Assembly: GCA_015066205.1 (NCBI GenBank)
Contig: SVOV01000010.1
Location: 1-64,000, forward strand
Reading direction: 5' to 3'
DNA from: Oscillospiraceae bacterium
Lineage (GTDB): Bacteria > Bacillota > Clostridia > Oscillospirales > Acutalibacteraceae
Length of the DNA: 64,000 nucleotides
Below the pieces are notes generated by a model that saw only the letters and a list, made by a program, of their open reading frames with translations, did not search any database and had not been told where the DNA came from. The position numbers and the translations under genes were made by a program. Numbering within the stretch: the stretch's first letter is position 1; each line of letters begins with the position of its first letter. This document shows, piece after piece, positions 1 to 64,000 of the stretch.

Positions 1-49
1 GTGTCTTTTTTATCTGCTTAAATTTTTTTGATTTTTTACTTGACTTTTA

Positions 50-235
50 TTAGCAGGTCTTTCTGATATAATAAAGTCTTTCGTTAAAATACTGTCGGTT
101 AACTCTGCCGGTGATGGTGATATAACCCATATTGCTCAACTCCTCATTGAGCATTCTTACGATTCTGTAAGCGTAGGATATTGAGATGTCCAGTTCTTCT
201 GCAACATCGCTCGCTTTCATAAAGCCTTTTTCCAT
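50..235 (-). CDS. excisionase-like small helix-turn-helix protein
   Basis: A 61-residue protein that is nearly all one winged-HTH unit: MKASDVAEELDISISYAYR is the HTH, followed by a basic strand-like part with GRVNRQYF. This pattern is typical of small DNA-binding proteins annotated as ICEBs1-type excisionases in Firmicutes integrative elements, which act with a tyrosine integrase; the function here is inferred by resemblance. The reading frame is open further upstream to a TTG at 256, but an AAAGGAG ribosome site at about 246-252 lies inside that extension, so ATG at 235 is the better start. It is divergent from the XRE gene at 604 and would be transcribed from the leftward promoter at 462-490, leaving an untranslated leader of roughly 220 nt. 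The integrase, if present, would be left of the window. Confidence 0.6.
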   Translation of the reverse strand: MEKGFMKASDVAEELDISISYAYRIVRMLNEELSNMGYITITGRVNRQYFNERLYYIRKTC

Positions 236-434
236 TCTGAATATTTCTCCTTTCAATTTATTTTTTTATTTAGAATGGTTGTTTGCCGTTCTACCCGAAG
301 TTCGAGTTCCGACAGGCACTCCTCATATTTCTACGGGCGCTGTGCCGTCAGCCTTTCGGCTGCGCTCGCTCTCTTTTTTGAGAGGTCTTGGCGGTTTGTT
401 CTCGTCGGACGGTCATTCTATTGTAGTTAGAATA
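236..434. other. gene-free leader of the excisionase-like gene
   Basis: No convincing gene. On the minus strand this is the untranslated leader between the leftward promoter and the excisionase-like gene. It holds short dyads, such as CAGCC-TTTC-GGCTG near 350 and CTCTC-T6-GAGAG near 370-388. No clear terminator or riboswitch fold was recognised. Confidence 0.4.
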
Positions 435-569
435 CTAAACTAAATTGTTTAGGTTATCTGTATTATACTAAACAAATCTGTTTATGTCAAGCTTTTGTGT
501 TAACAAGCTTAAACAAAACTGTTAAGTTTTTGTAAAAGCATATTGACATTACTAAACATATTTGCTATA
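435..569. promoter_or_regulatory. four-copy operator array CTAAAC-N6-GTTTAG
   Basis: Four 18-bp sites share the dyad CTAAAC-N6-GTTTAG: 435-452 (perfect), 468-485 (GTTTAT right half), 509-526 (TTAAAC/GTTAAG) and 552-569 (left half CTAAAC, weak right half). The site at 468-485 fills the 17-bp spacer of the leftward promoter. The site at 552-569 overlaps the spacer and -10 of the rightward promoter. The site at 435-452 lies just past the leftward -10. The XRE protein encoded at 604-1098 is the obvious candidate to bind them, as in phage and ICE repressor switches; the binding is inferred. Confidence 0.7.
462..490 (-). promoter_or_regulatory. leftward promoter for the excisionase-like gene
   Basis: On the minus strand there is TTGACA (485-490), a 17-bp spacer and TATAAT (462-467), both perfect sigma-70/sigma-A consensus hexamers. 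The spacer is almost exactly one operator dyad, so a bound repressor would block this promoter. Confidence 0.75.
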
Positions 570-571
570 CT
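543..571 (+). promoter_or_regulatory. rightward promoter for the XRE regulator
   Basis: TTGACA at 543-548, a 17-bp spacer and TATACT at 566-571, about 33 bp ahead of the ATG at 604. An operator half site CTAAAC (552-557) lies inside the spacer, which suggests autorepression. Confidence 0.75.
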
Positions 572-603
572 ACAGTCAAACCCGACGAAAAGGAGTGCTT
601 AAT

Positions 604-1098
604 ATGGCAATCGGTGAAAGAATAAACTACTTACGCAACTATCTCGGAATGACACAGAAATATCTCGGATTGGAAATCGGATTTCCCGTTGCATCTGCCG
701 ATGTTCGTATTGCACAGTATGAAACGGGTTCAAGAACACCCAAGGCTGAAATAACGGCAGCTATTGCAGATGCACTTGGAGTTGCGCCTGAAGCATTGAA
801 TGTTCCCGATATTGACAGCTATATCGGACTGATGCACACTCTTTTTGCATTGGAAGATATTTACGGACTGACAATAGATGAGTCCGACGGTGAAATTTGC
901 ATTAAATTAAATAAAGAAAATAAAGATACATCTAATATTCTTCCTATGCTCTCTGCCTGGAAAGAGCAGGCGGATATGCTCAGGGCAGGAAAGATAGATA
1001 TTCACGATTACAACAAATGGAGATATAATTTCCCGAAGTACGACAACACTCAGAAATGGGTGAAAATTCCTATCGACCTTTCAGACGAACTTAAATAA
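604..1098 (+). CDS. XRE-family repressor-like transcriptional regulator
   Basis: A 164-residue protein with an N-terminal Cro/C1-type HTH at residues 1-60: GERINYLRNYLGMTQKYLG, then RIAQYETGSRTPK, where the recognition helix sits. The remainder has no domain I can name and contains no Ser-Lys peptidase signature, so it does not look like a LexA/CI-type self-cleaving repressor. ATG at 604 is preceded by AAAAGGAG at 588-595, a good spacing; an upstream in-frame ATG at 562 overlaps the promoter and is rejected. It is divergent from the excisionase-like gene and shares four operators with it, so it probably sets the on/off state of the integrated element. A terminator follows directly. Confidence 0.8.
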   Translation: MAIGERINYLRNYLGMTQKYLGLEIGFPVASADVRIAQYETGSRTPKAEITAAIADALGVAPEALNVPDIDSYIGLMHTLFALEDIYGLTIDESDGEICIKLNKENKDTSNILPMLSAWKEQADMLRAGKIDIHDYNKWRYNFPKYDNTQKWVKIPIDLSDELK

Positions 1099-1119
1099 GA
1101 ACAAAAAAATAACGACAAA

Positions 1120-1155
1120 AAACCCTTAACCGTGATAATCCACAGTTAAGGGTTT
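1120..1155 (+). terminator. terminator after the XRE gene
   Basis: Inverted repeat AAACCCTTAAC / GTTAAGGGTTT with an inner GTG/CAC pair. An outer ACGAC/GTCGT pair and T-rich sequence follow. It closes the XRE transcript. Confidence 0.75.
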
Positions 1156-1309
1156 AGTCGTTTATTGCAGAAATTTTATGAGCTTGATAACCTGCATGCC
1201 AACGGGAAATCGGAATAATAACTCCCGAGTCGTGTTATCAAAGTGTTATCAAATGGATTTTCCGAACCCTGAAAGCCTTGATTTTACTGGGGTTTGGCTC
1301 TTTAGGAAA
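1156..1309. other. junction between the element and the guaA 3' end (candidate attachment region)
   Basis: No gene is seen. The stretch holds two head-to-tail copies of GTGTTATCAAA (1232-1242 and 1243-1253) and an inverted partner TGATAAC near 1184, a layout typical of recombinase arm sites. It ends at the guaA stop codon. The 3' end of guaA is a known integration hotspot for genomic islands, so the crossover could lie at or just inside 1310. No second copy of the core is visible in this window to prove it. Confidence 0.4.
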
Positions 1310-2311
1310 TTATTCCCACTCTATTGTTCCTGTGGGCTTGGGGGTTATGTCGTAGAGGACGCGGTTGATGCCGTTTACTTCTGCTGTGATTCTTGCTGTT
1401 ACCTTATGAAGAACCGAATAGGGGATCTCTTCTATCGTTGCTGTCATAGCGTCTGTTGTGTTGACTGCACGGATAATTGCGGGCCAGCCTTCATAACGGC
1501 TGTCATCTTTAACTCCGACGCTCTTCATATCGGGCACAACAACGAAATACTGCCATACCTTTTCAGCCAGTCCGTTGATGTCAAATTCTTCACGAAGAAT
1601 AGCATCTGCTTCTCTTAATGCTTCAAGTCTGTCGCGGGTAATAGCACCAAGGCATCTTACGCCGAGTCCGGGGCCGGGGAAAGGCTGACGGTAAACCATA
1701 GCGTGGGGAAGGCCGAGAGCTTCACCGACAACTCTTACTTCATCCTTGAAGAGGAGCTTGATAGGTTCTACAAGCTGCATTTCCATTTCATCGGGAAGAC
1801 CGCCTACATTATGATGTGATTTTACGGCTTTCTTGCCTTCAGCCTGCTTGATGCTTTCAAGAATATCGGGATAGATAGTACCCTGAGCGAGGAATGAGAT
1901 TCCGTCAAGCTTTGCTGCTTCTTCATCAAAAACATTTATAAATTCAGCACCGATGATCTTGCGCTTGCTTTCGGGATCAGAAACATTTTCAAGTTTTCCG
2001 AGGAAGCGGTCAGTAGCATCGACATAAACGAGATTAGCGTCAAGTCCGTTTCTGAAAACCTCAATAACATTTTCGCTTTCGCCTTTTCTCATAAGACCGT
2101 GGTTTACATGAACGCAGACAAGCTGCTTGCCGATAGCTTTAATAAGAAGTGCTGCAACAACGGAAGAATCAACTCCGCCTGAAAGAGCGAGAAGAACCTT
2201 TTTATCACCGACCTGTTCGCGGATCGCATTTATCTGCTCTTCAATAAATGCATCAGCAAGTTCTTTTGTGGTGATACGGACCATATTATCGGGTCTTTTG
2301 TTTGAATCCAT
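1310..2311 (-). CDS. guaA: GMP synthase, ATP-pyrophosphatase subunit without the glutaminase domain
   Basis: Makes GMP from XMP, ATP and ammonia in purine synthesis. The 333 residues begin straight with the ATP-pyrophosphatase domain: the PP-loop SGGVDSS is at residues 44-50, followed by HVNHGLMRKGE, a FPGPGLGVR segment and the conserved C-terminal dimerisation end GTIEWE. The roughly 200-residue class I glutamine amidotransferase domain that precedes this in the usual 510-residue bacterial enzyme is absent, and the upstream DNA encodes something else, so this is a split, archaeal-style GuaAb subunit. GGAGG sits 8 nt before the ATG. It lies 30 bp downstream of the CofE-like gene in the same direction and is probably co-transcribed with it. 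Confidence 0.9.
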   Translation of the reverse strand: MDSNKRPDNMVRITTKELADAFIEEQINAIREQVGDKKVLLALSGGVDSSVVAALLIKAIGKQLVCVHVNHGLMRKGESENVIEVFRNGLDANLVYVDATDRFLGKLENVSDPESKRKIIGAEFINVFDEEAAKLDGISFLAQGTIYPDILESIKQAEGKKAVKSHHNVGGLPDEMEMQLVEPIKLLFKDEVRVVGEALGLPHAMVYRQPFPGPGLGVRCLGAITRDRLEALREADAILREEFDINGLAEKVWQYFVVVPDMKSVGVKDDSRYEGWPAIIRAVNTTDAMTATIEEIPYSVLHKVTARITAEVNGINRVLYDITPKPTGTIEWE

Positions 2312-2341
2312 ATTTAAATCCTCCCTACATTTTTTATATTG

Positions 2342-3538
2342 TCAATTTGTATAATTATCGAAATATCCCTGAACGAGAACTACGGGTGTACCCTTGTCAC
2401 CGGAGCCGCTTGTAAGGTCACAAAGTGAACCGATAAGGTCAGTAAGCTGTCTGGGAGTTGTTCCCTGAGATGCCATATTGCCTACAAGGTTATCACCTTT
2501 AGCCTTGATAGATGCGGAAATAGCAGCCTTAAGCTCTTCGCCTGAAAGGTCTTTGAAGTCGTTATCTGCAAGATACTTGAGCTTGAGCTCATTGGGGGTA
2601 CCGATAAGACCGTCTGTGAAAGCGGGGGATACAACGGGGTCAGCAAGCTCCCAGATCTTGCCCTGAGGATCCTTGAATGCACCGTCGCCGTAAACCATAA
2701 CCTCAACATTCTTACCTGTTGCTTCAAGAATTCTTTTCTGGATATCAAGAACAAGAGGTTTACATTCTCTGGGGAAGAGCTTGATTGAATCCTCTGTTGA
2801 CTTGTTGGAGCCGAGCAGACCGTATTTTTCGTTAAAACCGCCTCTTTCACCGGGGGTAGTGAGAATATCATCAAGACCGACAACTACCTTTGCGCCTGCT
2901 GCCTTGAGAATTCTCTTTGTGCGTGCTCTTGTGTGGATATCGCAGGTAAGAACACAGTCTGTATAATCAAGAATAGCCTTTGCCTGATTTGCAAAGATTA
3001 TTTCAACCTCAGCACCGCTTTCTCTGATGATGTCGCCGTAATATTCAACATAATCAACACCTGTAAAGGGGTGAAGATTCTTGCCGAAAAGCTCTCTGTA
3101 TTTTTCAAGAGAAAGTATATCTGAATACGGATTTATGCCTGCTTCGTCAATTTTATCAAGACTTACAAGTTCATTTCCTACCTCGTCAGAGGGGTAGGAG
3201 AGCATAAGAACAACCTTTTTTGCACCCTTTGCGATACCTCTGAGGCAGATAGCAAAGCGGTTTCTTGAGAGAATGGGGAAGATAACACCTATGGTTTCGC
3301 CGCCGAGCTTTGCTCTTACATCATTTGCAATGTCATCAACGGAAGCGTAGTTACCTTGAGCACGAGCCACAATAGATTCTGTGAGTGAAATAACATCACG
3401 GTCGCAAAGACTGAAGCCTTCATTGTTAGCTGCTGCAATAACGCTGTCTGCAACAATAGAAGCGAGGTCATCGCCTTCTCTGATGATAGGGCAACGGATT
3501 CCGCGTGAAACAGTACCGACTAATCTGATCTTTTCCAT
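2342..3538 (-). CDS. CofE-like (F420-0:gamma-glutamyl ligase family) protein
   Basis: A 398-residue protein resembling the coenzyme F420-0:L-glutamate ligase family: an N-terminal RGIRCPIIREGDDL start, then DRDVISLTESIVARAQG, and a C-terminal half with VMVYGDGAFKDP and a glycine/serine-rich TSGSGDKGTP segment. Proper CofE adds glutamates to F420-0 using GTP and divalent metal. It is longer than typical CofE (about 250), and no other F420 gene is in the window; gut Clostridia are not known as F420 users, so the real substrate is unknown. An AAAGGA ribosome site precedes the ATG. Its end is 30 bp from guaA, which suggests one operon and perhaps a link to nucleotide or amide-ligase chemistry. 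Confidence 0.7.
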   Translation of the reverse strand: MEKIRLVGTVSRGIRCPIIREGDDLASIVADSVIAAANNEGFSLCDRDVISLTESIVARAQGNYASVDDIANDVRAKLGGETIGVIFPILSRNRFAICLRGIAKGAKKVVLMLSYPSDEVGNELVSLDKIDEAGINPYSDILSLEKYRELFGKNLHPFTGVDYVEYYGDIIRESGAEVEIIFANQAKAILDYTDCVLTCDIHTRARTKRILKAAGAKVVVGLDDILTTPGERGGFNEKYGLLGSNKSTEDSIKLFPRECKPLVLDIQKRILEATGKNVEVMVYGDGAFKDPQGKIWELADPVVSPAFTDGLIGTPNELKLKYLADNDFKDLSGEELKAAISASIKAKGDNLVGNMASQGTTPRQLTDLIGSLCDLTSGSGDKGTPVVLVQGYFDNYTN

Positions 3539-3666
3539 AATTTGTTGTTCCTTTCGTACCCTTAAAAAGGGAAAGTATATTTGGGAAAATTAAAATACAA
3601 AATATTATAACGCAATATTGTAATAAAATCAATAATTTACGCCCAAATAACTTAAAAAAATAAATA

Positions 3667-3706
3667 ATTCAATTGAACACACAAGCAAATAAGTGTTCAA
3701 TTGAAT
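3667..3706. repeat. perfect 14-bp inverted repeat in the cofE-like/ridA intergenic region
   Basis: ATTCAATTGAACAC (3667-3680) and its exact reverse complement (3693-3706) are separated by 12 bp. There is no T-run on either side, so an operator is more likely than a terminator. It lies between the divergent cofE-like and ridA genes. Confidence 0.55.
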
Positions 3707-3733
3707 ACAAAAAAAGAATAAAACTTTTAGATG

Positions 3734-3760
3734 TTTTTGTCAATGTCAAATTGACAAAAA
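3734..3760. repeat. second inverted repeat in the same intergenic region
   Basis: TTTTTGTCAA and TTGACAAAAA, a 10-bp perfect dyad with a 7-bp spacer, 28 bp past the previous dyad. The right half contains a TTGACA hexamer. The rest of 3539-3941 is very AT-rich and holds no gene I can see. Confidence 0.5.
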
Positions 3761-3887
3761 GTGAGAAAAAATTTTAAAAAATTTTTGTGCGAGAAAAACA
3801 AAAAACACAATATATAGTACAGATGTGTTTTTCCTGTCTTGTTCATTGTATAAAAAAATACTTTATTTGTATTTCATTCAGGATTTG

Positions 3888-3916
3888 TTGACATAGAATC
3901 AGACGGATGTTATACT
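3888..3916 (+). promoter_or_regulatory. ridA promoter
   Basis: TTGACA (3888-3893), 17-bp spacer, TATACT (3911-3916), 26 bp before the ATG of ridA. Confidence 0.75.
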
Positions 3917-3941
3917 TAAGAAAAATCAAAGGAGAATAGTT

Positions 3942-4319
3942 ATGTTTACTTTCATAAATTCAGATAAAGCGCCCGCTGCAATAGGTCCGTATTCACAGGC
4001 TGTAAGGCTCGGTAATGTTCTTTTTACCTCGGGTCAGATTCCAATTGATCCTGCAACAGGTGAAATAAGCGGCAGTGACATAAAAGAACAGACAAGAAGA
4101 ATATGCGAGAATCTCGCTGCTGTTCTTAAGGAGGCAGGTGCTGATTTCTCAAGGGTTGTCAAAACTACCTGCTTTTTATCGGATATGGCAGATTTTGCGG
4201 CATTTAACGAGGTTTATGCCGAATATTTTATTTCAAAGCCCGCAAGAAGCTGTGTTGCAGTAAAAACTCTTCCAAAAAATGTTCTTGCCGAAATTGAACT
4301 GATAGCAGATCTTTCATAA
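3942..4319 (+). CDS. ridA: RidA family enamine/imine deaminase
   Basis: A 125-residue YjgF/YER057c/UK114-type protein, which hydrolyses reactive 2-aminoacrylate-type enamines released by PLP enzymes. It starts with the family hallmark [26 protein letters not shown] follows, and the C-terminal ARSCVAV block carries the conserved carboxylate-binding arginine (Arg102), ahead of LAEIELIA. Length is normal for the family. AAAGGAG precedes the ATG, and it has its own promoter and terminator, so it is monocistronic. Confidence 0.95.
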
Positions 4320-4324
4320 AAATG

Positions 4325-4354
4325 ATCCCTTATGCAGTGTTTTGCATAAGGGAT
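4325..4354. terminator. convergent terminator between ridA and the histidine kinase gene
   Basis: Perfect 12-bp stem ATCCCTTATGCA / TGCATAAGGGAT with a 6-nt loop, in the 41-bp gap between two convergent genes. The flanks on the plus strand are T-rich, so it can serve both. Confidence 0.8.
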
Positions 4355-4360
4355 ATTTCT

Positions 4361-6907
4361 TTATTCAGTTTCTGTTTCCGATACTGTGGGGAAGGACAGG
4401 GTAACCTTGAAAAGATCGCCGTCAATGATTATCGAAAGCTTTCCGCCCATAATTTCAGTAAGGGAATTTGCTATTGAAAGCCCGAGTCCCGAGCCTTCGG
4501 TGTTTCTTGATGTGTCACCTCTTACAAATCTTTCCGTGAGTTCATCAGGACTGATATTGAGCTTGGTTTTGGAGATGTTGCGGAAAGAAATAAATGCTCT
4601 TCCCGCGTGCTCCCACAATGACAGATAAACTCTGGTGCCGGGCATTGAGTATTTACAGATGTTATTCATAAGATTATCAATAACTCTCCATAAGAGTCTT
4701 CCGTCTGTGGAAACTGTTATCTCGCTGTCGGGAATATCCTGTACAAGCGTAAGTGATTTTTCTTCAAGTCTTTCAATGTATTCACCGTTGGTCTGAAGAA
4801 GAATAACATTGAGAACAGTATCCTCGTAATTGACCTCAATATTTCCCGTAGCCGCTTTTGAAGCTTCAACGATATCGACGGTAAGTTTTTTAAGCCTTTG
4901 GGACTGTCTGTCTATGACGCTGATATATTCGAGAGCCTTCGGATCCTTTATGTCGGTCTTTTTCAGAAGATCAACATAATTCACGATAGAGGTGAGGGGA
5001 GTTTTTAGATCGTGGGACACATTTGTGATAAGCTCAGTTTTAAGACTTTCGCTTTTCAGTCTTTCTTCAACCGCATTATTCACGGCATCGTTTATACTGT
5101 TGAGGTATTCGGCGTGGCGCTTGAGCGGACCGGAAAGGAAGGAATGTCTGATCCTGTAGCCCACATCTCCCTGTGAAATTTTTTTAGCTCCGTTATGAAG
5201 AGCAACAAGCGCTACCAGAAGAAATGCAAGAACAGGTGTTTCAAGAAGTCTTAAAGCTGTGAGTATTGCACCCGTTTGAAGACCGCTGTCTATCATCGCA
5301 AAAAATAAAACCTCAATGGCCGAAATGATGAGAAATGCGGATAGGTAAATAAATATTTTAAGGCGTGAGCCTGTTCTTTCGTCAAGAACCTCGGATGAGC
5401 TCTTTATTGCAGAATAGACCTTATAAAAAAGATTATTAGTTTTTATCTTTTTTGCACGGAGCCTTACGGGGATGGTATAGATAAGACTCAGCAGAATAAA
5501 TGCCAAACCTATAAAACCGAGTAAGGTCCATAATTCATCATAAGAATCGATAAGGATACAGCAGCCTATGGCAGCCGCAGCCGAAATAAACAGATATATG
5601 TCAAAGGGTATTGCGTGTAAGCCTCTTGCAACAGGCTCTTCTTTTCCGGGAATATATCCTGCAGACCAAAATAAATATATCAGTGCCGCAATGAGAAGAA
5701 GCATATCGGCGGCGGTTATCGTAACAATATTGTCTCTGTAAACGATTGCTATGTCAACAAGCTCTTCCGCTAAATTATATACATCCGATGCATAACAGGA
5801 GTGCGGAACCTCAACCGAAACGGTAAGAAGGATCTGTCCTTTCTGGGTATAGTTGAAGGTCAGCTGTTCCTGCTCGATGTTTTTTACAATAAGAGAAAGA
5901 TAAGAAAGCCTTGTTTCAAATTCATTGATATAGAAAGAGCCGTTATATGTGTAATTTATCGTTATTTCCTTTGAATCGCTTATGAACTTGGTCGAAAATG
6001 TTTTTGCGGGCACGGAAATATCATTTGCTGAGTAGCTTCTTACAATATCATTTTCGCTGTAGGTGAAATCATCCTGATAATAAGTAATGCTTGTAATATC
6101 ATAATTGAGATTTCGGACCTCCTGCTGACAGTAGAAGAAAATCTTCTCATCAAGCTCACCGCTGTAGTAATAGATCATCTCGGTTTCGGTGCCTGAAAAT
6201 TTATTGTCAATATATATGCTTTCCGTATTCATGGAGGCAGTATCTATAGGTGCACTCGGTACACCGGGCTTGATTCCTGTTGAGGTTTCGCTTTCTGTTC
6301 CGAGGGTAGTTGGAACCTCTGAAAAAGCATTTTCTTCAGCCGAAGTGTAATCCTCTTCGGGGATGCCGTTTTCATCCTGTGAAAATGCGGTGGTCTCGGC
6401 ATAGCTTACATTGACCTCGGTTATGGCAGGCGTTACATATTCTTCTTTCATAGAGCCGCCCTGCTCATACCATCCGTCATAGTACATGGTATCGGTTGTG
6501 TAAACCGATGAAAAGCTGAAAGTGTTGCCGTTTTTGCGGTTATCGTTATTAAGAAGAATATTTCCGTATTCATCCTTGATCTCAAAATGTATGTTTGAGT
6601 TTTCCGGAAGATATTTTGAACGGAATAATTCAAGCTCGGAACTGTGATAATTTTTATAATTATCATTATTTGAATACATATTCTCGGCTATATTCAGATA
6701 TCTCATAAGATCGCCTGCGGTGTAATCATACAGATAGGAATATACTTTCTGCTGAATCTGTTGACGGTTGGCATAATAAAGGTTTTCGTCCATTATTATA
6801 AAAGTACCGACAATATTCCCGACAACGGCAGCTGCAAGAATAATTATCATTACACCTGCTATGAATTTCATTAAACGGGAACGGCGCAGTTTCAGCATTT
6901 TTTTCAC
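4361..6907 (-). CDS. large multi-pass sensor histidine kinase
   Basis: Membrane sensor kinase of 848 residues. One transmembrane helix near residues 14-37 is followed by a roughly 350-residue extracytoplasmic region rich in Tyr, Ser, Thr and Glu, then several more helices (about 400-580). Next come a HAMP-like linker, HisKA with the phospho-acceptor in VSHDLKTPLTS (His632), an N box (NLMNN, about 745) and a G box (GSGLGLS, about 805). The extracellular part is much longer than in usual kinases of this type, and its ligand is unknown. The start overlaps the end of the response regulator gene by 4 nt, so the two are translationally coupled. Given the neighbours, a sugar or cell-wall signal is possible. 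Confidence 0.9.
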   Translation of the reverse strand: MKKMLKLRRSRLMKFIAGVMIIILAAAVVGNIVGTFIIMDENLYYANRQQIQQKVYSYLYDYTAGDLMRYLNIAENMYSNNDNYKNYHSSELELFRSKYLPENSNIHFEIKDEYGNILLNNDNRKNGNTFSFSSVYTTDTMYYDGWYEQGGSMKEEYVTPAITEVNVSYAETTAFSQDENGIPEEDYTSAEENAFSEVPTTLGTESETSTGIKPGVPSAPIDTASMNTESIYIDNKFSGTETEMIYYYSGELDEKIFFYCQQEVRNLNYDITSITYYQDDFTYSENDIVRSYSANDISVPAKTFSTKFISDSKEITINYTYNGSFYINEFETRLSYLSLIVKNIEQEQLTFNYTQKGQILLTVSVEVPHSCYASDVYNLAEELVDIAIVYRDNIVTITAADMLLLIAALIYLFWSAGYIPGKEEPVARGLHAIPFDIYLFISAAAAIGCCILIDSYDELWTLLGFIGLAFILLSLIYTIPVRLRAKKIKTNNLFYKVYSAIKSSSEVLDERTGSRLKIFIYLSAFLIISAIEVLFFAMIDSGLQTGAILTALRLLETPVLAFLLVALVALHNGAKKISQGDVGYRIRHSFLSGPLKRHAEYLNSINDAVNNAVEERLKSESLKTELITNVSHDLKTPLTSIVNYVDLLKKTDIKDPKALEYISVIDRQSQRLKKLTVDIVEASKAATGNIEVNYEDTVLNVILLQTNGEYIERLEEKSLTLVQDIPDSEITVSTDGRLLWRVIDNLMNNICKYSMPGTRVYLSLWEHAGRAFISFRNISKTKLNISPDELTERFVRGDTSRNTEGSGLGLSIANSLTEIMGGKLSIIIDGDLFKVTLSFPTVSETETE

Positions 6908-7599
6908 CTCTTGTTATCATCAATTTTGTAGCCCTGCCCCCATACCACCTTGATATAACGGGGCTGGTTTGGGTTGATTTCAATTTTTTCACGAAGATGC
7001 CTTATATGAACGGCAACTGTGGCATCTGCCCCGTAAGGCTCATCCTTCCATATGTGACGGTAGATATCTGTAGGAGAGAAAACCTTACCGGGGGTTGAAG
7101 CAAGAAGCTTCAGTATTTCATATTCTTTAGGTGTGAGATTTACTTCTTTCCCGTCAACGGTAACCGTTTTTCCGTTATCGTCTATAATTATTCCCGCAAC
7201 GGAGATCGTTGATGAAGAGAAATTGCCGCCTCCGAGAGTAGTGTATCTTCTCAGCTGTGAGCGGACACGGGCGAGAAGCTCAACGGGATTAAAGGGCTTT
7301 GTAATATAGTCATCAGCACCGAGATTAAGCCCTAAAATTATATCATTGTCCTCGCTCTTTGCTGTTGTGAAAATAACGGGAGTGTTGTATTTTTCCCGAA
7401 TCCTGATAAGCGCAGTCAGACCGTCTGTTTCAGGCATCATTATATCCATTAAGATCAGATGGACCTCGTTATTTTCTATAATATCAATGGCTTCCTTGCC
7501 GTTATAGGCTTCAAGCACATTATAACCGTCGGAGGTAAGATATATTTTGAGTGCGGAAACTATATCCTTTTCGTCATCGCAAATGAGTACAGTATACAT
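6904..7599 (-). CDS. OmpR-family response regulator
   Basis: A 231-residue regulator. The receiver domain (1-115) has the acidic pocket Asp8-Asp9, the phospho-acceptor Asp52 in LILMDIMMPETDG, and the conserved Thr and Lys in FTTAKSED. The winged-helix Trans_reg_C domain (about 130-231) ends with RGQGY-type sequence (VWGQGYKID). It is coupled to the kinase gene by a 4-nt overlap and transcribed after nagA in the same direction, with a likely promoter of its own in 7600-7690. Confidence 0.93.
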   Translation of the reverse strand: MYTVLICDDEKDIVSALKIYLTSDGYNVLEAYNGKEAIDIIENNEVHLILMDIMMPETDGLTALIRIREKYNTPVIFTTAKSEDNDIILGLNLGADDYITKPFNPVELLARVRSQLRRYTTLGGGNFSSSTISVAGIIIDDNGKTVTVDGKEVNLTPKEYEILKLLASTPGKVFSPTDIYRHIWKDEPYGADATVAVHIRHLREKIEINPNQPRYIKVVWGQGYKIDDNKR

Positions 7600-7690
7600 A
7601 ATAAGCCTCGCTTTCTTTTTCCTTACAGCATAATTATCGCATAAAGATTATTAATAAACAACTGTACTATTCTTTAAGAATTTCTTAAGT
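7600..7690 (-). promoter_or_regulatory. candidate autoregulated promoter of the two-component operon
   Basis: On the minus strand two direct CTTAA[A]G-type half sites, 11 bp apart (TTAAG at 7674-7678 and 7685-7689 read on the plus strand), lie upstream of a TTGTTT-17-GATAAT promoter-like pair. Half sites spaced one helical turn apart are the usual target of OmpR-type dimers. The palindromic TTAAGAA/TTTCTTAA part could also help terminate nagA. Confidence 0.4.
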
Positions 7691-8857
7691 TCAGCTTTTT
7701 ATGATTTTTCCCTTGACTGAAACGAATGAAACATTGATTTCGTCATCAAAGAGAATTATATCCTCGTCATAGCCTTTTTCGATCTTTCCCTTTTCCTTAT
7801 CACAGCCTATGACGGACAGGGGAGTGAGGCTTGCCATTTTAACTGCATCGGTAAGAGGAATACCCGCAGTTTTTACCATATTTCTTACAAGAATATTACT
7901 TGTTGCAACGCTTCCCGCAAGGCAGGAGCGGTCGCTGAGCTTCATAACGGAATCCTCATATATTACTTCAAGGCCGTTTTCCTGTAATATGACGGTGCCC
8001 TCTTCCATATCAAGAGCTGAATATTCAAGACCGTCGCTTATTGCATATGCCTTGTCTGCTCCCTTTGCCTTGTGAATGAGCTTCAGCACACCGTAGGGAA
8101 GATGTCTTAAGTCTGCAATGAACTGTGTCGTATAGCCGTCAAGAGAAAGACCGGCTTCAACAACGCCCGCGTGACGGAAGATTCCTATTTTTCTCATTCC
8201 GGAGCAAGCGGAATATATGTGAGTAACATCACTGAAGCCGTGGGAAAGTGCTTCTTCTGTGTTTGAATAGTCGCCGTCAGAGTGGGCAACGGAAGCAACA
8301 ATGCCTCTCTTTTTAGCTTCCTCTCCGACAATGAAGCCGTTTTCTATTTCGGGGGCAGCACCGATAATTTTAATAATATCGGATGAATCAAGAAGCTCGG
8401 AAATATTCTCTCTTGTCGGTACAAGAATATTTTCGGGGCTCTGCGCGCCTTTCATTTTCATGGAAATGAAAGGGCCTTCAAGATGTACGCCTAATATGTT
8501 TGAATCGGTGCATATCTTCTGCGCTTCTTCAATGTTTTTTATAACTCTTTTGAGCTGTTCAATAGGAGCGGCAAGAGTCGTCGGAAGAATTGATGTCGTT
8601 CCGCGAAGAGCGTGAGCGGTACACATTTTTACAATGTCCGAAGGTGAGCCCATTGCGGAATAGCCGCCTCCTCCGTGAACATGGATGTCGGCAAAGCCGG
8701 GGGAGAGGTATCTGCCTTCGCAGTCTATAATTTCACAGTCTGCCGTTTTTGGAACAACCGGAGTGATATCGACAATTTTTCCGTTTTCCGTTGCAACGGC
8801 CTGTCCTTCAATTATTTCATCGGGAGTAATTATTTTTGCATTGATATAGTATCTCAC
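7691..8857 (-). CDS. nagA: N-acetylglucosamine-6-phosphate deacetylase
   Basis: Amidohydrolase of 388 residues that removes acetate from GlcNAc-6-P in the cytoplasm. The metal and catalytic signatures are present: HVH (59-61), HLEGP (Glu127), AHSDG (His192), THIY (His213) and AISDG with the catalytic Asp275. The usual THLFNAM sequence reads THIYSACSGM, a divergence that could change substrate range. A GTG start at 8857 is preferred because GCGAGG lies 8 nt before it; the in-frame ATG at 8893 has no SD. It is divergent from the oxidoreductase-kinase-GH4 operon and upstream of the two-component genes, so it probably serves the same amino-sugar pathway. No nagB is in the window. Confidence 0.88.
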   Translation of the reverse strand: MRYYINAKIITPDEIIEGQAVATENGKIVDITPVVPKTADCEIIDCEGRYLSPGFADIHVHGGGGYSAMGSPSDIVKMCTAHALRGTTSILPTTLAAPIEQLKRVIKNIEEAQKICTDSNILGVHLEGPFISMKMKGAQSPENILVPTRENISELLDSSDIIKIIGAAPEIENGFIVGEEAKKRGIVASVAHSDGDYSNTEEALSHGFSDVTHIYSACSGMRKIGIFRHAGVVEAGLSLDGYTTQFIADLRHLPYGVLKLIHKAKGADKAYAISDGLEYSALDMEEGTVILQENGLEVIYEDSVMKLSDRSCLAGSVATSNILVRNMVKTAGIPLTDAVKMASLTPLSVIGCDKEKGKIEKGYDEDIILFDDEINVSFVSVKGKIIKS

Positions 8858-8923
8858 ATAAAAAACCTCGCTTTCACTAAAATATTTTAGCAAAATAATT
8901 ATTAAAGTTCAATAAAAATATAA

Positions 8924-8938
8924 ATTTCCTATGGAAAT
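8924..8938. promoter_or_regulatory. candidate operator between divergent nagA and the oxidoreductase operon
   Basis: Dyad ATTTCC-TAT-GGAAAT in the 137-bp divergent intergenic region. It lies near a TGCTAAAAT extended -10 at 8952-8960 on the plus strand. It could control both directions; no regulator gene is adjacent. Confidence 0.35.
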
Positions 8939-8994
8939 ATCTTTTTCTTTGTGCTAAAATGCTTTTGTACTATGCGCAAAGGAAGGTATTATTT

Positions 8995-10263
8995 ATGAAC
9001 ACAGAGAAAAAAATCAGAATAGGCGCTGTGGGAATCAGCGGAAGAGGATCGGGAATGCTTGAGCTTTTACTCGCAGTTCCCGGTGTTGTCTGCCCCGCAG
9101 TCTGTGATAAATATGAAGACAGAGCCGCTCACGGTGTTGAGATCGTCAAGAATTCTGAAAGCTATGACGGATATGAGGTAAATTCATATCTTGATTATGA
9201 AGAGATGCTCAGCAAGGAAAAGCTTGATGCGCTTGTTGTATTTACTACTTGGATCACTCATTCAAAAATAGCAATAGCCGGTATGAACGCAGGTCTTAAT
9301 GTTGCTATGGAGGTCGGCGGTGCCGCTTCAATAGAAGAGTGCTGGGAATTAGTCAGAACGAGCGAAAGAACAGGAAAGTTCTGTATGCTTCTTGAAAACT
9401 GCTGCTATGACAGAAATGAAATGGCAATTTTCAATATGGTAAAGCAGGGTCTTTTCGGTGAAATAGTTCACTGTGAAGGCGGCTACAGACACGATCTCCG
9501 TGACGAAATATGCCTCGGCAGAGAAAACCGCCACGGAAGACTCTTCAATTTCCAGAACAGAAACGGTGAGCTTTATCCCACCCATCAGTTAGGCCCCATC
9601 TCAAAGGTTCTCGGAATCAACCGCGGAAACCGCTTCCTTTCTCTCGTGTCAATGGCAAGTAAATCAAAGGGTCTTAACCAGTGGATCAAGGAAAACAAAG
9701 GTGAGGATTACGATATCTACGGCTATGATTTTGCCTGCGGCGATGTTGTTACAACAATTATCAAGTGCGCTCACGGTGAAACAATTACTCTTACTCACGA
9801 CTGCTGTCTTCCCCGTCCTTACACAAGAAACTACCTTGTTCAGGGTACAAAGGGTATTTTCTCCGATATTGACGATGCTGCTGCCTGTGCTATCACAGGA
9901 GTTACGGAAAGCACTCACGACTGGACAAAGTTTGATACCATCAGAGAAAAGTATGACCATCCTCTCTGGTCAAAATATGAAAAAGCCGGCGTAAAGGCAG
10001 GCCACGGCGGTATGGACTATCTTGTTCTTTCCGCTTTCGTTGAAGCCGCAATGCACGGCAGTCAGCCCCCCATTGATGTTTATGACACAGCAGCCTGGAT
10101 GGCAATTACCTGCCTTTCTGAGCAGAGCGTTGCAATGGGCGGTCTTCCCGTTGCAGTTCCCGATTTTACAAACGGTATGTGGATAGACCGTGAACCCTAC
10201 AGACGCGGTGTTTACTGTCTTGAAGAGGTTTGTAACGATTTCTTTGAGGGTGAGGATGAATAA
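8995..10263 (+). CDS. Gfo/Idh/MocA-family oxidoreductase
   Basis: A 422-residue NAD(P)-dependent oxidoreductase-type protein: an N-terminal Rossmann fold with IGAVGISGRGSGM (near residues 10-22), a EVGGAASIEECWE block around the family's EKP site (here the lysine-proline is not conserved), and a C-terminal alpha/beta domain with a YPTHQLGPISKVLG motif. Enzymes of this family oxidise sugars or, in GH109, use NAD in glycoside hydrolysis, so either is possible. GGAAGG precedes ATG 8995; the earlier in-frame ATG at 8959 has no ribosome site. It is the first gene of an operon with a sugar-kinase-like ATPase (1 bp gap) and a GH4 enzyme, which also uses NAD. Confidence 0.85.
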   Translation: MNTEKKIRIGAVGISGRGSGMLELLLAVPGVVCPAVCDKYEDRAAHGVEIVKNSESYDGYEVNSYLDYEEMLSKEKLDALVVFTTWITHSKIAIAGMNAGLNVAMEVGGAASIEECWELVRTSERTGKFCMLLENCCYDRNEMAIFNMVKQGLFGEIVHCEGGYRHDLRDEICLGRENRHGRLFNFQNRNGELYPTHQLGPISKVLGINRGNRFLSLVSMASKSKGLNQWIKENKGEDYDIYGYDFACGDVVTTIIKCAHGETITLTHDCCLPRPYTRNYLVQGTKGIFSDIDDAAACAITGVTESTHDWTKFDTIREKYDHPLWSKYEKAGVKAGHGGMDYLVLSAFVEAAMHGSQPPIDVYDTAAWMAITCLSEQSVAMGGLPVAVPDFTNGMWIDREPYRRGVYCLEEVCNDFFEGEDE

Positions 10264-10264
10264 T

Positions 10265-11200
10265 ATGAGCTTTTATATAGGTATAGACGGCGGCGGTACA
10301 AAAACACAGTACGCGCTTTTCAATGAAAAAAAGGAAATGCTTTCAACCGTTAAAACAACTGGAAGCAATCACGAAAACCTTGAAGGAGCAATTCCCGAGG
10401 CAGCAGGAATAATAATGGGCGGTATCAATGAGCTTCTTAATGAGAATAAGCTTGCTCTTTCCGATATTACTCATATCCTTATGGCTCTTGCGGGAATTGA
10501 CCATCAGTATCAGTGTGATGAAATGACCGAAGAGCTTAAAAAGCTCGGTCTCAGTGTACCTTTTTCAATTTACAATGACGGCTTTATCGTTGTAAAAGCA
10601 GGTCTTACCGGAAAAGCCGGTATCGGCTACAACTGCGGAACGGGAACCTGCTGCAACTCCGTAGGCTCCGACGGACGCCTTTTACAGGTCGGCGGCTTCG
10701 GAGAGCTTTCGGGAGATGTCGGCGGAGGTCACTGGATAGCAAGACAGACCTTCGGCAAGCTTTATGACGATATCTGCCTTAAGATCAAGCATACCGTGAT
10801 GACAGATAAAATAGTTGAAAAGTTCGGTATCACACCTGACCGTGACGGCGTTCTTTCCCTTATCGCTCCGATGGAGGAAGAGGGGGACGATATTGTAAGA
10901 GATATGCTTGATATCTTCTTTGAGGCTCTTAATGCAGGCGATGAGGCTGCCACGGAAATAGCTGATGTTATGGCAGAGCGCGGTGCTCAGTTTATCTGTG
11001 CTCATATAAGAAATCAGGTATTTGACGGCGATACCATTCAGGTTGTTCTTTCAGGCTCAATGCACTGTAAGCTTCCTTCCGAGGTTTATGTGAATAAGCT
11101 TATAAAGAGAACCGAGGAAATAAGCGGAAAGAAGTTTCAGTTTATAAAATTACAGGTAGCTCCGGTTATGGGCTGTATCAACTGGATGCTTGAAGACTGA
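10265..11200 (+). CDS. BadF/BadG/BcrA-family ATPase, N-acetylglucosamine-kinase-like
   Basis: A 312-residue member of the ASKHA fold. Phosphate-1 motif GIDGGGTKTQ is at the N-terminus; GIGYNCGTGTC (phosphate-2) and GDVGGGHWIARQ follow, and an adenosine-type LSGSMH motif is near the C-terminus. This size and motif set match N-acetylglucosamine kinase-like proteins rather than the larger dehydratase activators. ATG 10265 is just 1 bp after the preceding stop, with GAGGGTGAGG as SD inside the upstream gene. In context it most likely phosphorylates a sugar or amino sugar that GH4 or NagA then handles. Confidence 0.85.
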   Translation: MSFYIGIDGGGTKTQYALFNEKKEMLSTVKTTGSNHENLEGAIPEAAGIIMGGINELLNENKLALSDITHILMALAGIDHQYQCDEMTEELKKLGLSVPFSIYNDGFIVVKAGLTGKAGIGYNCGTGTCCNSVGSDGRLLQVGGFGELSGDVGGGHWIARQTFGKLYDDICLKIKHTVMTDKIVEKFGITPDRDGVLSLIAPMEEEGDDIVRDMLDIFFEALNAGDEAATEIADVMAERGAQFICAHIRNQVFDGDTIQVVLSGSMHCKLPSEVYVNKLIKRTEEISGKKFQFIKLQVAPVMGCINWMLED

Positions 11201-11220
11201 TAAGAAAGAAGGAATATATA

Positions 11221-12504
11221 ATGAAAGAAATCAATGTAACCGTAATCGGTTCAGGCAGTACCTATTGTCCCGAGCTTGTTGACGGATTTTTACAGCGTCA
11301 GGATTCGCTTAAGCTCAAAAGACTTGTGCTTATGGATATTGATGACAGAAAGAGAAACATTGTAGGTTCTCTCTGCGAAAGAATGATAAAGGCAGCAGGA
11401 ATGGACACCGAGGTCGTTATGACTGACAATCTCGACGATGCTCTTCCCGGTGCTGATTTCGTTGTGACACAGATCCGTGTAGGTAAGCTTCCTTGCCGCT
11501 ATCTTGACGAATCGATTCCCGTAAAGTACGGACTTATCGGTCAGGAAACAACGGGTATCGGCGGCTTCTTCAAGGCTCTTCGTACAATTCCCGTTATCGG
11601 CAATATCTGTAAAAAGATAGAGGAGCTTTGTCCCGATGCATGGCTTATAAACTTTACAAATCCCTCGGGTATTATTACCGATTTCGTTCTTAACAATACA
11701 AATGTAAAATGTATCGGTCTTTGCAATGTTCCCATTGATATGATCGACGATGTCAAGGAAGCGGTAGGCGAGGATGCCGATGTCACATATCTCGGACTTA
11801 ACCACTTAAGCTGGATAACATCCGTTGTAAAGGATGGCGAAGAGATGCTTTATAAGCTCTTCGACGAAGGCTTTGCTCCCAAGGTCATGGCAAACATCGT
11901 TGATGACGGCTTTGATACAGATTGTCTTCGTGCCTGCGGCGGCTGGCCCTCCTCGTATCTTCAGTATTACTATAACCGTGAGGATAAGCTGAAGCACCTC
12001 AGAGAGGACAAGAAGAGCCGTGCACAGGTTTGTATGGACATTGAAGAACAGCTTCTTAAAATGTATCAGGATGAGGAGCTTTGCATAAAGCCCGCTCTTC
12101 TTGATAAGCGCGGCGGTCACAAGTATTCTCTTGCAGCCTGCTCTCTTATCGATTCAATAGCAAATGACAAGAACGATGTTCATGTTGTAAATGTTCTCAA
12201 TAACGGAACTCTTCCCTTTATGAAGGATGATGATGTTGTTGAGGTTGCGGCAAGAATCGGTGCTGACGGTGCAAAGCCCGTTCCCGTAAAGCCTACCTGG
12301 AACCGCCATATCGAAGGTCTTATGACAGTTGTTAAGACCTATGAAAAATATACTGTTGAGGCAGGTATGAACGGTGATGACCGAGCTGCCTACAATGCTA
12401 TGATGGTTCATCCTCTTATAGGAGATTTCAAGAAAGCAAGAGATTGCTATGAGGAAATGAAGGATGCTCACAGAGAATTCCTTCCCCAGTTTTTAGGCAA
12501 ATAA
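11221..12504 (+). CDS. family 4 glycoside hydrolase (6-phospho-beta-glucosidase type)
   Basis: A 427-residue GH4 enzyme that cleaves 6-phospho-glycosides by an NAD- and Mn-dependent redox-elimination mechanism. The NAD site GSGSTY (residues 10-15), NFTNPSG (144-150), the metal-binding Cys in GLCNVP (Cys168) and His in GLNHLSW (His195) are all present. The beta-glucosidase/alpha-galactosidase split within GH4 depends on these motifs; CNVP favours the 6-phospho-beta type. It is the third gene of the operon, with SD AAGAAAGAAGG, and is closed by a strong terminator. Confidence 0.93.
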   Translation: MKEINVTVIGSGSTYCPELVDGFLQRQDSLKLKRLVLMDIDDRKRNIVGSLCERMIKAAGMDTEVVMTDNLDDALPGADFVVTQIRVGKLPCRYLDESIPVKYGLIGQETTGIGGFFKALRTIPVIGNICKKIEELCPDAWLINFTNPSGIITDFVLNNTNVKCIGLCNVPIDMIDDVKEAVGEDADVTYLGLNHLSWITSVVKDGEEMLYKLFDEGFAPKVMANIVDDGFDTDCLRACGGWPSSYLQYYYNREDKLKHLREDKKSRAQVCMDIEEQLLKMYQDEELCIKPALLDKRGGHKYSLAACSLIDSIANDKNDVHVVNVLNNGTLPFMKDDDVVEVAARIGADGAKPVPVKPTWNRHIEGLMTVVKTYEKYTVEAGMNGDDRAAYNAMMVHPLIGDFKKARDCYEEMKDAHREFLPQFLGK

Positions 12505-12517
12505 ACTGAATATTTTG

Positions 12518-12557
12518 CACCTATCCGTCGGTTTTCCTGACGGACAGGTGTTTTTTT
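12518..12557 (+). terminator. terminator of the oxidoreductase-kinase-GH4 operon
   Basis: Imperfect stem CACCT-TCCGTC with GG-TTTT-CC apex and GACGGA-AGGTG, followed by seven T. Confidence 0.9.
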
Positions 12558-12577
12558 GAACATAAAGGAGAAGAGAT

Positions 12578-14680
12578 ATGAACTATTACTCACTCAGAAC
12601 CAAAAAAACTCCCCAGAAGATAAGAACTCTTTTTACAACAGAGAATTCTCTGCCCTCTGACAGTATAACTGCACTGTGCTTTGATAAAAACGGTACGCTT
12701 TTTGCGGGAACGGATAACGGACTTGTATACTTCAGCGGGGAAGCCTTTGAAAGCGTTGACGGCATTTCAGGGGTTGTCGGTGCGGTGTTCTGCGCAGATG
12801 ACGGAGCAGTTTTTGTCGGTGCCGCAGAAAATGTTTTCATTCTTAATGATAAAAAGGTTATATATAAGCAGGCCTTTGATTCTGCCGTTGTTGCAATTAC
12901 AAAGGACGGTACGGGAAGGGTATGGCTTGCAACGGTAACAACCTGTTATTTTTACGATAACGGAAAGTTCGTAAGACTTCAGGGCTTTGATTTTGAAAAT
13001 ACACATTGTATGACCGCATTCGGTGACAGACAGGTGTTTGCCGCCTGCGACAAGGCTCTTCTTGTGCTTCACGGCAAGCGTCCCCGCTGGAGCACTCTTA
13101 TGCCTGAGATCAGTAATGCCCCTGAAAATATCAGAACTCTTTCGAGCGATTCTCTCGGTTATGTATGGGTAGGTACTGATAAGGGCATATATCTTTATGA
13201 CGGCAAGGGCGAATGGATCAAGCCCGCTGAAATCGGATTTTTCCCCGTGTGCCCAATAAATAAAATAGTTTTCGGAACAGACGGAACCGTATATCTTGCA
13301 ACAGAGATAGGTGTTTATGTAATTTCGGGCGGAAAGACAAGATTCCTCGGAAAGGGCAGATATATCCCCTCCGACAGGGCTCTTGATATTGCCGTTAAGG
13401 AGGATAATTCCGAATACTGGATAGCTACCGATAAGGGACTTGCAAGAATTGAGCTGAAGCCGATGTCTCTTTCCGAAAAAGAAGCATATTTTGACGGTCT
13501 TATGAAATATTATAACCGTGAGAATTTCTATACAGATATCCATGTGGGAGAATATATGGCTCCCATTGAAAGCGGAACACCCTGTATTACGGATAATGAC
13601 GGCTTATGGTCCGCTTTATATGTCGGGGCTTTATGCTTCAAATATGCAGTAACAAAGGATGAAGAGATAAAAGAACGCGCTAAAAAGGCAATGAAGGCTC
13701 TTATCAAGCTTCAGACTATGACGGGAATCAGCGGCTTCCCCGCAAGAGCATACCGCCGACCCGGTGAAGACGGCTTCGGAAACGGCGATCCCGAATGGCA
13801 TCTTACAAAGGATGAAAAGGGTGAGCTTGAATGGAAGGGCGAAACCTCATCGGATGAGCTTGTAGGCCATTATTTCGCAGCTGCATATTTCTATGATCTT
13901 GTTGCTGATGAAGAGGATAAGCCTGAGCTTGTTGCCGCAATAAAGAGTGTTACCGATCATCTTATTGAGCATAATTTCACCCTTTGCGATGTTGACGGTC
14001 TGCCCACGACCTGGGCTCATTTCGGTCCCGAGGCTCTTAATGATAATGAAATGTGGTGTTGGGAAAAGGGTATAAATTCACTTGAGCTTATGGCATTTGT
14101 GAGAATCACCGAGCATCTCACGGGCGAAAAGAAGTATACCGAGCTTGCCGACGAATTACTTCGCAAGCATCACTACGGAATGAATCTTCTCACATATAAG
14201 AGATATGACAGCTATGCCAATCATATAGATGACCTTTTAGGTATTCTGAGTGTTCTTCCCTTATGGGATTATGAAAAGAACGAAGATATGAAGAAATATC
14301 TTCTTCTTGCCTTAAGACGCCAGTTTGAATATGAAAAGATAGAAGCCAATCCCATTTATAACTTTATTTTCTCTTATTTCACAGGTGCACACGCCGATAT
14401 TGAGAGTGCAATTGAAACTCTTGAGGATCATCCTCTTGATATGTTTGAATACAGAACAGATAATTCGATCCGTCCCGATGTTGAAATAAACTACGGACCC
14501 GTCGAATACGGCGACAGACCTCAGGCATTAAAGGCGCTTCCCGCAGATGAAAGAGGACTCGGCAGACTTTCATATGAAGCCTTTAATATCAATAAAGGCA
14601 ACGACAGAAGCTACACTCTTCCCTCTGAATGGCTTCTCGGCTATTGGCTCGGAAGATACTACGGTCTTATTGAAGAATAA
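12578..14680 (+). CDS. beta-propeller / alpha-toroid fusion protein, probable carbohydrate enzyme
   Basis: A 700-residue two-part protein with no signal peptide or membrane helix. Residues about 15-300 hold at least five Reg_prop-type propeller repeats with the signatures LPSDSITALCFDKNGTLFAG, SLGYVWVGTDKGIYLYDG and YWIATDKGLARI. Residues about 330-695 form a helical repeat domain with paired Trp/Glu motifs (DNDGLWSALYVGAL, SSDELVGHYFAAAYFYD, NEMWCWEKG) like (alpha/alpha)6 glycosidases and lyases. Reg_prop modules normally sit outside the cell in hybrid two-component sensors, so a cytoplasmic fusion to a catalytic-looking toroid is unusual. GGAG precedes the ATG. It has its own transcript, bounded by terminators on both sides. 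The substrate is unknown; nearby rhamnosidase and galactosidase genes suggest plant or host glycan. Confidence 0.7.
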   Translation: MNYYSLRTKKTPQKIRTLFTTENSLPSDSITALCFDKNGTLFAGTDNGLVYFSGEAFESVDGISGVVGAVFCADDGAVFVGAAENVFILNDKKVIYKQAFDSAVVAITKDGTGRVWLATVTTCYFYDNGKFVRLQGFDFENTHCMTAFGDRQVFAACDKALLVLHGKRPRWSTLMPEISNAPENIRTLSSDSLGYVWVGTDKGIYLYDGKGEWIKPAEIGFFPVCPINKIVFGTDGTVYLATEIGVYVISGGKTRFLGKGRYIPSDRALDIAVKEDNSEYWIATDKGLARIELKPMSLSEKEAYFDGLMKYYNRENFYTDIHVGEYMAPIESGTPCITDNDGLWSALYVGALCFKYAVTKDEEIKERAKKAMKALIKLQTMTGISGFPARAYRRPGEDGFGNGDPEWHLTKDEKGELEWKGETSSDELVGHYFAAAYFYDLVADEEDKPELVAAIKSVTDHLIEHNFTLCDVDGLPTTWAHFGPEALNDNEMWCWEKGINSLELMAFVRITEHLTGEKKYTELADELLRKHHYGMNLLTYKRYDSYANHIDDLLGILSVLPLWDYEKNEDMKKYLLLALRRQFEYEKIEANPIYNFIFSYFTGAHADIESAIETLEDHPLDMFEYRTDNSIRPDVEINYGPVEYGDRPQALKALPADERGLGRLSYEAFNINKGNDRSYTLPSEWLLGYWLGRYYGLIEE

Positions 14681-14702
14681 GAAAAAATCTTACGATCTGC
14701 CA

Positions 14703-14732
14703 ACCCTCTGCCCCGATTTGGGGGTAGAGGGT
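14703..14732 (+). terminator. terminator after the propeller fusion gene
   Basis: Stem ACCCTCT-G-CCCC / GGGG-T-AGAGGGT with one internal mismatch, then T-rich sequence. Confidence 0.75.
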
Positions 14733-14793
14733 GTTTCTTGTTATATGTATATTGCTCATTTTTGCGAGCGATTTCCTATATAATAAAAAACCT

Positions 14794-14829
14794 ACCCGGA
14801 TATCTCAGACGGATATCCGGGTAAAGCTT
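14794..14829. terminator. bidirectional terminator upstream of the GH78 stop
   Basis: Stem ACCCGGATATC / GATATCCGGGT with a 7-nt loop. It has a T-run on the plus side (AAGCTTTTTTT) and an A-run before it that is a T-run on the minus strand. It ends the minus-strand GH2-GH78 transcript and can back up the previous terminator. Confidence 0.85.
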
Positions 14830-14839
14830 TTTTTGTGAG

Positions 14840-16996
14840 TTATTTTACTTTGATTTCGCCCGTTACATTAACAGCAGTTTTTCTGTTACCGTTTTCATCG
14901 GTTGTAATTTCAACCGTTATGTCGCCCCATAATGTTTTCATAGAGCCTTTAACATTCTGAAGTGAGGGTATTTCGGCAGGGGATACGGTGATTTCACTGT
15001 AGCCTGCCTTATCTTCGGCTCTCTTTATGCCTAAAATTTCCGAGAAGAAATATTCTATGACGGCACCGAACATAGGATGGCATCGGGAGTCACAGCCCTC
15101 CCAGTTTTCCCAGAGGGTTGTTGCACCGTGCTTTTTCATATTATAGAAGGAGGATTCCTCTTCATTTGTAAGAAGCGTGAATGCAATATCGGGTCTTCCG
15201 AGGCGGAATAATTCTCTTATAACAAGATCAGTTCCGAATATACCCGTATCGAATGTGCCGAGCTTCTCATATTTTTCAATGAGATTTCTTTCGGTTCTTT
15301 CGTTTCCGAGTCCGATATCAAGAGCGAAAGCATCCGCTCCCTGAGTACCGTCACAGAAGCTTGCTGTTTCTTCATTGTAATAATGCTTTATTATTGCATT
15401 TTTGCTGTCTTCTGCAAGCTTTTTGTAAACAGCAGCTTCTTCATTAAAACCTAAAATACCGGCTGTTTCTGCCGTCATTTCGGCACATTTTGCAAGATAA
15501 TATGTGTTTACATAGGCTTCGGGGATGAGAACCTTGTTTTTCGGCGGACACCAGTCGCCAAGACACCAGCCGCCCTTTTCTTCGCTTGTTACAATTCCGT
15601 CCTCTGTGTGATTTACCATATATTTAAGGTAAGCCTTCATTGATTCATAGGATTCCTCAAGAACCGTAATATCGTTATAGAATTTATAATATCTGTAGGG
15701 AACTATAACCGCGGCACCGCCCCAGCCTCCGGGACCGCCGCCTCCGCCGTAGAAGGGAGCCGTGTGCTGAACATGACCGCCTTTTTTGTCCTGACAGTCC
15801 CTTATATCAGCCATCCATTTCTTATACATCTCTCTTGCATCAAATACAGACATTACAGCACCGCAGGTAAGCTGTCCGTCACCCGTATATCCCAGTCTTT
15901 CTCTGTGGGGACAGTCCGAGGGGATACAGCCGTGAACATTTGCGCTTTGTGTTTTTACATAAGCGTCAAATATCCACTGAAGAGTTTCATTATCGCAGAA
16001 GAAGTCTGATACTTGTGTAAGATCGGTCTGAATGACTCTGAATTCAGTCAGATGGCAGATGCCCGTAACCTCAATATATCTTGCGGCGTGCCAGGTAAAA
16101 TGAGGATGGAAATCCTGTCCCTTGGCTTTCATATCATAAATAAACTGATCTCTCTGCATTCTTGATGTTCCGCCCGTATAGTGGAACTGCAGACTGCCGT
16201 CGGAATTCAGCTCATCCGCATAGCGAAGAACTGCTCTCTCGTTATCTCTTGCGTGGTCTTCAAACTGAAGGACTCCGTAGCCTGCGGCAAGCTCTCCGAT
16301 GTCATATATCTTCATATCACCGAATTCATAAATGACCTTCGGGGTTATTGTTCTTAAGACTTTGTCAGACGGGAAAAAGCATTCAAGAAGCTGTGTTTCA
16401 GGAGCTTCTCTCACTGCGGAAGCTTTCCATTCGGAATCATCAAAAGCAGCGGTCTTCCATCCCTCGGGATAAAGCCTTGCATCGTGATATTCACCGTAAT
16501 AAAGGCTCGTTTCAAGAATATAGCTCTTTCTGAATCTTGTGTTATCCGAGGATGAATTAATAATTTTAGTTTCACCTTTATTATCCGTGATGACCAAGGT
16601 GAAGACAAGAGTGTTATCTCCCCAATAAGGCATACCCTCATTAGGGCTTTCGTGCTGACCGTACCAGCCTGCCCCTATATGGGTCGAAAGAACATTTTTA
16701 CCCTCACAAAGATATGCTGATATATCATACTTGTAATAGTATATTCTGTGAGAAAATGTGTCAAAAATAGGCATATGTATTTTTGACAGATCTCTCTTTT
16801 CATAGTCAGTCATTGCAGGGATAAACTGCTCATCGGAAACTCTTGTTCCGTTTATAAAAGCCTCAAAATAACCGAGTGCGGTAATATAAAGCTCGGCGCT
16901 TCTGATATTTTCGCAGGTGAATGCTGTTCTCGTAAGAACAGCATCCATCCCGGGATAGGTAAGCCATTTGCTGTTTGTGAAAATTTCTGAATTCAT
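14840..16996 (-). CDS. family 78 alpha-L-rhamnosidase
   Basis: A 718-residue cytoplasmic enzyme (no signal peptide). N-terminal beta-sandwich domains (about 1-310) precede the six-hairpin toroid carrying the GH78 signature DCPHRERLGYTGD (361-373), whose Glu366 matches the catalytic-acid region. A late TTLWENWEG motif and a C-terminal beta domain follow. It removes terminal L-rhamnose from pectic or other rhamnosides. It starts 4 bp after the GH2 gene stop on the same strand, with AAAGG as SD, so the two form an operon; this suggests a substrate with both rhamnose and beta-galactose, such as rhamnogalacturonan I side chains. Confidence 0.92.
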   Translation of the reverse strand: MNSEIFTNSKWLTYPGMDAVLTRTAFTCENIRSAELYITALGYFEAFINGTRVSDEQFIPAMTDYEKRDLSKIHMPIFDTFSHRIYYYKYDISAYLCEGKNVLSTHIGAGWYGQHESPNEGMPYWGDNTLVFTLVITDNKGETKIINSSSDNTRFRKSYILETSLYYGEYHDARLYPEGWKTAAFDDSEWKASAVREAPETQLLECFFPSDKVLRTITPKVIYEFGDMKIYDIGELAAGYGVLQFEDHARDNERAVLRYADELNSDGSLQFHYTGGTSRMQRDQFIYDMKAKGQDFHPHFTWHAARYIEVTGICHLTEFRVIQTDLTQVSDFFCDNETLQWIFDAYVKTQSANVHGCIPSDCPHRERLGYTGDGQLTCGAVMSVFDAREMYKKWMADIRDCQDKKGGHVQHTAPFYGGGGGPGGWGGAAVIVPYRYYKFYNDITVLEESYESMKAYLKYMVNHTEDGIVTSEEKGGWCLGDWCPPKNKVLIPEAYVNTYYLAKCAEMTAETAGILGFNEEAAVYKKLAEDSKNAIIKHYYNEETASFCDGTQGADAFALDIGLGNERTERNLIEKYEKLGTFDTGIFGTDLVIRELFRLGRPDIAFTLLTNEEESSFYNMKKHGATTLWENWEGCDSRCHPMFGAVIEYFFSEILGIKRAEDKAGYSEITVSPAEIPSLQNVKGSMKTLWGDITVEITTDENGNRKTAVNVTGEIKVK

Positions 16997-17000
16997 AATA

Positions 17001-20000
17001 TCAGCCTTTCGTAGGGATAATTGTAAAGCTGAATTCCATCACCTTATCAGCATTGAGTCTGAATTCCTCTCTCGTATCAGGTCCGCAGCTTGATGAACCG
17101 ATACCTCTTGTGAAGCCGTCTATTGAAAGGTAGGTGGTATTCATATCCTTTAAGTCTTCCTGATGCTGTGCCTTATCAATGGCAGACTGTGTCTGATGAT
17201 GAACGCTGAAATTAAAGGGAGCGTCACCAAAGAATGCAACAGTGTTTTCTCCGTCGGATAGCTTCAGCCATCTTGTATCACAGTGCATACCGTTTTCCTG
17301 CGGATATACATAAGGCTCATACATATCCTCTACCTTTGCTTCATAAATGCCGACAGGTGACTGAGCCTTGAAATCAGGCATATTTTCTGCTTCGCCTCTG
17401 CCGAAATACTTTGCTTTATCGAAGCTTCTGTCTATTTCAAGTGTTACTCCGAAGCGGGGAATATCAGTAACTGCATCGGCTGAAACCTTTCTCAGTACGG
17501 TTTTTATTTCCATAGCACCGAGAGATGAGATAACATACTTGATAAACCAGTTATACATTGCCTTTCTCTTGTGCTTCATTGTATAAAGAACATCAATTTC
17601 GATTTCGCCGTCTTCAATGGATGCGGAGAAATGCTCAAGATTCTTTTTGAGCTTATTAAGACCGCCCTCTGCCCATTTATCGCGCATTCTTGCATCATTA
17701 TCAATAAGAGCTCTGTAGAGATTAAGATTTATACCCTTTCCTTCAGCGGGAGAGGTGTTGAGTATTTCTTTGCCGTTTACGATATAAGAGGTAAGTTCAC
17801 CCGTTGTTCCGTCGAAGGTTGCTTTTCCGTTATCATATACAACTGTCAGAATTCCGTTTTCTGATTCGGCAGAGATTTTAGAGCCGATCTCAATATCATA
17901 TTCACAGTCGGATACGGCAAGCTCAAGCTGTTCAACAGCAATTTCCTTACCGGTTTCCTTATCCGTATAAATGAAATTGATGTAGCAGTCAGCACCCTCT
18001 TTGATAATGACATCGGAAAGCTTTACAGCCTCAGTATTCATTGCATCAATATCAAGAGTTATATCTCCGGTCTTTTCGGAAATGCCGTTTACCTGATAGT
18101 CATACTTTATAGCGATATATGAGGAATTACGGAAACGGTTTGTATTTGTAAATGCAAAAACTCCGTCGCCTTTATATTCGGCTCTTACGGGTCTGTAGAC
18201 AACCTTCATTTCCTTTGCACCTGTATGAAGGCGTCTGTCTGCATACATAAGACCGTCAACACAGAAATGTCCGTCGTGCTGTTTTTCTCCGTGGTCTCCG
18301 CCGTAGGTATAGGTGTATTTATACTTGTCGCTTCCGTCGTGGTAAACTGCATGGTCTGCCCATTCCCAGATACAGCCGCCCATAGAATTATCCCACTTAT
18401 AGAAGAGATCCCAGTATTCCTCAAGATTTCCGGGGCCTACACCCATTGCGTGAGCATATTCACAGAGATAGAAGGGGTATTTTGAATATTCCTTGCAGAG
18501 ATATTTCTTGTCGTCATATTCACGGATTCTTTTGTTTGCCATCATTCTTTCGATATCCTCTGTACAGGTATACATTTCGGAGATCACATCATAATGGAAG
18601 CGCTTTGTTCTTACTACACCCTCATAGTGAACGGGAACAGGTGTTCCTGTGGATTTTAAGAACTGGTAGCACTTATCGTGGCACTTGTAACCGCCTGCTT
18701 CATTTCCGAGTGACCACATAAGAATCGAGGGATGATTTCTGTCTCGGAAATACATTCTCTTTACTCTGTCAACATAGTGCTTTGCCCACTTCAAGTCGTG
18801 GCTGATTCTGCTTACATCATCAAACATTTCTCCGCAGCCGTGAGTTTCGATATCAGCTTCATCGATAACATAAAGACCGTTGATGTCGCAGAGAGTGATG
18901 AAAAACGGGTCGGGGGGATAGTGGGATGTTCTGACACCGTTGCAGTTAAGCTCCTTCATAAGCCTTACATCTCTTTCCATATCCTCAAGCGACATGGAAT
19001 AGCCCTTATAAAGATCTGTGTCGTGATGGTTTACACCCTTTACCTTAATGGGCTTATCGTTGACATAGAAAATACCGTTTTCAATTTTTATTGTTCTGAA
19101 GCCGATAAACTGTCTTACTGTCATAGCTTCCTTACCGTCCTTTATAACGGTAAGATAAAGAGCATAGCAGACGGGAATTTCAGCATTCCATTCCTTTACA
19201 TCAAGGTCCTTGAATATGATCTCTTCTTCGCCGTCAGCTTCCTTTTCGGCTAAGAGCTTCTTTTCTCTGTCATAAAGCTCTGCCCTGATAACACAGCTCT
19301 TGTCTTCACCGAGAACGGTCTTTACCGTAAGATCATAGCCTTTTTTTGACTTTTCCGTGACAGCTTCAAAATCATAAATATAGCTTTCGGGGTAATTATA
19401 AAGAAGCACATCGCGGAAAATGCCGTTTTCTCTGAACATATCCTGACATTCGAGGAAGGTACCGTTACACCACTTGAACATAACAACAATGATCTCATTG
19501 ACGCCCTCTGTGAGAAGAGCGGTTATGTCAAATTCTGCCGTGTTGTGACTGCCCTCGGAATAGCCTGCAAATTTTCCGTTTACATAAAGAGAAAGGTTAT
19601 TTGAAACACCGAGGAAGGAAATAATATGCTTTGCTGAAAGCTTTTCGATCGTTACGGCCTTTCTGTAAATACCTACAGGCATATCCTCGGGAATTGCGGG
19701 TGCTATTGTCTTTATTTCATAGGGGCAGTTAAGATAAACGGGCTCCTGATAGCCGGTTCTCTGCCAGTCGGAGGGAACAGTTACCGTGTCAAACTTTGTT
19801 TTTATAGTATCAAGTCTGTCGGGAACATCATTTATTGATTTGTAAAACTTAAAGTTCCATTCTCCCGAGAGAACGGTAACCATATCTGAATTGTATCTTT
19901 CTTTTTTATAACACATTCCTTTTAATAAATCGCTGTCTGCGAAGGCTATCGCATAAGCTCTCGGAACGAGTTTGTTTTTTTCAAAAACCGAGAAATTGTT

Positions 20001-20039
20001 ATGAATATTCTTGATTATCTGATATTTCAATGCGGACAT
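17001..20039 (-). CDS. family 2 beta-galactosidase, LacZ type
   Basis: A 1012-residue LacZ-like enzyme in the usual five-domain order: sugar-binding sandwich (about 60-220), immunoglobulin-like domain, TIM barrel with SLGNEAGGY (acid/base Glu447) and FYLCEYAHAMG (nucleophile Glu527), then the C-terminal small beta domains ending in the LacZ type FTRGIGSSSCGPDT. No signal peptide. The ATG at 20039 directly abuts its SD (GAAAGGATG), so a TTG three codons later (20030) with an 8-nt spacing may be the true start. It is the first gene of the GH2-GH78 operon and divergent from the lipoprotein operon across a 130-bp AT-rich gap. Confidence 0.93.
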   Translation of the reverse strand: MSALKYQIIKNIHNNFSVFEKNKLVPRAYAIAFADSDLLKGMCYKKERYNSDMVTVLSGEWNFKFYKSINDVPDRLDTIKTKFDTVTVPSDWQRTGYQEPVYLNCPYEIKTIAPAIPEDMPVGIYRKAVTIEKLSAKHIISFLGVSNNLSLYVNGKFAGYSEGSHNTAEFDITALLTEGVNEIIVVMFKWCNGTFLECQDMFRENGIFRDVLLYNYPESYIYDFEAVTEKSKKGYDLTVKTVLGEDKSCVIRAELYDREKKLLAEKEADGEEEIIFKDLDVKEWNAEIPVCYALYLTVIKDGKEAMTVRQFIGFRTIKIENGIFYVNDKPIKVKGVNHHDTDLYKGYSMSLEDMERDVRLMKELNCNGVRTSHYPPDPFFITLCDINGLYVIDEADIETHGCGEMFDDVSRISHDLKWAKHYVDRVKRMYFRDRNHPSILMWSLGNEAGGYKCHDKCYQFLKSTGTPVPVHYEGVVRTKRFHYDVISEMYTCTEDIERMMANKRIREYDDKKYLCKEYSKYPFYLCEYAHAMGVGPGNLEEYWDLFYKWDNSMGGCIWEWADHAVYHDGSDKYKYTYTYGGDHGEKQHDGHFCVDGLMYADRRLHTGAKEMKVVYRPVRAEYKGDGVFAFTNTNRFRNSSYIAIKYDYQVNGISEKTGDITLDIDAMNTEAVKLSDVIIKEGADCYINFIYTDKETGKEIAVEQLELAVSDCEYDIEIGSKISAESENGILTVVYDNGKATFDGTTGELTSYIVNGKEILNTSPAEGKGINLNLYRALIDNDARMRDKWAEGGLNKLKKNLEHFSASIEDGEIEIDVLYTMKHKRKAMYNWFIKYVISSLGAMEIKTVLRKVSADAVTDIPRFGVTLEIDRSFDKAKYFGRGEAENMPDFKAQSPVGIYEAKVEDMYEPYVYPQENGMHCDTRWLKLSDGENTVAFFGDAPFNFSVHHQTQSAIDKAQHQEDLKDMNTTYLSIDGFTRGIGSSSCGPDTREEFRLNADKVMEFSFTIIPTKG

Positions 20040-20169
20040 CCTTTCATTTTTTTATTGATTATATGCTATCACATATTTTTATTAATAACAACAGTTTTTT
20101 TATTTATGTTTGACAAACACATATTTTTGTATAATAATATGTTGTAAGAATTAACCATTGGAGGCAATT

Positions 20170-20925
20170 ATGGATTTCAAGCGTTTTATTGCAGCTTTTC
20201 TTGCTGTTGCTGTGCTTTTTTCTGCTGCTTTTTTAGTATCCTGTGACAAGGAGCCCGATATCACGGAAAGTCAGACTGATTATGAATATACCCCCTCAGG
20301 CTCACATACTGACGGTACGACCTCAGAAAACGGAGAGAATGAACTGCAGAAGAGTATAAATATAGATAATTCCTGGCAGAAGAATTTTTCCGTAAGCTAT
20401 GAGTATTATAATCCCGAGCAGAGCATTTCCACTATGAAGATCAATGAAAAGAAAGCTGAAAAGGCTTTTACCGTTGAATATGTTGATGCTTCATCAGTGC
20501 TTTATTATAAAGAAAACGGAAAGAATACCGACTACTATGTTCTTATTGACAATGAAACCGAGCAGGCTCATTCAGTTCTTGAAAACAAGAGCATTTCCGA
20601 TCTTTCAAGTATGTTTATGAAGCTGACAGTGCTTAGTCCCGAGCTTCCCTCACAGAGCAATGTCCTTTATATGTACGATGAAGAGGTTGCGGGAAGAAAC
20701 TGCCATAAGTATATCCAGCGCGCATACTCGGGAGGAAGCCTTACTCAGTCTGTTTATGTATGGGTGGATGCTCAGTACGGCTTTGCCATGAAATGCGAAG
20801 CCTATGACTCCGATAATACATTATCTGTAATGTGGAAGGTGCTTTCTTTTGAAACGGGAACACTCAAGAATGAGGATGTTTATATTGATATTTCGGAATA
20901 CACCTTCAAGGAGAATGTGGGATGA
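20170..20925 (+). CDS. putative lipoprotein of unknown function
   Basis: A 251-residue protein with a lipoprotein signal: basic MDFKRF start, a hydrophobic stretch and lipobox LVSC with the modified Cys at about residue 24. The mature part opens with an acidic, Ser/Thr-rich linker and continues as a beta-rich domain with VYVWVDAQYGFAMKCEAYD. That layout recalls the LolA-like or DUF4412-type sensor folds, but I do not recognise the family. GGAGG precedes ATG 20170. It overlaps the HAD gene by 4 nt and leads the GH127 operon, so it may sense or bind a surface glycan. Confidence 0.7.
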   Translation: MDFKRFIAAFLAVAVLFSAAFLVSCDKEPDITESQTDYEYTPSGSHTDGTTSENGENELQKSINIDNSWQKNFSVSYEYYNPEQSISTMKINEKKAEKAFTVEYVDASSVLYYKENGKNTDYYVLIDNETEQAHSVLENKSISDLSSMFMKLTVLSPELPSQSNVLYMYDEEVAGRNCHKYIQRAYSGGSLTQSVYVWVDAQYGFAMKCEAYDSDNTLSVMWKVLSFETGTLKNEDVYIDISEYTFKENVG

Positions 20926-21491
20926 ATGTATACGACTTTGACAATACCATCTACCGCGGTGAAAGCGTTCTTCATTTCTTCTTTTTCTATATAAAGAAAA
21001 CACCGTATCTCATAAAATATATTCCTAAAGTTTTTTATGCTCTTTTTAAGTATAAGGCAGGAAAAATAACCGTTGAAAAAGCACTTGAGGAGTACGCTCC
21101 CTTTGTTGAGGATTATTTCAGAAATATTACCGATATAAAAGCCGATTCCGTTGAATTCTGGGATAAGCATATGAAAAATATAAAGCCATTTTATAAGGAA
21201 ATACAAAGGGAAGATGATGTTATTGTCACCGCTTCTCCCGAAAGTACAATGGAAGAGATATGTAAAAGGCTTGGCATAAAGCATTGTGTCGGAAGTATTA
21301 TTGATGAAAAAAGCGGGAAAATAAAAAGACTTTGTATGCGTTCAAGAAAGGTTCCGGCTTTCCTTGAGGCCTTTCCCGATGCGGAAATTGAAAATTTTTA
21401 TACCGATTCTCCGAAAAACGATGCCCCTCTGATAGAGCTTGCAAAAAGCGCATATCAGGTAAAGGGCGATAAAATCATAAAGATCAAATAA
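20922..21491 (+). CDS. HAD-superfamily (subclass IB) phosphatase
   Basis: A 189-residue soluble HAD hydrolase. Motif I DFDNTIY gives nucleophile Asp5 and acid Asp7; motif II is ITAS-like (VTASPES, around 105); a conserved Lys and the acidic motif FYTDSPKNDAPL (about 163-172) complete the active site. It fits the IB group (SerB-like). The ATG overlaps the stop of the lipoprotein gene (ATGA), so the two are coupled, and GH127 starts 12 bp after it. The substrate is not evident; a sugar phosphate is possible. Confidence 0.85.
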   Translation: MNVYDFDNTIYRGESVLHFFFFYIKKTPYLIKYIPKVFYALFKYKAGKITVEKALEEYAPFVEDYFRNITDIKADSVEFWDKHMKNIKPFYKEIQREDDVIVTASPESTMEEICKRLGIKHCVGSIIDEKSGKIKRLCMRSRKVPAFLEAFPDAEIENFYTDSPKNDAPLIELAKSAYQVKGDKIIKIK

Positions 21492-21503
21492 GAGGTAACA
21501 AGA

Positions 21504-23342
21504 ATGGAAAAATTCAGACCTGTTCCTTTTTCAGATGTTGAACTGACTGACGGCTTCTGGAAAAAAAGAGCCCTTATCAATGAAGAGGTTACAATATATT
21601 CTGTCCGCGACCGTTTCCGTGACACGGGAAGATTTGAAGCCTTTAAGTTTAACTGGACTGAGGGCAGTGATATCCCGAAGCCCCATATCTTCTGGGATTC
21701 GGATGTTGCAAAGTGGATGGAAAGCGTAGCCTTTATTCTTGCAAAAAAGGATGTTCCCGAGCTTCGGGGGACGGTAGAAGAGCTTATCTCCCTTATGGAA
21801 AAGAATCAGAAGGATGACGGCTATTTCAATATTGCCCATACTGTTGTCTTTCCCGAAATGCGTTTTAAGAACAGAGATAATCACGAGCTTTATTGTCTCG
21901 GACATTTTATTGAGGCTGCAGTTGCCTGGAAAAATGCGACGGGTTGTGACAGGCTTATCAAAATAGTCGATAAATATATCGATCTTGTTATCCGTGTTTT
22001 CTGCGAAGAAAAGTCCGCAGAGTTTACTACTCCCGGTCACGAGGAAATTGAACTTGCTCTTATTAAGCTTTTCAGACTGACGGGAGAGGAAAAATATTTA
22101 AGACTTGCAATGTTTTTCCTTGATGAAAGAGGAAAAAAACAGGAGTATATGCCTGACTGGTGCAATGCATCATATAATCAGAGCCATCTGCCCGTAAGAC
22201 AGCAGACAGAGGCCTTCGGTCACGCAGTCAGAGCCTGTTATTTATACTCTGCCATGGCGGATGCGGCAAAGGAAACAGGAGATGAGGAGCTTCTTTCAGC
22301 CTGTAAGGCCATATTGAGTGACATCGTCAATAAAAAAATGTATATTACGGGAGGCATCGGTTCAAGCCGTCACGGAGAGGCTTTTACCGTGCCCTATGAC
22401 CTTCAGTCTGATACCGCATATGCCGAAACCTGTGCTTCAATAGCTCTTATGATGTTCGCTGACAGAATGAAGGATATTGAGCTTAATTCGGAATATGCAG
22501 ATATCGTCGAAAGGGAGATATATAACGGAATCCTCTCCGGTGTTTCTCTTGACGGCAAGGCGTTCTTTTATGAAAATCCCCTTGAAATAAACCTTTCTGA
22601 CAGAACAAGGCATACATCAATGTCAAGAGAACCCGAGAATCTGCCGATTACGAGAAGACAGGAGGTTTTCGGATGCTCCTGCTGTCCTCCCAATATAACA
22701 AGATTTTTCGCTTCCATAGGTGATAAGATTTTCTCAACAGGAGAGAATTCTCTGATAGTCCATCAGTTTGTTCCCTGTGAGGCAAAAGTCGGTGATATAA
22801 GAATAAAGCTTGATACGGCTTATCCCTCTGACGGAAGAATCAGAATAAATATCAGAAATGCAAAGGGTGAGATGCTCTTTGTCCGTATTCCCGGTTGGTG
22901 CAGAGAATACACCTGTTCGGAAGCCTTTGTGGTATCCGGCGGTTATATAAAAGTTTCCGTAACCTCTGATGATTTTGATTTGACCGTGGATCTTGATATG
23001 ACGCCTTCATATTATATTTCCTCGGCTTCAGTGAGAGCTACAGCCGGAAAGGCTGCCGTTATGGCAGGCCCCGTTGTATATTGCTTTGAAAGTGTATATA
23101 ATAAAGAGCTTCGCCATTATTCTCTCCGTTTGGATATGAAGAATATCCCGACGGCGGAATATGATGAGAGATTCGGATGTAATATTCTTAAGGTAAAGGC
23201 ATATAAGATAAAGGAAAACGGTTCTCTTTATTTAACTCCCGATAAACTGCAGGAAGAGGAAACGGGAATTACTCTTATTCCTTATTTCGGCTTCGCAAAC
23301 GGCGAGGAGTCCGATATGGCAGTCTGGCTCAATATCAGATAA
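21504..23342 (+). CDS. family 127 beta-L-arabinofuranosidase
   Basis: A 612-residue cytoplasmic enzyme that releases L-arabinose from beta-L-arabinofuranosides. The Zn-Cys active site of GH127 is visible: Glu308 and Cys310 in YAETCAS, and Cys393-Cys394 in GCSCCPPNITR, matching the catalytic cysteine and its zinc ligands in the characterised HypBA1. An (alpha/alpha)6 barrel fills residues 1-420 and beta domains follow. No signal peptide. It is the last gene of the lipoprotein-HAD-GH127 operon, with SD AGAGGTAAC and a strong terminator just behind. Substrates could be hydroxyproline-linked arabinans (extensin). Confidence 0.93.
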   Translation: MEKFRPVPFSDVELTDGFWKKRALINEEVTIYSVRDRFRDTGRFEAFKFNWTEGSDIPKPHIFWDSDVAKWMESVAFILAKKDVPELRGTVEELISLMEKNQKDDGYFNIAHTVVFPEMRFKNRDNHELYCLGHFIEAAVAWKNATGCDRLIKIVDKYIDLVIRVFCEEKSAEFTTPGHEEIELALIKLFRLTGEEKYLRLAMFFLDERGKKQEYMPDWCNASYNQSHLPVRQQTEAFGHAVRACYLYSAMADAAKETGDEELLSACKAILSDIVNKKMYITGGIGSSRHGEAFTVPYDLQSDTAYAETCASIALMMFADRMKDIELNSEYADIVEREIYNGILSGVSLDGKAFFYENPLEINLSDRTRHTSMSREPENLPITRRQEVFGCSCCPPNITRFFASIGDKIFSTGENSLIVHQFVPCEAKVGDIRIKLDTAYPSDGRIRINIRNAKGEMLFVRIPGWCREYTCSEAFVVSGGYIKVSVTSDDFDLTVDLDMTPSYYISSASVRATAGKAAVMAGPVVYCFESVYNKELRHYSLRLDMKNIPTAEYDERFGCNILKVKAYKIKENGSLYLTPDKLQEEETGITLIPYFGFANGEESDMAVWLNIR

Positions 23343-23343
23343 A

Positions 23344-23385
23344 AAATAACCTGTATTCCCACTCGGAGAATACAGGTTATTTTTA
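23344..23385 (+). terminator. terminator of the GH127 operon
   Basis: Perfect 16-bp stem: A4-TAACCTGTATTC pairs with GAATACAGGTTA-T4. The loop is 9 nt and a T-run follows. Confidence 0.92.
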
Positions 23386-23441
23386 ATTATAGGAAATTAA
23401 CCGCGTTGTGAGAAATTTCCTGTATATCAAAAACACCTTTT

Positions 23442-23462
23442 CGTACCCAAAATTTGGGTACG
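23442..23462. promoter_or_regulatory. perfect palindrome between two convergent terminators
   Basis: CGTACCCAAA-A-TTTGGGTACG: 10-bp arms with one central base. It lies between the GH127 and gdhA terminators, where no promoter is needed. No T-run follows directly. Function unknown. Confidence 0.45.
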
Positions 23463-23492
23463 GGGGGTGAAGTATAATGTTTTTATAAGACG

Positions 23493-23527
23493 AAAAAAAC
23501 GAGGCACCCTCCTTACGGACGGTGCCT
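23493..23527 (-). terminator. terminator of gdhA
   Basis: On the minus strand GGCACC and GGTGCC form the stem closing an inner TCCGTAAGGA hairpin, then seven T. It sits 19 bp past the gdhA stop. Confidence 0.88.
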
Positions 23528-23545
23528 TATCGGATTTCATATTGT

Positions 23546-24889
23546 TTAGATGATACCCTGCTCGAGCATAGCCTGTGCAACTCTCTTGAAGCCTGCAATG
23601 TTTGCACCGGCAACAAGGTCATAGCCGAGTCCGTATTCCTCTGCACATTCAGCGGAAACATCGTGGATATGCTTCATAATTTCGTGAAGCTTCTTATCAA
23701 CCTTTTCTGCGGACCACATATATCTTGCAGAGTTCTGGCTCATTTCAAGAGCTGAAACAGCAACACCGCCGGCGTTTACTGCCTTTGAGGGAGCAACTGC
23801 TTTACATTTCATCTGAAGATATTTAAGCGCATCATTTGTTGTGGGCATATTTGAAACTTCAATATAATACTGAACACCGTTTGCAACGATCTTCTTTGCC
23901 TGATGAATATCGACCTCATTCTGTGTAGCGCAGGGCATAATAATGTCTGCCTTTACGCCCCAGGGCTTTTTGCCGGGGAAGAATTCAACACCGAATTTCT
24001 TTGCATATTCATCAACAGTGAGGTTTTCAGCTCTCATTTTAAGCATAAAATCAAGCTTTTCCTTTGTGGAAACACCGTCGGGATCGTAAATATAGCCTGT
24101 GGGATCGGAAAGAGTGAGAACCTTTGCTCCGAGCTGAGCCATTTTTGTTGCAACGCCCCACGCAACATTACCGAAGCCTGAAATTGCAACGGTCTTACCC
24201 TCAAGGCTGTCCTCATAATGCTTGAGGACCTCTTCAAGATAATATACTGCACCGAAGCCTGTTGCCTCGGGACGGATAAGAGAGCCTCCGTAGGAAAGTC
24301 CCTTACCTGTAAGAACGCCGTTTTCAAAAGTTGCCTTGATTCTCTTATACTGACCGAAAAGATAACCGATCTCTTTTCCGCCTACACCGATATCACCGGC
24401 AGGAACATCCACATCGGGGCCTACATATCTGTAAAGCTCTGTCATAAATGCCTGACAGAATCTCATAATTTCAGCATCGCTTTTTCCTATGGGGTCAAAG
24501 TTTGAGCCGCCCTTTGCACCGCCGATGGGAAGACCTGTCAGAGAATTCTTGAAGGTCTGTTCAAAGCCGAGGAATTTGATAATACCCGAATATACACTGG
24601 GATGGAAACGAAGACCGCCCTTATAAGGTCCTATAGCGGAATTGAACTGATAACGGTAGCCGCGGTTTACCTGAACCTTGCCGTTGTCATCGACCCAGCA
24701 GACTCTGAATGAAATTGCTCTGTCGGGTTCGGTCATTCGCATAAGAATATCATATTTCTCATACTCGGGATGAGCATTAACAAGAGGCTCAATGGAAGAG
24801 AAGACTTCCTCAACGGTCTGAATGAATTCAGGCTCGTGAGCATTTCTTGTCTTTACGCTTTCGATTACTCTTTCAATGTAAGAATTCAT
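23546..24889 (-). CDS. gdhA: NADP-specific glutamate dehydrogenase
   Basis: A 447-residue hexameric GDH assimilating ammonia into 2-oxoglutarate. The catalytic Lys126 is in PIGGAKGGSNFDP; GPDVDVPAGDIGVGGKEIGY is the family signature; the Rossmann domain carries ISGFGNVAWG. Length and motifs match the small clostridial/enterobacterial type I enzyme. ATG 24889 is preceded by GGAGG. A hairpin palindrome lies just upstream of the SD (24909-24929). It is transcribed alone. Confidence 0.96.
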   Translation of the reverse strand: MNSYIERVIESVKTRNAHEPEFIQTVEEVFSSIEPLVNAHPEYEKYDILMRMTEPDRAISFRVCWVDDNGKVQVNRGYRYQFNSAIGPYKGGLRFHPSVYSGIIKFLGFEQTFKNSLTGLPIGGAKGGSNFDPIGKSDAEIMRFCQAFMTELYRYVGPDVDVPAGDIGVGGKEIGYLFGQYKRIKATFENGVLTGKGLSYGGSLIRPEATGFGAVYYLEEVLKHYEDSLEGKTVAISGFGNVAWGVATKMAQLGAKVLTLSDPTGYIYDPDGVSTKEKLDFMLKMRAENLTVDEYAKKFGVEFFPGKKPWGVKADIIMPCATQNEVDIHQAKKIVANGVQYYIEVSNMPTTNDALKYLQMKCKAVAPSKAVNAGGVAVSALEMSQNSARYMWSAEKVDKKLHEIMKHIHDVSAECAEEYGLGYDLVAGANIAGFKRVAQAMLEQGII

Positions 24890-24908
24890 AAAAATACCTC
24901 CGTGATAG

Positions 24909-24929
24909 CCTATAAAAAATTTTTATAGG
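24909..24929. promoter_or_regulatory. palindrome just upstream of the gdhA ribosome site
   Basis: CCTATAAAAA-A-TTTTTATAGG: 10-bp arms with one central base, the same geometry as the palindrome at 23442-23462 on the other side of gdhA. In the gdhA leader it could be an RNA hairpin affecting translation, or a repressor site. Confidence 0.45.
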
Positions 24930-25257
24930 GTGGTAAATTGGTCATAAATATTATTTATCGATTTCTGAATATTAATGCCAAAAAATAATTTAGTTAATAC
25001 AATACTACTATATTCATAGAATGTCAAGGGCAAAATTTGAATATTTTCTGTTGATTTTGATTAAAAAATTTAATTTGCGCGATTTGAAATTATGTGTGAT
25101 TAATCAGGGTTATTATGGGTATAAGTAAATGTTTATACTGTATCAAAAAATGCGTACACATTGAATAAAAATTCGTTATAAACATAAGAATTTATGGTTA
25201 TTTTATCTTTTTCCCGACAATACTGAATTTCGAGTATTATGAAAGGAAAAATTTTTG
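24930..25257. other. AT-rich divergent region between gdhA and sigG
   Basis: No gene seen. It should carry the gdhA promoter and the sporulation-type promoter of sigG. I could not pick out a sigma-F/G promoter with confidence. The sigG start has GAAAGG as SD. Confidence 0.4.
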
Positions 25258-26022
25258 ATGCAATACAGAAAAGTTGAAATAACCTCCGTGAATACGGCAA
25301 AGCTTAAGGTATTAACGGAAGCGGAGAACAAGGAGCTTCTCAAAAAAGCAAAGGAGGGAGATAAGGCTGCCCGTGATAAGCTTATAAGCGGAAATCTCCG
25401 CCTTGTACTGTCGATAGTGCAGAGATTCAGAAACCGTGATGAAAACCCCGATGACCTTTTTCAGATAGGCTGTGTGGGGCTTATCAAGGCGTGCGATAAT
25501 TTTGATCTTTCACAACCCGTAAAATTCAGTACCTATGCGGTGCCTATGATAATCGGTGAGATCAAAAGGCATCTGAGGGATAATACCTATCTCCGTGTGT
25601 CGCGCTCAATGAGAGATACTGCATATCATTCAATGGGAGCAAAGGAAAAGCTTCAGAAGCTTTATAACAGAGAACCCACCACCGATGAAATTGCAGCGGA
25701 GCTGGGAATTCCCGTGCGACAGGTCGTTCTGGCGTTGGAATCAATAGTATCGCCGATGTCACTTTATGAACCTGTTTATAATGATAACGGCGATGAGCTT
25801 TATGTTGTCGATCAGCTCGGCGATTCTCATTCCGAGGATAACTGGATAGGGGAGATAAGCATAAAAGAAGCCATACGGAATCTTGATGACAGGGAAAAGC
25901 TTATTCTGAAAAAACGGTTTTCTGAGGGCAAAACACAGACAGAGGTCGCACAGGAGCTTTCAATTTCTCAGGCGCAGGTATCCCGTATTGAAAAGAATGC
26001 AAGGAAAAAAATAAAAGAATAA
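25258..26022 (+). CDS. sigG: RNA polymerase sporulation sigma factor sigma-G
   Basis: A 254-residue sigma-70-family factor. It opens with the sigma-G-specific YRKVEITSVNTAKL, recalling the B. subtilis KVEICGVDTSKL. Region 2 contains NLRLVLSIVQRFRNR and DLFQIGCVGLIKACDNFD, region 3 the EPTTDEIAAELGIP segment, and region 4 the HTH KTQTEVAQELSISQAQVSRIEK. It directs late forespore transcription. ATG 25258 follows AAGGAAAAATTTTTG. A ymxH-type gene follows, which is the usual clostridial neighbour of sigG. This gene implies that the organism can sporulate. Confidence 0.93.
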   Translation: MQYRKVEITSVNTAKLKVLTEAENKELLKKAKEGDKAARDKLISGNLRLVLSIVQRFRNRDENPDDLFQIGCVGLIKACDNFDLSQPVKFSTYAVPMIIGEIKRHLRDNTYLRVSRSMRDTAYHSMGAKEKLQKLYNREPTTDEIAAELGIPVRQVVLALESIVSPMSLYEPVYNDNGDELYVVDQLGDSHSEDNWIGEISIKEAIRNLDDREKLILKKRFSEGKTQTEVAQELSISQAQVSRIEKNARKKIKE

Positions 26023-26069
26023 TGTATCGGACAGCATCTGCCGGAATATACTTTTCTGAGGTGTTTTGT

Positions 26070-26360
26070 ATGAACTGCTGTATTGATGAGATCTGTAATA
26101 AGACTGTTATCAATATCGAAAACGGATGCAAGGTCGGATATGTTTATGATGTTGAGGCGGATATGTGCTCGGGACAGATATCCGCCTTGCTCGTTGCGGG
26201 AAATGAAAAGGGACTGATGCTCCGAAGGCCCGAGTGCTTCAGGATCAGTTGGTGTGATATTGCAGTTATCGGAGAGGAAACGATTCTTGTAAAAAATATT
26301 CCGTTGCAGGAAAATAATCATAAAAGCGGGAAAAGTATTTTTGGCTTATTTTCTAAGTAA
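26070..26360 (+). CDS. YlmC/YmxH-family PRC-barrel protein
   Basis: A 96-residue protein with the family start (MNCCIDEICNKTVINIENG) and the beta-barrel GYVYDVEADMCSGQISALLV. Family members are small and linked to sporulation in Firmicutes, of unknown biochemical function. ATG 26070 is chosen because GAGG lies 9 nt before it; an upstream in-frame ATG at 26022 overlaps the sigG stop. It is 47 bp after sigG and most likely in one transcript. Confidence 0.85.
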   Translation: MNCCIDEICNKTVINIENGCKVGYVYDVEADMCSGQISALLVAGNEKGLMLRRPECFRISWCDIAVIGEETILVKNIPLQENNHKSGKSIFGLFSK

Positions 26361-26363
26361 TAC

Positions 26364-26392
26364 TTGAAATAGTTACATTTTTAAGGTAAAAT
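26364..26392 (+). promoter_or_regulatory. promoter of the GH38 gene
   Basis: TTGAAA (26364-26369), 17-bp spacer, TAAAAT (26387-26392). A split dyad TTAAGG ... CCTTAA (26381-26386 and 26405-26410) brackets the -10 and could be an operator. Confidence 0.6.
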
Positions 26393-26423
26393 ATATAAAA
26401 ATTTCCTTAACGGAGGATTCAAT

Positions 26424-29400
26424 ATGCTTAATGACAAACAGATTGAACGCTTTCTCGGAAAAATGGGAGCTTTCATTGAAAGAATGGAGCCTCATATTTT
26501 CGTAAAAGTCGGTGAACTTGAAAATGTGGAAAAATGCCATGTCAATGAGAGATATCATAAGGAACCCGATCTGCCTTTTACAAAGGCTGAAAAAGGTGAA
26601 TATTGGGAAGGCGAGGGTACATATTGCTGGTTCAGAGGAGAATTCAATGTTCCCGAAGAGCTTGCCGGAAAGACTCTTTTTATAAAACCCCATATCGGCG
26701 GCTATGAAGCTCTTCTTTTTGTAAACGGAAAGCCTTTCGGTACATTTGCTTCTAAAATCGTTGTAACCGCTCACGGTAATCACTATTGCGATATGGTAAA
26801 ATTCGATCCCGCTGCGGGTGAAAAGCTCAATATCGCACTTGAATATTATGCAGGTCATTTTGTGCCCGGCTGTATGCCTTTTGAAAACACAGGAAGAACA
26901 GAGTTTAAGTTCCGCTATGACGGAGCAGATATCTGCGTAAAGGATTATGAGGTTCAGGAATTCTATTTTGACCTTAAGACACTTTATCAGATGACCGAAG
27001 CCCTGCCCGAAAACAGCTTCGGCAGAGCCAAGGCTGTAAATGCTCTTCTTAAAGTTTATGAAAATATTCCCACAGCAACCGACGATGTGCCTTTCAGTGA
27101 GGTGGTTGAGGCTCTTCGCACCGTAAAGAGCGTTATTAAGGAAGCTCTTTCGGCAAAGAACGGTGACAATGCTCCCGAGGCCGCTATTATCGGTCATTCA
27201 CATATGGATACTGCATGGCTCTGGCATGTAGGCGAAACAGTAAAGAAATGCGCAAGAACCTATGCAAATCAGATAAGTCTTATGCAGCAGTATCCCGAAT
27301 ATAAGTTTATTCAGTCCTCTGCCTGTCACGGTGATATGATAAGAAAGTATTATCCCGAGCTTTTTGAGGATATCAAAAAGGCGGTTGCCGAGGGCAGATA
27401 TGAGCCTAACGGCGGTGTATGGGTTGAATGTGACTGTAATATCACTTCCGGCGAATCAATGATAAGACAGTTCTTATGGGGACAGAGATTTACCCGTAAG
27501 CATTTCGGCTATACCTCAAACTGCTTCTGGCTTCCCGATACCTTCGGCTATTCCGCAGCAATTCCTCAGATAATGAAGGGCTGTGCCGTTGATTATTTCC
27601 TTACAACAAAGATCAGCTGGAACGATACCAACGAATTCCCCTATGATACATTCTATTGGCAGGGAATTGACGGAACAAAGGTATTCACACATTTCAATAC
27701 AACTCACCACCACCCCAATGTATGTGATGTTTCCGCAAATATCAACGGCGGTATCAAGCAGAAGGGCGTAACAGACAAGCGTATGCTTACCTTCGGCTTC
27801 GGTGACGGCGGCGGCGGACCTCAGTTTGAAATGATCGAAATGGCAAGACGAATCGAAGATCTCGACGGCGTTCCCAAGACCCGCTATTCCCGTGTAGGCG
27901 ACTTTATGCAGGAGCTTGAAAAGGACTGTGTAAATCCCAATACTTACCGCGGTGAGCTCTATCTTGAGCTTCACAGAGGTACTCTTACAAATCAGCATAC
28001 CATCAAGAGAAATAACCGTAAGTCGGAAAATGCTCTCCGTGATCTTGAAATTATGACAGTAAACGATGCTGTAAGGAACGATAAGGTCGCTGACAGCTCC
28101 GATATAGCTCCTCTTTACGAAACTCTTCTTATTAATCAGTTCCATGATATTCTTCCCGGAACCTGTATCAATAAGGCTCATCTTGAGAGCCGTGCTCAGA
28201 CCACTGCTCTTATTAAGGAAGCAAAAGAAAAGACTGCAATGCTCATTAAGGGTAATGACGATAATACCGTTACCGTTATCAATACTCTTTCATTTGAAAG
28301 AAACGATGTTCTTTTCCTTGATATTCCCGAGGGACTTGTTGTTGAGGGAAGATATAATCAGCAGAGATACACCGATCTTGACGGAAAGAATATTCTTCTT
28401 GTCAGCGGTGTTAAGATTCCCGCTTTCTCAAGCGTTACTCTGAATCTTGTAGAGAATACCGAAAACAGATTCAACTGCAACTTTATAAGAGAAGGCAATA
28501 AGCTTTCGGCTCCTTTTTATGAGGTTACTCTTGCTGAAAACGGAACAATTTCCGAATACTTTGACAAGAGAGCAGGAAGACAGATAGTCTGCGGTGAAAA
28601 CTTCAACACTCTTCTTGTTGCAGAGGATGTTCCCGCTTCCTGGGATAACTGGGATGTTGACTCTGACTACGAGCTTAAGTTCAAAAATGCTTCAAAGCTT
28701 GTTTCATCCGAAATCGTTTCTGTCGGCAGAGTGGCTTATATTATCAGAAATAAGTATCAGATCACTGCAAATTCAACCGTAACTCAGGATATGATGTTCT
28801 TCGCACATTCTGCCGAGATCCGCTTTGATACCGTAATTGACTGGAATGATAACCATAAGTTCCTTAAGGCTGCCTTTGACACCGATATCTTTGACGATTT
28901 CGCACGCCACGAAATACAGTTCGGTTATGCAAAGCGCCCCACAACAAGAAACACTTCCGTTGAGCAGGCAAAGTTTGAGGTTCTCAATCACAAGTATTCC
29001 GATATTTCCGAAGCCCGTTACGGCTTTGCAGTTCTTAACGACTGCAAGTACGGTATCAGTGCAAAGGACGGCAGTCTTCGTCTTTCTCTTCATAAGGGCG
29101 GAAACCGTCCCGACCACGAGGGCGACAGAGACGGACTTCACCGCTGTGTATATTCCGTTCTTCCTCACGAGGGCTCATTCGGTACGGAAAATGTAATCAA
29201 GCCCGCATATATGCTTAATATCCCCGTTATCCAGACTAAGGGCACAACAGAGGTTGCTCCTCTTATCAGGCTTGCTGCCGATAACTGTATCGTTGAAGCC
29301 ATAAAGCCCTGTGAAGATGCTGAAAAGGCATTTATCGTCCGTGTTTATGAAGCAGAAGGTGCATATACCAAGACTGCTGTTGAATTCTTCGACGGAATGA

Positions 29401-29516
29401 AGAAAGCAGCTCTTACAAATATGCTCGAAGAAGAAATTGCAGAGATCGGTACAAATAAGAAGACCGAGCTCGTTTTCAAGCCCTTTGAGATAAAAACCGT
29501 CAAGGTTTACTATTAA
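26424..29516 (+). CDS. family 38 alpha-mannosidase
   Basis: A 1030-residue cytoplasmic enzyme. After an N-terminal beta domain (1-240) the catalytic domain starts with the zinc motif GHSHMDTAWLW (His258, His260, Asp262). It continues with the nucleophile Asp372 in FWLPDTFGYSA and the second histidine block LINQFHDILPGT; the C-terminal half is a large beta super-sandwich. It hydrolyses alpha-mannosides such as high-mannose N-glycan fragments. It is probably co-transcribed with the membrane protein gene 21 bp downstream. A GH125 exo-alpha-1,6-mannosidase elsewhere in the window fits the same diet. Confidence 0.95.
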   Translation: MLNDKQIERFLGKMGAFIERMEPHIFVKVGELENVEKCHVNERYHKEPDLPFTKAEKGEYWEGEGTYCWFRGEFNVPEELAGKTLFIKPHIGGYEALLFVNGKPFGTFASKIVVTAHGNHYCDMVKFDPAAGEKLNIALEYYAGHFVPGCMPFENTGRTEFKFRYDGADICVKDYEVQEFYFDLKTLYQMTEALPENSFGRAKAVNALLKVYENIPTATDDVPFSEVVEALRTVKSVIKEALSAKNGDNAPEAAIIGHSHMDTAWLWHVGETVKKCARTYANQISLMQQYPEYKFIQSSACHGDMIRKYYPELFEDIKKAVAEGRYEPNGGVWVECDCNITSGESMIRQFLWGQRFTRKHFGYTSNCFWLPDTFGYSAAIPQIMKGCAVDYFLTTKISWNDTNEFPYDTFYWQGIDGTKVFTHFNTTHHHPNVCDVSANINGGIKQKGVTDKRMLTFGFGDGGGGPQFEMIEMARRIEDLDGVPKTRYSRVGDFMQELEKDCVNPNTYRGELYLELHRGTLTNQHTIKRNNRKSENALRDLEIMTVNDAVRNDKVADSSDIAPLYETLLINQFHDILPGTCINKAHLESRAQTTALIKEAKEKTAMLIKGNDDNTVTVINTLSFERNDVLFLDIPEGLVVEGRYNQQRYTDLDGKNILLVSGVKIPAFSSVTLNLVENTENRFNCNFIREGNKLSAPFYEVTLAENGTISEYFDKRAGRQIVCGENFNTLLVAEDVPASWDNWDVDSDYELKFKNASKLVSSEIVSVGRVAYIIRNKYQITANSTVTQDMMFFAHSAEIRFDTVIDWNDNHKFLKAAFDTDIFDDFARHEIQFGYAKRPTTRNTSVEQAKFEVLNHKYSDISEARYGFAVLNDCKYGISAKDGSLRLSLHKGGNRPDHEGDRDGLHRCVYSVLPHEGSFGTENVIKPAYMLNIPVIQTKGTTEVAPLIRLAADNCIVEAIKPCEDAEKAFIVRVYEAEGAYTKTAVEFFDGMKKAALTNMLEEEIAEIGTNKKTELVFKPFEIKTVKVYY

Positions 29517-29537
29517 TTATAATTTTTGGAGGAAACA

Positions 29538-30164
29538 ATGATGATCGAACAGAAAAAATTCAGCATAAAACCGGGACTTGTCGGTTGCTTTATGTCTGTC
29601 CTTCTTATTGTTTCCTTTTTATTGCCGAGAATATGGGATAAAAATGCAACAGTTGAATCCTTTAATACGATACTTATTGTTATAATAATGTGTCTTGCCA
29701 TTCATCTTGTCAGAGGTACATCGTCCTTGTTCTTTGACCATGTATGGAACAATATCGGTTTTACTGTTCTGTGGCTGATTCCTGTTTCAAATCTTGTTAT
29801 TACGGCTTGTCAGTTTGTATGGGATGACCTTGCTTTTATGCAAGGCTCTCTGTTCACTGCATTTCTTATTCTTTTTTCTCTTCCCGCATTCTGCTGTTAT
29901 TATTTTACCGTCCTCTGGCTTTTCTGCATAAGAGATAAGCTTCTTATGATAACATCGACCGCACTTGATATAATAGGCTTTATTTATATTCTTGTGCGTC
30001 TTGCAGACAGAGTTCTTCTTCCTCTTCTTGAAAACGCAGGAACCGAAATTACGGGCTTTGTGGATTCTATGGTATCGTTAAGTCCGCTGTTTTCTTTTGC
30101 AGTATATGTCCTTTCTTTTATCAACTTTATTATATGTGCAAGACTTTTCAGCAGTTCCCGATAA
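29538..30164 (+). CDS. multi-pass membrane protein of unknown function
   Basis: A 208-residue protein with about six hydrophobic segments, for example MSVLLIVSFLL, ILIVIIMCLAIHLV, FTVLWLIPVSNLVIT, ILFSLPAFCCYYFTVLWL and FAVYVLSFINFIIC. I recognise no catalytic motif or transporter signature. GGAGGAAAC precedes ATG 29538. It follows GH38 closely, so it is probably co-transcribed with it. Confidence 0.6.
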   Translation: MMIEQKKFSIKPGLVGCFMSVLLIVSFLLPRIWDKNATVESFNTILIVIIMCLAIHLVRGTSSLFFDHVWNNIGFTVLWLIPVSNLVITACQFVWDDLAFMQGSLFTAFLILFSLPAFCCYYFTVLWLFCIRDKLLMITSTALDIIGFIYILVRLADRVLLPLLENAGTEITGFVDSMVSLSPLFSFAVYVLSFINFIICARLFSSSR

Positions 30165-30220
30165 AAACGGCAGGAAAAAAGAGAAAACATAATTTGTTTG
30201 AAAAAAATTCAAAAAAGTCC

Positions 30221-30249
30221 TTGACAAACAGTATTATGTGATGTATAAT
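30221..30249 (+). promoter_or_regulatory. tRNA-Gln promoter
   Basis: TTGACA, 17-bp spacer, TATAAT (30244-30249), followed by a leader with GTTCCGAA that is shared with the tRNA-Leu promoter. Confidence 0.9.
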
Positions 30250-30267
30250 TCAAAACGTTCCGAATAA

Positions 30268-30341
30268 AGAGGTATAGTGTAACGGTAACACTCCGGACTC
30301 TGACTCCGTCATTTAAGGTTCGAATCCTTATACCTCTGCCA
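30268..30341 (+). tRNA. tRNA-Gln (anticodon CTG)
   Basis: Complete cloverleaf with encoded CCA. Acceptor stem AGAGGTA/TACCTCT, anticodon loop CTCTGAC (CTG anticodon), T-arm loop with GGTTCGAATCC, then GCCA. It decodes CAG. An intrinsic terminator follows directly. Confidence 0.93.
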
Positions 30342-30379
30342 AAAATCGACAATCTTCGATAGAAGGTTGTCGATTTTTT
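30342..30379 (+). terminator. tRNA-Gln terminator
   Basis: Stem AAAATCGACAA / TTGTCGATTTT with a loop CTTCGATAGAAGG that can itself pair, then T. It shares the GACA-stem character of several other terminators here. Confidence 0.88.
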
Positions 30380-30475
30380 ACTTATTACTTCTTCACTATC
30401 CACTCTTCACGAACCTTCGGGTCGATTTTTGGAAAGTAATAAGTAAGAAGTAAGAGTGGCGGGATACCCGCACCC
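30378..30475. repeat. inverted-repeat hairpin element after tRNA-Gln
   Basis: TTACTTATTACTT (30378-30390) is exactly repeated in inverse at 30434-30446. Between and behind the arms are small hairpins: CGAACC-TTC-GGGTCG and GCGGG-ATA-CCCGC. It looks like a reduced relative of the hairpin arrays at 41602-44011. No gene is seen in 30342-30661. Confidence 0.5.
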
Positions 30476-30524
30476 GATTATAAGAGCATAATTTTTAAAT
30501 TGTTGCTAATTTGAGCTTTAACCA

Positions 30525-30552
30525 CAACCGACAAGTTTCAACTTGTCGGTTG
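30525..30552. terminator. orphan terminator-like hairpin
   Basis: CAACCGACAAGT / ACTTGTCGGTTG, a perfect 12-bp stem with a TTCA loop. There is no T-run, and no gene ends nearby. It may be the relic of a lost gene. Confidence 0.4.
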
Positions 30553-30607
30553 TTCATAAGTAAATATTAGAATAACAAGAAAAATATATGTTTTTTTCAA
30601 AAAGTTG

Positions 30608-30638
30608 TTGACAATTACCTTGGGTAAGAATGTATCAT
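30608..30638 (+). promoter_or_regulatory. MerR-type promoter with 19-bp spacer and operator
   Basis: TTGACA (30608-30613) and TATCAT (30633-30638) are 19 bp apart, too far for normal activity but typical of MerR-regulated promoters. The spacer holds a dyad TTACC-TTG-GGTAA (30615-30627). It drives the merR-type gene at 30662, so the regulator probably controls itself. Confidence 0.75.
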
Positions 30639-30661
30639 AAGCTTGTAAAGGAGGCAGAATA

Positions 30662-31873
30662 ATGAAAATTAAAGAAGTTTCTCAAAAAACAAATCTTACG
30701 GAAAGAGCAATCAGACTGTATATTGAAAACGGTCTTGTTGCCCCTTCGTGCAGTGAATCTTATCAAGGCAGGCGAAATATTGATTTCTCCGGAGAGGATG
30801 TGGATATTCTGAAAAACATCTGCACTTTGAGAAAAGCAGGTTTTTCAATTGCAGAAATAAAGCAAATTCAACAAGATCCCACCTGCAGTATAGAAATATT
30901 GAAAAACATTATTGATAAAATCAATGTGAGAATCGTTTCCGACACAGAAATTCTTGCCTGCCTCACTCCTTTGCTTTGCGAGGAAAAGCTTGATATTGAA
31001 GGTATTTGCCGGGTACTTAATAATCCTGCAATTGACGATAAAGCATTGCCGACGGAAGACAGCGAAATTTCGCTTCCTTTGAAAATAATGCGTAAAGCCT
31101 TTTTGACTTTTGGAATATGCTCGTTTATATTCTCGGTTATTTGCTGTGTTCCGATTTTGATTGTTGAAATCAAAGATTTTATATCATACCTTTATCCTGT
31201 CTATCCTGTAGATGCTATACATTTTATTGCTGCTTTTGTTGCTTCACTTGTAATTCCTTTGATATTGATTATTATTTTTAACAAGAAACACTTTGAAGCT
31301 AAAAAAGCAATCAAAAACAGGGTGGTTGTTTCTGCCGTTTTACTTGTTTTGTTTGTTCCCTCAATAGTTTTTACTGCGGCTTGGGGTTTTGTCTCCGGTA
31401 TGAGTCATCCTGAAAGCTTGCTGATTTCACAAACGCATAACATCGATAATTATATGAAATTTGATGCTGAAGATGCAAAAAAAGCAATGTGCGAATTTTT
31501 GCCGGAAAATCTTCCTGATATCAAAGGTATAAAATATGAATATTATTACAAAAATTACGGAGTTTTTTATGAGCCGCCGTTAACAGAGATCTTTCTTGAA
31601 CTGCCGCTGAATGCCGAGTCTTTTGAAGAAACTGTGAATTATTATAAGTCATTCAGACCTTCTGACAGTGTTTGTGATGCTGAAGAAGAAACGAACGGAA
31701 ACTGGAAAATTATATTTTACAGGCAAGAACATGAACATGCTCCTTCAAACTATTCACCTCTTTTTGCATATAATGAAACAACCAAAACAGTCAGATTTAT
31801 CTGCGAATACGGGCGTGTTTCAATGAAAGGCGCCTTAAAACCGCATGCCTTGATGAGCGGATATGTTTGGTAA
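30662..31873 (+). CDS. membrane-anchored MerR-family regulator
   Basis: A 403-residue protein. The N-terminus is a MerR winged HTH (MKIKEVSQKTNLTERAIRLY, with dimerisation sequence up to about 130). Three transmembrane helices follow (about 145-168, 185-205, 220-245), then a C-terminal domain of about 150 residues that probably faces outside. AAAGGAGG precedes the ATG. This one-component layout, with DNA binding inside and a membrane and extracytoplasmic part beyond, is unusual for MerR proteins, which normally have a small cytosolic effector domain. Its ligand is unknown. The terminator at 31942 follows. Confidence 0.8.
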   Translation: MKIKEVSQKTNLTERAIRLYIENGLVAPSCSESYQGRRNIDFSGEDVDILKNICTLRKAGFSIAEIKQIQQDPTCSIEILKNIIDKINVRIVSDTEILACLTPLLCEEKLDIEGICRVLNNPAIDDKALPTEDSEISLPLKIMRKAFLTFGICSFIFSVICCVPILIVEIKDFISYLYPVYPVDAIHFIAAFVASLVIPLILIIIFNKKHFEAKKAIKNRVVVSAVLLVLFVPSIVFTAAWGFVSGMSHPESLLISQTHNIDNYMKFDAEDAKKAMCEFLPENLPDIKGIKYEYYYKNYGVFYEPPLTEIFLELPLNAESFEETVNYYKSFRPSDSVCDAEEETNGNWKIIFYRQEHEHAPSNYSPLFAYNETTKTVRFICEYGRVSMKGALKPHALMSGYVW

Positions 31874-31941
31874 AATCAATAATCTGATTTTTTCAGATTT
31901 TGTATGTCAATTGTATATATCTGAATCTATCATAACTCACA

Positions 31942-31973
31942 AAAACGACAGGTTTCTGAACTTGTCGTTTTTT
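31942..31973 (+). terminator. terminator after the MerR gene
   Basis: AAAACGACA / TTGTCGTTTT stem with an inner GTTTC...GAAC pairing, then T-run. It belongs to the GACA-type hairpin family noted in the findings. Confidence 0.8.
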
Positions 31974-32082
31974 GTTATTCATTAAAAACGAAAGGAATCG
32001 TAATATTCGGTTATTTTATTTGTTTATTTCCCAAAAATATGTTATAATTTATAGTAATATCTATTATTATGGGAGCGTAAAA

Positions 32083-32730
32083 ATGAGCCGCTTTGTTGAA
32101 CTTGAATTATTAACGGAAAATGTGAAGACAGAACTGAAAAAGCTGTTTTCCGAAGATGTTTCGGGGCATGATTTTCTTCATACATTGAGAGTGCTGGACA
32201 ACGCCTGCAGCATTCAGAAAAGCGTGGGTGGGGACAGATACATTATTGTTTTAGCCGCACTTTTACATGATGCCGATGACAAGAAACTGTTTCCTGATTC
32301 TGCAAAGGATAATGCCAATGCAAGAAGAATACTGAAAAAATATGAGGTTTCAGAAGATGACACGGAAAAAATTATAGAAATCATCCGTTGTGTTTCTTTT
32401 TCTTCCGGAGCTGAAGCTGAAAGCACCGAGGCGAAAATCGTTCAGGATGCAGACCGCCTTGATGCACTCGGGGCCATTGGAATTGCCAGATGCTTTGCTT
32501 ACGGAGCAAGTCACGGGCGGTCAATTTATAATGAAGATGATTTTATAGGTAATAATATGCTCGGAAGTGAATCGGGAATTGCGCATTTTTATCAGAAGCT
32601 GTTAAGGCTGGAAGCTCTTATGAAAACAGAATACGGTAAAAAAGAAGCCGAAAAAAGGACAGCTTTTCTGAAAGAATATCTGAAGCACTTTTCGGAGGAA
32701 ACAGGCTGTGATGCTGTTTCTTTTATATAA
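32083..32730 (+). CDS. HD-domain phosphohydrolase
   Basis: A 215-residue metal-dependent HD hydrolase of the YpgQ/YedJ kind. The signature is complete: GHDFLHTLRV (His29, His33), LLHDADDKK (His62-Asp63) and QDADRLDALGAIGIAR. Such proteins act on nucleotides, with pyrophosphohydrolase activity known in some. GGGAG precedes ATG 32083; the frame stays open upstream from 31972 but lacks a ribosome site. It stands between the MerR and topoisomerase genes and has no obvious partner. Confidence 0.85.
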   Translation: MSRFVELELLTENVKTELKKLFSEDVSGHDFLHTLRVLDNACSIQKSVGGDRYIIVLAALLHDADDKKLFPDSAKDNANARRILKKYEVSEDDTEKIIEIIRCVSFSSGAEAESTEAKIVQDADRLDALGAIGIARCFAYGASHGRSIYNEDDFIGNNMLGSESGIAHFYQKLLRLEALMKTEYGKKEAEKRTAFLKEYLKHFSEETGCDAVSFI

Positions 32731-32741
32731 ATATTATAAAC

Positions 32742-32771
32742 TTGACTTATAATGTTAAAATAGTGTATTAT
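32742..32771 (+). promoter_or_regulatory. promoter of the topoisomerase genes
   Basis: TTGACT (32742-32747), 18-bp spacer, TATTAT (32766-32771), 32 bp before the ATG of the parE-like gene. Confidence 0.6.
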
Positions 32772-32803
32772 ATTATGTTGAAATAATGTATTTGGAGGAA
32801 AAT

Positions 32804-34789
32804 ATGGCTAAAAAAGCAGAATACGGAAACGAAAGTATTGTTTCCCTTAAGGGTGCCGACAGAGTCAGAAAAAGACCCGCTGTTATTTTCGGTGATGACG
32901 GTCTTGAGGGATGTCAGCATTCGGTTTTTGAAATCATATCCAACTCAATAGATGAAGCAAGAGAAGGCTTCGGCAATAAGATCTTTGTAACCCGTTTTCT
33001 TGACGGCTCAATAGAGGTTCAGGACTTCGGACGCGGTATGCCCGTTGATTTCAATGTGAAAGAAAACAGATATAACTGGGAGCTTTTGTTTTGCGAAATG
33101 TATTCGGGAAGCAAATACAATAACAATGACGGCGGCAGCTATGAATTTGCCCTCGGTCTTAACGGTCTCGGTCTTTGTGCAACTCAGTATTCATCCGAAT
33201 ATATGGATGCGGAGATCCACAACGGAGGCTTCTGCTATACACTTCACTTTGAAAAGGGTGAAAATGTAGGTGGCCTTAAGAAAGAGCCTTATGAAAAACG
33301 GGATACGGGAACAAGAATACGCTGGAAGCCCGACCTTGATGTTTTTACCGATATTGCAATACCTCTTGAATATTTTCAGACGGTAATGAAAAAACAGGCT
33401 GTTGTCAATAACGGTGTACGCTTTGTTCTTAAAAATCAGCTTACAGAAAGCCGTTTTGAAACCTATGAATACAGATATGAAAACGGCATTGTTGATTATC
33501 TCGGCGAGGTCGTTGACAATAAGGCGATAACTCCCGTTCAGTATTGGTCCTGTGAAAAAAGCGGTAAGGACCGTGAGGACAAGCCCGAATATAAGGTCAA
33601 GATTTTTGCCGCCATGGCATTTTCCGATAAAATGTCAATGAAGGAGTATTACCATAATTCAAGCTATCTTGAGCACGGCGGTGCTCCCGATAAGGCTGTA
33701 AAAAGTGCTTTTGTATCGCAGATAGATGCATATATGAAGCAGAACGGAAAATACAACAAGACCGACTCGAAAATCACATTTCAGGATATCGATGACTGTC
33801 TTGTGCTCGTTATATCTTCATTTTCCACACAGACCTCTTATGAAAATCAGACCAAAAAGGCAATTACAAATAAATTTATTCAGGAGGCAATGACCTCTTT
33901 CTTAAAGCATCAGCTTGAGATATATTTTATTGAAAATAAGCTCGATGCAGATAAGATATGCGAAAGAATACTTATCAATATGCGCTCCCGTGTCAGAGCA
34001 GAAGCAACAAGAGTAAATGTGCAGAAGGCTCTTTCAGGCGGTAATGATATGCTCAACCGTATTGAAAAGTTTGTTGACTGCCGCAGTAAGGATGTAAACG
34101 AAAGAGAGATATTCATAGTGGAGGGTGACTCTGCTCTCGGCGCCTGTAAGCAGGCGAGAGATTCTGCATTTCAGGCTGTCATTCCCGTCAGAGGTAAGAT
34201 ACTCAACTGTCTGAAAGCAGACCTGGCAAAGGTTTTTAAGAGCGAAATAATAACCGACCTCATTAAGATTCTCGGCTGCGGTGTAGAGGTTTCGGGAAAA
34301 GCCGTCAAGGGTGTACCCGAATTCAATCTTGATAATCTCAGATGGAATAAGGTCATAATCTGTACCGATGCCGATTATGACGGCTTCCAGATAAGAACAC
34401 TGATACTTACAATGATCTATACTCTTATGCCGTCAATAATAAAGGCGGGAAAGGTGTATATTGCAGAATCTCCCTTGTACGAAATAACATCAGGAAAGCA
34501 TACCTGGTTTGCTTATACTGAAAAGGAAAAGCAGGATGCCCTTGAAGAAATAGGAGATGCAAAATATACCGTTCAGCGTTCAAAGGGTCTTGGTGAAAAC
34601 GATGCGGATATGATGTGGCTTACAACAATGAATCCCAAAACCCGCCGACTCATAAAAATTGAACCCGATTTTGACCCTGTGGCAATAGCTGACAAGTTTG
34701 ATCTTCTTTTAGGAGATAATCTTCAGGGCAGAAAAGACTACATTGCTCAGAACGGTCACTTATATATTGATATGGCTGATTTAAGCTGA
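32804..34789 (+). CDS. type IIA topoisomerase B subunit (ParE-like)
   Basis: A 661-residue ATPase and TOPRIM subunit. The GHKL ATPase has EIISNSIDEAREG and DFGRGMPV, and the transducer segment contains GGAPDKAVKSAF. The TOPRIM motifs are FIVEGDSALGACKQ and CTDADYDGFQIRTL. It lacks the GyrB-type extended TOPRIM insert. It is followed 11 bp later by the matching A subunit. Clostridia often carry such a second type IIA pair besides gyrase, so ParE-like is favoured. GGAGGAAAA precedes ATG 32804. Confidence 0.87.
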   Translation: MAKKAEYGNESIVSLKGADRVRKRPAVIFGDDGLEGCQHSVFEIISNSIDEAREGFGNKIFVTRFLDGSIEVQDFGRGMPVDFNVKENRYNWELLFCEMYSGSKYNNNDGGSYEFALGLNGLGLCATQYSSEYMDAEIHNGGFCYTLHFEKGENVGGLKKEPYEKRDTGTRIRWKPDLDVFTDIAIPLEYFQTVMKKQAVVNNGVRFVLKNQLTESRFETYEYRYENGIVDYLGEVVDNKAITPVQYWSCEKSGKDREDKPEYKVKIFAAMAFSDKMSMKEYYHNSSYLEHGGAPDKAVKSAFVSQIDAYMKQNGKYNKTDSKITFQDIDDCLVLVISSFSTQTSYENQTKKAITNKFIQEAMTSFLKHQLEIYFIENKLDADKICERILINMRSRVRAEATRVNVQKALSGGNDMLNRIEKFVDCRSKDVNEREIFIVEGDSALGACKQARDSAFQAVIPVRGKILNCLKADLAKVFKSEIITDLIKILGCGVEVSGKAVKGVPEFNLDNLRWNKVIICTDADYDGFQIRTLILTMIYTLMPSIIKAGKVYIAESPLYEITSGKHTWFAYTEKEKQDALEEIGDAKYTVQRSKGLGENDADMMWLTTMNPKTRRLIKIEPDFDPVAIADKFDLLLGDNLQGRKDYIAQNGHLYIDMADLS

Positions 34790-34800
34790 AAGGAATTGCT

Positions 34801-37059
34801 ATGGCAAGAAAAAAGAAAACTCCCGATGAAGAGAATAAAGCGGCAGCCCCCATTGATCCCAATGCCCATATAGCGGGTGCGGGTGAGGTTGCAAATCAGT
34901 TTATTACGGATACTCTCGAGGTAAACTATATGCCTTACGCCATGAGTGTTATTATGTCGAGAGCGATTCCCGAAATAGACGGTTTCAAGCCCTCTCACAG
35001 AAAGCTTCTTTACACTATGTATAAAATGGGTCTTCTCACAGGAGCCCGTTCAAAATCCGCAAATATTGTCGGAGCTACGATGAAGCTTAATCCCCACGGC
35101 GATATGGCGATTTATGAAACAATGGTTCGTCTTACAAAGGGCAACGAGGCACTTTTACACCCTTATGTGGATTCAAAGGGTAATTTCGGTAAGGCGTATT
35201 CTAAAAATATGCAGTTTGCCGCCTCCCGTTATACGGAAGCAAAGCTCGCTGCCATCTGCGGAGAGTTATTCGCAGATATCGATAAGGATGCCATTGATTT
35301 TGTGCCGAACTACGATAATACAATGCCTGAGCCTGTACTGTTTCCCGTAACCTTTCCCAGTGTTCTTGTAAATTCCAACTCAGGTATTGCCGTCGGTATG
35401 GCAAGTAACATATGCTCCTTTAATTTAAGAGAGGTGTGCGAAACCACCATCGCTCTTATAAAAAATCCCGACCACGACTGCACCGAAACCCTTAAGGCTC
35501 CCGATTTCAGCGGGGGAGGCTCGTGTATATATGACCCCGTCAAGATAAGAGAGGTCTATGCTACGGGTCGAGGCTCGATAAAGGTAAGAGGAAAGTGTGC
35601 TTACGATAAGAAGAATAACTGTATTGATATAACAGAGATTCCGCCCACGACCACCTGTGAAGCAATTATCGATAAGATAATTGAGCTTGTCAAAGGCGGA
35701 AAGCTCAGAGAAATAAGCGATGTCAGAGATGAAACTGACCGTTCAGGTCTTAAGATCACTGTTGATCTTAAAAGAGGTGCCGATGCCGATAAGGTAATTT
35801 CCGTTCTTTTTAAGAAGACTCCTCTTGAGGACCCGTTCCCCTGTAATTTCAATGTGCTTATCGGCGGAACTCCTATGACTCTCGGTGTCGCTGATCTTCT
35901 CAGCGAATGGATCGCTTTCAGAACCGAATGTGTCAGAAGAAGGACCTATTTTGAACTCAAGAAGGCAAAGGACCGTCTTCACCTTCTTAAGGCTTTGCAG
36001 AAGATACTTCTTGATATTGATAAGGCAATTAAGATTATCCGTCAGACAGAAGAGGAATCCGATGTTGTTCCAAATCTTATGATAGGCTTCGGAATTGACG
36101 AGATCCAGGCTGAATATGTAGCAGAAATAAAACTGCGCCACCTTAACCGCGAATATATTCTCAGAAGACTTGAGGATATCGAAAAGCTTGAAGCACAGAT
36201 CGAAGACCTTGAGGATGTGCTGAACAGCAAAAACAGAATAAAGAAAATCATCATCGAAGAGCTCAAAAAGGTTGCGGATAAATACGGCATGGAAAGAAAA
36301 ACCGATATTATTTACGAATCCGAGCTTGAAGATACGGAAGAAGAGGAAGAAATTCCCGATTATTCAGTTATGGCTTTCTTTACAAAAGAGGGATATTTCA
36401 AAAAGATATCCCATCAGTCATGGCGAATGGGTAATAACCATAAGCTTAAAGACGGCGACGAAATTATATTCTCTTCAGAGGTTTCAAACAATGCCGAGCT
36501 TCTTTTCTTCACGAATAAGAATCAGTGCTATAAATCAAGAGTAGCTGATTTTGAAGAGTGTAAAGCAAGTGTTCTCGGTGATTTCGTTGCGGCAAAGCTT
36601 CAGATGGATGATGGTGAAACAGCAATATTTATGGCAGTTGTCAGTGAGTACAAGGGATATATCCTTGTATTCTTTGAAAACGGCAAGGTCGCAAAAATTG
36701 ATGCTTCCTCCTATGAAACAAAAACAAACCGTAAAAAGCTTATAAAAGCTTATTCCGATAAATCAGAGCCTGTTGCATTCAGATATATTACTGTGGATGC
36801 AGAGTTTATTATGTCTACAACAGCCGGCAGATATCTTTGCTTCAATTCAGGAGCAATTTCCTCTAAATCTGCCAAAGACACACAGGGCGTTGCTGTAATG
36901 ACTCTTAAAAAAGGTCATAAGGTTATCTCGGTTGAGGATTTCTCCGAAGACAGATTTAAAAAGCCCGCAAGATACAGAACAAAAACATTACCCTCAGCGG
37001 GGGCTGTTCTTTCAGCTGATGATCAGGGTGAACAGCTTTCAATGACAGACGCTGAATAA
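34801..37059 (+). CDS. type IIA topoisomerase A subunit (ParC-like)
   Basis: A 752-residue DNA-cleaving subunit. It begins with a short acidic extension, then the PYAMSVIMSRAIPEIDG breakage-reunion core with the catalytic Tyr144 in AASRYTEAKL. A coiled-coil region (about 370-490) and a C-terminal beta-pinwheel follow. I see no GyrA box (QRRGGKG-like) in the pinwheel, so this is topoisomerase-IV- rather than gyrase-like. AAAGGAATTGCT precedes the ATG. It is translated right after the B subunit and probably co-transcribed. Confidence 0.87.
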   Translation: MARKKKTPDEENKAAAPIDPNAHIAGAGEVANQFITDTLEVNYMPYAMSVIMSRAIPEIDGFKPSHRKLLYTMYKMGLLTGARSKSANIVGATMKLNPHGDMAIYETMVRLTKGNEALLHPYVDSKGNFGKAYSKNMQFAASRYTEAKLAAICGELFADIDKDAIDFVPNYDNTMPEPVLFPVTFPSVLVNSNSGIAVGMASNICSFNLREVCETTIALIKNPDHDCTETLKAPDFSGGGSCIYDPVKIREVYATGRGSIKVRGKCAYDKKNNCIDITEIPPTTTCEAIIDKIIELVKGGKLREISDVRDETDRSGLKITVDLKRGADADKVISVLFKKTPLEDPFPCNFNVLIGGTPMTLGVADLLSEWIAFRTECVRRRTYFELKKAKDRLHLLKALQKILLDIDKAIKIIRQTEEESDVVPNLMIGFGIDEIQAEYVAEIKLRHLNREYILRRLEDIEKLEAQIEDLEDVLNSKNRIKKIIIEELKKVADKYGMERKTDIIYESELEDTEEEEEIPDYSVMAFFTKEGYFKKISHQSWRMGNNHKLKDGDEIIFSSEVSNNAELLFFTNKNQCYKSRVADFEECKASVLGDFVAAKLQMDDGETAIFMAVVSEYKGYILVFFENGKVAKIDASSYETKTNRKKLIKAYSDKSEPVAFRYITVDAEFIMSTTAGRYLCFNSGAISSKSAKDTQGVAVMTLKKGHKVISVEDFSEDRFKKPARYRTKTLPSAGAVLSADDQGEQLSMTDAE

Positions 37060-37087
37060 AAAACTATTCTTCGAAAGGAAGATTTGT

Positions 37088-40063
37088 ATGAGTCCCTTAC
37101 TTAAAAGGAAAAACGGCATTCAGGATGATAAGTATCTTCTGAAAAAGTACTGTTTTTTGTCCGCCGCATTCGCTTGCGGAATAATGATGGTAATTTTCTT
37201 TTTCCATCAGAACACTCTGACCTTCGGCCCGAGAACCGTTCTCAGAATGGACCTTTACCATCAGTACGGCCCCTTGTATGCAGAGGTTTATGACAGACTT
37301 ACGGGAGGTGACAGCCTCATTTATTCCTGGACATCAGGTCTTGGCGCATCGTTCCTCGGTAATCTCTTTAATTACTGCAGCAGTCCATTTGCTCTTATTA
37401 TGCTTATCCTCGGTCATAAGAATATGCCCGAAGCTATTGCTCTTATGATAATGCTCAAGGCTATGTTTGCCGCAACAGCGTTTACTTATTATATCAATAA
37501 GTCAAATAACTGCGTTAAAAAAGAGAGCATTGTATTCGGCCTTCTTTACGCCTTTTCGGGATATTTTGTGGCATTTTCCTGGAATATAATGTGGTTTGAT
37601 GCCGTTGCTGTATTTCCCCTTGTAATTCTCGGTATAGAAAGAATAATTCAGTATAATAAGCCTGCTATGTATATTGCCGCCATGACATATACAATGATAA
37701 CCAACTATTATATGGCTTATATGGTATGTATTCTTTCCGTAATGTACTTTATTTACTATTATTTCGGAAGATATGAATTATCCTCAAAGATATTTAAGCC
37801 CGTTAAAACAACGGAAATTGAGGATAAAAATTCAGAATCTGAAATCGTTGAGGAAGAACCAACAGCGACCGTCGAAGCGGCGATTACCGAAACGGAGCTT
37901 CCTGTTGCTACGGAAGCTGACACAGAGGCAGTATCGGAAGAGGCTGTTTATACAGAAAGTGTAGCGGCTTCCGAAGTGCCTGTAATTAAAAAGAAAGAAA
38001 AGAAGAAAAAGCCCTCACGCTTCAAGGATAACCGCTTCTGGGTTACAGGCTGGAGCTTTGCCCTTTCATCCTTCTTATGCTTCTGCCTTGCGGCTTTTGC
38101 TCTTCTTCCCGTTGCGTACTGCCTCGGTACATCCTCTGCAACCGCAGGCACCTTCCCCGAGGAGGCAAAGCAGTATTTTGATATTTTCAGATTTATCGCA
38201 AACCATCTTCCCGGTGTGGAAGCGACAATAAGAAGCAGTGGCGACAATGTTATCCCCAATGTTTACTGCGGTCTTATTGCAGTAATGCTTTTACCCGTAT
38301 ATTTCCTGTCGGATAAGATCAAAGGTAAGCAGAAGGTTGCCTCTGCGATTCTTCTGATGGCTTGCTTTGTCGGCTTTGTTATCAATTATTTCAACTTTAT
38401 CTGGCATGGTCTTCATATGCCCAATGACCTTCCTTACAGATGGTCCTTTGCATATTCCTTCTTCCTTTTGATGATAGCCTTCAAGGGCTTCGAAAATATC
38501 AAGGAGTTTTCAAAGAAGGCATATATCGGAATCGGCTTTGCTGTAATGTTCTTTGCCGTTCTCGTTGAGAAGATAGAGGTTCCCAACTGTGACGAATTGA
38601 CAATTCTTCTTACGGTAGTATTTACTGTTCTTTATGTTGTGATCTTCGGAATGATGAAGTCTGAAAGATACAAAAAGAACGCCATTGTAACACTTCTTTT
38701 CTTTACTGTAATTCTTGAAATTGTTGTTGCCGATGCTCCCAAAATGACAATGGCGCAGCCCAAGGATGCATATACCTCAGACTACTATAATTATAAAGAG
38801 CTTCAGGAAGAAACCGAAGCTGACGATAAGGAGCTTTTCTTCAGAACAGAGCTTACAAAGCTTCGTGCAAGAATGGATCCCGCCTGGTATGGCTATAACG
38901 GTGTTTCAATTTTCTCCTCAATGGCATATGAACACACTGCAAAGGCTATGGAAAAGCTCGGTCTTTTCGGAAACAATATCAACAGCTACACCTATTATCC
39001 TCAGACTGCAATTTTCAATTCGATGTTCAATATCAGATATCTTTATGATAATATGGACTTTATTCAGAACGAAAAAATGTTCACAAAGGTTACGGAGAAC
39101 GAGGATTTTGAAGCCTTCAGATATAATTATTATCTGCCGCTTCTTTTCAGTGTAAGTGACAGTATAACAGAATGGGATACCTCATCATCAAATCCCTTCA
39201 CCGTTCAGAATAACCTTATTGCTTCTGCTACAGGCGTGGAGGATGTGCTTATTCCCGTTGACGCAACGGATATCAGCACCGAAAACATCAATGATATATC
39301 ACTTGAATCCTTGAGCGGCTCAACCGCATTTTCCGTTTCCAAAAAATCAAACGGCTCAGAGGGTAAGGTAACTCTTAAAATAAAGCCCGAGGAAGCAGGA
39401 AACTATTATATTTATGCGGGTTCAACCAAGCTTTCTTCTCTTGTTGTTGATGCGGGTGACCTTCATTATAATTATGTCAGCTCCTCAATTCAGCCCTTTA
39501 CTCTTGATCTCGGTAATCTTGATGTAAATGACGAGGCTGTCATTACCTTTAATGTTGCTTCGGGAAATAATTCCGGCTCGCTTTCATTCTGTGCCGCAAA
39601 GCTTGATGAAGCAAAGTTTGAAGAGGCTTATGAAAAAATACTTTCAAACGGTACTTTTGAAATGACGGCTTTTGACGAAACCTCCTTTGACGGTAAGATA
39701 AATGTAACAAATGATGATGCATTCATTTGGACATCGATTCCCTATGATGAAAGCTGGGAAATTACCGTTGACGGAAATGTAATGACATATACCGCATTCG
39801 ATGAGGAAACAGGTGAAGTAACAGCTGACGGCGATATCGTAAAGATCGGCGGAGGCTTCATCGGTATCAAGACCGAACCCGGCGAGCATACGGTTTCTTT
39901 CAATTATAAGGCAAAGGGACTTTCAACAGGTATAATGCTTACCTTACTCGGAATCGGTACTCTCGCTCTCGTTATTCTTTATAAATTATGGTTAGAGAAA
40001 TTTTTTGAAAAGAAAGGCATAGTTCCCGTATTCTTCCGTAAGCCTGACTATCAGAACAACTGA
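37088..40063 (+). CDS. YfhO-family multi-pass membrane protein
   Basis: A 991-residue protein of the YfhO family (a GT-C-like membrane glycosyltransferase fold). The family block MDLYHQYGPLYAEVYDRL is at about 50-67. About twelve transmembrane helices follow in the first 560 residues, with a large C-terminal extracytoplasmic beta-rich part and a final membrane helix near 960. Between helices, at about 230-300, is an acidic, Glu/Thr/Ala-rich insertion ending in a lysine run (KKKEKKKK), which looks intrinsically disordered. Some YfhO proteins add sugars to teichoic acids with a partner glycosyltransferase, but none is adjacent here. AAAGGA precedes the ATG. Confidence 0.85.
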   Translation: MSPLLKRKNGIQDDKYLLKKYCFLSAAFACGIMMVIFFFHQNTLTFGPRTVLRMDLYHQYGPLYAEVYDRLTGGDSLIYSWTSGLGASFLGNLFNYCSSPFALIMLILGHKNMPEAIALMIMLKAMFAATAFTYYINKSNNCVKKESIVFGLLYAFSGYFVAFSWNIMWFDAVAVFPLVILGIERIIQYNKPAMYIAAMTYTMITNYYMAYMVCILSVMYFIYYYFGRYELSSKIFKPVKTTEIEDKNSESEIVEEEPTATVEAAITETELPVATEADTEAVSEEAVYTESVAASEVPVIKKKEKKKKPSRFKDNRFWVTGWSFALSSFLCFCLAAFALLPVAYCLGTSSATAGTFPEEAKQYFDIFRFIANHLPGVEATIRSSGDNVIPNVYCGLIAVMLLPVYFLSDKIKGKQKVASAILLMACFVGFVINYFNFIWHGLHMPNDLPYRWSFAYSFFLLMIAFKGFENIKEFSKKAYIGIGFAVMFFAVLVEKIEVPNCDELTILLTVVFTVLYVVIFGMMKSERYKKNAIVTLLFFTVILEIVVADAPKMTMAQPKDAYTSDYYNYKELQEETEADDKELFFRTELTKLRARMDPAWYGYNGVSIFSSMAYEHTAKAMEKLGLFGNNINSYTYYPQTAIFNSMFNIRYLYDNMDFIQNEKMFTKVTENEDFEAFRYNYYLPLLFSVSDSITEWDTSSSNPFTVQNNLIASATGVEDVLIPVDATDISTENINDISLESLSGSTAFSVSKKSNGSEGKVTLKIKPEEAGNYYIYAGSTKLSSLVVDAGDLHYNYVSSSIQPFTLDLGNLDVNDEAVITFNVASGNNSGSLSFCAAKLDEAKFEEAYEKILSNGTFEMTAFDETSFDGKINVTNDDAFIWTSIPYDESWEITVDGNVMTYTAFDEETGEVTADGDIVKIGGGFIGIKTEPGEHTVSFNYKAKGLSTGIMLTLLGIGTLALVILYKLWLEKFFEKKGIVPVFFRKPDYQNN

Positions 40064-40080
40064 TAAATGAGGAAAGCATA

Positions 40081-41358
40081 ATGAAATTTTCAGATATTAA
40101 AAATAATGCATCCTTAAGCACAGTTTACAGATGCGGAAACAAAAACCTGATGTATCTTCTGAATGATCAGGATAAGAACAGCTTTGATGAGCTTATTTCG
40201 GATATCCGTGCAAACGGATATTCCGATGCTCAAAGCTCCGAAATCGATTATTTTCATAGCTTTACTTTTGAAAAGGATAATATCTTCGTAGTTGCAAACT
40301 ATGACGAAAAAGCAGCCGAAATAAGGCTTTTTGAGGACAGCTTTTCTGAGAGACTTAATGTGACTGAAAAAAGGGCAGGGAAGTGCCCTGTAAGAATGTG
40401 GCAGTTTGAGGTCGATCATACTCTTATTGACTGCGGGATGTGCTACATCTTTCAGTGCACGGATTTTTCCTTTATAATTATCGACAGCGCACATTTCTAT
40501 TCTCTGAACGATGATCAGAGGCTTTATGATTTCTTGAGAAAAGAAACACCGTCCGGAATGCCCGTCGTTATATCAGGCTGGTATCTTTCCCACGGTCATG
40601 CCGATCATATATGTAAATGCCTCGATTTTATTATGTATAAGTCTGATGTAAAGGTAAAAGGACTCTATTATAATTTTGTTCCCAATGATCATTTTTCGGC
40701 AGATAACTGGCTCGTGGCAGATATTAAGCATACAGACCTTTTTAACAGCGAAATTGAAAAAAGAACTGACATTCCTAAATTCAAGCTTCACGCGGGACAG
40801 TATTTTTATATAGACTGTATAAGATTTGATATTCTTTGCTGTCACGAGGATGTTTTTCCGCAGTCGATGGAGGATTATAACAACTCCTCTCTTATGGCAA
40901 TGGTAACTGTAGACGGTGATAAGATCAGCTTCCCCGGGGATGCAAGTGCAAAATCAAGTGTTATTGCAGAAAGAAGATTCCCGGATTTCCTTAAATGCGA
41001 TATTGTTCAGGTTGCCCATCACGGACACCACGGAACAAGTGTTGATTTCTATAAGAGATCAGATGCAAGGGTAGCTCTTTTTCCCGTGACTCAGATAAAG
41101 TTTGATGAAGAATACCCGAGAATAGAAGCAAACCGAGTTGCTTGTGAGATCGCAGAGCATATTTACATTGCATCAAACGGCACTGTTATGTTTACACTGC
41201 CTCTTAAGGATTCAAAAATTCTCATATACCCCGATGAAACCAACGAAAGCTTTGAGGGTGTTTTTAATCTGTGGAGCTATGATTATACAGATGAATTCAA
41301 GCAAAAGCATATTGAGAATTTCCGAAACAACAATAAATTCAGAGAAGATCTGTACTGA
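40081..41358 (+). CDS. metallo-beta-lactamase-fold hydrolase
   Basis: A 425-residue protein with the MBL metal motif SHGHADH (His171, His173, Asp175, His176) and a second ligand region FPGDAS. The VAHHGHHGTSVDFY segment resembles the ComEC-type C-terminal hydrolase. The N-terminal 150 residues are a separate domain I do not recognise. GAGGAAAGC precedes the ATG. It follows yfhO by 17 bp and is probably co-transcribed with it. Substrate unknown. Confidence 0.8.
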   Translation: MKFSDIKNNASLSTVYRCGNKNLMYLLNDQDKNSFDELISDIRANGYSDAQSSEIDYFHSFTFEKDNIFVVANYDEKAAEIRLFEDSFSERLNVTEKRAGKCPVRMWQFEVDHTLIDCGMCYIFQCTDFSFIIIDSAHFYSLNDDQRLYDFLRKETPSGMPVVISGWYLSHGHADHICKCLDFIMYKSDVKVKGLYYNFVPNDHFSADNWLVADIKHTDLFNSEIEKRTDIPKFKLHAGQYFYIDCIRFDILCCHEDVFPQSMEDYNNSSLMAMVTVDGDKISFPGDASAKSSVIAERRFPDFLKCDIVQVAHHGHHGTSVDFYKRSDARVALFPVTQIKFDEEYPRIEANRVACEIAEHIYIASNGTVMFTLPLKDSKILIYPDETNESFEGVFNLWSYDYTDEFKQKHIENFRNNNKFREDLY

Positions 41359-41368
41359 AAACCAAAAG

Positions 41369-41391
41369 GGCAGCCGTAAAAAACGGCTGCC
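41369..41391 (+). terminator. terminator-like hairpin after the MBL gene
   Basis: GGCAGCCGT / ACGGCTGCC stem with an A-rich loop. The trailing sequence is AT-rich rather than a pure T-run. Confidence 0.65.
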
Positions 41392-41432
41392 TTACTATTT
41401 AATAATAAATTTAAAAAATATAAAAAAAGGTA

Positions 41433-41461
41433 TTGACAATCATAAAACAAAGTGTTATAAT
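41433..41461 (+). promoter_or_regulatory. tRNA-Leu promoter
   Basis: TTGACA (41433-41438), 17-bp spacer, TATAAT (41456-41461). The sequence after it (GTTCCGAA) matches the tRNA-Gln leader. Confidence 0.9.
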
Positions 41462-41483
41462 TCCAAATGTTCCGAACGGACAA

Positions 41484-41567
41484 GCGAGAGTGGCGGAATC
41501 GGCAGACGCGCACGTTTGAGGGGCGTGTGGTAATCCCGTACGGGTTCAAGTCCCGTCTCTCGCACCA
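41484..41567 (+). tRNA. tRNA-Leu (anticodon GAG)
   Basis: Class II tRNA with long variable arm and encoded CCA. Acceptor GCGAGAG/CTCTCGC, anticodon stem CACGT/GCGTG with loop TTGAGGG (GAG anticodon), T-arm GGGTTCAAGTCCC, ACCA end. It decodes CTC/CTT. Confidence 0.93.
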
Positions 41568-41599
41568 AAAATCGACAGGTTTCGACCTGTCGATTTTTT
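41567..41599 (+). terminator. tRNA-Leu terminator
   Basis: Stem AAAATCGACAGG / CCTGTCGATTTT closed by TTTCGA, then T-run. It is very similar to the tRNA-Gln terminator. Confidence 0.9.
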
Positions 41600-41601
41600 A
41601 T

Positions 41602-41771
41602 CCATTGCGAAAGCAATGGTATATCATCACGCGCAAGCGTGCATCTCATCACCGAAGGTGTATATCATCAGCCGTAGGCTGTATTTTGCTTTCGCAATGA
41701 TGATATACAATTCCTGCGGAATTGATGATATGCAAAACTTCGTTTTGATGATATACACGGCTTTCGCCGTG
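41602..41771. repeat. symmetric hairpin array 1 (spacer TATATCATC / GATGATATA)
   Basis: Eight small hairpins with 3-4 nt loops: CCATTGC-GAAA-GCAATGG (41602), CACGC-GCAA-GCGTG (41628), CACC-GAA-GGTG (41650), CAGCC-GTA-GGCTG (41669), TTGC-TTTC-GCAA (41686), AATTCC-TGC-GGAATT (41709), CAAAAC-TTC-GTTTTG (41733), CACGGC-TTTC-GCCGTG (41756). The spacer reads TATATCATC at 41620 and 41661 (variant ATCTCATC at 41643) and as its inverse GATGATATA at 41699, 41724 (one base shorter) and 41747. Outer spacers pair with outer, inner with inner, so the whole array can fold into one long stem with opposing side hairpins. No coding capacity seen. Confidence 0.8.
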
Positions 41772-41783
41772 ATTTATGCAAGG

Positions 41784-41884
41784 GTTCGAATTCATATGCA
41801 AAACCAGCAAAAATATCTTTTTTGTAGCCCATAGACATATTGAGTATTCATAAGGGATTCTCTTGTGAATACTCAATTTTTTTG
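41784..41884 (+). repeat. direct repeat copy A, ending in a terminator
   Basis: About 92 bp starting GTTCGAATTCATA, then GCAAAAC, then AAATATCTTTTTTGTAGCC, then CATATTGAGTATTCATAAGG. The closing TGTGAATACTC pairs with TTGAGTATTCA and is followed by a T-run, so it is also a terminator. The same order occurs at 44015-44114. Confidence 0.8.
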
Positions 41885-42143
41885 CTTAAAATAGAGTTTT
41901 GTTTTTAATTTATTAGTTTTTATGTATCGTCGCATTCCTTTCGGAGTGCGACTTTTATTTGTCTTTATACGGGTTTTAGGGCTGTCCCTAACAAATAGAA
42001 TTTGTATGCACAAATTCAATGCTTGCTAAGACTTATTCCTACTTTCAATTATAAAGTGTTCGTTTAGCTTTTTCAAAGATGTTGTAATAGGCAGTCTATT
42101 GTGATATAATGATACTACATTATTATAAAGGATGTGAAATGTC
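41885..42143. other. gap with a hairpin and the promoter of the first orphan gene
   Basis: A terminator-like hairpin GTCGCATTCC-TTTC-GGAGTGCGAC-TTTT is at 41929-41956. A promoter TTGTAA (42082-42087), 17 bp, TATAAT (42105-42110) leads into the gene at 42144. No other gene seen. Confidence 0.55.
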
Positions 42144-42740
42144 TTGTTTAAATTCAGAAAAGGTTGTACAGTTCCGTATCCTGAAAGAATTAACGAAGAA
42201 TATGAAATAAATGACAACTGTATAGTTGCAAATATAGGTGCTGATAAAATTGAAATCCTATTGTTTGATTTCATAAAGATTCACAATGAACCATTATTTT
42301 TTATTTTGGAAACCCCTGCAATGAAAAATGACGAAACCGAAATAAAATCAGGTGTAGTGGAAAAATTCCATAAAGATGTCTATTATATTGACGGTTGCAC
42401 TCAGGAAGAAACCTTTGCGATTTTAAACAGAGTCGGCGAACTTCTCATTAATGATGGCTTATCTTCTTTCGGCTTTGGTTGTCATGTTTCACACGATGAA
42501 ATTATGATTGGCAAATACAATGTTGTTACTATTTATTCTCAAGATATCGAAAAATATAATACACTTTTAGAAAAGCACAAAATAAAGCGTGTTGATAAGA
42601 TTGTAACTGCTTGGGATACTTTTACTCAAAACAATCCGGGCAAATCAGAAAAAGTTGAAACGGACGGAAAAGATATTTTTGATATACCAAAAATGTTTGA
42701 AGATTGGGGAATATATCTTGCTGAACAAAGAGAGGATTAA
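42144..42740 (+). CDS. orphan protein of unknown function (first gene between the direct repeats)
   Basis: A 198-residue soluble protein I do not recognise. It is rich in charged residues, without membrane helix, signal or catalytic motif. It contains IDGCTQEETFAILNRVGEL and a glycine-containing SSFGFGCHVS segment. The start is a TTG at 42144, with AAAGGA 12 nt before; the ATG at 42139 is in another frame. Codon usage is more AT-rich than the flanking glycosidase genes, which fits recent acquisition. Its size and acidic, mixed alpha/beta look resemble bacterial immunity or regulatory orphans, but nothing proves that. A terminator and hairpin array 2 follow. Confidence 0.6.
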   Translation: MFKFRKGCTVPYPERINEEYEINDNCIVANIGADKIEILLFDFIKIHNEPLFFILETPAMKNDETEIKSGVVEKFHKDVYYIDGCTQEETFAILNRVGELLINDGLSSFGFGCHVSHDEIMIGKYNVVTIYSQDIEKYNTLLEKHKIKRVDKIVTAWDTFTQNNPGKSEKVETDGKDIFDIPKMFEDWGIYLAEQRED

Positions 42741-42781
42741 TTTTTTAATCCCTAATGAACACTCGGACCAACAAAAAAACA

Positions 42782-42813
42782 CACTTTTGTCTACCGACAA
42801 AGGTGCGTTTTTT
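42782..42813 (+). terminator. terminator of the first orphan gene
   Basis: CACTTTTGTC-TACC-GACAAAGGTG stem (one G-T pair) then CG and six T. Confidence 0.85.
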
Positions 42814-42815
42814 GA

Positions 42816-43006
42816 ATGAGGCGCGCCTGCGGCGCATGAAGACACTTCGCTAATGAAGTAGCCTTCGGCTATGAAGCGTGGCTTTGTCACATGAGGATGC
42901 GCGCTTCGCTTCATGTTCCGCTTGCGGAATGCTTCATGCGAGCGTAGCGAGTGCTTCATATCGCCGTAAGGCGATGCATCATTAAGATACACAAGTCTTC
43001 GCCTTG
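42816..43006. repeat. symmetric hairpin array 2 (spacer ATGAAG / CTTCAT)
   Basis: At least six hairpins, for example GCGCC-TGC-GGCGC (42823), AGCC-TTC-GGCT (near 42860), TTCCGC-TT-GCGGAA (near 42915) and ATCGCC-GTAA-GGCGAT (42960). The spacer ATGAAG occurs at 42836, 42853 and 42871 (variant ATGAGG at 42891), and its inverse CTTCAT at 42909, 42932 and 42954. So three direct then three inverse copies, as in arrays 1 and 3, with a different sequence. Confidence 0.75.
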
Positions 43007-43032
43007 ATTTATATTTAAAGGTGTGGTATAAA
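43004..43032 (+). promoter_or_regulatory. promoter of the second orphan gene
   Basis: TTGATT (43004-43009), 17-bp spacer, TATAAA (43027-43032), directly behind array 2. Confidence 0.55.
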
Positions 43033-43056
43033 GAAATCAAGAAGGGCGGTGAGCAT

Positions 43057-43716
43057 ATGCAATACAATGAACTATCCAACAAAAAGTTTCATTTCATCGT
43101 TACCCCCAACGAACTTCGGGAAATTTTACAAGGATTTCACCATGTTGTTATAAACACGGGTGTGCGAAAAAATTACACAGAAAGCAATCCGAACAATTTT
43201 CTATTTACTTATGATGCCCTATACGAAAAATTAAAAAAAGGCGTTAAATTGATTTGGAAGACAGATTATGAGCTTGCGGATTTTTCCACAGGTATAACCG
43301 CCCACCTTAAAAATTGCATTTATCAGCCGTCTACCAAACTAAGCGTACCAAACTTCGAAGAACCTTGTCCATTTATTGAAACATTTTGCTTCCTACCATG
43401 GAAAGATCAACTTTCAACATCTTTTTCTGTCACGCAATTTCCCGAAAACATATGCGGATTGTGTTTGTATTTTCCCACAAAAATTGAATATGAAAACGAT
43501 ACAAAAAAGCATTCAGCCGGCATCGTGGAATGTTCGAGCTTGGATGATTTTGAAACCTACGAAACGCTGGTTGAAAGGATTAAATCAATTACTCAACTAT
43601 TGAAATTAGACTTTAACGGAAAGGTACGTCGCACTTCTGTAAGAATAAGCGACGAGGCAAAAAAAGATTTTTGTAATTTCTATTTTGTAACCTCAAATGA
43701 TGTAACAATTCTTTAA
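43057..43716 (+). CDS. orphan protein of unknown function (second gene between the direct repeats)
   Basis: A 219-residue soluble protein without recognised domain, signal peptide or membrane helix. Mixed charge, several aromatic residues and scattered Cys; the sequence contains FHFIVTPNELREILQGFHH at the N-terminus and EYENDTKKHSAGIVECSS in the C-terminal third. ATG 43057 follows GGCGGTGAG; an earlier in-frame GTG at 43021 overlaps the promoter. It has no similarity I can see to the first orphan protein. Both lie between direct repeats A and B, followed by their own terminators and arrays. Confidence 0.6.
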   Translation: MQYNELSNKKFHFIVTPNELREILQGFHHVVINTGVRKNYTESNPNNFLFTYDALYEKLKKGVKLIWKTDYELADFSTGITAHLKNCIYQPSTKLSVPNFEEPCPFIETFCFLPWKDQLSTSFSVTQFPENICGLCLYFPTKIEYENDTKKHSAGIVECSSLDDFETYETLVERIKSITQLLKLDFNGKVRRTSVRISDEAKKDFCNFYFVTSNDVTIL

Positions 43717-43787
43717 TTTTCAATGGTAACAGTTGACCTTTTGTTCGGTTTTACCTTGATTTTTGACCTTTTATCACGTTTAAGGCA

Positions 43788-43821
43788 GAAAAAGCGACTT
43801 GTTTCAACAAGTCGCTTTTTC
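43788..43821 (+). terminator. terminator of the second orphan gene
   Basis: Perfect 16-bp stem with GCGACTTGTT / AACAAGTCGC at its core and a 2-nt loop, flanked by A5 and T5. It begins 72 bp past the stop codon. Confidence 0.85.
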
Positions 43822-43824
43822 AAC

Positions 43825-44011
43825 TAAATCCACCCTTACGGGTGGGTGAAATATTGCTTCGCAATGTGAAATACGCCTGCGGCGTGTGAAATTCGCCTCG
43901 AGGGCGAGTGGTGGATTTAATTTCAGTTGATGCGTAAACATCAAATTTCACAATTCACAAAGTGAATTATTTCACCGTGTGCGCAAGCGAACGATTTCAC
44001 TAAATAAAGTG
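43825..44011. repeat. symmetric hairpin array 3 (spacer GTGAAAT / ATTTCAC)
   Basis: Hairpins CCACCC-TTAC-GGGTGG (43830), ATTGC-TTC-GCAAT (near 43853), ACGCC-TGC-GGCGT (near 43873), TCGCC ... GGCGA (near 43893), TTGATG ... CATCAA (near 43927), AATTCAC-AAA-GTGAATT (near 43952) and a final TCACT ... AGTGA. Spacer GTGAAAT at 43846, 43866 and 43886 (20-bp steps), inverse ATTTCAC at 43945, 43969 and 43994. In addition TAAATCCACC (43825) pairs with GGTGGATTTA (43910-43919) to enclose the left half. Confidence 0.8.
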
Positions 44012-44014
44012 AGA

Positions 44015-44114
44015 GTTCGAATTCATACGCAAAACTGCCGAAAATATCTTTTTTGTAGCCTCTATACATATTGAGTATTCATAAGGAAGCAAGCCTGTGA
44101 ATACTCTTTTTTTT
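44015..44114 (+). repeat. direct repeat copy B, ending in a terminator
   Basis: Same layout as copy A at 41784: GTTCGAATTCATA, GCAAAAC, AAATATCTTTTTTGTAGCC, CATATTGAGTATTCATAAGG, TGTGAATACTC and a T-run. It starts 2231 bp after copy A. Confidence 0.8.
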
Positions 44115-44129
44115 ATGGTAAATCATTTA

Positions 44130-44177
44130 ACCAATGTTGACATCTTTACTGTAAAGATTCCAATATTGGTTTTTTTT
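44130..44177 (+). terminator. second terminator-like hairpin behind repeat B
   Basis: ACCAAT ... ATTGGT outer arms enclose ATCTTTA-CTG-TAAAGAT, followed by eight T. No gene ends between this and repeat B. Confidence 0.6.
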
Positions 44178-44190
44178 ACTTTTGAGTACC

Positions 44191-44219
44191 TTGATTTTAG
44201 TTAAGGGCAAATGTATAAT
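44191..44219 (+). promoter_or_regulatory. promoter of the small membrane protein gene
   Basis: TTGATT (44191-44196), 17-bp spacer, TATAAT (44214-44219). This rules out the upstream ATG at 44211 as start. Confidence 0.6.
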
Positions 44220-44237
44220 ATTTTAGGAGGTAATATT

Positions 44238-44720
44238 ATGGTTGAAAAGTATATTAAATTATTTATTAAAAGAAATATTCTTACTGCCTTAATTTGTGCT
44301 TTTCTTATTTTTGTTCCTATTTTTATTGTAGCGCTGATTTTTGATGTATTGTCATACGATTTATTTGTTGCTTTTATACCTTTGCCTATTGCTCTCGTTT
44401 GTGTTTTGATCAGTTTACTGCCAATTATTCGTTTTAAAAAAATGATCATTCAACAGGAAGTTTTATATAATGTAGAGTTTTGTGATACTGATTCAATTAA
44501 TCTTGAAACAACATTATTCTTGAATAAAAAATGGTTAATTTGTGCAGGAAGTTGTGCAATCTATAAGAAGCATATCCATTCTGTTAATTATAAAAAAGTA
44601 ACCGGAAGAGTCGGGGCATCGTACAAAGTAACGATTCAAACCAATGACAATAAACACTATTCTGTTTGGTGTCTTAGTTTATCAAGTATTAAAAAAATTA
44701 AGGAATGGATTAATGATTAA
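44238..44720 (+). CDS. small two-helix membrane protein
   Basis: A 160-residue protein with two adjacent hydrophobic segments near the N-terminus (LTALICAFLIFVPIFIVALIF and IPLPIALVCVLISLLPII). A soluble beta-rich C-terminal half follows, ending WCLSLSSIKKIKEW, which recalls a PH-like or YcxB-type domain. GGAGGTAATATT precedes ATG 44238, a very strong SD. It comes shortly before the metallopeptidase gene and could be in one transcript with it. The family is not recognised for certain. Confidence 0.6.
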   Translation: MVEKYIKLFIKRNILTALICAFLIFVPIFIVALIFDVLSYDLFVAFIPLPIALVCVLISLLPIIRFKKMIIQQEVLYNVEFCDTDSINLETTLFLNKKWLICAGSCAIYKKHIHSVNYKKVTGRVGASYKVTIQTNDNKHYSVWCLSLSSIKKIKEWIND

Positions 44721-44803
44721 ATTATATTTTCGTTATAGATAAATGATTTGATATAATTTATAATTAATTCCTGCTAATTTTATAATGAAATTCGGAGGTC
44801 ATA

Positions 44804-47089
44804 ATGAGCAAGGAAAACAGAAAATACACGGTACCGACTTTTGTTGCTGTTGCATTTATGTTTGTGTGGATTATTCTTACAGTATTTCTTACAGGTGGGC
44901 GTGAAATTTCAGATTTTACAGAACAGGATAAAACAATATTTTCAGTTTTTATAATACTTGAGGTTTTAACTCTTGCCTTTATTATAATTTGCCTTATCAA
45001 AGCACAAAAGCTTTCTGATACAAAGAGTAATAATATAATTAATAATATCAATAAGACTGTTGATAAACGCCACCTTGTAATTAATGTATCATCCTTTGCA
45101 GCACTGACTGTAACTTTGATTTTGGGTATTTTTACTGAAAAGTACATAGATGATGATTACTTAAGCAATATTTCTGGAATTATCTGTGCTATTGCTTTAT
45201 GTTTGCCTATCTTATTTTTAATATTAAATGTAATTATTAAGCTTATTTATAAAAAACGACTCGGCAAAAGATCTTTTGCCGAAAATCAGCAGTTCTTGTT
45301 TTCACACCGAGATGACAGCAAAGAAAGATCAAAGAAAAAGCTGTATATATTGAAAATACTTATTATAATCAATGATATTTACAGCATATTCCTTTCTGTT
45401 TGTGCCTTTGTTTCGGCCTTTTTCTCCGGTATTGTCAGTGATGGCAGATATACCTGCGGTCTGTTGTTAGTTTGTTATATGGTTCTGACTGCTGCCACAT
45501 TAAGAATTCGACTTGAGCCCTCTGACGGGATATTTGAGGATGATAAGACTTATGTTAATGAAAATGATTATCCTGCTCTTTATAATTTAGCAAAAAAAGC
45601 GGCAACAGTAACGGGATGCGACGGGGCAATTAAAATAGCTATACTTGATGATTTTAACGCAGGTGCAGCTATATTTAATAATACAATTTCAATTCAGCTT
45701 GGTGCACTGTTATTAAATGTTTTATCTGAAGACGAGGTCTATTGTGTTTTATTACACGAATTTTTCCATATAAAAGACGAGTTGAATCATAGAAGAATTA
45801 GTAAATTCAATCGGTATGTTATTGACTTCCAAAACAATGAAATTTCAAATTTCTATTCAAATATTACCAAGCACCTTTTCTCTTTTCTTGATATTTATTA
45901 TAATTTGCAGTACAATCTGTACTTATATTCTGTTTCATTGTCTCGTGAATTTGCTGCAGACAAAAATATGGCAATTTACGGCGACAGCAAAACTGCCGCT
46001 TCTTCGTTAATAAAAATAAAATATTATGAACTTTATGATTGGGAAAAAGGTACTTATGACACAACCTGTAATTTTGAGACAGCGGAATACGATACCGATT
46101 CTTTGAATACAGAGCTTCAAAGGTTTAAAGAAGCTGTCAGTCTTAATGCAGAGAAATGGAACGGGCTTATCAACAATGAAATCCTTTCTCGCAGTGCATC
46201 ACACCCTACATTAAAAATGAGACTTGAAAACCTGGGAATCGATGAAATCATAACATTGAAGATTGAAAGCTCGGCGGAATATATTGCAGATTGTGAAAAA
46301 GCGATTATATATGTAAGCTCGTTAATTGCTGAACAGAGTAAAGATTCATACGAAGAATACCGTAAATATTATTATATTGAATCAAAAGAATTAGTTGAAA
46401 AATGGGAACAGAACGGAAGAACTGTAATTGCTGAGGAATACAGAGATATCTGCGATGCGCTTCGCCGTTTAGGAAGAAATTCCGAAGCTCTTGAATTATG
46501 CGAAAATGCTATCAAGCTGCTTGATGATGTTGGCTCGTGCTATGCGTACTTCGTAAAAGGATGCTTTTTGCTTCATTCCTTTAATGAAGCTGGTATTGAA
46601 TATATTTATAAGGCTATTGAGAACAACCATAACTATGTTGATGAAGGTCTTTCGGAAATCGGCAGTTTTTGCTGTCTTACAGGACAAGAGGATCAATTGG
46701 AAATATATCGTGAAAGAGCAATTGCTTTAACCGAGGAAAATAAAACTCATTCCGAAGCTTCCGTTCTTAATAAAAAAGACAGGCTTTCAACAGAGTCGCT
46801 TCCTGACGGAATGTTAGATGATATACTTTCCCACATTACATCGTCATATTGTGAAAATATCGAAAAGATCTATCTGGTAAGAAAAACCATAACTGATGAT
46901 TTCTTTTCAAGTGTATTTGTCATAAAAATATCTTCTGACACTGATGATGATATCAGGTATAAAATTTTACAAAAAGCTTTTAACTATCTTGATACTTGCA
47001 GTGAGTGGCAGTTTTCTTTGTTTGATTATGACGATGTTAAGGATGTTAAAATAGAGCTAATACCCGATAGTTGTGTTTATTCAAAATAG
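44804..47089 (+). CDS. multi-pass M48-like zinc metallopeptidase with C-terminal helical repeats
   Basis: A 761-residue protein. About six transmembrane helices (12-30, 47-66, 95-111, 124-149, 184-210, 218-236) precede the peptidase domain. The zinc motif is VLLHEFFHIKDE (His318, Glu319, His322), and a downstream SREFAADKNMA gives the third ligand Glu382; the pair matches the M48/HtpX group. From about 490 onward the sequence is helical with TPR-like repeats, for example ALRRLGRNSEALELCENAI, a combination not usual for HtpX. GGAGG precedes the ATG. It may cleave or quality-control membrane proteins; its partner, if any, is the small membrane protein upstream. Confidence 0.82.
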   Translation: MSKENRKYTVPTFVAVAFMFVWIILTVFLTGGREISDFTEQDKTIFSVFIILEVLTLAFIIICLIKAQKLSDTKSNNIINNINKTVDKRHLVINVSSFAALTVTLILGIFTEKYIDDDYLSNISGIICAIALCLPILFLILNVIIKLIYKKRLGKRSFAENQQFLFSHRDDSKERSKKKLYILKILIIINDIYSIFLSVCAFVSAFFSGIVSDGRYTCGLLLVCYMVLTAATLRIRLEPSDGIFEDDKTYVNENDYPALYNLAKKAATVTGCDGAIKIAILDDFNAGAAIFNNTISIQLGALLLNVLSEDEVYCVLLHEFFHIKDELNHRRISKFNRYVIDFQNNEISNFYSNITKHLFSFLDIYYNLQYNLYLYSVSLSREFAADKNMAIYGDSKTAASSLIKIKYYELYDWEKGTYDTTCNFETAEYDTDSLNTELQRFKEAVSLNAEKWNGLINNEILSRSASHPTLKMRLENLGIDEIITLKIESSAEYIADCEKAIIYVSSLIAEQSKDSYEEYRKYYYIESKELVEKWEQNGRTVIAEEYRDICDALRRLGRNSEALELCENAIKLLDDVGSCYAYFVKGCFLLHSFNEAGIEYIYKAIENNHNYVDEGLSEIGSFCCLTGQEDQLEIYRERAIALTEENKTHSEASVLNKKDRLSTESLPDGMLDDILSHITSSYCENIEKIYLVRKTITDDFFSSVFVIKISSDTDDDIRYKILQKAFNYLDTCSEWQFSLFDYDDVKDVKIELIPDSCVYSK

Positions 47090-47120
47090 ACTTATGTATT
47101 ATTTTAATTTCTAATAATAA

Positions 47121-47159
47121 AAATATGAGAGCCGTACTTTTTGTACGACTCTCATATTT
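47121..47159. terminator. convergent terminator after the metallopeptidase gene
   Basis: AAATATGAGAG-C-CGTAC-T5-GTACG-A-CTCTCATATTT: a near-perfect 17-bp stem between convergent genes. Confidence 0.85.
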
Positions 47160-47162
47160 ATA

Positions 47163-49295
47163 TCAGAACTTTGTTATTGTACCGGCATCATATGAGAAGG
47201 GAACAAAGCCTGTTTTGAGCGCGGGGCTGTTTTCGGCGAGAGTAAAATCTCTGTTTGCCGCATCCTTAAAGAGGGGATCTTCAAATACTGCGTTATTGTA
47301 ATAGCCTCTTGTTGTCATAATAACAAGGTTGCATCTTTCAATAAGCTTCATTGATTCACCGGAGAATACATTGCCGCCGTTTTTGTAGTCCCAGTAGAGG
47401 TTACTGTCATCAATAAACCAATCTTTTTTATAGGAATGATTATACATTACTGTATTATCGCCAACGAGAATGTTATTCTTAAGAGTGAGAGAATTGTGAT
47501 CTTCGTTTCTTGTTATGATAAATTGTCCCTCACCGCCGAAAGCAAAGATATTGTTTCGGATGATATTTTCCTTACCGTAATGCTGATGGAAGGTCTGCGA
47601 TGAGCAGTCATATACGAGGTTGTTTTCTACTGTCATATAGCTTGAGCCTTCATCGAGATAAATGCCCCATCCGCCGTAGCCGTATGCGCCTTCATCACAT
47701 CCGACATTATAAATAACATTACCTGATATTACAGTTTTGGGCTGAACTCCGAGTGTATAAATACCGCCCATATCAGAAAGCCAGCCATTACCGATATTAT
47801 ATATAAGGTTATCTGCAATTTTGATGTTATCTGTTGAATTATCGGCATAGCCCCAGCTCCAACCGACGGATACACCTGTATACCAACCGTCATGTATTTC
47901 ATTGTTTGAAAGTTCACAGTTGATGGCGTGGGTGAGAAGAATACCTATTGCATTATTGAATATTCTTCCGTAATAGCCGATATGGCAGTCCTTAACATTG
48001 ATATTTTCAGTAGAGGCAGGAACAACAAATTCACCGTCAATGAAAATTGCATTTGCTCCGATATCGTTAAACAAGGAGCTTTCTATATTGCAGTTCTTTG
48101 ATGCTTTTTCAAATTTAACTGCTGAATATCCGATATTTTCAAAACGACAGTCTGTAAAATTGATGCCGTCTGATGCCGAAACAAGAATTGCGGCAGGAAC
48201 CTCATATGCAGCCTGAGGATGATCTGTGCCGTATTCAATATTGTTATAGAGAGGATGCGATTCGGGGAATGGTACACCTGTATGCTTTCCGTCAATATGA
48301 TCCCAGTCTGTATTTATAAAATTTATACCTTGGAATGAGATATTTTTTGCATTTATAAAAGTAATAAGCTGTTCAGTCACGGCAGCGTAAAGTGTTGTGT
48401 TTTCGGTGGTATCTCCGTCTTCAGGAATGTAATAAAGCTTATCCTCTGTTCTGTCAAGATACCATTCTCCCGGAAGTGAAAGAGCCTCTTTTACATTTTC
48501 AAAAATATAATTATCATCAACTCTTACTGTCATTGCTGAAGCCTTGTTTGTTTCAACTCTTCCGCTGTTTTTATCAATTGAGTGAACGGGAAGAAGATCG
48601 TCACACCAGAAATGCATTATCTTGATATCAATATCAGACGGATTTGAAAAATCAAGAAGATCGGAGGAATTAACCTTGAAGGCAACTGAATGAGTGAAGA
48701 AGTTTGGTTCATATTCAGGAACAATCGCTTCGTCCGTGAGAGGATCTGCTATTTTGAAAGTGCCTTCCTTAGGGTAAATTGATCGGCTCAGTCTCTTATT
48801 GTCCTTATACAAGGAACGGAAATAGTCGCTGTCATTATCAACTGTTACATCTGCTGAGAAGGCTTTAATGCCGTTTATCTGAGTTTCTTTCCATTCTGTA
48901 ATTGCTTTTGATCCGGTGAAAGATACATTTTCGCCGGGATAAGAACGGTAAAGTACATTATTTTTATCCCTCTCAGTGAATTCTAAAGTTTTTTCTATGA
49001 AATATGTGCCCTCTCTGAACCATACAGTTATAAGTTCATCAGTTTCTGATTCCTTAACAAGCTCTTTTGCTTTATTTATAGTCGCAATTGGAGCTGAAAG
49101 AGAACCGTCATTGCTGTCGCTTCCGTCAGGCGAAACTACAATATCATATTTTCCCATTGAAAATTCTCCTTCATCGAAAGCTACTTTTTCTGTTACTTCC
49201 GGCTCATTATAGATACCCTCGACAGGAGCTGCAGGGCAGAAAATCATTGTGAACCATGTAATAACAGCCGTGAAAAATGCAGTAATTTTTGCCAT
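47163..49295 (-). CDS. secreted right-handed beta-helix protein
   Basis: A 710-residue exported protein. A hydrophobic signal (ITAFFTAVITWFTMIFCPA) comes first, with a Cys at about residue 20 that is not in a clear lipobox. Then come SPDGSDSNDGSLSAPIATI and GTYFIEKTLEFTE, the usual opening of secreted beta-helix glycan-acting proteins, an inserted beta domain (about 150-300), and parallel beta-helix coils with repeated N-x-I/V turns (FENIGYSAVKF, NNEIHDGWYTGVS). Such folds include GH141-like and pectinolytic enzymes, but the catalytic residues cannot be assigned, so the substrate is open. GAGG precedes the ATG. It is one of very few proteins in the window made for export. Confidence 0.75.
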   Translation of the reverse strand: MAKITAFFTAVITWFTMIFCPAAPVEGIYNEPEVTEKVAFDEGEFSMGKYDIVVSPDGSDSNDGSLSAPIATINKAKELVKESETDELITVWFREGTYFIEKTLEFTERDKNNVLYRSYPGENVSFTGSKAITEWKETQINGIKAFSADVTVDNDSDYFRSLYKDNKRLSRSIYPKEGTFKIADPLTDEAIVPEYEPNFFTHSVAFKVNSSDLLDFSNPSDIDIKIMHFWCDDLLPVHSIDKNSGRVETNKASAMTVRVDDNYIFENVKEALSLPGEWYLDRTEDKLYYIPEDGDTTENTTLYAAVTEQLITFINAKNISFQGINFINTDWDHIDGKHTGVPFPESHPLYNNIEYGTDHPQAAYEVPAAILVSASDGINFTDCRFENIGYSAVKFEKASKNCNIESSLFNDIGANAIFIDGEFVVPASTENINVKDCHIGYYGRIFNNAIGILLTHAINCELSNNEIHDGWYTGVSVGWSWGYADNSTDNIKIADNLIYNIGNGWLSDMGGIYTLGVQPKTVISGNVIYNVGCDEGAYGYGGWGIYLDEGSSYMTVENNLVYDCSSQTFHQHYGKENIIRNNIFAFGGEGQFIITRNEDHNSLTLKNNILVGDNTVMYNHSYKKDWFIDDSNLYWDYKNGGNVFSGESMKLIERCNLVIMTTRGYYNNAVFEDPLFKDAANRDFTLAENSPALKTGFVPFSYDAGTITKF

Positions 49296-49368
49296 AAGAA
49301 TACCTCACTTTTTTGATCGTATAATGATTATAACCGAATGATTTATTAATTGCAATAGTATTTAAATA

Positions 49369-49393
49369 GCGACAGTCGGTTAAAGACTGTCGC
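49369..49393 (-). terminator. hairpin behind the GH3 gene
   Basis: GCGACAGTC / GACTGTCGC with a 7-nt loop, 9 bp past the GH3 stop. It lacks a strong T-run; weak terminator of the GACA family. Confidence 0.55.
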
Positions 49394-49401
49394 AAATTCT
49401 G

Positions 49402-51783
49402 TCACTTTACAAGCTTAAAGAACATTTCAAGAATTCTTTTTACACAAAGCTCAAGGTCAGCTCTGGTAAGCTCATTATTATTAACAGCTTCTATGAGCTC
49501 ATCAGGATAACCGCAATGCATTTTCATATCATTTCCTGCTTTCACCTCAATGACAGGTCTGTTTTTAACACCCCAGTCCGTAACGACCATACCGTTAAAG
49601 CCCCATTCATTTCTTAAAATTCCAGTCAGAAGCTCATAGCTTTCGCTTGTGTGAAGACCGTTAATGAGATTATATGAAGACATAATAGTCCAAGGGTCAG
49701 CCTCTTTAACTGTAATTTCAAAGGGCTTAAGATAAATTTCTCTTAATGCTCGTTCTGAAAGTCTGGAATCGCTTGCAAATCTGTTAGCTTCTTTGTTGTT
49801 ACAGGCGAAATGCTTGACAGAAACAGCAGCCTTCTGTGATTGTACGCCTCTTACCGTTGCAGCACCGCATTTTCCTGCAAGGACAGGGTCTTCAGAATAG
49901 TATTCAAAGTTTCTGCCGCAAAGAGGATCACGGTGAATATTAACAGCAGGGGAGAGCCATACTCCGATATTGTTTTCGCGAAGCTCTGCTCCGCCGCCTG
50001 CACCGACTTTTTCTATAAGCTCGGTATTCCATGTACAGGCAAGAAGAGTAGCGCAAGGCCAGGCTGTTGTAGGAATGCCTGTTTCGGGTTCAAGGCGAAG
50101 ACCTGCAGGTCCGTCTGCAGTGGGGATTGCAGGAATTGAAAGTCGATTAAGACCGCCGAAGCATCCTGTATTGGCAACGCCCGTCGGAGGCTGTCCGCCG
50201 ACAAGAAAAGCAAGTTCATCAAGTGTCAGCTGACGGATAAAAGAGTTGATATCAAGCCCGTTTAATACTTCGTCGAACTTCTTTGGTTCTTCAGGCTCTT
50301 TAGTATCTGTTAAAGTATTCTCGGCATATAAGTATTCTCTATCGCAAGAGGGTATGTTCTCATAAGTTCCGTCAGAAATCATTCTTTTGCTGAGTTTTCT
50401 GGGACAGCAGTAAGATGTAAGCTTTTCACATATGATATTTTCATTGATTTCATAAGTAAATTCTGCTTTTTCACAGCTTCTTACACTGTTTCCCAAATAG
50501 AATGAATAAGATCCTTTTTCGAGAATATAGCAGGATTTTGAAATCTTTCCGAGATCATCAAAGCTTGCCATTGAATTGATATCAAAGGAAAGATGCACGG
50601 TCTGAGATTCACCGGGGTTCAGAAGCTTTGTTTTTTTGAATGCAATCAGGCATTTTGAGGGTTTTCCGAGAAGTCCCTCAGGGGCACTGAAATATACCTG
50701 AACAACCTCTTTTCCTTTGACTTTACCGATATTTTTAACATTAACAACGCAATGGATCTTACCGCCGTGTGAAAAAGCGAGAATATCGCTGAATTCGAAT
50801 GATGTATAAGAAAGACCGAAGCCGAACGGATAACGGACATATTCCTTTGCACCCGGAATGGTTTCATAATATCTGTAGCCGACATATATGTCATCTGAAT
50901 AATCTACATATTCAAAACATTTCCAGAAATCATCCTTTGTAGGACTATAATCATACGATTTAATTATTGTATCTGCAAGCTTACCGGAGGGCGTTACATC
51001 ACCTGTAAGAACATCAGCTATTGCAGAACCGCCTTCGATGCCTCCTTGCCATACAAAAACAACTGCAGAAATCCTGTCATTTTCAGCAAAATACTCGCAA
51101 TCGATCACTGCGCCCGAATTAATGAGAATTATAACCTTATTGAATTTATCGCAAAGGCGGTCAATTATGCTTTTTTCGAGTTCGGATAAATAGTAATCAC
51201 CGGGAATGGGTCTTCTGTCTACACCTTCAGCAGAAAATCTGCTGACAGTGAAAATTGCAGTATCTGCAAATTCTGCAGCAGACGCTATCATTTCATTCGG
51301 TACATCCGGCTCTCTTACATGCATTGCTGCAAAGGTGTCATAGGTCATATCATCCCTTTCCTGACAGAAGGGCATATTATTGACTATATCCCAACGGGCG
51401 TTTATCTGTTCCTGAGTAAGTACATTAATGCTTTCCTTTTTTACATATGCCTTATAAAATTCAGCTAAAGGCCTATAAACTTCAACCTTATTTTCATCTT
51501 CCTTTTCAATAAAGCCTTCATATATATTTCTGATATAGGGACAGTGTACATCACCGCTTCCGCCGCCGCCCTTTATATATTCAATTGTTGCTTTGCCGAA
51601 TAATGCAACCTTTTCATTAAGTGAGAGGGGGAGAGCGTTGTTTAAGTTTTTCAGCAGAACTATTCCTTCGCCTGCGGCTTCTCTTGAAAGTGAAATATGT
51701 TCTTTTGATGCTGTAACTCTTCTTCCGTCTTTTCCCAAGGGAAGACAAGGCTGGAATCTGAATCTTGCAAATTTATCCATCAT
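49402..51783 (-). CDS. domain-swapped family 3 glycoside hydrolase (beta-glucosidase type)
   Basis: A 793-residue GH3 enzyme with the two core domains in reverse order. The alpha/beta sandwich (GIVLLKNLNNALPL) is at residues 35-300, a fibronectin-III-like domain follows (about 320-440, with YPFGFGLSYTSFEF before it), and the catalytic TIM barrel is C-terminal (about 505-793, LGG-type start QLTLDELAFLVGG). The nucleophile is Asp736 in VVTDWG. The swap is known in ruminal beta-glucosidases, for example from Ruminococcus and Butyrivibrio. No signal peptide. GGAGG precedes the ATG. It is the last of several same-direction genes after purC. Confidence 0.9.
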   Translation of the reverse strand: MMDKFARFRFQPCLPLGKDGRRVTASKEHISLSREAAGEGIVLLKNLNNALPLSLNEKVALFGKATIEYIKGGGGSGDVHCPYIRNIYEGFIEKEDENKVEVYRPLAEFYKAYVKKESINVLTQEQINARWDIVNNMPFCQERDDMTYDTFAAMHVREPDVPNEMIASAAEFADTAIFTVSRFSAEGVDRRPIPGDYYLSELEKSIIDRLCDKFNKVIILINSGAVIDCEYFAENDRISAVVFVWQGGIEGGSAIADVLTGDVTPSGKLADTIIKSYDYSPTKDDFWKCFEYVDYSDDIYVGYRYYETIPGAKEYVRYPFGFGLSYTSFEFSDILAFSHGGKIHCVVNVKNIGKVKGKEVVQVYFSAPEGLLGKPSKCLIAFKKTKLLNPGESQTVHLSFDINSMASFDDLGKISKSCYILEKGSYSFYLGNSVRSCEKAEFTYEINENIICEKLTSYCCPRKLSKRMISDGTYENIPSCDREYLYAENTLTDTKEPEEPKKFDEVLNGLDINSFIRQLTLDELAFLVGGQPPTGVANTGCFGGLNRLSIPAIPTADGPAGLRLEPETGIPTTAWPCATLLACTWNTELIEKVGAGGGAELRENNIGVWLSPAVNIHRDPLCGRNFEYYSEDPVLAGKCGAATVRGVQSQKAAVSVKHFACNNKEANRFASDSRLSERALREIYLKPFEITVKEADPWTIMSSYNLINGLHTSESYELLTGILRNEWGFNGMVVTDWGVKNRPVIEVKAGNDMKMHCGYPDELIEAVNNNELTRADLELCVKRILEMFFKLVK

Positions 51784-51843
51784 ATAATTACCTCCTTATT
51801 TAATCAGATATTTTAATATTAATTTTAACATAAGTCAAGATAA

Positions 51844-51870
51844 AGGGGACAGCTTTGTCAGCTGTCCCCT
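51844..51870 (-). terminator. hairpin after purC
   Basis: AGGGGACAGC / GCTGTCCCCT perfect 10-bp stem with a 7-nt loop, 5 bp beyond the purC stop. On the minus strand it is followed by TTTATCTT. Confidence 0.65.
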
Positions 51871-51875
51871 GAAAA

Positions 51876-52562
51876 TTATTTGATCTTTTCAAGAATGAGC
51901 TTCGCGCAATCGATCTGATTGGGAATTGTACCGTCAGTGTCCTTTACTCTCCAGATGTCAGGAGTTATCTCGTCTGCGACAAAAATCTTTCCTGTTTCGT
52001 CATATCCGACCTCTATCTTAAAATCGATAAGAGTAAGGCTCATGGTTGCAAGCTCTTTTTTAAGAACCTCACCGACCTTTACAACTACATCAAGAGCTTC
52101 ATTGTACTGGCCTTCCTTAAGAATACCTTTCATAAGGCAGATTCTTTCGCTGATGAGGGGATCGCCCTGTTCATCATCCTTAAGAGTTACTTCTGCGTAA
52201 GGAGGCTCAAAGGGAATTCCTTCTTCAAGTGAAAATCTGCGGCACATACTGCCTGCAGTGAAATAACGAACAATGAATTCAAGTCTTGGAACTGTAAGAT
52301 TACGGACTTTCATAAGTCCCTGTTCAATATCTGCTCCGAGATAGTGTGTGGGAATTCCGTTTTCTTCCATAAGCTCGAAGAAGTATTTTGAGACCTCGAG
52401 GCCAACCTTACCTTTACCTTCAACACTTCCGCCGACAGTGTTTGAACCGGGATCGAATACGCCGTTTTCACCGGTAGCACTGTCTTTGAAGAAAAGATGA
52501 ACTATGCCTGTCTCTTCATCAAGCATAACATTTTTTGTTTTACCTTCGTAAAGCTTTTTCAT
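51876..52562 (-). CDS. purC: SAICAR synthetase
   Basis: A 228-residue phosphoribosylaminoimidazole-succinocarboxamide synthase, ligating aspartate to CAIR in purine synthesis. It starts with the family block KKLYEGKTKNV. FKDSATGENG, LEFIVRYFTAGSMCRRF and SLTLIDFKIEVGYD follow. Length is normal. It has its own promoter and stands apart from other pur genes, with glycosidase genes on both sides. The leader holds a hairpin at 52585-52603; no purine riboswitch fold was seen. Confidence 0.95.
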   Translation of the reverse strand: MKKLYEGKTKNVMLDEETGIVHLFFKDSATGENGVFDPGSNTVGGSVEGKGKVGLEVSKYFFELMEENGIPTHYLGADIEQGLMKVRNLTVPRLEFIVRYFTAGSMCRRFSLEEGIPFEPPYAEVTLKDDEQGDPLISERICLMKGILKEGQYNEALDVVVKVGEVLKKELATMSLTLIDFKIEVGYDETGKIFVADEITPDIWRVKDTDGTIPNQIDCAKLILEKIK

Positions 52563-52584
52563 AAATCTAACACCCCTATTATGT

Positions 52585-52641
52585 GCCGAAAATCTCGTTC
52601 GGCTTTTTTTAGATTATATCACAGCGAGTTTTTATGTTCAA
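52585..52641 (-). promoter_or_regulatory. purC promoter and leader hairpin
   Basis: On the minus strand: TTGAAC, 17-bp spacer, TATAAT (-10 at 52613-52618, -35 at 52636-52641). The leader begins with an A-run and the stem GCCGAA-N7-TTCGGC at 52585-52603. It could protect the mRNA end, and read in the opposite sense it is a perfect terminator with seven T. Confidence 0.65.
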
Positions 52642-52703
52642 TAAAAAAAGAGTGTAGATCATTTTAATAATTTAATGAGAATGATTAAAAATTCTGCTGA
52701 ATT

Positions 52704-53972
52704 TTAATTATCAAGTGTTGACAGCATCTGTGCAAAAAGAGAATTTGCCCAAGCAAACCAGGTTCTTGTAAAATCAGAAGGATCATCCTTATTGAATGAT
52801 TCGTGCATAAAATTAGTTTCGGCATGAGTTTCAGAGAGCATTTTCAGGCAAGCTGCTATTTCATCTTTGTCGGTTGATGTAAGTATTTGCATTGTAAGCG
52901 AAATATGCCATATTTTATCTTTTCCTGTGTGAGGACTGCCGATACCCTTGGCTGCTGTGCCTTTGAAATAGTAAGGATTTTCTTCCGATAAAATGAATCT
53001 TCTTGTGTTTTGATATATTTCGTCATTTACATTGCAATATCCGAGATATGGAGCAGAGAGAAGGCTCGGAGAATTTGCATCATCCATTAAAAGGAAATTT
53101 CCGAGTCCGTCTGTTTCGTAAGCATAGATCTTTCCGAATACAGGATGATTATATGTACCGTAGTCGTTTATGCCTTTATTGACCTCTGATGCAAGAATGC
53201 TGCATTTTTCGGCATTTACGGAGTCATTAAAAACCTCTTCAAGAATGTGAGACGCCTTATTCATAGCGACAACACACATCATATTTGCTGGAATAAGATA
53301 ATTGTATTTGCACCTGTCATCTGACGGTCTGAAGCCTGACCATGTCATTCCTGTAACAGCAACAGGATTACCTTTACCGTTACAGGGCATTGTATCAGTT
53401 TCGGGGCAATCCGTTCTTCTGAAATAATAAGACGAATTTTTTTCGTGATCCTGTTCTTTTATAAAAGTATCTGTAATTGTTATGAGCATTTTATGAACAT
53501 CATCGGTAAAAACCGATAAATCTCCTGATGCTTCAAAATAATCTGAAAGAAGAAAGATCGACGCACACAAGGAATCGACCTCATATTTTCTCTCCCATAT
53601 ATACGGTGATGAAAAATCCGTGTCATCCTGATGCGATTCATCATGCATAACTTCATTAAAAGCGTTTGAATAAGGATCAAGATTTACATAAAAGGCATGT
53701 CTTCTTATAACTCCGCGGAAAATGTCACATAATTCCTCACTGTTTTTGCAGTGCTTTGCATAAGGACGAAGCTGTGCAGAACTGTCTCTGAGCCATAAAG
53801 CGGGTATATCTCCGGTGATTACAAAATAATCTCCGTTATCACATTTTTTTACGGTGGTTTCGATGGTATTAAGATAGCATTGTTTTGCAAGAGGAGCCAA
53901 GTCCGGATAGTTTGCTTTAGTTCTCTCTTCAAGCTTGTCGGCGTAGTCTAAAAGAATCTGCGGAATTTTCAT
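52704..53972 (-). CDS. family 125 exo-alpha-1,6-mannosidase
   Basis: A 422-residue cytoplasmic (alpha/alpha)6-barrel enzyme. The GH125 signature ITGDIPALWLRDSSAQLRPY (residues about 52-72) is followed by ESHQDDTDFS and WERKYEVDSLCAS; the C-terminal FMHESFNKDDPSDFTRTWFAWAN block is also typical. It removes alpha-1,6-mannose from N-glycan cores. GAGAGG precedes the ATG. Its start overlaps the stop of the upstream acetyltransferase gene by 4 nt (ATGA), so both are translationally coupled. It complements the GH38 alpha-mannosidase at 26424. Confidence 0.93.
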   Translation of the reverse strand: MKIPQILLDYADKLEERTKANYPDLAPLAKQCYLNTIETTVKKCDNGDYFVITGDIPALWLRDSSAQLRPYAKHCKNSEELCDIFRGVIRRHAFYVNLDPYSNAFNEVMHDESHQDDTDFSSPYIWERKYEVDSLCASIFLLSDYFEASGDLSVFTDDVHKMLITITDTFIKEQDHEKNSSYYFRRTDCPETDTMPCNGKGNPVAVTGMTWSGFRPSDDRCKYNYLIPANMMCVVAMNKASHILEEVFNDSVNAEKCSILASEVNKGINDYGTYNHPVFGKIYAYETDGLGNFLLMDDANSPSLLSAPYLGYCNVNDEIYQNTRRFILSEENPYYFKGTAAKGIGSPHTGKDKIWHISLTMQILTSTDKDEIAACLKMLSETHAETNFMHESFNKDDPSDFTRTWFAWANSLFAQMLSTLDN

Positions 53973-54466
53973 ATGTTTGTCCTCTCTTTCTGATATGCAA
54001 GTCTTTCATCTCCGTTGAGCAGATGAATGATACCGCAATATGTAAATCCGTATTTATTCAATGAATTCTGCATAGGGATATTGTCCCGGTGCGTGTCGAT
54101 TCTGACAGTATTTGCTTTACTCAGGCAATAATCATATACAAAACCTGCAACACCTTTTCTGTGAGTGCTGACTGCAATTCTGTGAATGACATAATAATCA
54201 TTATCATTCGGCCAGTTGCCGTGATATATCTCAGCGTAGGTTATATCCGGTCCCTTGATGAAGGCGAATACGCAGATTATTTCATCATTATCGTCGCATA
54301 CTACGAAAGAAACACGGTTTTCAATATCCTGCCTGATAAGTTCTTCAGACGGGTAACCGTCATTCCATTGCAGCATATTTCCGTTCTTTCTCATATAAGC
54401 CCGTCCCTCTGAATATATCTGCATAATTCGCTCAATATCATTTGGCGTTGATTCTCTGATATACAT
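53969..54466 (-). CDS. GNAT-family acetyltransferase
   Basis: A 165-residue acyltransferase. IYSEGRAYMRKNGNMLQWNDGYP is a common GNAT start, IHRIAVSTHRKGVAGFVYDY contains the acetyl-CoA P-loop region (R/Q-x-x-G-x-G/A form), and the C-terminal NKYGFTYCGIIHL is the usual last motif. AAGGAAA precedes ATG 54466; the longer frame starting at a TTG is rejected. The 4-nt overlap with GH125 suggests a functional link, perhaps to an acetylated or amino sugar, which is inference. Confidence 0.83.
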   Translation of the reverse strand: MYIRESTPNDIERIMQIYSEGRAYMRKNGNMLQWNDGYPSEELIRQDIENRVSFVVCDDNDEIICVFAFIKGPDITYAEIYHGNWPNDNDYYVIHRIAVSTHRKGVAGFVYDYCLSKANTVRIDTHRDNIPMQNSLNKYGFTYCGIIHLLNGDERLAYQKERTNI

Positions 54467-54608
54467 AAAAGTTTCCTTATCTTGTTTTTTTTGCAATTAT
54501 ACTATAAAATTTCATTTTCATCAATATTATTTTAAATTTAATTAAAATATTGAAAAAATTAAGCTATTATATTATAATTAAAAAATAAATGATTTTCAGG
54601 TGAAAAAT

Positions 54609-55469
54609 ATGTATTATGTTATAATGGACCTTGAGTGGAATAATTCATACAGTAAGATAAAAAAGAGCTTTGTAAATGAAGTTCTTGAGATCGGTGCTGT
54701 AATGGTTGATGAAGAGCTTGAGGTAATTGATACTTTTTCTGTTATCATCCGCTCACAGCTTATCAAAAAGCTCAGCGGCAGAGTCAAGAATCTTACACAT
54801 ATTTCAAATGAAGATATGAGTTCCGGTGTTTCTTTTCAGCGCGCCATTTCTGATTTTATAAAATGGATAGGAAAGCGAAACTGCATTTTTATGTCCTGGG
54901 GCAATTCCGACATAAGGGTTCTTGTAGATAATTTTTCAATGTTCTGCGGTTCCGCTACGATACCGTTTCTGACTCAGTATGTAGATCTTCAGAAATACTG
55001 TCAGGGATTTATCGTCGGAGCGGGAAATCAACAGATCGGTCTTGTTAATGCTGCCGTTCAGATGGGAATAGATGTTTCTCAGTGCAGCTTTCACAGAGCG
55101 CTTGAGGATTCTCTTCTCGGACTCAGATGTCTTAAAAAATGCTTTAACAGAGAGCTTATTCTTAATACTGCTGTAATTTGCGATGCTGCTTTTTATCAGA
55201 AGCTGCTTTTTAAGTCAAGTGTAATTACAAATATTAACAGTCCGAAGGTCGATAAATCTAAAATGCGGTGTGATTGCCCCGTATGTAAGAAGCCTATGAA
55301 GAGAATGAGCGACTGGAAGGTTGTTAATCAGTCCTTTTCTGCATTGTTTTTTTGCAGTGCCTGTGAAAAGCTACTTAATTTTTCAATTCGTTTTAAAGAA
55401 TACTATGATAGAATTGATGTAAGAACAAACATAGTCGATATGAAAAAGAAATCAGAAAATGAAGACTGA
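54609..55469 (+). CDS. DEDDh 3'-5' exonuclease with a C-terminal zinc ribbon
   Basis: A 286-residue nuclease. Exo I DLEWNN (Asp7, Glu9), exo II around SWGNSDIRVL, and exo III SFHRALEDSLLGLRCL mark the DnaQ-like DEDDh fold. After about 210 residues comes CDCPVCKKP ... FFCSACEKLL: two CxxC pairs that look like a zinc ribbon, an extra not found in plain KapD- or RNase-T-type enzymes. ATG 54609 is chosen because AGGTG lies 6 nt before it; a GTG at 54600 is the alternative. It precedes a cell-wall amidase gene by 24 bp and may be co-transcribed with it. Confidence 0.8.
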   Translation: MYYVIMDLEWNNSYSKIKKSFVNEVLEIGAVMVDEELEVIDTFSVIIRSQLIKKLSGRVKNLTHISNEDMSSGVSFQRAISDFIKWIGKRNCIFMSWGNSDIRVLVDNFSMFCGSATIPFLTQYVDLQKYCQGFIVGAGNQQIGLVNAAVQMGIDVSQCSFHRALEDSLLGLRCLKKCFNRELILNTAVICDAAFYQKLLFKSSVITNINSPKVDKSKMRCDCPVCKKPMKRMSDWKVVNQSFSALFFCSACEKLLNFSIRFKEYYDRIDVRTNIVDMKKKSENED

Positions 55470-55493
55470 TTAGGGGAAAGAGAGAAAACTTTA

Positions 55494-58334
55494 ATGAAGA
55501 AGGCTAAATTCATTATTATTCCTATTGTTTTTGTTACAGTTTCTCTGATTGTTGTTGCTTTCGGATTTGGTGAACTTAATATTCTTCCCGATTTTGATCT
55601 GAAAGAACTTATCGGAGTTTCTGCAGATGTTCCCGTTGATATAAAGAGCAATTCAGAGATAATTGAAGAGCTTGAAGCAGAGTATCTTTCAGGACTTAAA
55701 AAGAATTTAACGCCGGAAAATATTAAATCATTGTGGATCGACATTGAAAATGATATTTCAGCTTCTGCCGAAGACGGTATCGATGCGGTTAAATATGCAA
55801 TTTATTCAGATTGCGATCTCTACAGAAATTTTATTCCTGATACAATATTTATCGAGCCCGATCATATAAAAAAATATTCATCGTTAAAGGAATCTGACGG
55901 GTCGGCTTTCGATGTGCTCGGATACCTTTTATATTATGTCAAGCATATCGGGTGTTCTGCGATTCTTGTTGTTGACGACGGATTTATAACATCAGACGGA
56001 ATTGATGCTGAGCTTATCGCTTTTTATCTTGAAAACTATGATTTTAATGGTGTTTTACTTTCTGTCGACGGTTTTTACGGTAAAAATGAATATGTTACTT
56101 TTGCTGAGAGTGTCAGTTCTTTTATCCGAAAAAATTATTATGACAGATATTTCGGAATTGAGATTCACTCTGATTTTGAAAAGAAATTTGCTGATAACTT
56201 TGTATCTGAGGTCTTTGAAAAAAAACTGGTCGATTTCGGTTATGTTGATGTCGGTTCATCAACCTCAAATGAGGAGTTCCCCTTTGAAAGTGTTGCCTTA
56301 TGGTGGAACTATTTCGCCGAGTATTATAATGTACCTTTATATTGTGAGCACCGCCTTGATCTTATATTTTCAGATGATACATACTGGAGTCTCAGCACAG
56401 AAATTAATTCTCAGCTAAAAGCGCTCTATAATTGTAATTATATTAAAGGCAATTCTTTTTACGGTGTAAAATCTCTTAAAACAAAGAAGGCTCTTGCAAG
56501 AGATCTTGCGATTTTTCTTAATGATGTAAGCGGTACTGCACAGGATGCTTTTTTTGTCGGCTCCTTGGAGTTTCGCGGGGATAAAGCATTGTTTACAGGC
56601 GAAACGGCGAATGAAAATACCAGTGTGTTTTGCAACGGTGAATATATAAAATCAGAAAAAAATAGCTTTTCCAAAGCATTTATGATGAAGCCGGGATTAA
56701 ATTCTTTTGAATTTACTGCAAACTCCGCTTCATATGTTTATGATATTATTTATAACAACTCCGTTTTTCATACATATTATCCTGAAAAAGATGTTTATGT
56801 AGGCTCCGATCTTGTATTTTCGCCATATGCGGTTTGTCCCGAAGACTCTGTTTTATATGCAGTTATTAACGGCTCGGCTTTTTCTATGGTGAAGACAGAC
56901 AGTTTAAGTAATGTTGATATACCTGACGGATATTCAGCATTTTCGTGCGACATATCCTTCTACGGAAAGGATGTTTATTCGGATGAGCTTTCTCTCGTGT
57001 GTTTTGTTGAAGGTGAAACCGAAATTATTGAAGCAGGGTGTGTTTCAACAACATTAACACATAATCACAATTCAGAAAAAGATGTAATTTCCGAAAAAGG
57101 TATAATCAGCCCCTATGAAGATAACGGACTCGGTAAAAGTCTTATGTGTTATCTTAAAGAGGATAATACCGAGATTATCAGTACTGCAGAGGATTATGAC
57201 ACCTATCATCCATATAATTCTTCTTTGCCCGACGGAACACTTGATTATGTCGAAAGGATCAATGTTTCAAAAGAAGGTTATTTAAGATATGAGCTGAAAA
57301 GCGGAATCAATGTTTACGGTGTAGATTCTGTTCTGATTTATGATGCTTTTACATTGCCGGAAAACCGCTTCAGATTTGCAAATTCTGATTTCAGCGGTAT
57401 CAACAGTGAGGACTTTATTTTTGCTTATGACTGGCTGTCACCTGTCACAGTTGTTCAGGGCAATCTGGATTATAAAAAAGGATATGAAGGCTTTTCATTC
57501 AATATAGTCGAATACAATGCATCATATATTGATGTGAATTTCTATTATGCATCTACACTTGATGCCTCTGATAAAATAAGTTTGAACGACAGCGTACTGT
57601 TTTCAAGTTACGAGATCATTTCTGATACTCCATCGGAGAGAGCAGTTCTTCGTTTATACCTTCGTGAAAGCGGAAGATTTTACGGTTTTGATATTATTAA
57701 GGAAAATGATAATCATCTGAGGATTTCCTTTAAGAAAATTTCTGATAAGTCCATAGTCGGAAAAACTGTTATGCTTGATGCAGGACACGGTGGTATATCA
57801 ATGGTCGGTACTGCAACACAGGATAACAGTGTCAGTGAAGCTTATGTTACTTTGGCTATTGCAAAGCGGGCTAAGGCTTATCTTGAGTCCTACGGCGCTA
57901 AGGTTATTATGACTCGCGTGCTTGATTCGAGTATGACTCTCGGGGAACGAACAGATATGATTGAAGACCTGAACCCTGATGTTTTTGTCAGCATACACTG
58001 TGACGGTTCGGCTGATCTGTCTGAAAGCGGCACTCATACTTTTTATTATACCCCTTATTCCCAGCCTCTTGCCTCGAATATTCACAGTAAGATGGTCGAA
58101 ATGTATTGCAATATGATTTATAGCCCTGCAGATTCTAATTTTGAATTAACAGACAGAAAGATCAAGTATTACCCATTCTATGTAACAAGAGTTGATAACT
58201 GTCCCGCTGTTCTTGTTGAAACCGGTTTTCTTACTAATACTGTTGAGGGCAGTGTCTTGTCGGATCCTGTAAATCAGGATTATCTCGGCAGAGCTATTGC
58301 TGATGGAATTTATTATTATTTTTTAGATATGTAG
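55494..58334 (+). CDS. exported N-acetylmuramoyl-L-alanine amidase with a large N-terminal region
   Basis: A 946-residue protein. An N-terminal hydrophobic segment (FIIIPIVFVTVSLIVVAFGFG) is a signal or anchor. Residues about 75-350 resemble a TIM-barrel glycosidase-like domain (LWIDIENDISASAEDGIDAV, ILVVDDGF, GVLLSVDGF), then beta domains (350-750). The C-terminal Amidase_3 has all zinc residues: LDAGHGG (His765), SEAY (Glu782), SIHCDG (His835) and the catalytic VETGF (Glu909). It cuts the peptide from MurNAc in peptidoglycan. A TIM-barrel plus amidase combination suggests a spore-cortex or division role. RBS region AGGGGAAAG is rather distant. radC follows 16 bp downstream. Confidence 0.87.
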   Translation: MKKAKFIIIPIVFVTVSLIVVAFGFGELNILPDFDLKELIGVSADVPVDIKSNSEIIEELEAEYLSGLKKNLTPENIKSLWIDIENDISASAEDGIDAVKYAIYSDCDLYRNFIPDTIFIEPDHIKKYSSLKESDGSAFDVLGYLLYYVKHIGCSAILVVDDGFITSDGIDAELIAFYLENYDFNGVLLSVDGFYGKNEYVTFAESVSSFIRKNYYDRYFGIEIHSDFEKKFADNFVSEVFEKKLVDFGYVDVGSSTSNEEFPFESVALWWNYFAEYYNVPLYCEHRLDLIFSDDTYWSLSTEINSQLKALYNCNYIKGNSFYGVKSLKTKKALARDLAIFLNDVSGTAQDAFFVGSLEFRGDKALFTGETANENTSVFCNGEYIKSEKNSFSKAFMMKPGLNSFEFTANSASYVYDIIYNNSVFHTYYPEKDVYVGSDLVFSPYAVCPEDSVLYAVINGSAFSMVKTDSLSNVDIPDGYSAFSCDISFYGKDVYSDELSLVCFVEGETEIIEAGCVSTTLTHNHNSEKDVISEKGIISPYEDNGLGKSLMCYLKEDNTEIISTAEDYDTYHPYNSSLPDGTLDYVERINVSKEGYLRYELKSGINVYGVDSVLIYDAFTLPENRFRFANSDFSGINSEDFIFAYDWLSPVTVVQGNLDYKKGYEGFSFNIVEYNASYIDVNFYYASTLDASDKISLNDSVLFSSYEIISDTPSERAVLRLYLRESGRFYGFDIIKENDNHLRISFKKISDKSIVGKTVMLDAGHGGISMVGTATQDNSVSEAYVTLAIAKRAKAYLESYGAKVIMTRVLDSSMTLGERTDMIEDLNPDVFVSIHCDGSADLSESGTHTFYYTPYSQPLASNIHSKMVEMYCNMIYSPADSNFELTDRKIKYYPFYVTRVDNCPAVLVETGFLTNTVEGSVLSDPVNQDYLGRAIADGIYYYFLDM

Positions 58335-58350
58335 TCGGAGAGATATATTT

Positions 58351-59085
58351 ATGGCTGAATTAAATAAAGATTTAACAAAAAAGCGTAATGCAGATTTACA
58401 CAAGAATCATCGTAATCGTGTAAAGACAAAGTTTAATGAAACAGGATTAAAAGGATTTCACGATCATAATGTTCTTGAGATGATGTTGTTTTATTCAATT
58501 CCGAGAATTGATACTAATGAAATCGCACATAAGTTAATTAATGAATTCGGATCCTTCCAAGGAGTTTTTGAAGCTTCTTTTGAAGCTTTAACCAGTGTTG
58601 AAGGAATTGGTTATGAATCTGCAACTTTAATTAAATTCTTTTCGGAGTTTATTTCATATTATGAAGCATCAAAGACTAAGGATATGAAGAGCATAAAAGA
58701 TTCTGATGATGCTTATAAATATCTGAAAAAATTCTATTCCACACCGGGTCCCGAGAAATTTGTTGTTGTTTATCTTGACGGTAAAGGTGACATTTTAAGT
58801 ACTTATGAAACAACTCAGGATTCAAAGTTTATGGTCAAAACCGATTTTAATGTTATACTAAAGAAGGCTTTGCTTCTTGATGCTCAAGCATTAGTAATTT
58901 CTCATAATCATGACGGCGGCTTTTCAACTCCGTCGGTTGAAGATAAGATACTTACGGAAAAGCTTTCTGTTTTGTGCGGCACTCTCGGAATTATGCTGTG
59001 TGAACATATAATTTTTGCTCACGGTCAAAAGCCTACATATCTTTCTAAAATCAAACAGATAAAAAAGGGAACACTAGCATTCTGA
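58351..59085 (+). CDS. radC: RadC-family JAB-domain protein
   Basis: A 244-residue RadC/YicR homologue. HhH-type N-terminus (about 70-100, SVEGIGYESATLIK) and C-terminal JAMM/JAB domain with the metal motif SHNHDGGFSTPSVED (His185, His187, Asp198). The usual HNHPSG reads HNHDGG here, so the Pro-Ser is changed but the ligands are kept. The function of RadC is unsettled; it is no longer regarded as a repair factor. It is in core context behind the amidase gene, not on an obvious mobile element. Confidence 0.88.
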   Translation: MAELNKDLTKKRNADLHKNHRNRVKTKFNETGLKGFHDHNVLEMMLFYSIPRIDTNEIAHKLINEFGSFQGVFEASFEALTSVEGIGYESATLIKFFSEFISYYEASKTKDMKSIKDSDDAYKYLKKFYSTPGPEKFVVVYLDGKGDILSTYETTQDSKFMVKTDFNVILKKALLLDAQALVISHNHDGGFSTPSVEDKILTEKLSVLCGTLGIMLCEHIIFAHGQKPTYLSKIKQIKKGTLAF

Positions 59086-59086
59086 A

Positions 59087-59125
59087 AAAAACCGTATCAG
59101 TGTGATTTTACGCTGATACGGTTTT
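59087..59125. terminator. convergent terminator after radC
   Basis: AAAACCGTATCAG / CTGATACGGTTTT with a loop of about 12 nt and A/T flanks, just past radC and 3 bp from the end of the minus-strand nitroreductase gene. Confidence 0.88.
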
Positions 59126-59128
59126 CTC

Positions 59129-59656
59129 TTATATAAACTTAACTGTTTCTGATTTAGGCTTTCTTTTCTTTACTCTGTGCGGATAGTTTTCTTCGGCATA
59201 TCCGAGAGTAATAACTAATCTTACAGGAGAGTCAAGTGAGCATATTTTTCTTATCTTCATATCATCAAGCCAACCGAGAATACAGGTGTCAAGTCCCAGA
59301 CTTGCAGCTGCAAGAGTAATATGTGCTGCTAAAATGCCTATGTCTATTGATCGGTAATCGTTACCTTTTACCTTTGAACCGAGAGCAGCTGTTGAATTAT
59401 AGCTGCCTTCGGATATGACTATTATAACAGGCGCATCTGCTGCAAACTTGTTCATCCCCATTCCCTGAACCTCTTGCGCTACTCTTTTGGCTGTTTCACT
59501 TTTACAGACAGTGATCTTATATGGCTGAGCATTACAGGCAGATGGTGCGAGCAATGAAGAATCAATAATAAGATCCAATTTTTCTTTTTCAACCTGCTTT
59601 TCAGGGTTATATTTTCTGCACGATTGACGCATTTCAGCCAAATTATAAAAATCCAT
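59129..59656 (-). CDS. nitroreductase-family flavoprotein
   Basis: A 175-residue FMN-binding oxidoreductase. The family start RQSCRKYNPEKQVEKE contains the FMN-phosphate Arg-x-x-x-Arg, and DSSLLAPSACNAQPYKITV the second binding block; SLGLDTCILGWLDD and VITLGYAEE complete the fold. ATG 59656 with AAGGA 9 nt before is favoured over the ATG at 59665. It follows the GH78-like gene by 12 bp on the same strand, so they are likely one operon. Substrate unknown. Confidence 0.88.
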   Translation of the reverse strand: MDFYNLAEMRQSCRKYNPEKQVEKEKLDLIIDSSLLAPSACNAQPYKITVCKSETAKRVAQEVQGMGMNKFAADAPVIIVISEGSYNSTAALGSKVKGNDYRSIDIGILAAHITLAAASLGLDTCILGWLDDMKIRKICSLDSPVRLVITLGYAEENYPHRVKKRKPKSETVKFI

Positions 59657-59668
59657 ATTGATCATTCC

Positions 59669-61303
59669 TTATAAAATTATTTCAATTTCTTTTGGCGCTT
59701 CATATGTTATGTAAAAGTTTCCGTTATTATTTTTTAAGACGGATACTTTTATTACACCGTAGGGAGTGGGATAAGTTCCTTTTGCAAATTCAAGATTTCC
59801 CAGATCAGGCGAAATTCTGATTTTCTTACATCCCGCAGCCATCGGCTTGATTCCGAGTACATCCTCTGCTAAAAATGCTACAGGTCCCGATGACCAGCCG
59901 TGGCAAAGACTGTGCCTTAATCCTTTATAGCAGAATGCTCCGAAATCACCGTGAATATCTTTTTTTCCGTCAACAGGGAGCTTGTCTATTCCGAAAGCAT
60001 TCTCTGCCCATTCAATGTCGAAATCCTCCCAGAATGAGGTTGCGCCCATTTTAAGCATTGTACCGTAATATTCTTCGAGTGCTTCGAGTGTTTTTGACAT
60101 ATCGTATTTTGATGCACTTTTAAGAAGGTAATAGCTCATAAATGTTGAAAAGCCTTTGCTTCCGTTGTTCAGAATAAATTCACCGGCTTCTTTTTCATTT
60201 TTCCAACCTGAAATTGAAAAAAATGCTTCTACTTGCTTTGCACCGTAGTTTTTAGCCGGGGTTGAAATCAGAATCTTTTTCTTTGACATGCAGATTTCAG
60301 ATAATTGGGTATCGTTGAAATAATTGCAAAGCTCAGCTGATTTTTCAAGACACCAGGCAAGTAGAGCTCTTGAACCGCTGATTCCCGCTTTTTTTCCGTT
60401 GCAGGGCCAGTCGAGGAAATAAGACGGTAAGTTATCGCTGCCGTCGTCATTTATAAGTTCGGTTACAGTTTTTATAAGCTTAAGTGCATAATCTTTATTC
60501 TCGTTGATAAAATTCTCGTTTCCTGTATAAAAGTACCAGTCCCACAGAATTATCAGCCACCATAGAGAATATGTAGGCATACCGTTCATCCAATTCGGCA
60601 GGGGAGTGGTTTCTCTCATAAAATTAAGACTTTCATCAATTATCTTATTGTTGCCGAAAACAGTTTTTACGGCAAGCATTTCAGGATGCATATCGCCGAC
60701 CCACACAAGCCGGTCGCGTTTTATTCCGTCCCATATAAACTGCTGCATACACATATGACAGGTGTAGGCTGCGGTATTATATATCCTGTTTAGCTCTTCG
60801 CTGCTTGATTCAAATGAGCCGAGATATTCAATATCTCTCATTTTTGATTCAGCTATAATAGCTTTGATATTGATTGAAGTATTCTTTGATAACAATTCGA
60901 GTTTAACAAACCGGAATCCTGATTCATTCAGACTCATATCGCTGAAATCGGGAAAGCGGAAAATGGTATCTCTTACAGAATGATCGTTTGTCGCACCTTG
61001 GTGACCAATGTTACTCAAGGCTTCAGATACCGACTCACCGTATGTTATGCGCATTTCAGGTGGACAAGCGGCATTACCGGTGCATGTCAGTATTCTTACT
61101 CTGCCGTGGATCTCTCTTCCGAAATCAAGCAATATGTAAGAATTTCTGCGTGAATTATTGTTTGTAATTGTCACAAAATCGGTTTCGTTTGTTGTGATCT
61201 GTAGAATCTTTTTATTAAGTAATGATTCTTCATTTTCTATTTTTCCGTATTTGCTGACAACAGAAACGGGGAAAATGTTTTCAAATTTCCAGGAATCATT
61301 CAT
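59669..61303 (-). CDS. GH78-like six-hairpin glycosidase
   Basis: A 544-residue cytoplasmic protein related to alpha-L-rhamnosidases: a short beta-sandwich N-terminus (1-160, with LDFGREIHGRVRI), then the toroid with WDGIKRDRLVWVGDMHPE (191-208). That matches the GH78 DCPxRERxGWxGD site but with changed residues (DGIKRDR). WENF-like ATSFWEDFD follows near 405. It is much shorter than the GH78 enzyme at 14840 and lacks most accessory domains; substrate may differ. AGAGGTG precedes the ATG. It is divergent from the DUF4965-type gene. Confidence 0.8.
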   Translation of the reverse strand: MNDSWKFENIFPVSVVSKYGKIENEESLLNKKILQITTNETDFVTITNNNSRRNSYILLDFGREIHGRVRILTCTGNAACPPEMRITYGESVSEALSNIGHQGATNDHSVRDTIFRFPDFSDMSLNESGFRFVKLELLSKNTSINIKAIIAESKMRDIEYLGSFESSSEELNRIYNTAAYTCHMCMQQFIWDGIKRDRLVWVGDMHPEMLAVKTVFGNNKIIDESLNFMRETTPLPNWMNGMPTYSLWWLIILWDWYFYTGNENFINENKDYALKLIKTVTELINDDGSDNLPSYFLDWPCNGKKAGISGSRALLAWCLEKSAELCNYFNDTQLSEICMSKKKILISTPAKNYGAKQVEAFFSISGWKNEKEAGEFILNNGSKGFSTFMSYYLLKSASKYDMSKTLEALEEYYGTMLKMGATSFWEDFDIEWAENAFGIDKLPVDGKKDIHGDFGAFCYKGLRHSLCHGWSSGPVAFLAEDVLGIKPMAAGCKKIRISPDLGNLEFAKGTYPTPYGVIKVSVLKNNNGNFYITYEAPKEIEIIL

Positions 61304-61377
61304 TCAGTTCACCTCTCTGCTTTTTTTATCAGCATATCACAAAATCGTTGGTATGAAAAGATATTTTTATATTTCTA

Positions 61378-61406
61378 TTGTAAAAACAGTTTTTTTAATG
61401 TAAAAT
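61378..61406 (+). promoter_or_regulatory. promoter of the DUF4965-type gene
   Basis: TTGTAA (61378-61383), 17-bp spacer, TAAAAT (61401-61406), the same weak type as the GH38 promoter. Confidence 0.55.
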
Positions 61407-61436
61407 TCAATTAAATAGTTACAAAGGAGCAATATT

Positions 61437-63335
61437 ATGAAACTAAGACCGCCTTCAGTCCCGCTTATAACAGTTGATCCGTATTTTTCCGTATGGTCTG
61501 CTGCTGACAAGCTTTACGATAAAGATACCGAGCATTGGACGGGCTCACCTAATACAATAAAAGGTTCAGTCATTTTCGACGGAAAAGAATACCGTTTTAT
61601 GGGAAATGGCAATTGTGAAAATGTTGAACAGATATTTGTTGATGTAAATGCTTTGTGTACAAGATATCTTTTTAAGAATGAGTTGTTTCTTCTTTCAGTA
61701 AATTTCTTTACGCCTTTGTTTGCCGATGATTTGTACAGGTTATCAAGACCTGTTTCATATGTGCAGGCAAAATGTACACCCTTTGATTCCGAAAATCATG
61801 AAATGTTTGTCAGATTTGAGATTTCAGAGGAGCTTTGTGTTGATAAAAAAGGCGACAAAAAAGTAACAGCCGAGATTTTTGAAAACGGAAAGCTTAAGAT
61901 CGGAAAGATGGGATGTGTTGAACAGGATATACTTTCCCGTTCGGGTGATGATCTCAGAATCGATTGGGGATATTTTTATGCTGCCTCTGATTCGGATGCG
62001 ACCGATATGGATGTAAATATCGATGAATTCTGCTCACTTACGGTAAAAACTAAGCTTACGGAAAATGTACCGTCTTATGTGCTGTTTGCTTACGATGATA
62101 TATATTCTATAAATTATTTCGGCGATTTTATTGAATCCTATTGGAAAAAAGTTAACAGTAATATTCTTGATGTCCTGTGTGAGTCATTTGATGAAGCTGA
62201 TGAAATGTTTGAGCTATGTATGAAAAGATCCCGTGAAATCGAATATGATGCTCTGATTTACGGTGGTGAAGAGTATTCAGATATTCTTTCTCTCGCATAC
62301 AGGCAGACTATTGCCGCTCATAAAATTGCTGTTGATACTGACGGTGAGATTGTATTTATATCAAAGGAATGCTTCAGTAACGGCTGTGCGGCTACTGTTG
62401 ATGTAACATATCCTTCATCTCCGTTCTTCATACATTACAATACAGAGCTTCTTAAGGGTATGCTTCGTCCTATATATAAATTTGCGGCTACTGATGATTG
62501 GAAATTTGATTTTGCACCTCATGATGCTGGTCAGTATCCTCTTGTTCTCGGACAGGTTTACGGCACTAATCATATCGAAGACGGAAGATATCTTGAATTT
62601 CAGATGCCTGTTGAGGAATGCGGTAATATGCTTATAATGATGACAAACATCGCTCTCAAGGACGGTAATACTAAATTTTTCGATAAGTATTCGGATATTC
62701 TTGCTGAATGGGTCAGGTATCTTATCGAATACGGTATGGATCCTGAAAATCAGCTCTGCACCGATGATTTTGCCGGTCATCTTGCTCATAATTGCAATCT
62801 TTCACTGAAAGCAATTATGGGTATTGCAGGTTATTCAATACTTCTTAGAATGAAGAGAAAGAATAAGGAAGCAGATAAATTTTATAAGATAGCTAAGAAT
62901 ATGGCAGACAACTGGGTTAAAACTGCGGCTAATGACGACGGAAGCTTCCGTCTTACATTTGACAAGGAAGACACATTCAGTATGAAGTATAACATTATCT
63001 GGGATAAAATATGGCAAACGGGACTTTTTGCTCCGAGTGTTTACTATTCTGAATTCTGTTCATATAAGAAGCATATAAATGCTTACGGTCTTCCTCTTGA
63101 CAACAGAAAAACTTATACAAAAGCCGACTGGCTTATGTGGGTTGCGGTTCTTTCTCCTACTAAAGAAGAATTTATCGAATTCATAAAGCCTTTATGGAGT
63201 TGTTATAATTCATCTCCGTCAAGAGTTCCTCTCACAGACTGGTATGACACTGTTACCTCTGAGGTCGTCGGCTTCAGACACAGATCAGTTGTCGGCGGAT
63301 TCTTTATAAAATTCCTTGAAGATACACTTATATGA
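61437..63335 (+). CDS. glutaminase-A-like (DUF4965/DUF1793) protein
   Basis: A 632-residue cytoplasmic protein starting with the hallmark LRPPSVPLITVDPYFSVWS, as in DUF4964/DUF5127/DUF4965 proteins related to fungal glutaminase A. A beta-rich N-terminal region (1-260) precedes an (alpha/alpha) barrel with FAPHDAGQYPLV, CTDDFAGHLAHNCNLS and VPLTDWYDTVT, which resembles glycosidase toroids. Bacterial members lie in glycan-use loci and probably act on sugars, but the substrate is not known. AAAGGAG precedes the ATG. coaX follows after 18 bp, possibly in the same transcript. Confidence 0.8.
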   Translation: MKLRPPSVPLITVDPYFSVWSAADKLYDKDTEHWTGSPNTIKGSVIFDGKEYRFMGNGNCENVEQIFVDVNALCTRYLFKNELFLLSVNFFTPLFADDLYRLSRPVSYVQAKCTPFDSENHEMFVRFEISEELCVDKKGDKKVTAEIFENGKLKIGKMGCVEQDILSRSGDDLRIDWGYFYAASDSDATDMDVNIDEFCSLTVKTKLTENVPSYVLFAYDDIYSINYFGDFIESYWKKVNSNILDVLCESFDEADEMFELCMKRSREIEYDALIYGGEEYSDILSLAYRQTIAAHKIAVDTDGEIVFISKECFSNGCAATVDVTYPSSPFFIHYNTELLKGMLRPIYKFAATDDWKFDFAPHDAGQYPLVLGQVYGTNHIEDGRYLEFQMPVEECGNMLIMMTNIALKDGNTKFFDKYSDILAEWVRYLIEYGMDPENQLCTDDFAGHLAHNCNLSLKAIMGIAGYSILLRMKRKNKEADKFYKIAKNMADNWVKTAANDDGSFRLTFDKEDTFSMKYNIIWDKIWQTGLFAPSVYYSEFCSYKKHINAYGLPLDNRKTYTKADWLMWVAVLSPTKEEFIEFIKPLWSCYNSSPSRVPLTDWYDTVTSEVVGFRHRSVVGGFFIKFLEDTLI

Positions 63336-63353
63336 ATGAAAGGGGAGTCAAAA

Positions 63354-64000
63354 ATGCTTCTTACGGTTGATATCGGAAACACGAATATTCTGTTCGGTAT
63401 TTTTGATAGTGAAAATATTGTGTTTCAGGCGAGGCTCTCAACTGACTCATCGAGAACATCTGAACAATATGCACTTGAAATAAAGGGCATCTGTGAGCTC
63501 AAAGGTATCGGTCTTGATAAAATTGAAGGCGCAATAATAAGCTCTGTTGTACCTGATGTTACTAATCTTATTAAAAATGCAGTTAAGTTTCTTACAGGTG
63601 TTGATTCTCTTCTCGTAGGACCCGGCGTAAAAAACGGACTTAAGATTCTTATTGATAATCCTGCTCAGCTCGGTGCTGACTTCGTTGCCTGTGCTGTAGG
63701 TGCATTGGAAAAGTTTCAGTATCCCTGTCTTATTATGGACCTTGGTACTGCAACTAAAATCAGCATTATTGATTCAAACGGTGCTTTCACGGGGTGTATC
63801 ATTACAGCGGGTGTAGGCATTTCTTTAAGGGCTTTGTCAGGTTCTGCTTCGCTTTTACCTAAAATCAATATCGATCTTGAAAACTGTCCTGTTTACGGAA
63901 CCAACACCGTGAGCAGTATGCAGGCTGGTATTATTCACGGCACGGCATCAATGCTCGACGGAATGTGTGACCGAATTGAAGAAGCTCTCGGAAAAAAGGT
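63354..64000 (+). CDS. coaX: type III pantothenate kinase, cut by the window end
   Basis: The first 215 codons are present; the frame is still open at the edge. LLTVDIGNTN is the phosphate motif (Asp6, Asn9, Thr10), AIISSVVPDVTN and GADFVA are family blocks, and MDLGTATK is the second phosphate motif; full length is usually about 255. It phosphorylates pantothenate in the first step of CoA synthesis. GGGGAG precedes ATG 63354. Confidence 0.93.
   Translation, partial: MLLTVDIGNTNILFGIFDSENIVFQARLSTDSSRTSEQYALEIKGICELKGIGLDKIEGAIISSVVPDVTNLIKNAVKFLTGVDSLLVGPGVKNGLKILIDNPAQLGADFVACAVGALEKFQYPCLIMDLGTATKISIIDSNGAFTGCIITAGVGISLRALSGSASLLPKINIDLENCPVYGTNTVSSMQAGIIHGTASMLDGMCDRIEEALGKK

Follow-up and report, generated by a model that had tools for sequence, protein, structure and literature searches.

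Symmetric hairpin arrays, one of them including Gut-1, occur in small DNA insertions often located behind tRNA genes of gut Clostridia

The three hairpin arrays in the window (the whole 64-kb stretch of DNA that was analysed) are members of a family of small DNA insertions that, in gut Clostridia, are often located directly behind tRNA genes and in many copies have a gene for a four-helix protein after them. Array 1 forms the body of an insertion located exactly at the 3' CCA of a tRNA-Leu gene, and many relatives of the arrays are small DNA elements behind tRNA or tmRNA genes, a few of them behind the right end of another element. From these and the following data we infer, with a probability of roughly 0.6, that the array is a cis-acting, DNA-level module of mobile elements encoding an IVP protein, with movement of compact copies in trans. 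The Gut-1 part of array 3 was known already; the initial annotation could not see that the elements insert at tRNA ends or that they are linked to IVP genes.

Results

The arrays were analysed by hairpin tiling, RNA folding and shuffling. Array 1 (about 41602-41775, no strand assigned) carries the spacer TATATCATC / GATGATATA, array 2 (about 42816-43010, likewise no strand) the spacer ATGAAG / CTTCAT, and array 3 (about 43821-44011) the spacer GTGAAAT. The initial annotation had described a spacer occurring three times directly in the left half and three times inverted in the right half, and we found this plan in all three arrays, the 6-mers that follow it being TCATCA, ATGAAG and GTGAAA (one per array, in order). 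The plan occurred in 0 of 300 dinucleotide shuffles of each array, the control by which the claim was to be judged, and in 0 of 305 200-bp pieces elsewhere in the window. Perfect hairpins (stem of at least 5, loop of 3-4) numbered 6, 4 and 4 in arrays 1, 2 and 3, compared to shuffle means of 0.53, 0.58 and 0.47, and the RNA fold z-scores were -6.67, -3.88 and -6.12; array 2, whose 4 perfect hairpins were also reached by 1 of 300 shuffles, is the least regular of the three. Two details of the description had to be amended. The longer spacers are repeated, but their copies are not all identical (CATCTCATC replaces one TATATCATC in array 1), and the arrays share a plan but not the polarity of its units, array 1 being opposite to the other two; left of the centre lie mostly GNA-type loops in array 1 and TNC-type loops in arrays 2 and 3. 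The array centre provides a second complement to the 5' arm of the first hairpin, and an arm/centre stem of at least 8 was present in 49 of 51 compact relatives, compared to 24 of 510 single-base shuffles. In some compact relatives the arm/centre stem is the spacer itself.

The insertion target of element 1 is the tRNA-Leu (gag) gene at 41484..41567 on the plus strand, located by ARAGORN and by empty-site comparison. Element 1 (41568..41837, plus strand) is a 270-bp insertion that begins directly after the CCA of this gene and consists of a terminator-like hairpin with a T-run (41568..41599, plus strand, from the sequence and hairpin tiling), array 1 and a conserved right end (GGGTTCGAATTCATATGCAAAA ... 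AAAAATATCTTTTTTGTAGCCCATAGACA; 41782..41837, plus strand). The corresponding site is empty in the same-genus genome G013 (locus L114), in which the tRNA aligned at 92.9% over 84 bp and the downstream flank at 94.3% over 122 bp; the insert is exactly 270 bp, its position being ambiguous by a shared CA. The sequence downstream of this tRNA-Leu was readable in 10 relatives, and the window's flank was kept only in G013. At the C6 tRNA-Leu, readable in four relatives, L295, L296 and L298 had no array and L300 had one, and the flanks past the terminator did not align with that of the window genome. Between elements 1 and 3 there are two possible cargo genes, a 198-aa ORF (42144..42740, plus strand) and, directly after array 2, a 231-aa ORF (43021..43716, plus strand), neither with a Pfam match up to E 0.01. 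Array 2 is preceded by another terminator-like hairpin with a T-run (42782..42813, plus strand, from the sequence and hairpin tiling); no right end was found for it, and it gave no Gut-1 match up to E 0.01. Elsewhere in the same genome (L355 and L357), arrays with its spacer type are followed by an IVP gene; in the Pfam search PF05635 (IVP) was absent from the window genes near the arrays. Element 3 (43788..44068, plus strand) again combines a terminator-like hairpin, array 3 and the conserved right end (44013..44068, plus strand), with its left boundary placed from a junction of ..GGCA and GAAAA, and a second copy of element 1's downstream flank starts at 44069, directly after it.

A scan of genome contigs returned at least 115 stretches with the right end, and among 394 genomes from the order 24 contained the right-end pattern and none the reversed control pattern. 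Much of our evidence comes from draft metagenome assemblies, which break at repeats. Among 136 right ends, the left boundary was less than 600 bp away in 56, farther in 17 and absent from the locus in 55, with 8 in neither count. The 56 compact copies share a conserved right end of ~60 bp and measure 192-501 bp; 51 start at a tRNA or tmRNA and 5 behind another right end, the start following CCA in 52 and ACA in 4, and each copy displayed starts with its own terminator-like hairpin. The plan test took the 51 of the 56 that are under 350 bp, and 49 of these held at least two direct and at least two inverted copies of a word (raw count), in agreement with the earlier claim that the plan is kept while the sequence varies. 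About seven word classes were distinguished, two of which (TTCACT and TTCTCT) are poor in local hairpins. Similar arrays proved to be common in other genomes as well, with a Gut-1 match over the cut-off in 56 of the 117 genomes searched. The best-scoring Gut-1 loci lay 30-43 nt behind a tRNA or tmRNA in 15 of 29 cases from other genomes and 10 of 30 from this genome, the others (14 of 29 and 20 of 30) not being directly behind a tRNA. The same cassette was also found at different targets: a 1.06-kb IVP-plus-cargo cassette is present at both tRNA-Gln (L130) and tmRNA (L227) with 88% identity, the common sequence starting at the CCA, and a relative is located at tRNA-Arg (L218). In addition, one and the same site, between a tRNA-Arg and a particular gene, holds unlike array elements in two genomes: one element has IVP and the other does not, and the flanks align over 149 bp (90.6%) and 577 bp (95.0%). 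A search for the tmRNA empty site in the genus of G081 found only G081 itself. With respect to MITE features, the right end is conserved, the compact left end is the terminator-like hairpin only, and the junction shares at most CA (empty-site case); in L197 and L131 the right end recurs in inverted form close to the left end.

IVP genes (PF05635), which encode a little-understood four-helix-bundle family, were collected across the genus; 76 rows yielded 70 fetched sequences, of which 69 had 250 nt upstream and 64 (80-200 aa) entered the tree. A symmetric array, counted at a score of at least 2, was located just upstream of 41 of the 69 genes, compared to 8 of 68 downstream pieces (Fisher p 4e-9), a control that is imperfect because these pieces are often coding sequence; the other 28 of 69 have no upstream array. 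A tRNA was within 500 nt of 22 of the 41 array-linked IVPs vs 0 of the 28 others (p 5e-7). Most array-linked rows fell within one clade of 37 on the IVP tree, and the spacer classes changed 14 times on it, whereas shuffling gave 35.0 changes on average and as few as 14 in 0 of 200 runs, with the AATGAA and 'other' classes scattered (5 changes each). The spacer word largely, if imperfectly, tracks the IVP lineage, an agreement that could be plain co-inheritance, since near-copies help it and the tree rests on few columns. The conserved right end was located downstream of only 1 of 69 IVP genes (genus; about 1.5 kb, less at contig ends), and thus compact and IVP elements may move by different means. 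Over 157-163 nt, the compact elements L163, L176, L188 and L192 match an IVP cassette's left end with 93-94% identity, and the Pfam scan found an IVP gene in 2 of 5 look-alike cassettes. The left-end plan score reached at least 2 in 5 of 5 IVP cassettes and also in 3 of 12 other gene cassettes, and in these three the score rests on the low-complexity word TTTTTA.

The array might instead be an operator and insulator, with repeated sites through which the adjoining IVP controls its own promoter and with mobility coming from something else. A promoter-like pair between the array end and the IVP start was present in 19 of 41 loci, compared to 138 of 820 shuffles (p 1e-5), and both the agreement of spacer type with the IVP tree and the repetition of short words in direct and inverted orientation would suit such a function. 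However, in arrays with at least three copies the distance between spacers is 19.7 +/- 2.7 bp in the left part and 23.9 +/- 2.6 in the right part, without 10.5-bp helical phasing, the hairpins between the sites are unnecessary for an operator, and arrays persist in compact elements that are too small for the gene, so that we regard this explanation as rather unlikely.

The initial annotation knew of no described element with this plan, a statement overturned by the left half of array 3 (43821..43897, plus strand), which is Gut-1 (RF01706), a noncoding RNA published and held in Rfam; the match is full length and scores 90.6 bits, over the 50-bit Rfam gathering cut-off. The right half of array 3 is Gut-1-like (43915..44002, minus strand, 42.9 bits) and array 1 has a weak match (41616-41691, minus strand, 30.9 bits), both below the cut-off of 50. 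In this genome, with 150 of 495 candidates scored, at least 82 Gut-1 matches were found, at least 36 of them over the cut-off, and 14 control genomes gave below-cut-off matches in 2 and matches over the cut-off in 0. Gut-1, like the left half of array 3, has three hairpins with GUGAAAU linkers; a table in Weinberg et al. 2010 (PMC2864571), the only open-licence paper in which we found the Rfam accession, has Gut-1 as certainly an RNA. Unlike the published RNA, Gut-1 is here half of a two-sided array within an insertion, and the plan also occurs with other spacers.

Gut-1 could nevertheless be a genuine structured noncoding RNA and the arrays two such RNA genes placed face to face, as that tabulation, the number of matches over the cut-off and the strong folding of arrays 1 and 3 would favour. 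Against this, internal stem positions of 215 distinct hairpins held 12 G-T, 14 A-C and 19 other mismatches (small numbers, with one mismatch allowed per hairpin and a few non-array hairpins included), and since there is no G-T excess, selection for an RNA fold is not supported; the proposal that the folded form, in DNA or RNA, is what is selected is narrowed to this extent. Moreover, the array halves match Gut-1 on opposite strands, the plan exists with other stems as well as other spacers, terminator-like hairpins stand before the arrays and promoter-like pairs behind the IVP-linked ones, and empty and alternative alleles exist, which together make this explanation improbable. A strong G-T excess on one strand, seen early in the analysis, was an artefact of the spacer GTGAAAT abutting the hairpins and was gone when only internal columns were used.

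No recombinase common to all was found: some gene cassettes have a DDE transposase, some an IVP, some a serine recombinase and some none of the three, and the compact elements, which have no room in 192-501 bp, contain no recombinase gene. A partial test by tblastn with six tyrosine recombinases gave matches only at L175 and L206 among the 115 right-end loci listed, and a tyrosine recombinase partner was rejected, none of the four PF00589 matches in this genome (one below cut-off) lying within 10 kb of a Gut-1 match on the same contig. Large serine recombinases and the DDE transposase were likewise rejected as the mover. Large serine recombinases are located near the right end in L133, L146 and L210 and upstream in L197, and look like cargo because their own 3' flank differs in L197. 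The DDE transposase is constant in L150, L172, L195 and L208 and absent from IVP cassettes and compact elements. PF00078 (reverse transcriptase) matches in 16 of 26 genus genomes; it was rejected as the IVP partner, since no match was found in this genome, which is 85% complete; two others with IVPs and Gut-1 matches, G006 and G017, gave no match either. Carriage by phages or plasmids was likewise rejected, as viral contigs contained 0 exact right-end matches and element 3 had no blastn match to phages and plasmids at E 1e-3. Nothing on such elements was found in open-licence papers.

Discussion

As a DNA-level module of IVP-encoding elements, the array would be recognised by IVP through its hairpins and spacers, most likely in an extruded or single-stranded form, and IVP would assist a separate recombinase in linking the element to the CA at a tRNA 3' end. 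The compact copies, elements 1 and 3 among them, would have lost the gene and be moved in trans. Because the plan is palindromic, the two strands share one structure, and the plan would work whichever of them is exposed. A broader idea, possible though doubtful, is a cassette system with tRNA 3' ends as its platform, in which IVPs read folded, strand-symmetric arrays, the spacers serve as a specificity code and cassettes are delivered to CCA without a reverse transcriptase or a known integrase. If true, this would give IVP proteins a function, and Gut-1, so far an orphan RNA, would become a mobility signal.

Several known systems share features with these elements. The 23S rRNA intervening sequences with an IVP protein are placed within 23S rRNA genes; they too are insertions at a stable RNA gene in which an IVP gene adjoins a structured region of inverted repeats, but the copies with known boundaries described here lie behind tRNA, tmRNA or another right end, the symmetric hairpin array precedes the IVP gene and many copies are without the gene. 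Tycheposons, which are tRNA-targeted integrative elements, resemble them in tRNA 3' end insertion, gene cargo, tandem insertions and small copies; the compact copies differ from them in showing only one conserved end, sharing about 2 bp at the junction and containing no integrase. Integron cassettes likewise have a conserved 3' site, some are in tandem and they stand behind a fixed platform, but the platform here is the tRNA 3' end, no tyrosine recombinase gene was found beside this genome's arrays, and attC boxes were not recognised by eye in the right end. A CRISPR array would have identical repeats with unique spacers, as well as cas genes, and words of 6-10 bp separated by palindromes do not fit this.

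REP/BIME-like repeats spread by a Y1 (RAYT or IS200) transposase are also short hairpins in inverted pairs with many copies per genome, and this genome has two Y1 gene loci (L066 and L067), but inspection by eye of the 1.5 kb to each side of these loci showed no arrays, no Y1 gene was seen beside the arrays, many copies are at tRNA ends, and within an array the hairpins vary and the spacers are constant, which leaves this origin very improbable. Equally improbable is a functionless by-product of template switching or repair at terminators near tRNA genes, which the short-loop palindromes, a mismatch balance favouring neither strand and the existence of foldback elements copying tRNA ends would fit, but not the same sharp-ended element at different tRNA and tmRNA genes, the right-end pattern with its empty reversed control, or the ordered link to IVP genes.

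A passage in PMC10053308 likens IVP to Avd of diversity-generating retroelements, which would share a small IVP-related protein with our elements but differ in that this genome, G006 and G017 have no reverse transcriptase match. IVP also appears in a passage of PMC10910872 among proteins linked to CRISPR adaptation modules.

On the DNA-level reading, one member of an Rfam noncoding RNA family (Gut-1) becomes half of a DNA insertion module, and the poorly understood IVP family is tied to a defined DNA structure whose spacer code can be tested. Arrays with drifting sequence and a constant plan offer a direct test case for structure-based DNA recognition, and the elements point to mobile cassettes behind the tRNA genes of uncultured gut Clostridia. 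By eye, some of the cargo looks restriction-modification-like, some caspase-like, and some is of other kinds.

Hairpin-array elements inserted at tRNA ends

Three hairpin arrays, with spacers TCATCA (array 1, ~41602–41775), ATGAAG (array 2, ~42816–43010) and GTGAAAT (array 3, ~43821–44011), are bounded in the window by a tRNA-Leu gene (41484–41567) and an M48-peptidase-like gene at 44804; the source is a draft genome of 2.71 Mb (83 contigs, ~85% complete). Each array combines short-loop hairpins with a 6-letter word in three direct and three inverted copies, and this plan, which the initial annotation had described as common to arrays of different sequence, withstood two controls: it appeared neither in dinucleotide shuffles (0 of 300 for each array) nor elsewhere in the window (0 of 305 further pieces of 200 bp).

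That such array elements are inserted at tRNA ends is strongly supported. In the related genome G013, tRNA-Leu directly abuts the flank that the window has 270 bp further on (92.9% identity over 84 bp of the tRNA, 94.3% over 122 bp of the downstream flank), and comparison with this empty site gives an insert, element 1 (41568–41837), composed of a terminator-like hairpin, array 1 and the right end, a conserved terminal sequence of ~60 bp. Among 10 relatives with readable sequence there, only G013 keeps the window's flank behind tRNA-Leu; since the flank differs in the other nine, the site is variable. At a tRNA-Arg locus, the window's own genome (L007) and genome G017 (L364) have both flanks in common (90.6% over 149 bp and 95.0% over 577 bp), with a TCATCA-type array in one allele and a GTGAAAT-type array plus a gene of the PF05635 four-helix-bundle family (IVP) in the other. 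Behind element 3 (43788–44068, with array 3), positions 44069–44114 repeat the flank of element 1 (41838–41956), with 83.7% identity over 49 bp to the G013 flank; because of this recurrence, the stretch between may itself consist of cassettes inserted in tandem after tRNA-Leu. Foldback mini-elements were also seen directly behind tRNAs (L104 in G004, L110 in G012, L131, L242), with a tRNA 3′ end copied once inverted and once direct; in L104 the direct copy is exact over 22 bp, ~120 bp behind the tRNA.

The right end, compact elements and gene cassettes

The right end carries GTTCGAATTC, a sequence resembling the T-arm of a tRNA, and finishes in CA; on account of these two features it may mimic a tRNA end, and such mimicry would account for tandem insertions. 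A pattern scan of named genomes returned at least 115 stretches, and the 80 listed by name come from uncultured bacteria, most of them labelled Oscillospiraceae or Clostridia and many sampled from the gut of ruminants. Among 394 genomes of the order, 24 contained the exact pattern and none its reversed control. Right ends mostly terminate in GACA (77) or GCCA (22). For 81 of them the sequence reaches 700 nt or more upstream, and in 44 of these 81 a tRNA or tmRNA lies 130–400 nt before the right end. Across all loci, 56 of 136 right ends belong to compact elements (short copies without a gene, 192–501 bp), which start after CCA (52) or ACA (4) and have as left neighbor a tRNA or tmRNA (51) or another right end (5).

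Longer copies carry genes. A 1.06-kb cassette at tRNA-Gln (L130) and tmRNA (L227) is 88% identical between the two sites, the match starting at CCA, and has a relative at tRNA-Arg (L218). Four loci (L150, L172, L195 and L208, at tRNA-Ser, Leu, Tyr and Gln) have in common a left part of ~1350 bp that includes a DDE transposase; their cargo varies and, by eye from the sequence, includes a trypsin-like protease, a caspase-like protein and restriction-modification-like genes; L168, at tmRNA, is a deletion copy. This family has a variable promoter region and the right end of the hairpin-array elements, and its left end was also found in L178 and L167. A large serine recombinase (536 aa) is whole in L146 and L197 and present as its 3′ part in L133 and L210; in all of these but L197, it ends 53 bp short of the right end.

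Linkage of the arrays to IVP genes

Within the genus, 24 of 26 genomes have PF05635 hits, 76 rows in all; 70 of these rows were retrieved, and 69 had enough sequence for an upstream test. With an array scored wherever 330 nt contained two or more direct and two or more inverted copies of one word, 41 of 69 IVP genes were positive upstream vs. 8 of 68 downstream (330 nt each side), and at 3+3 copies the counts were 30 vs. 3. A tRNA lay within 500 nt upstream of 22 IVP genes, all among the 41 linked to arrays, and of none of the 28 IVP genes lacking an array. In a tree of 64 IVPs, most array-linked rows group in a single clade of 37 (support 94/95), the exceptions being two array-less rows inside it and array-linked L348 and L374 outside. 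Spacer types changed once each for GTGAAAT, GTGATG and TGATGATA, twice for RTGAAG, three times for TGATAT, and five times each for AATGAA and "other"; jointly, spacer classes required 14 changes vs. a shuffled mean of 35.0, with 0 of 200 shuffles as low, on a tree with few columns in which near-copies raise spacer clustering. For each of the window's three spacer types, IVP-linked relatives occur in the own genome or genus: TCATCA in L354, L343 and L344, ATGAAG in L355 and L357, and GTGAAAT in L358–L364. Five gene cassettes ending in the right end (L130, L157, L177, L218, L227) carry an IVP-like protein, Pfam-confirmed in both that were scanned, and the plan stands at the left end of all five; in 3 of the 12 remaining gene cassettes it is there too, formed by a low-complexity word. 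Compact copies L163, L176, L188 and L192 match the left end of an IVP cassette at 93–94% over 157–163 nt. There is good support for array and IVP as one module. Two counts speak against a single system: within the genus, the right end lies behind the IVP gene at only 1 of 69 loci, and many of the top Gut-1 loci (see below) are not directly behind a tRNA (20 of 30 in the own genome, 14 of 29 elsewhere).

IVP proteins are similar to Avd of diversity-generating retroelements, according to PMC10053308; unlike in those elements, no reverse transcriptase match was found in the own genome.

Gut-1 and the level at which the arrays act

The left half of array 3 is a full-length match to Gut-1 (Rfam RF01706; 90.6 bits, cut-off 50), while its right half (42.9 bits, on the opposite strand) and one half of array 1 (30.9 bits) match below the cut-off; array 2 gave no Gut-1 match in this search. 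In the own genome there are 82 matches (E ≤ 0.01), 36 above the cut-off and several as plus/minus pairs, and matches above the cut-off occur in 56 of 117 genomes searched (own genome counted), from several families of the order. The case is strong that Gut-1 is half of a larger palindromic module. In PMC2864571, Gut-1 is listed as certainly RNA, with human gut DNA as its only known source. A naive count gave a G–T excess on the TNC-loop strand, which was gone after removal of the spacer-derived outer pairs. Internal mismatches in 215 distinct hairpins (a set containing a few terminators or a tRNA arm) were 12 G–T, 14 A–C and 19 other, and a promoter-like pair lies between array end and IVP gene at 19 of 41 loci vs. 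138 of 820 shuffles (p 1e-5). The lack of an internal G–T excess and the promoter-like pairs together point to DNA rather than RNA.

No helix phasing of the spacers was found, which disfavors simple binding to a single face of duplex DNA; by inference, folded DNA would be the likelier substrate. The 5′ arm of the first hairpin is also complementary to the array centre, a pairing that can close the left half into a multibranched loop; an arm–centre stem of at least 8 occurred in 49 of 51 compact relatives vs. 24 of 510 single-base shuffles. In the mechanism we propose, IVP would bind the array and, with a putative recombinase, would join the element to a CA, either at a tRNA end or at the tip of a right end belonging to another element.

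Other arrays and loci of the same genome

At tRNA-Pro on contig C4 (L049), an extra hairpin-rich piece sits at the array centre, with a look-alike, judged by eye, in L059. One-directional hairpin arrays with mixed spacers occur on contigs C17, C65, C74, C77 and C81 (L012, L015, L017, L021, L022, L024), in some with GTGAAAT followed by TGATGATAT; several sit at contig ends and are therefore probably assembly-breaking repeats. Elsewhere (L253, C32:3500–10500), a tyrosine recombinase adjoins a pair of large, similar ORFs that point in opposite directions, in what looks like an invertible locus; in G019 (L254) and G017 (L255), this recombinase is found with one such ORF.
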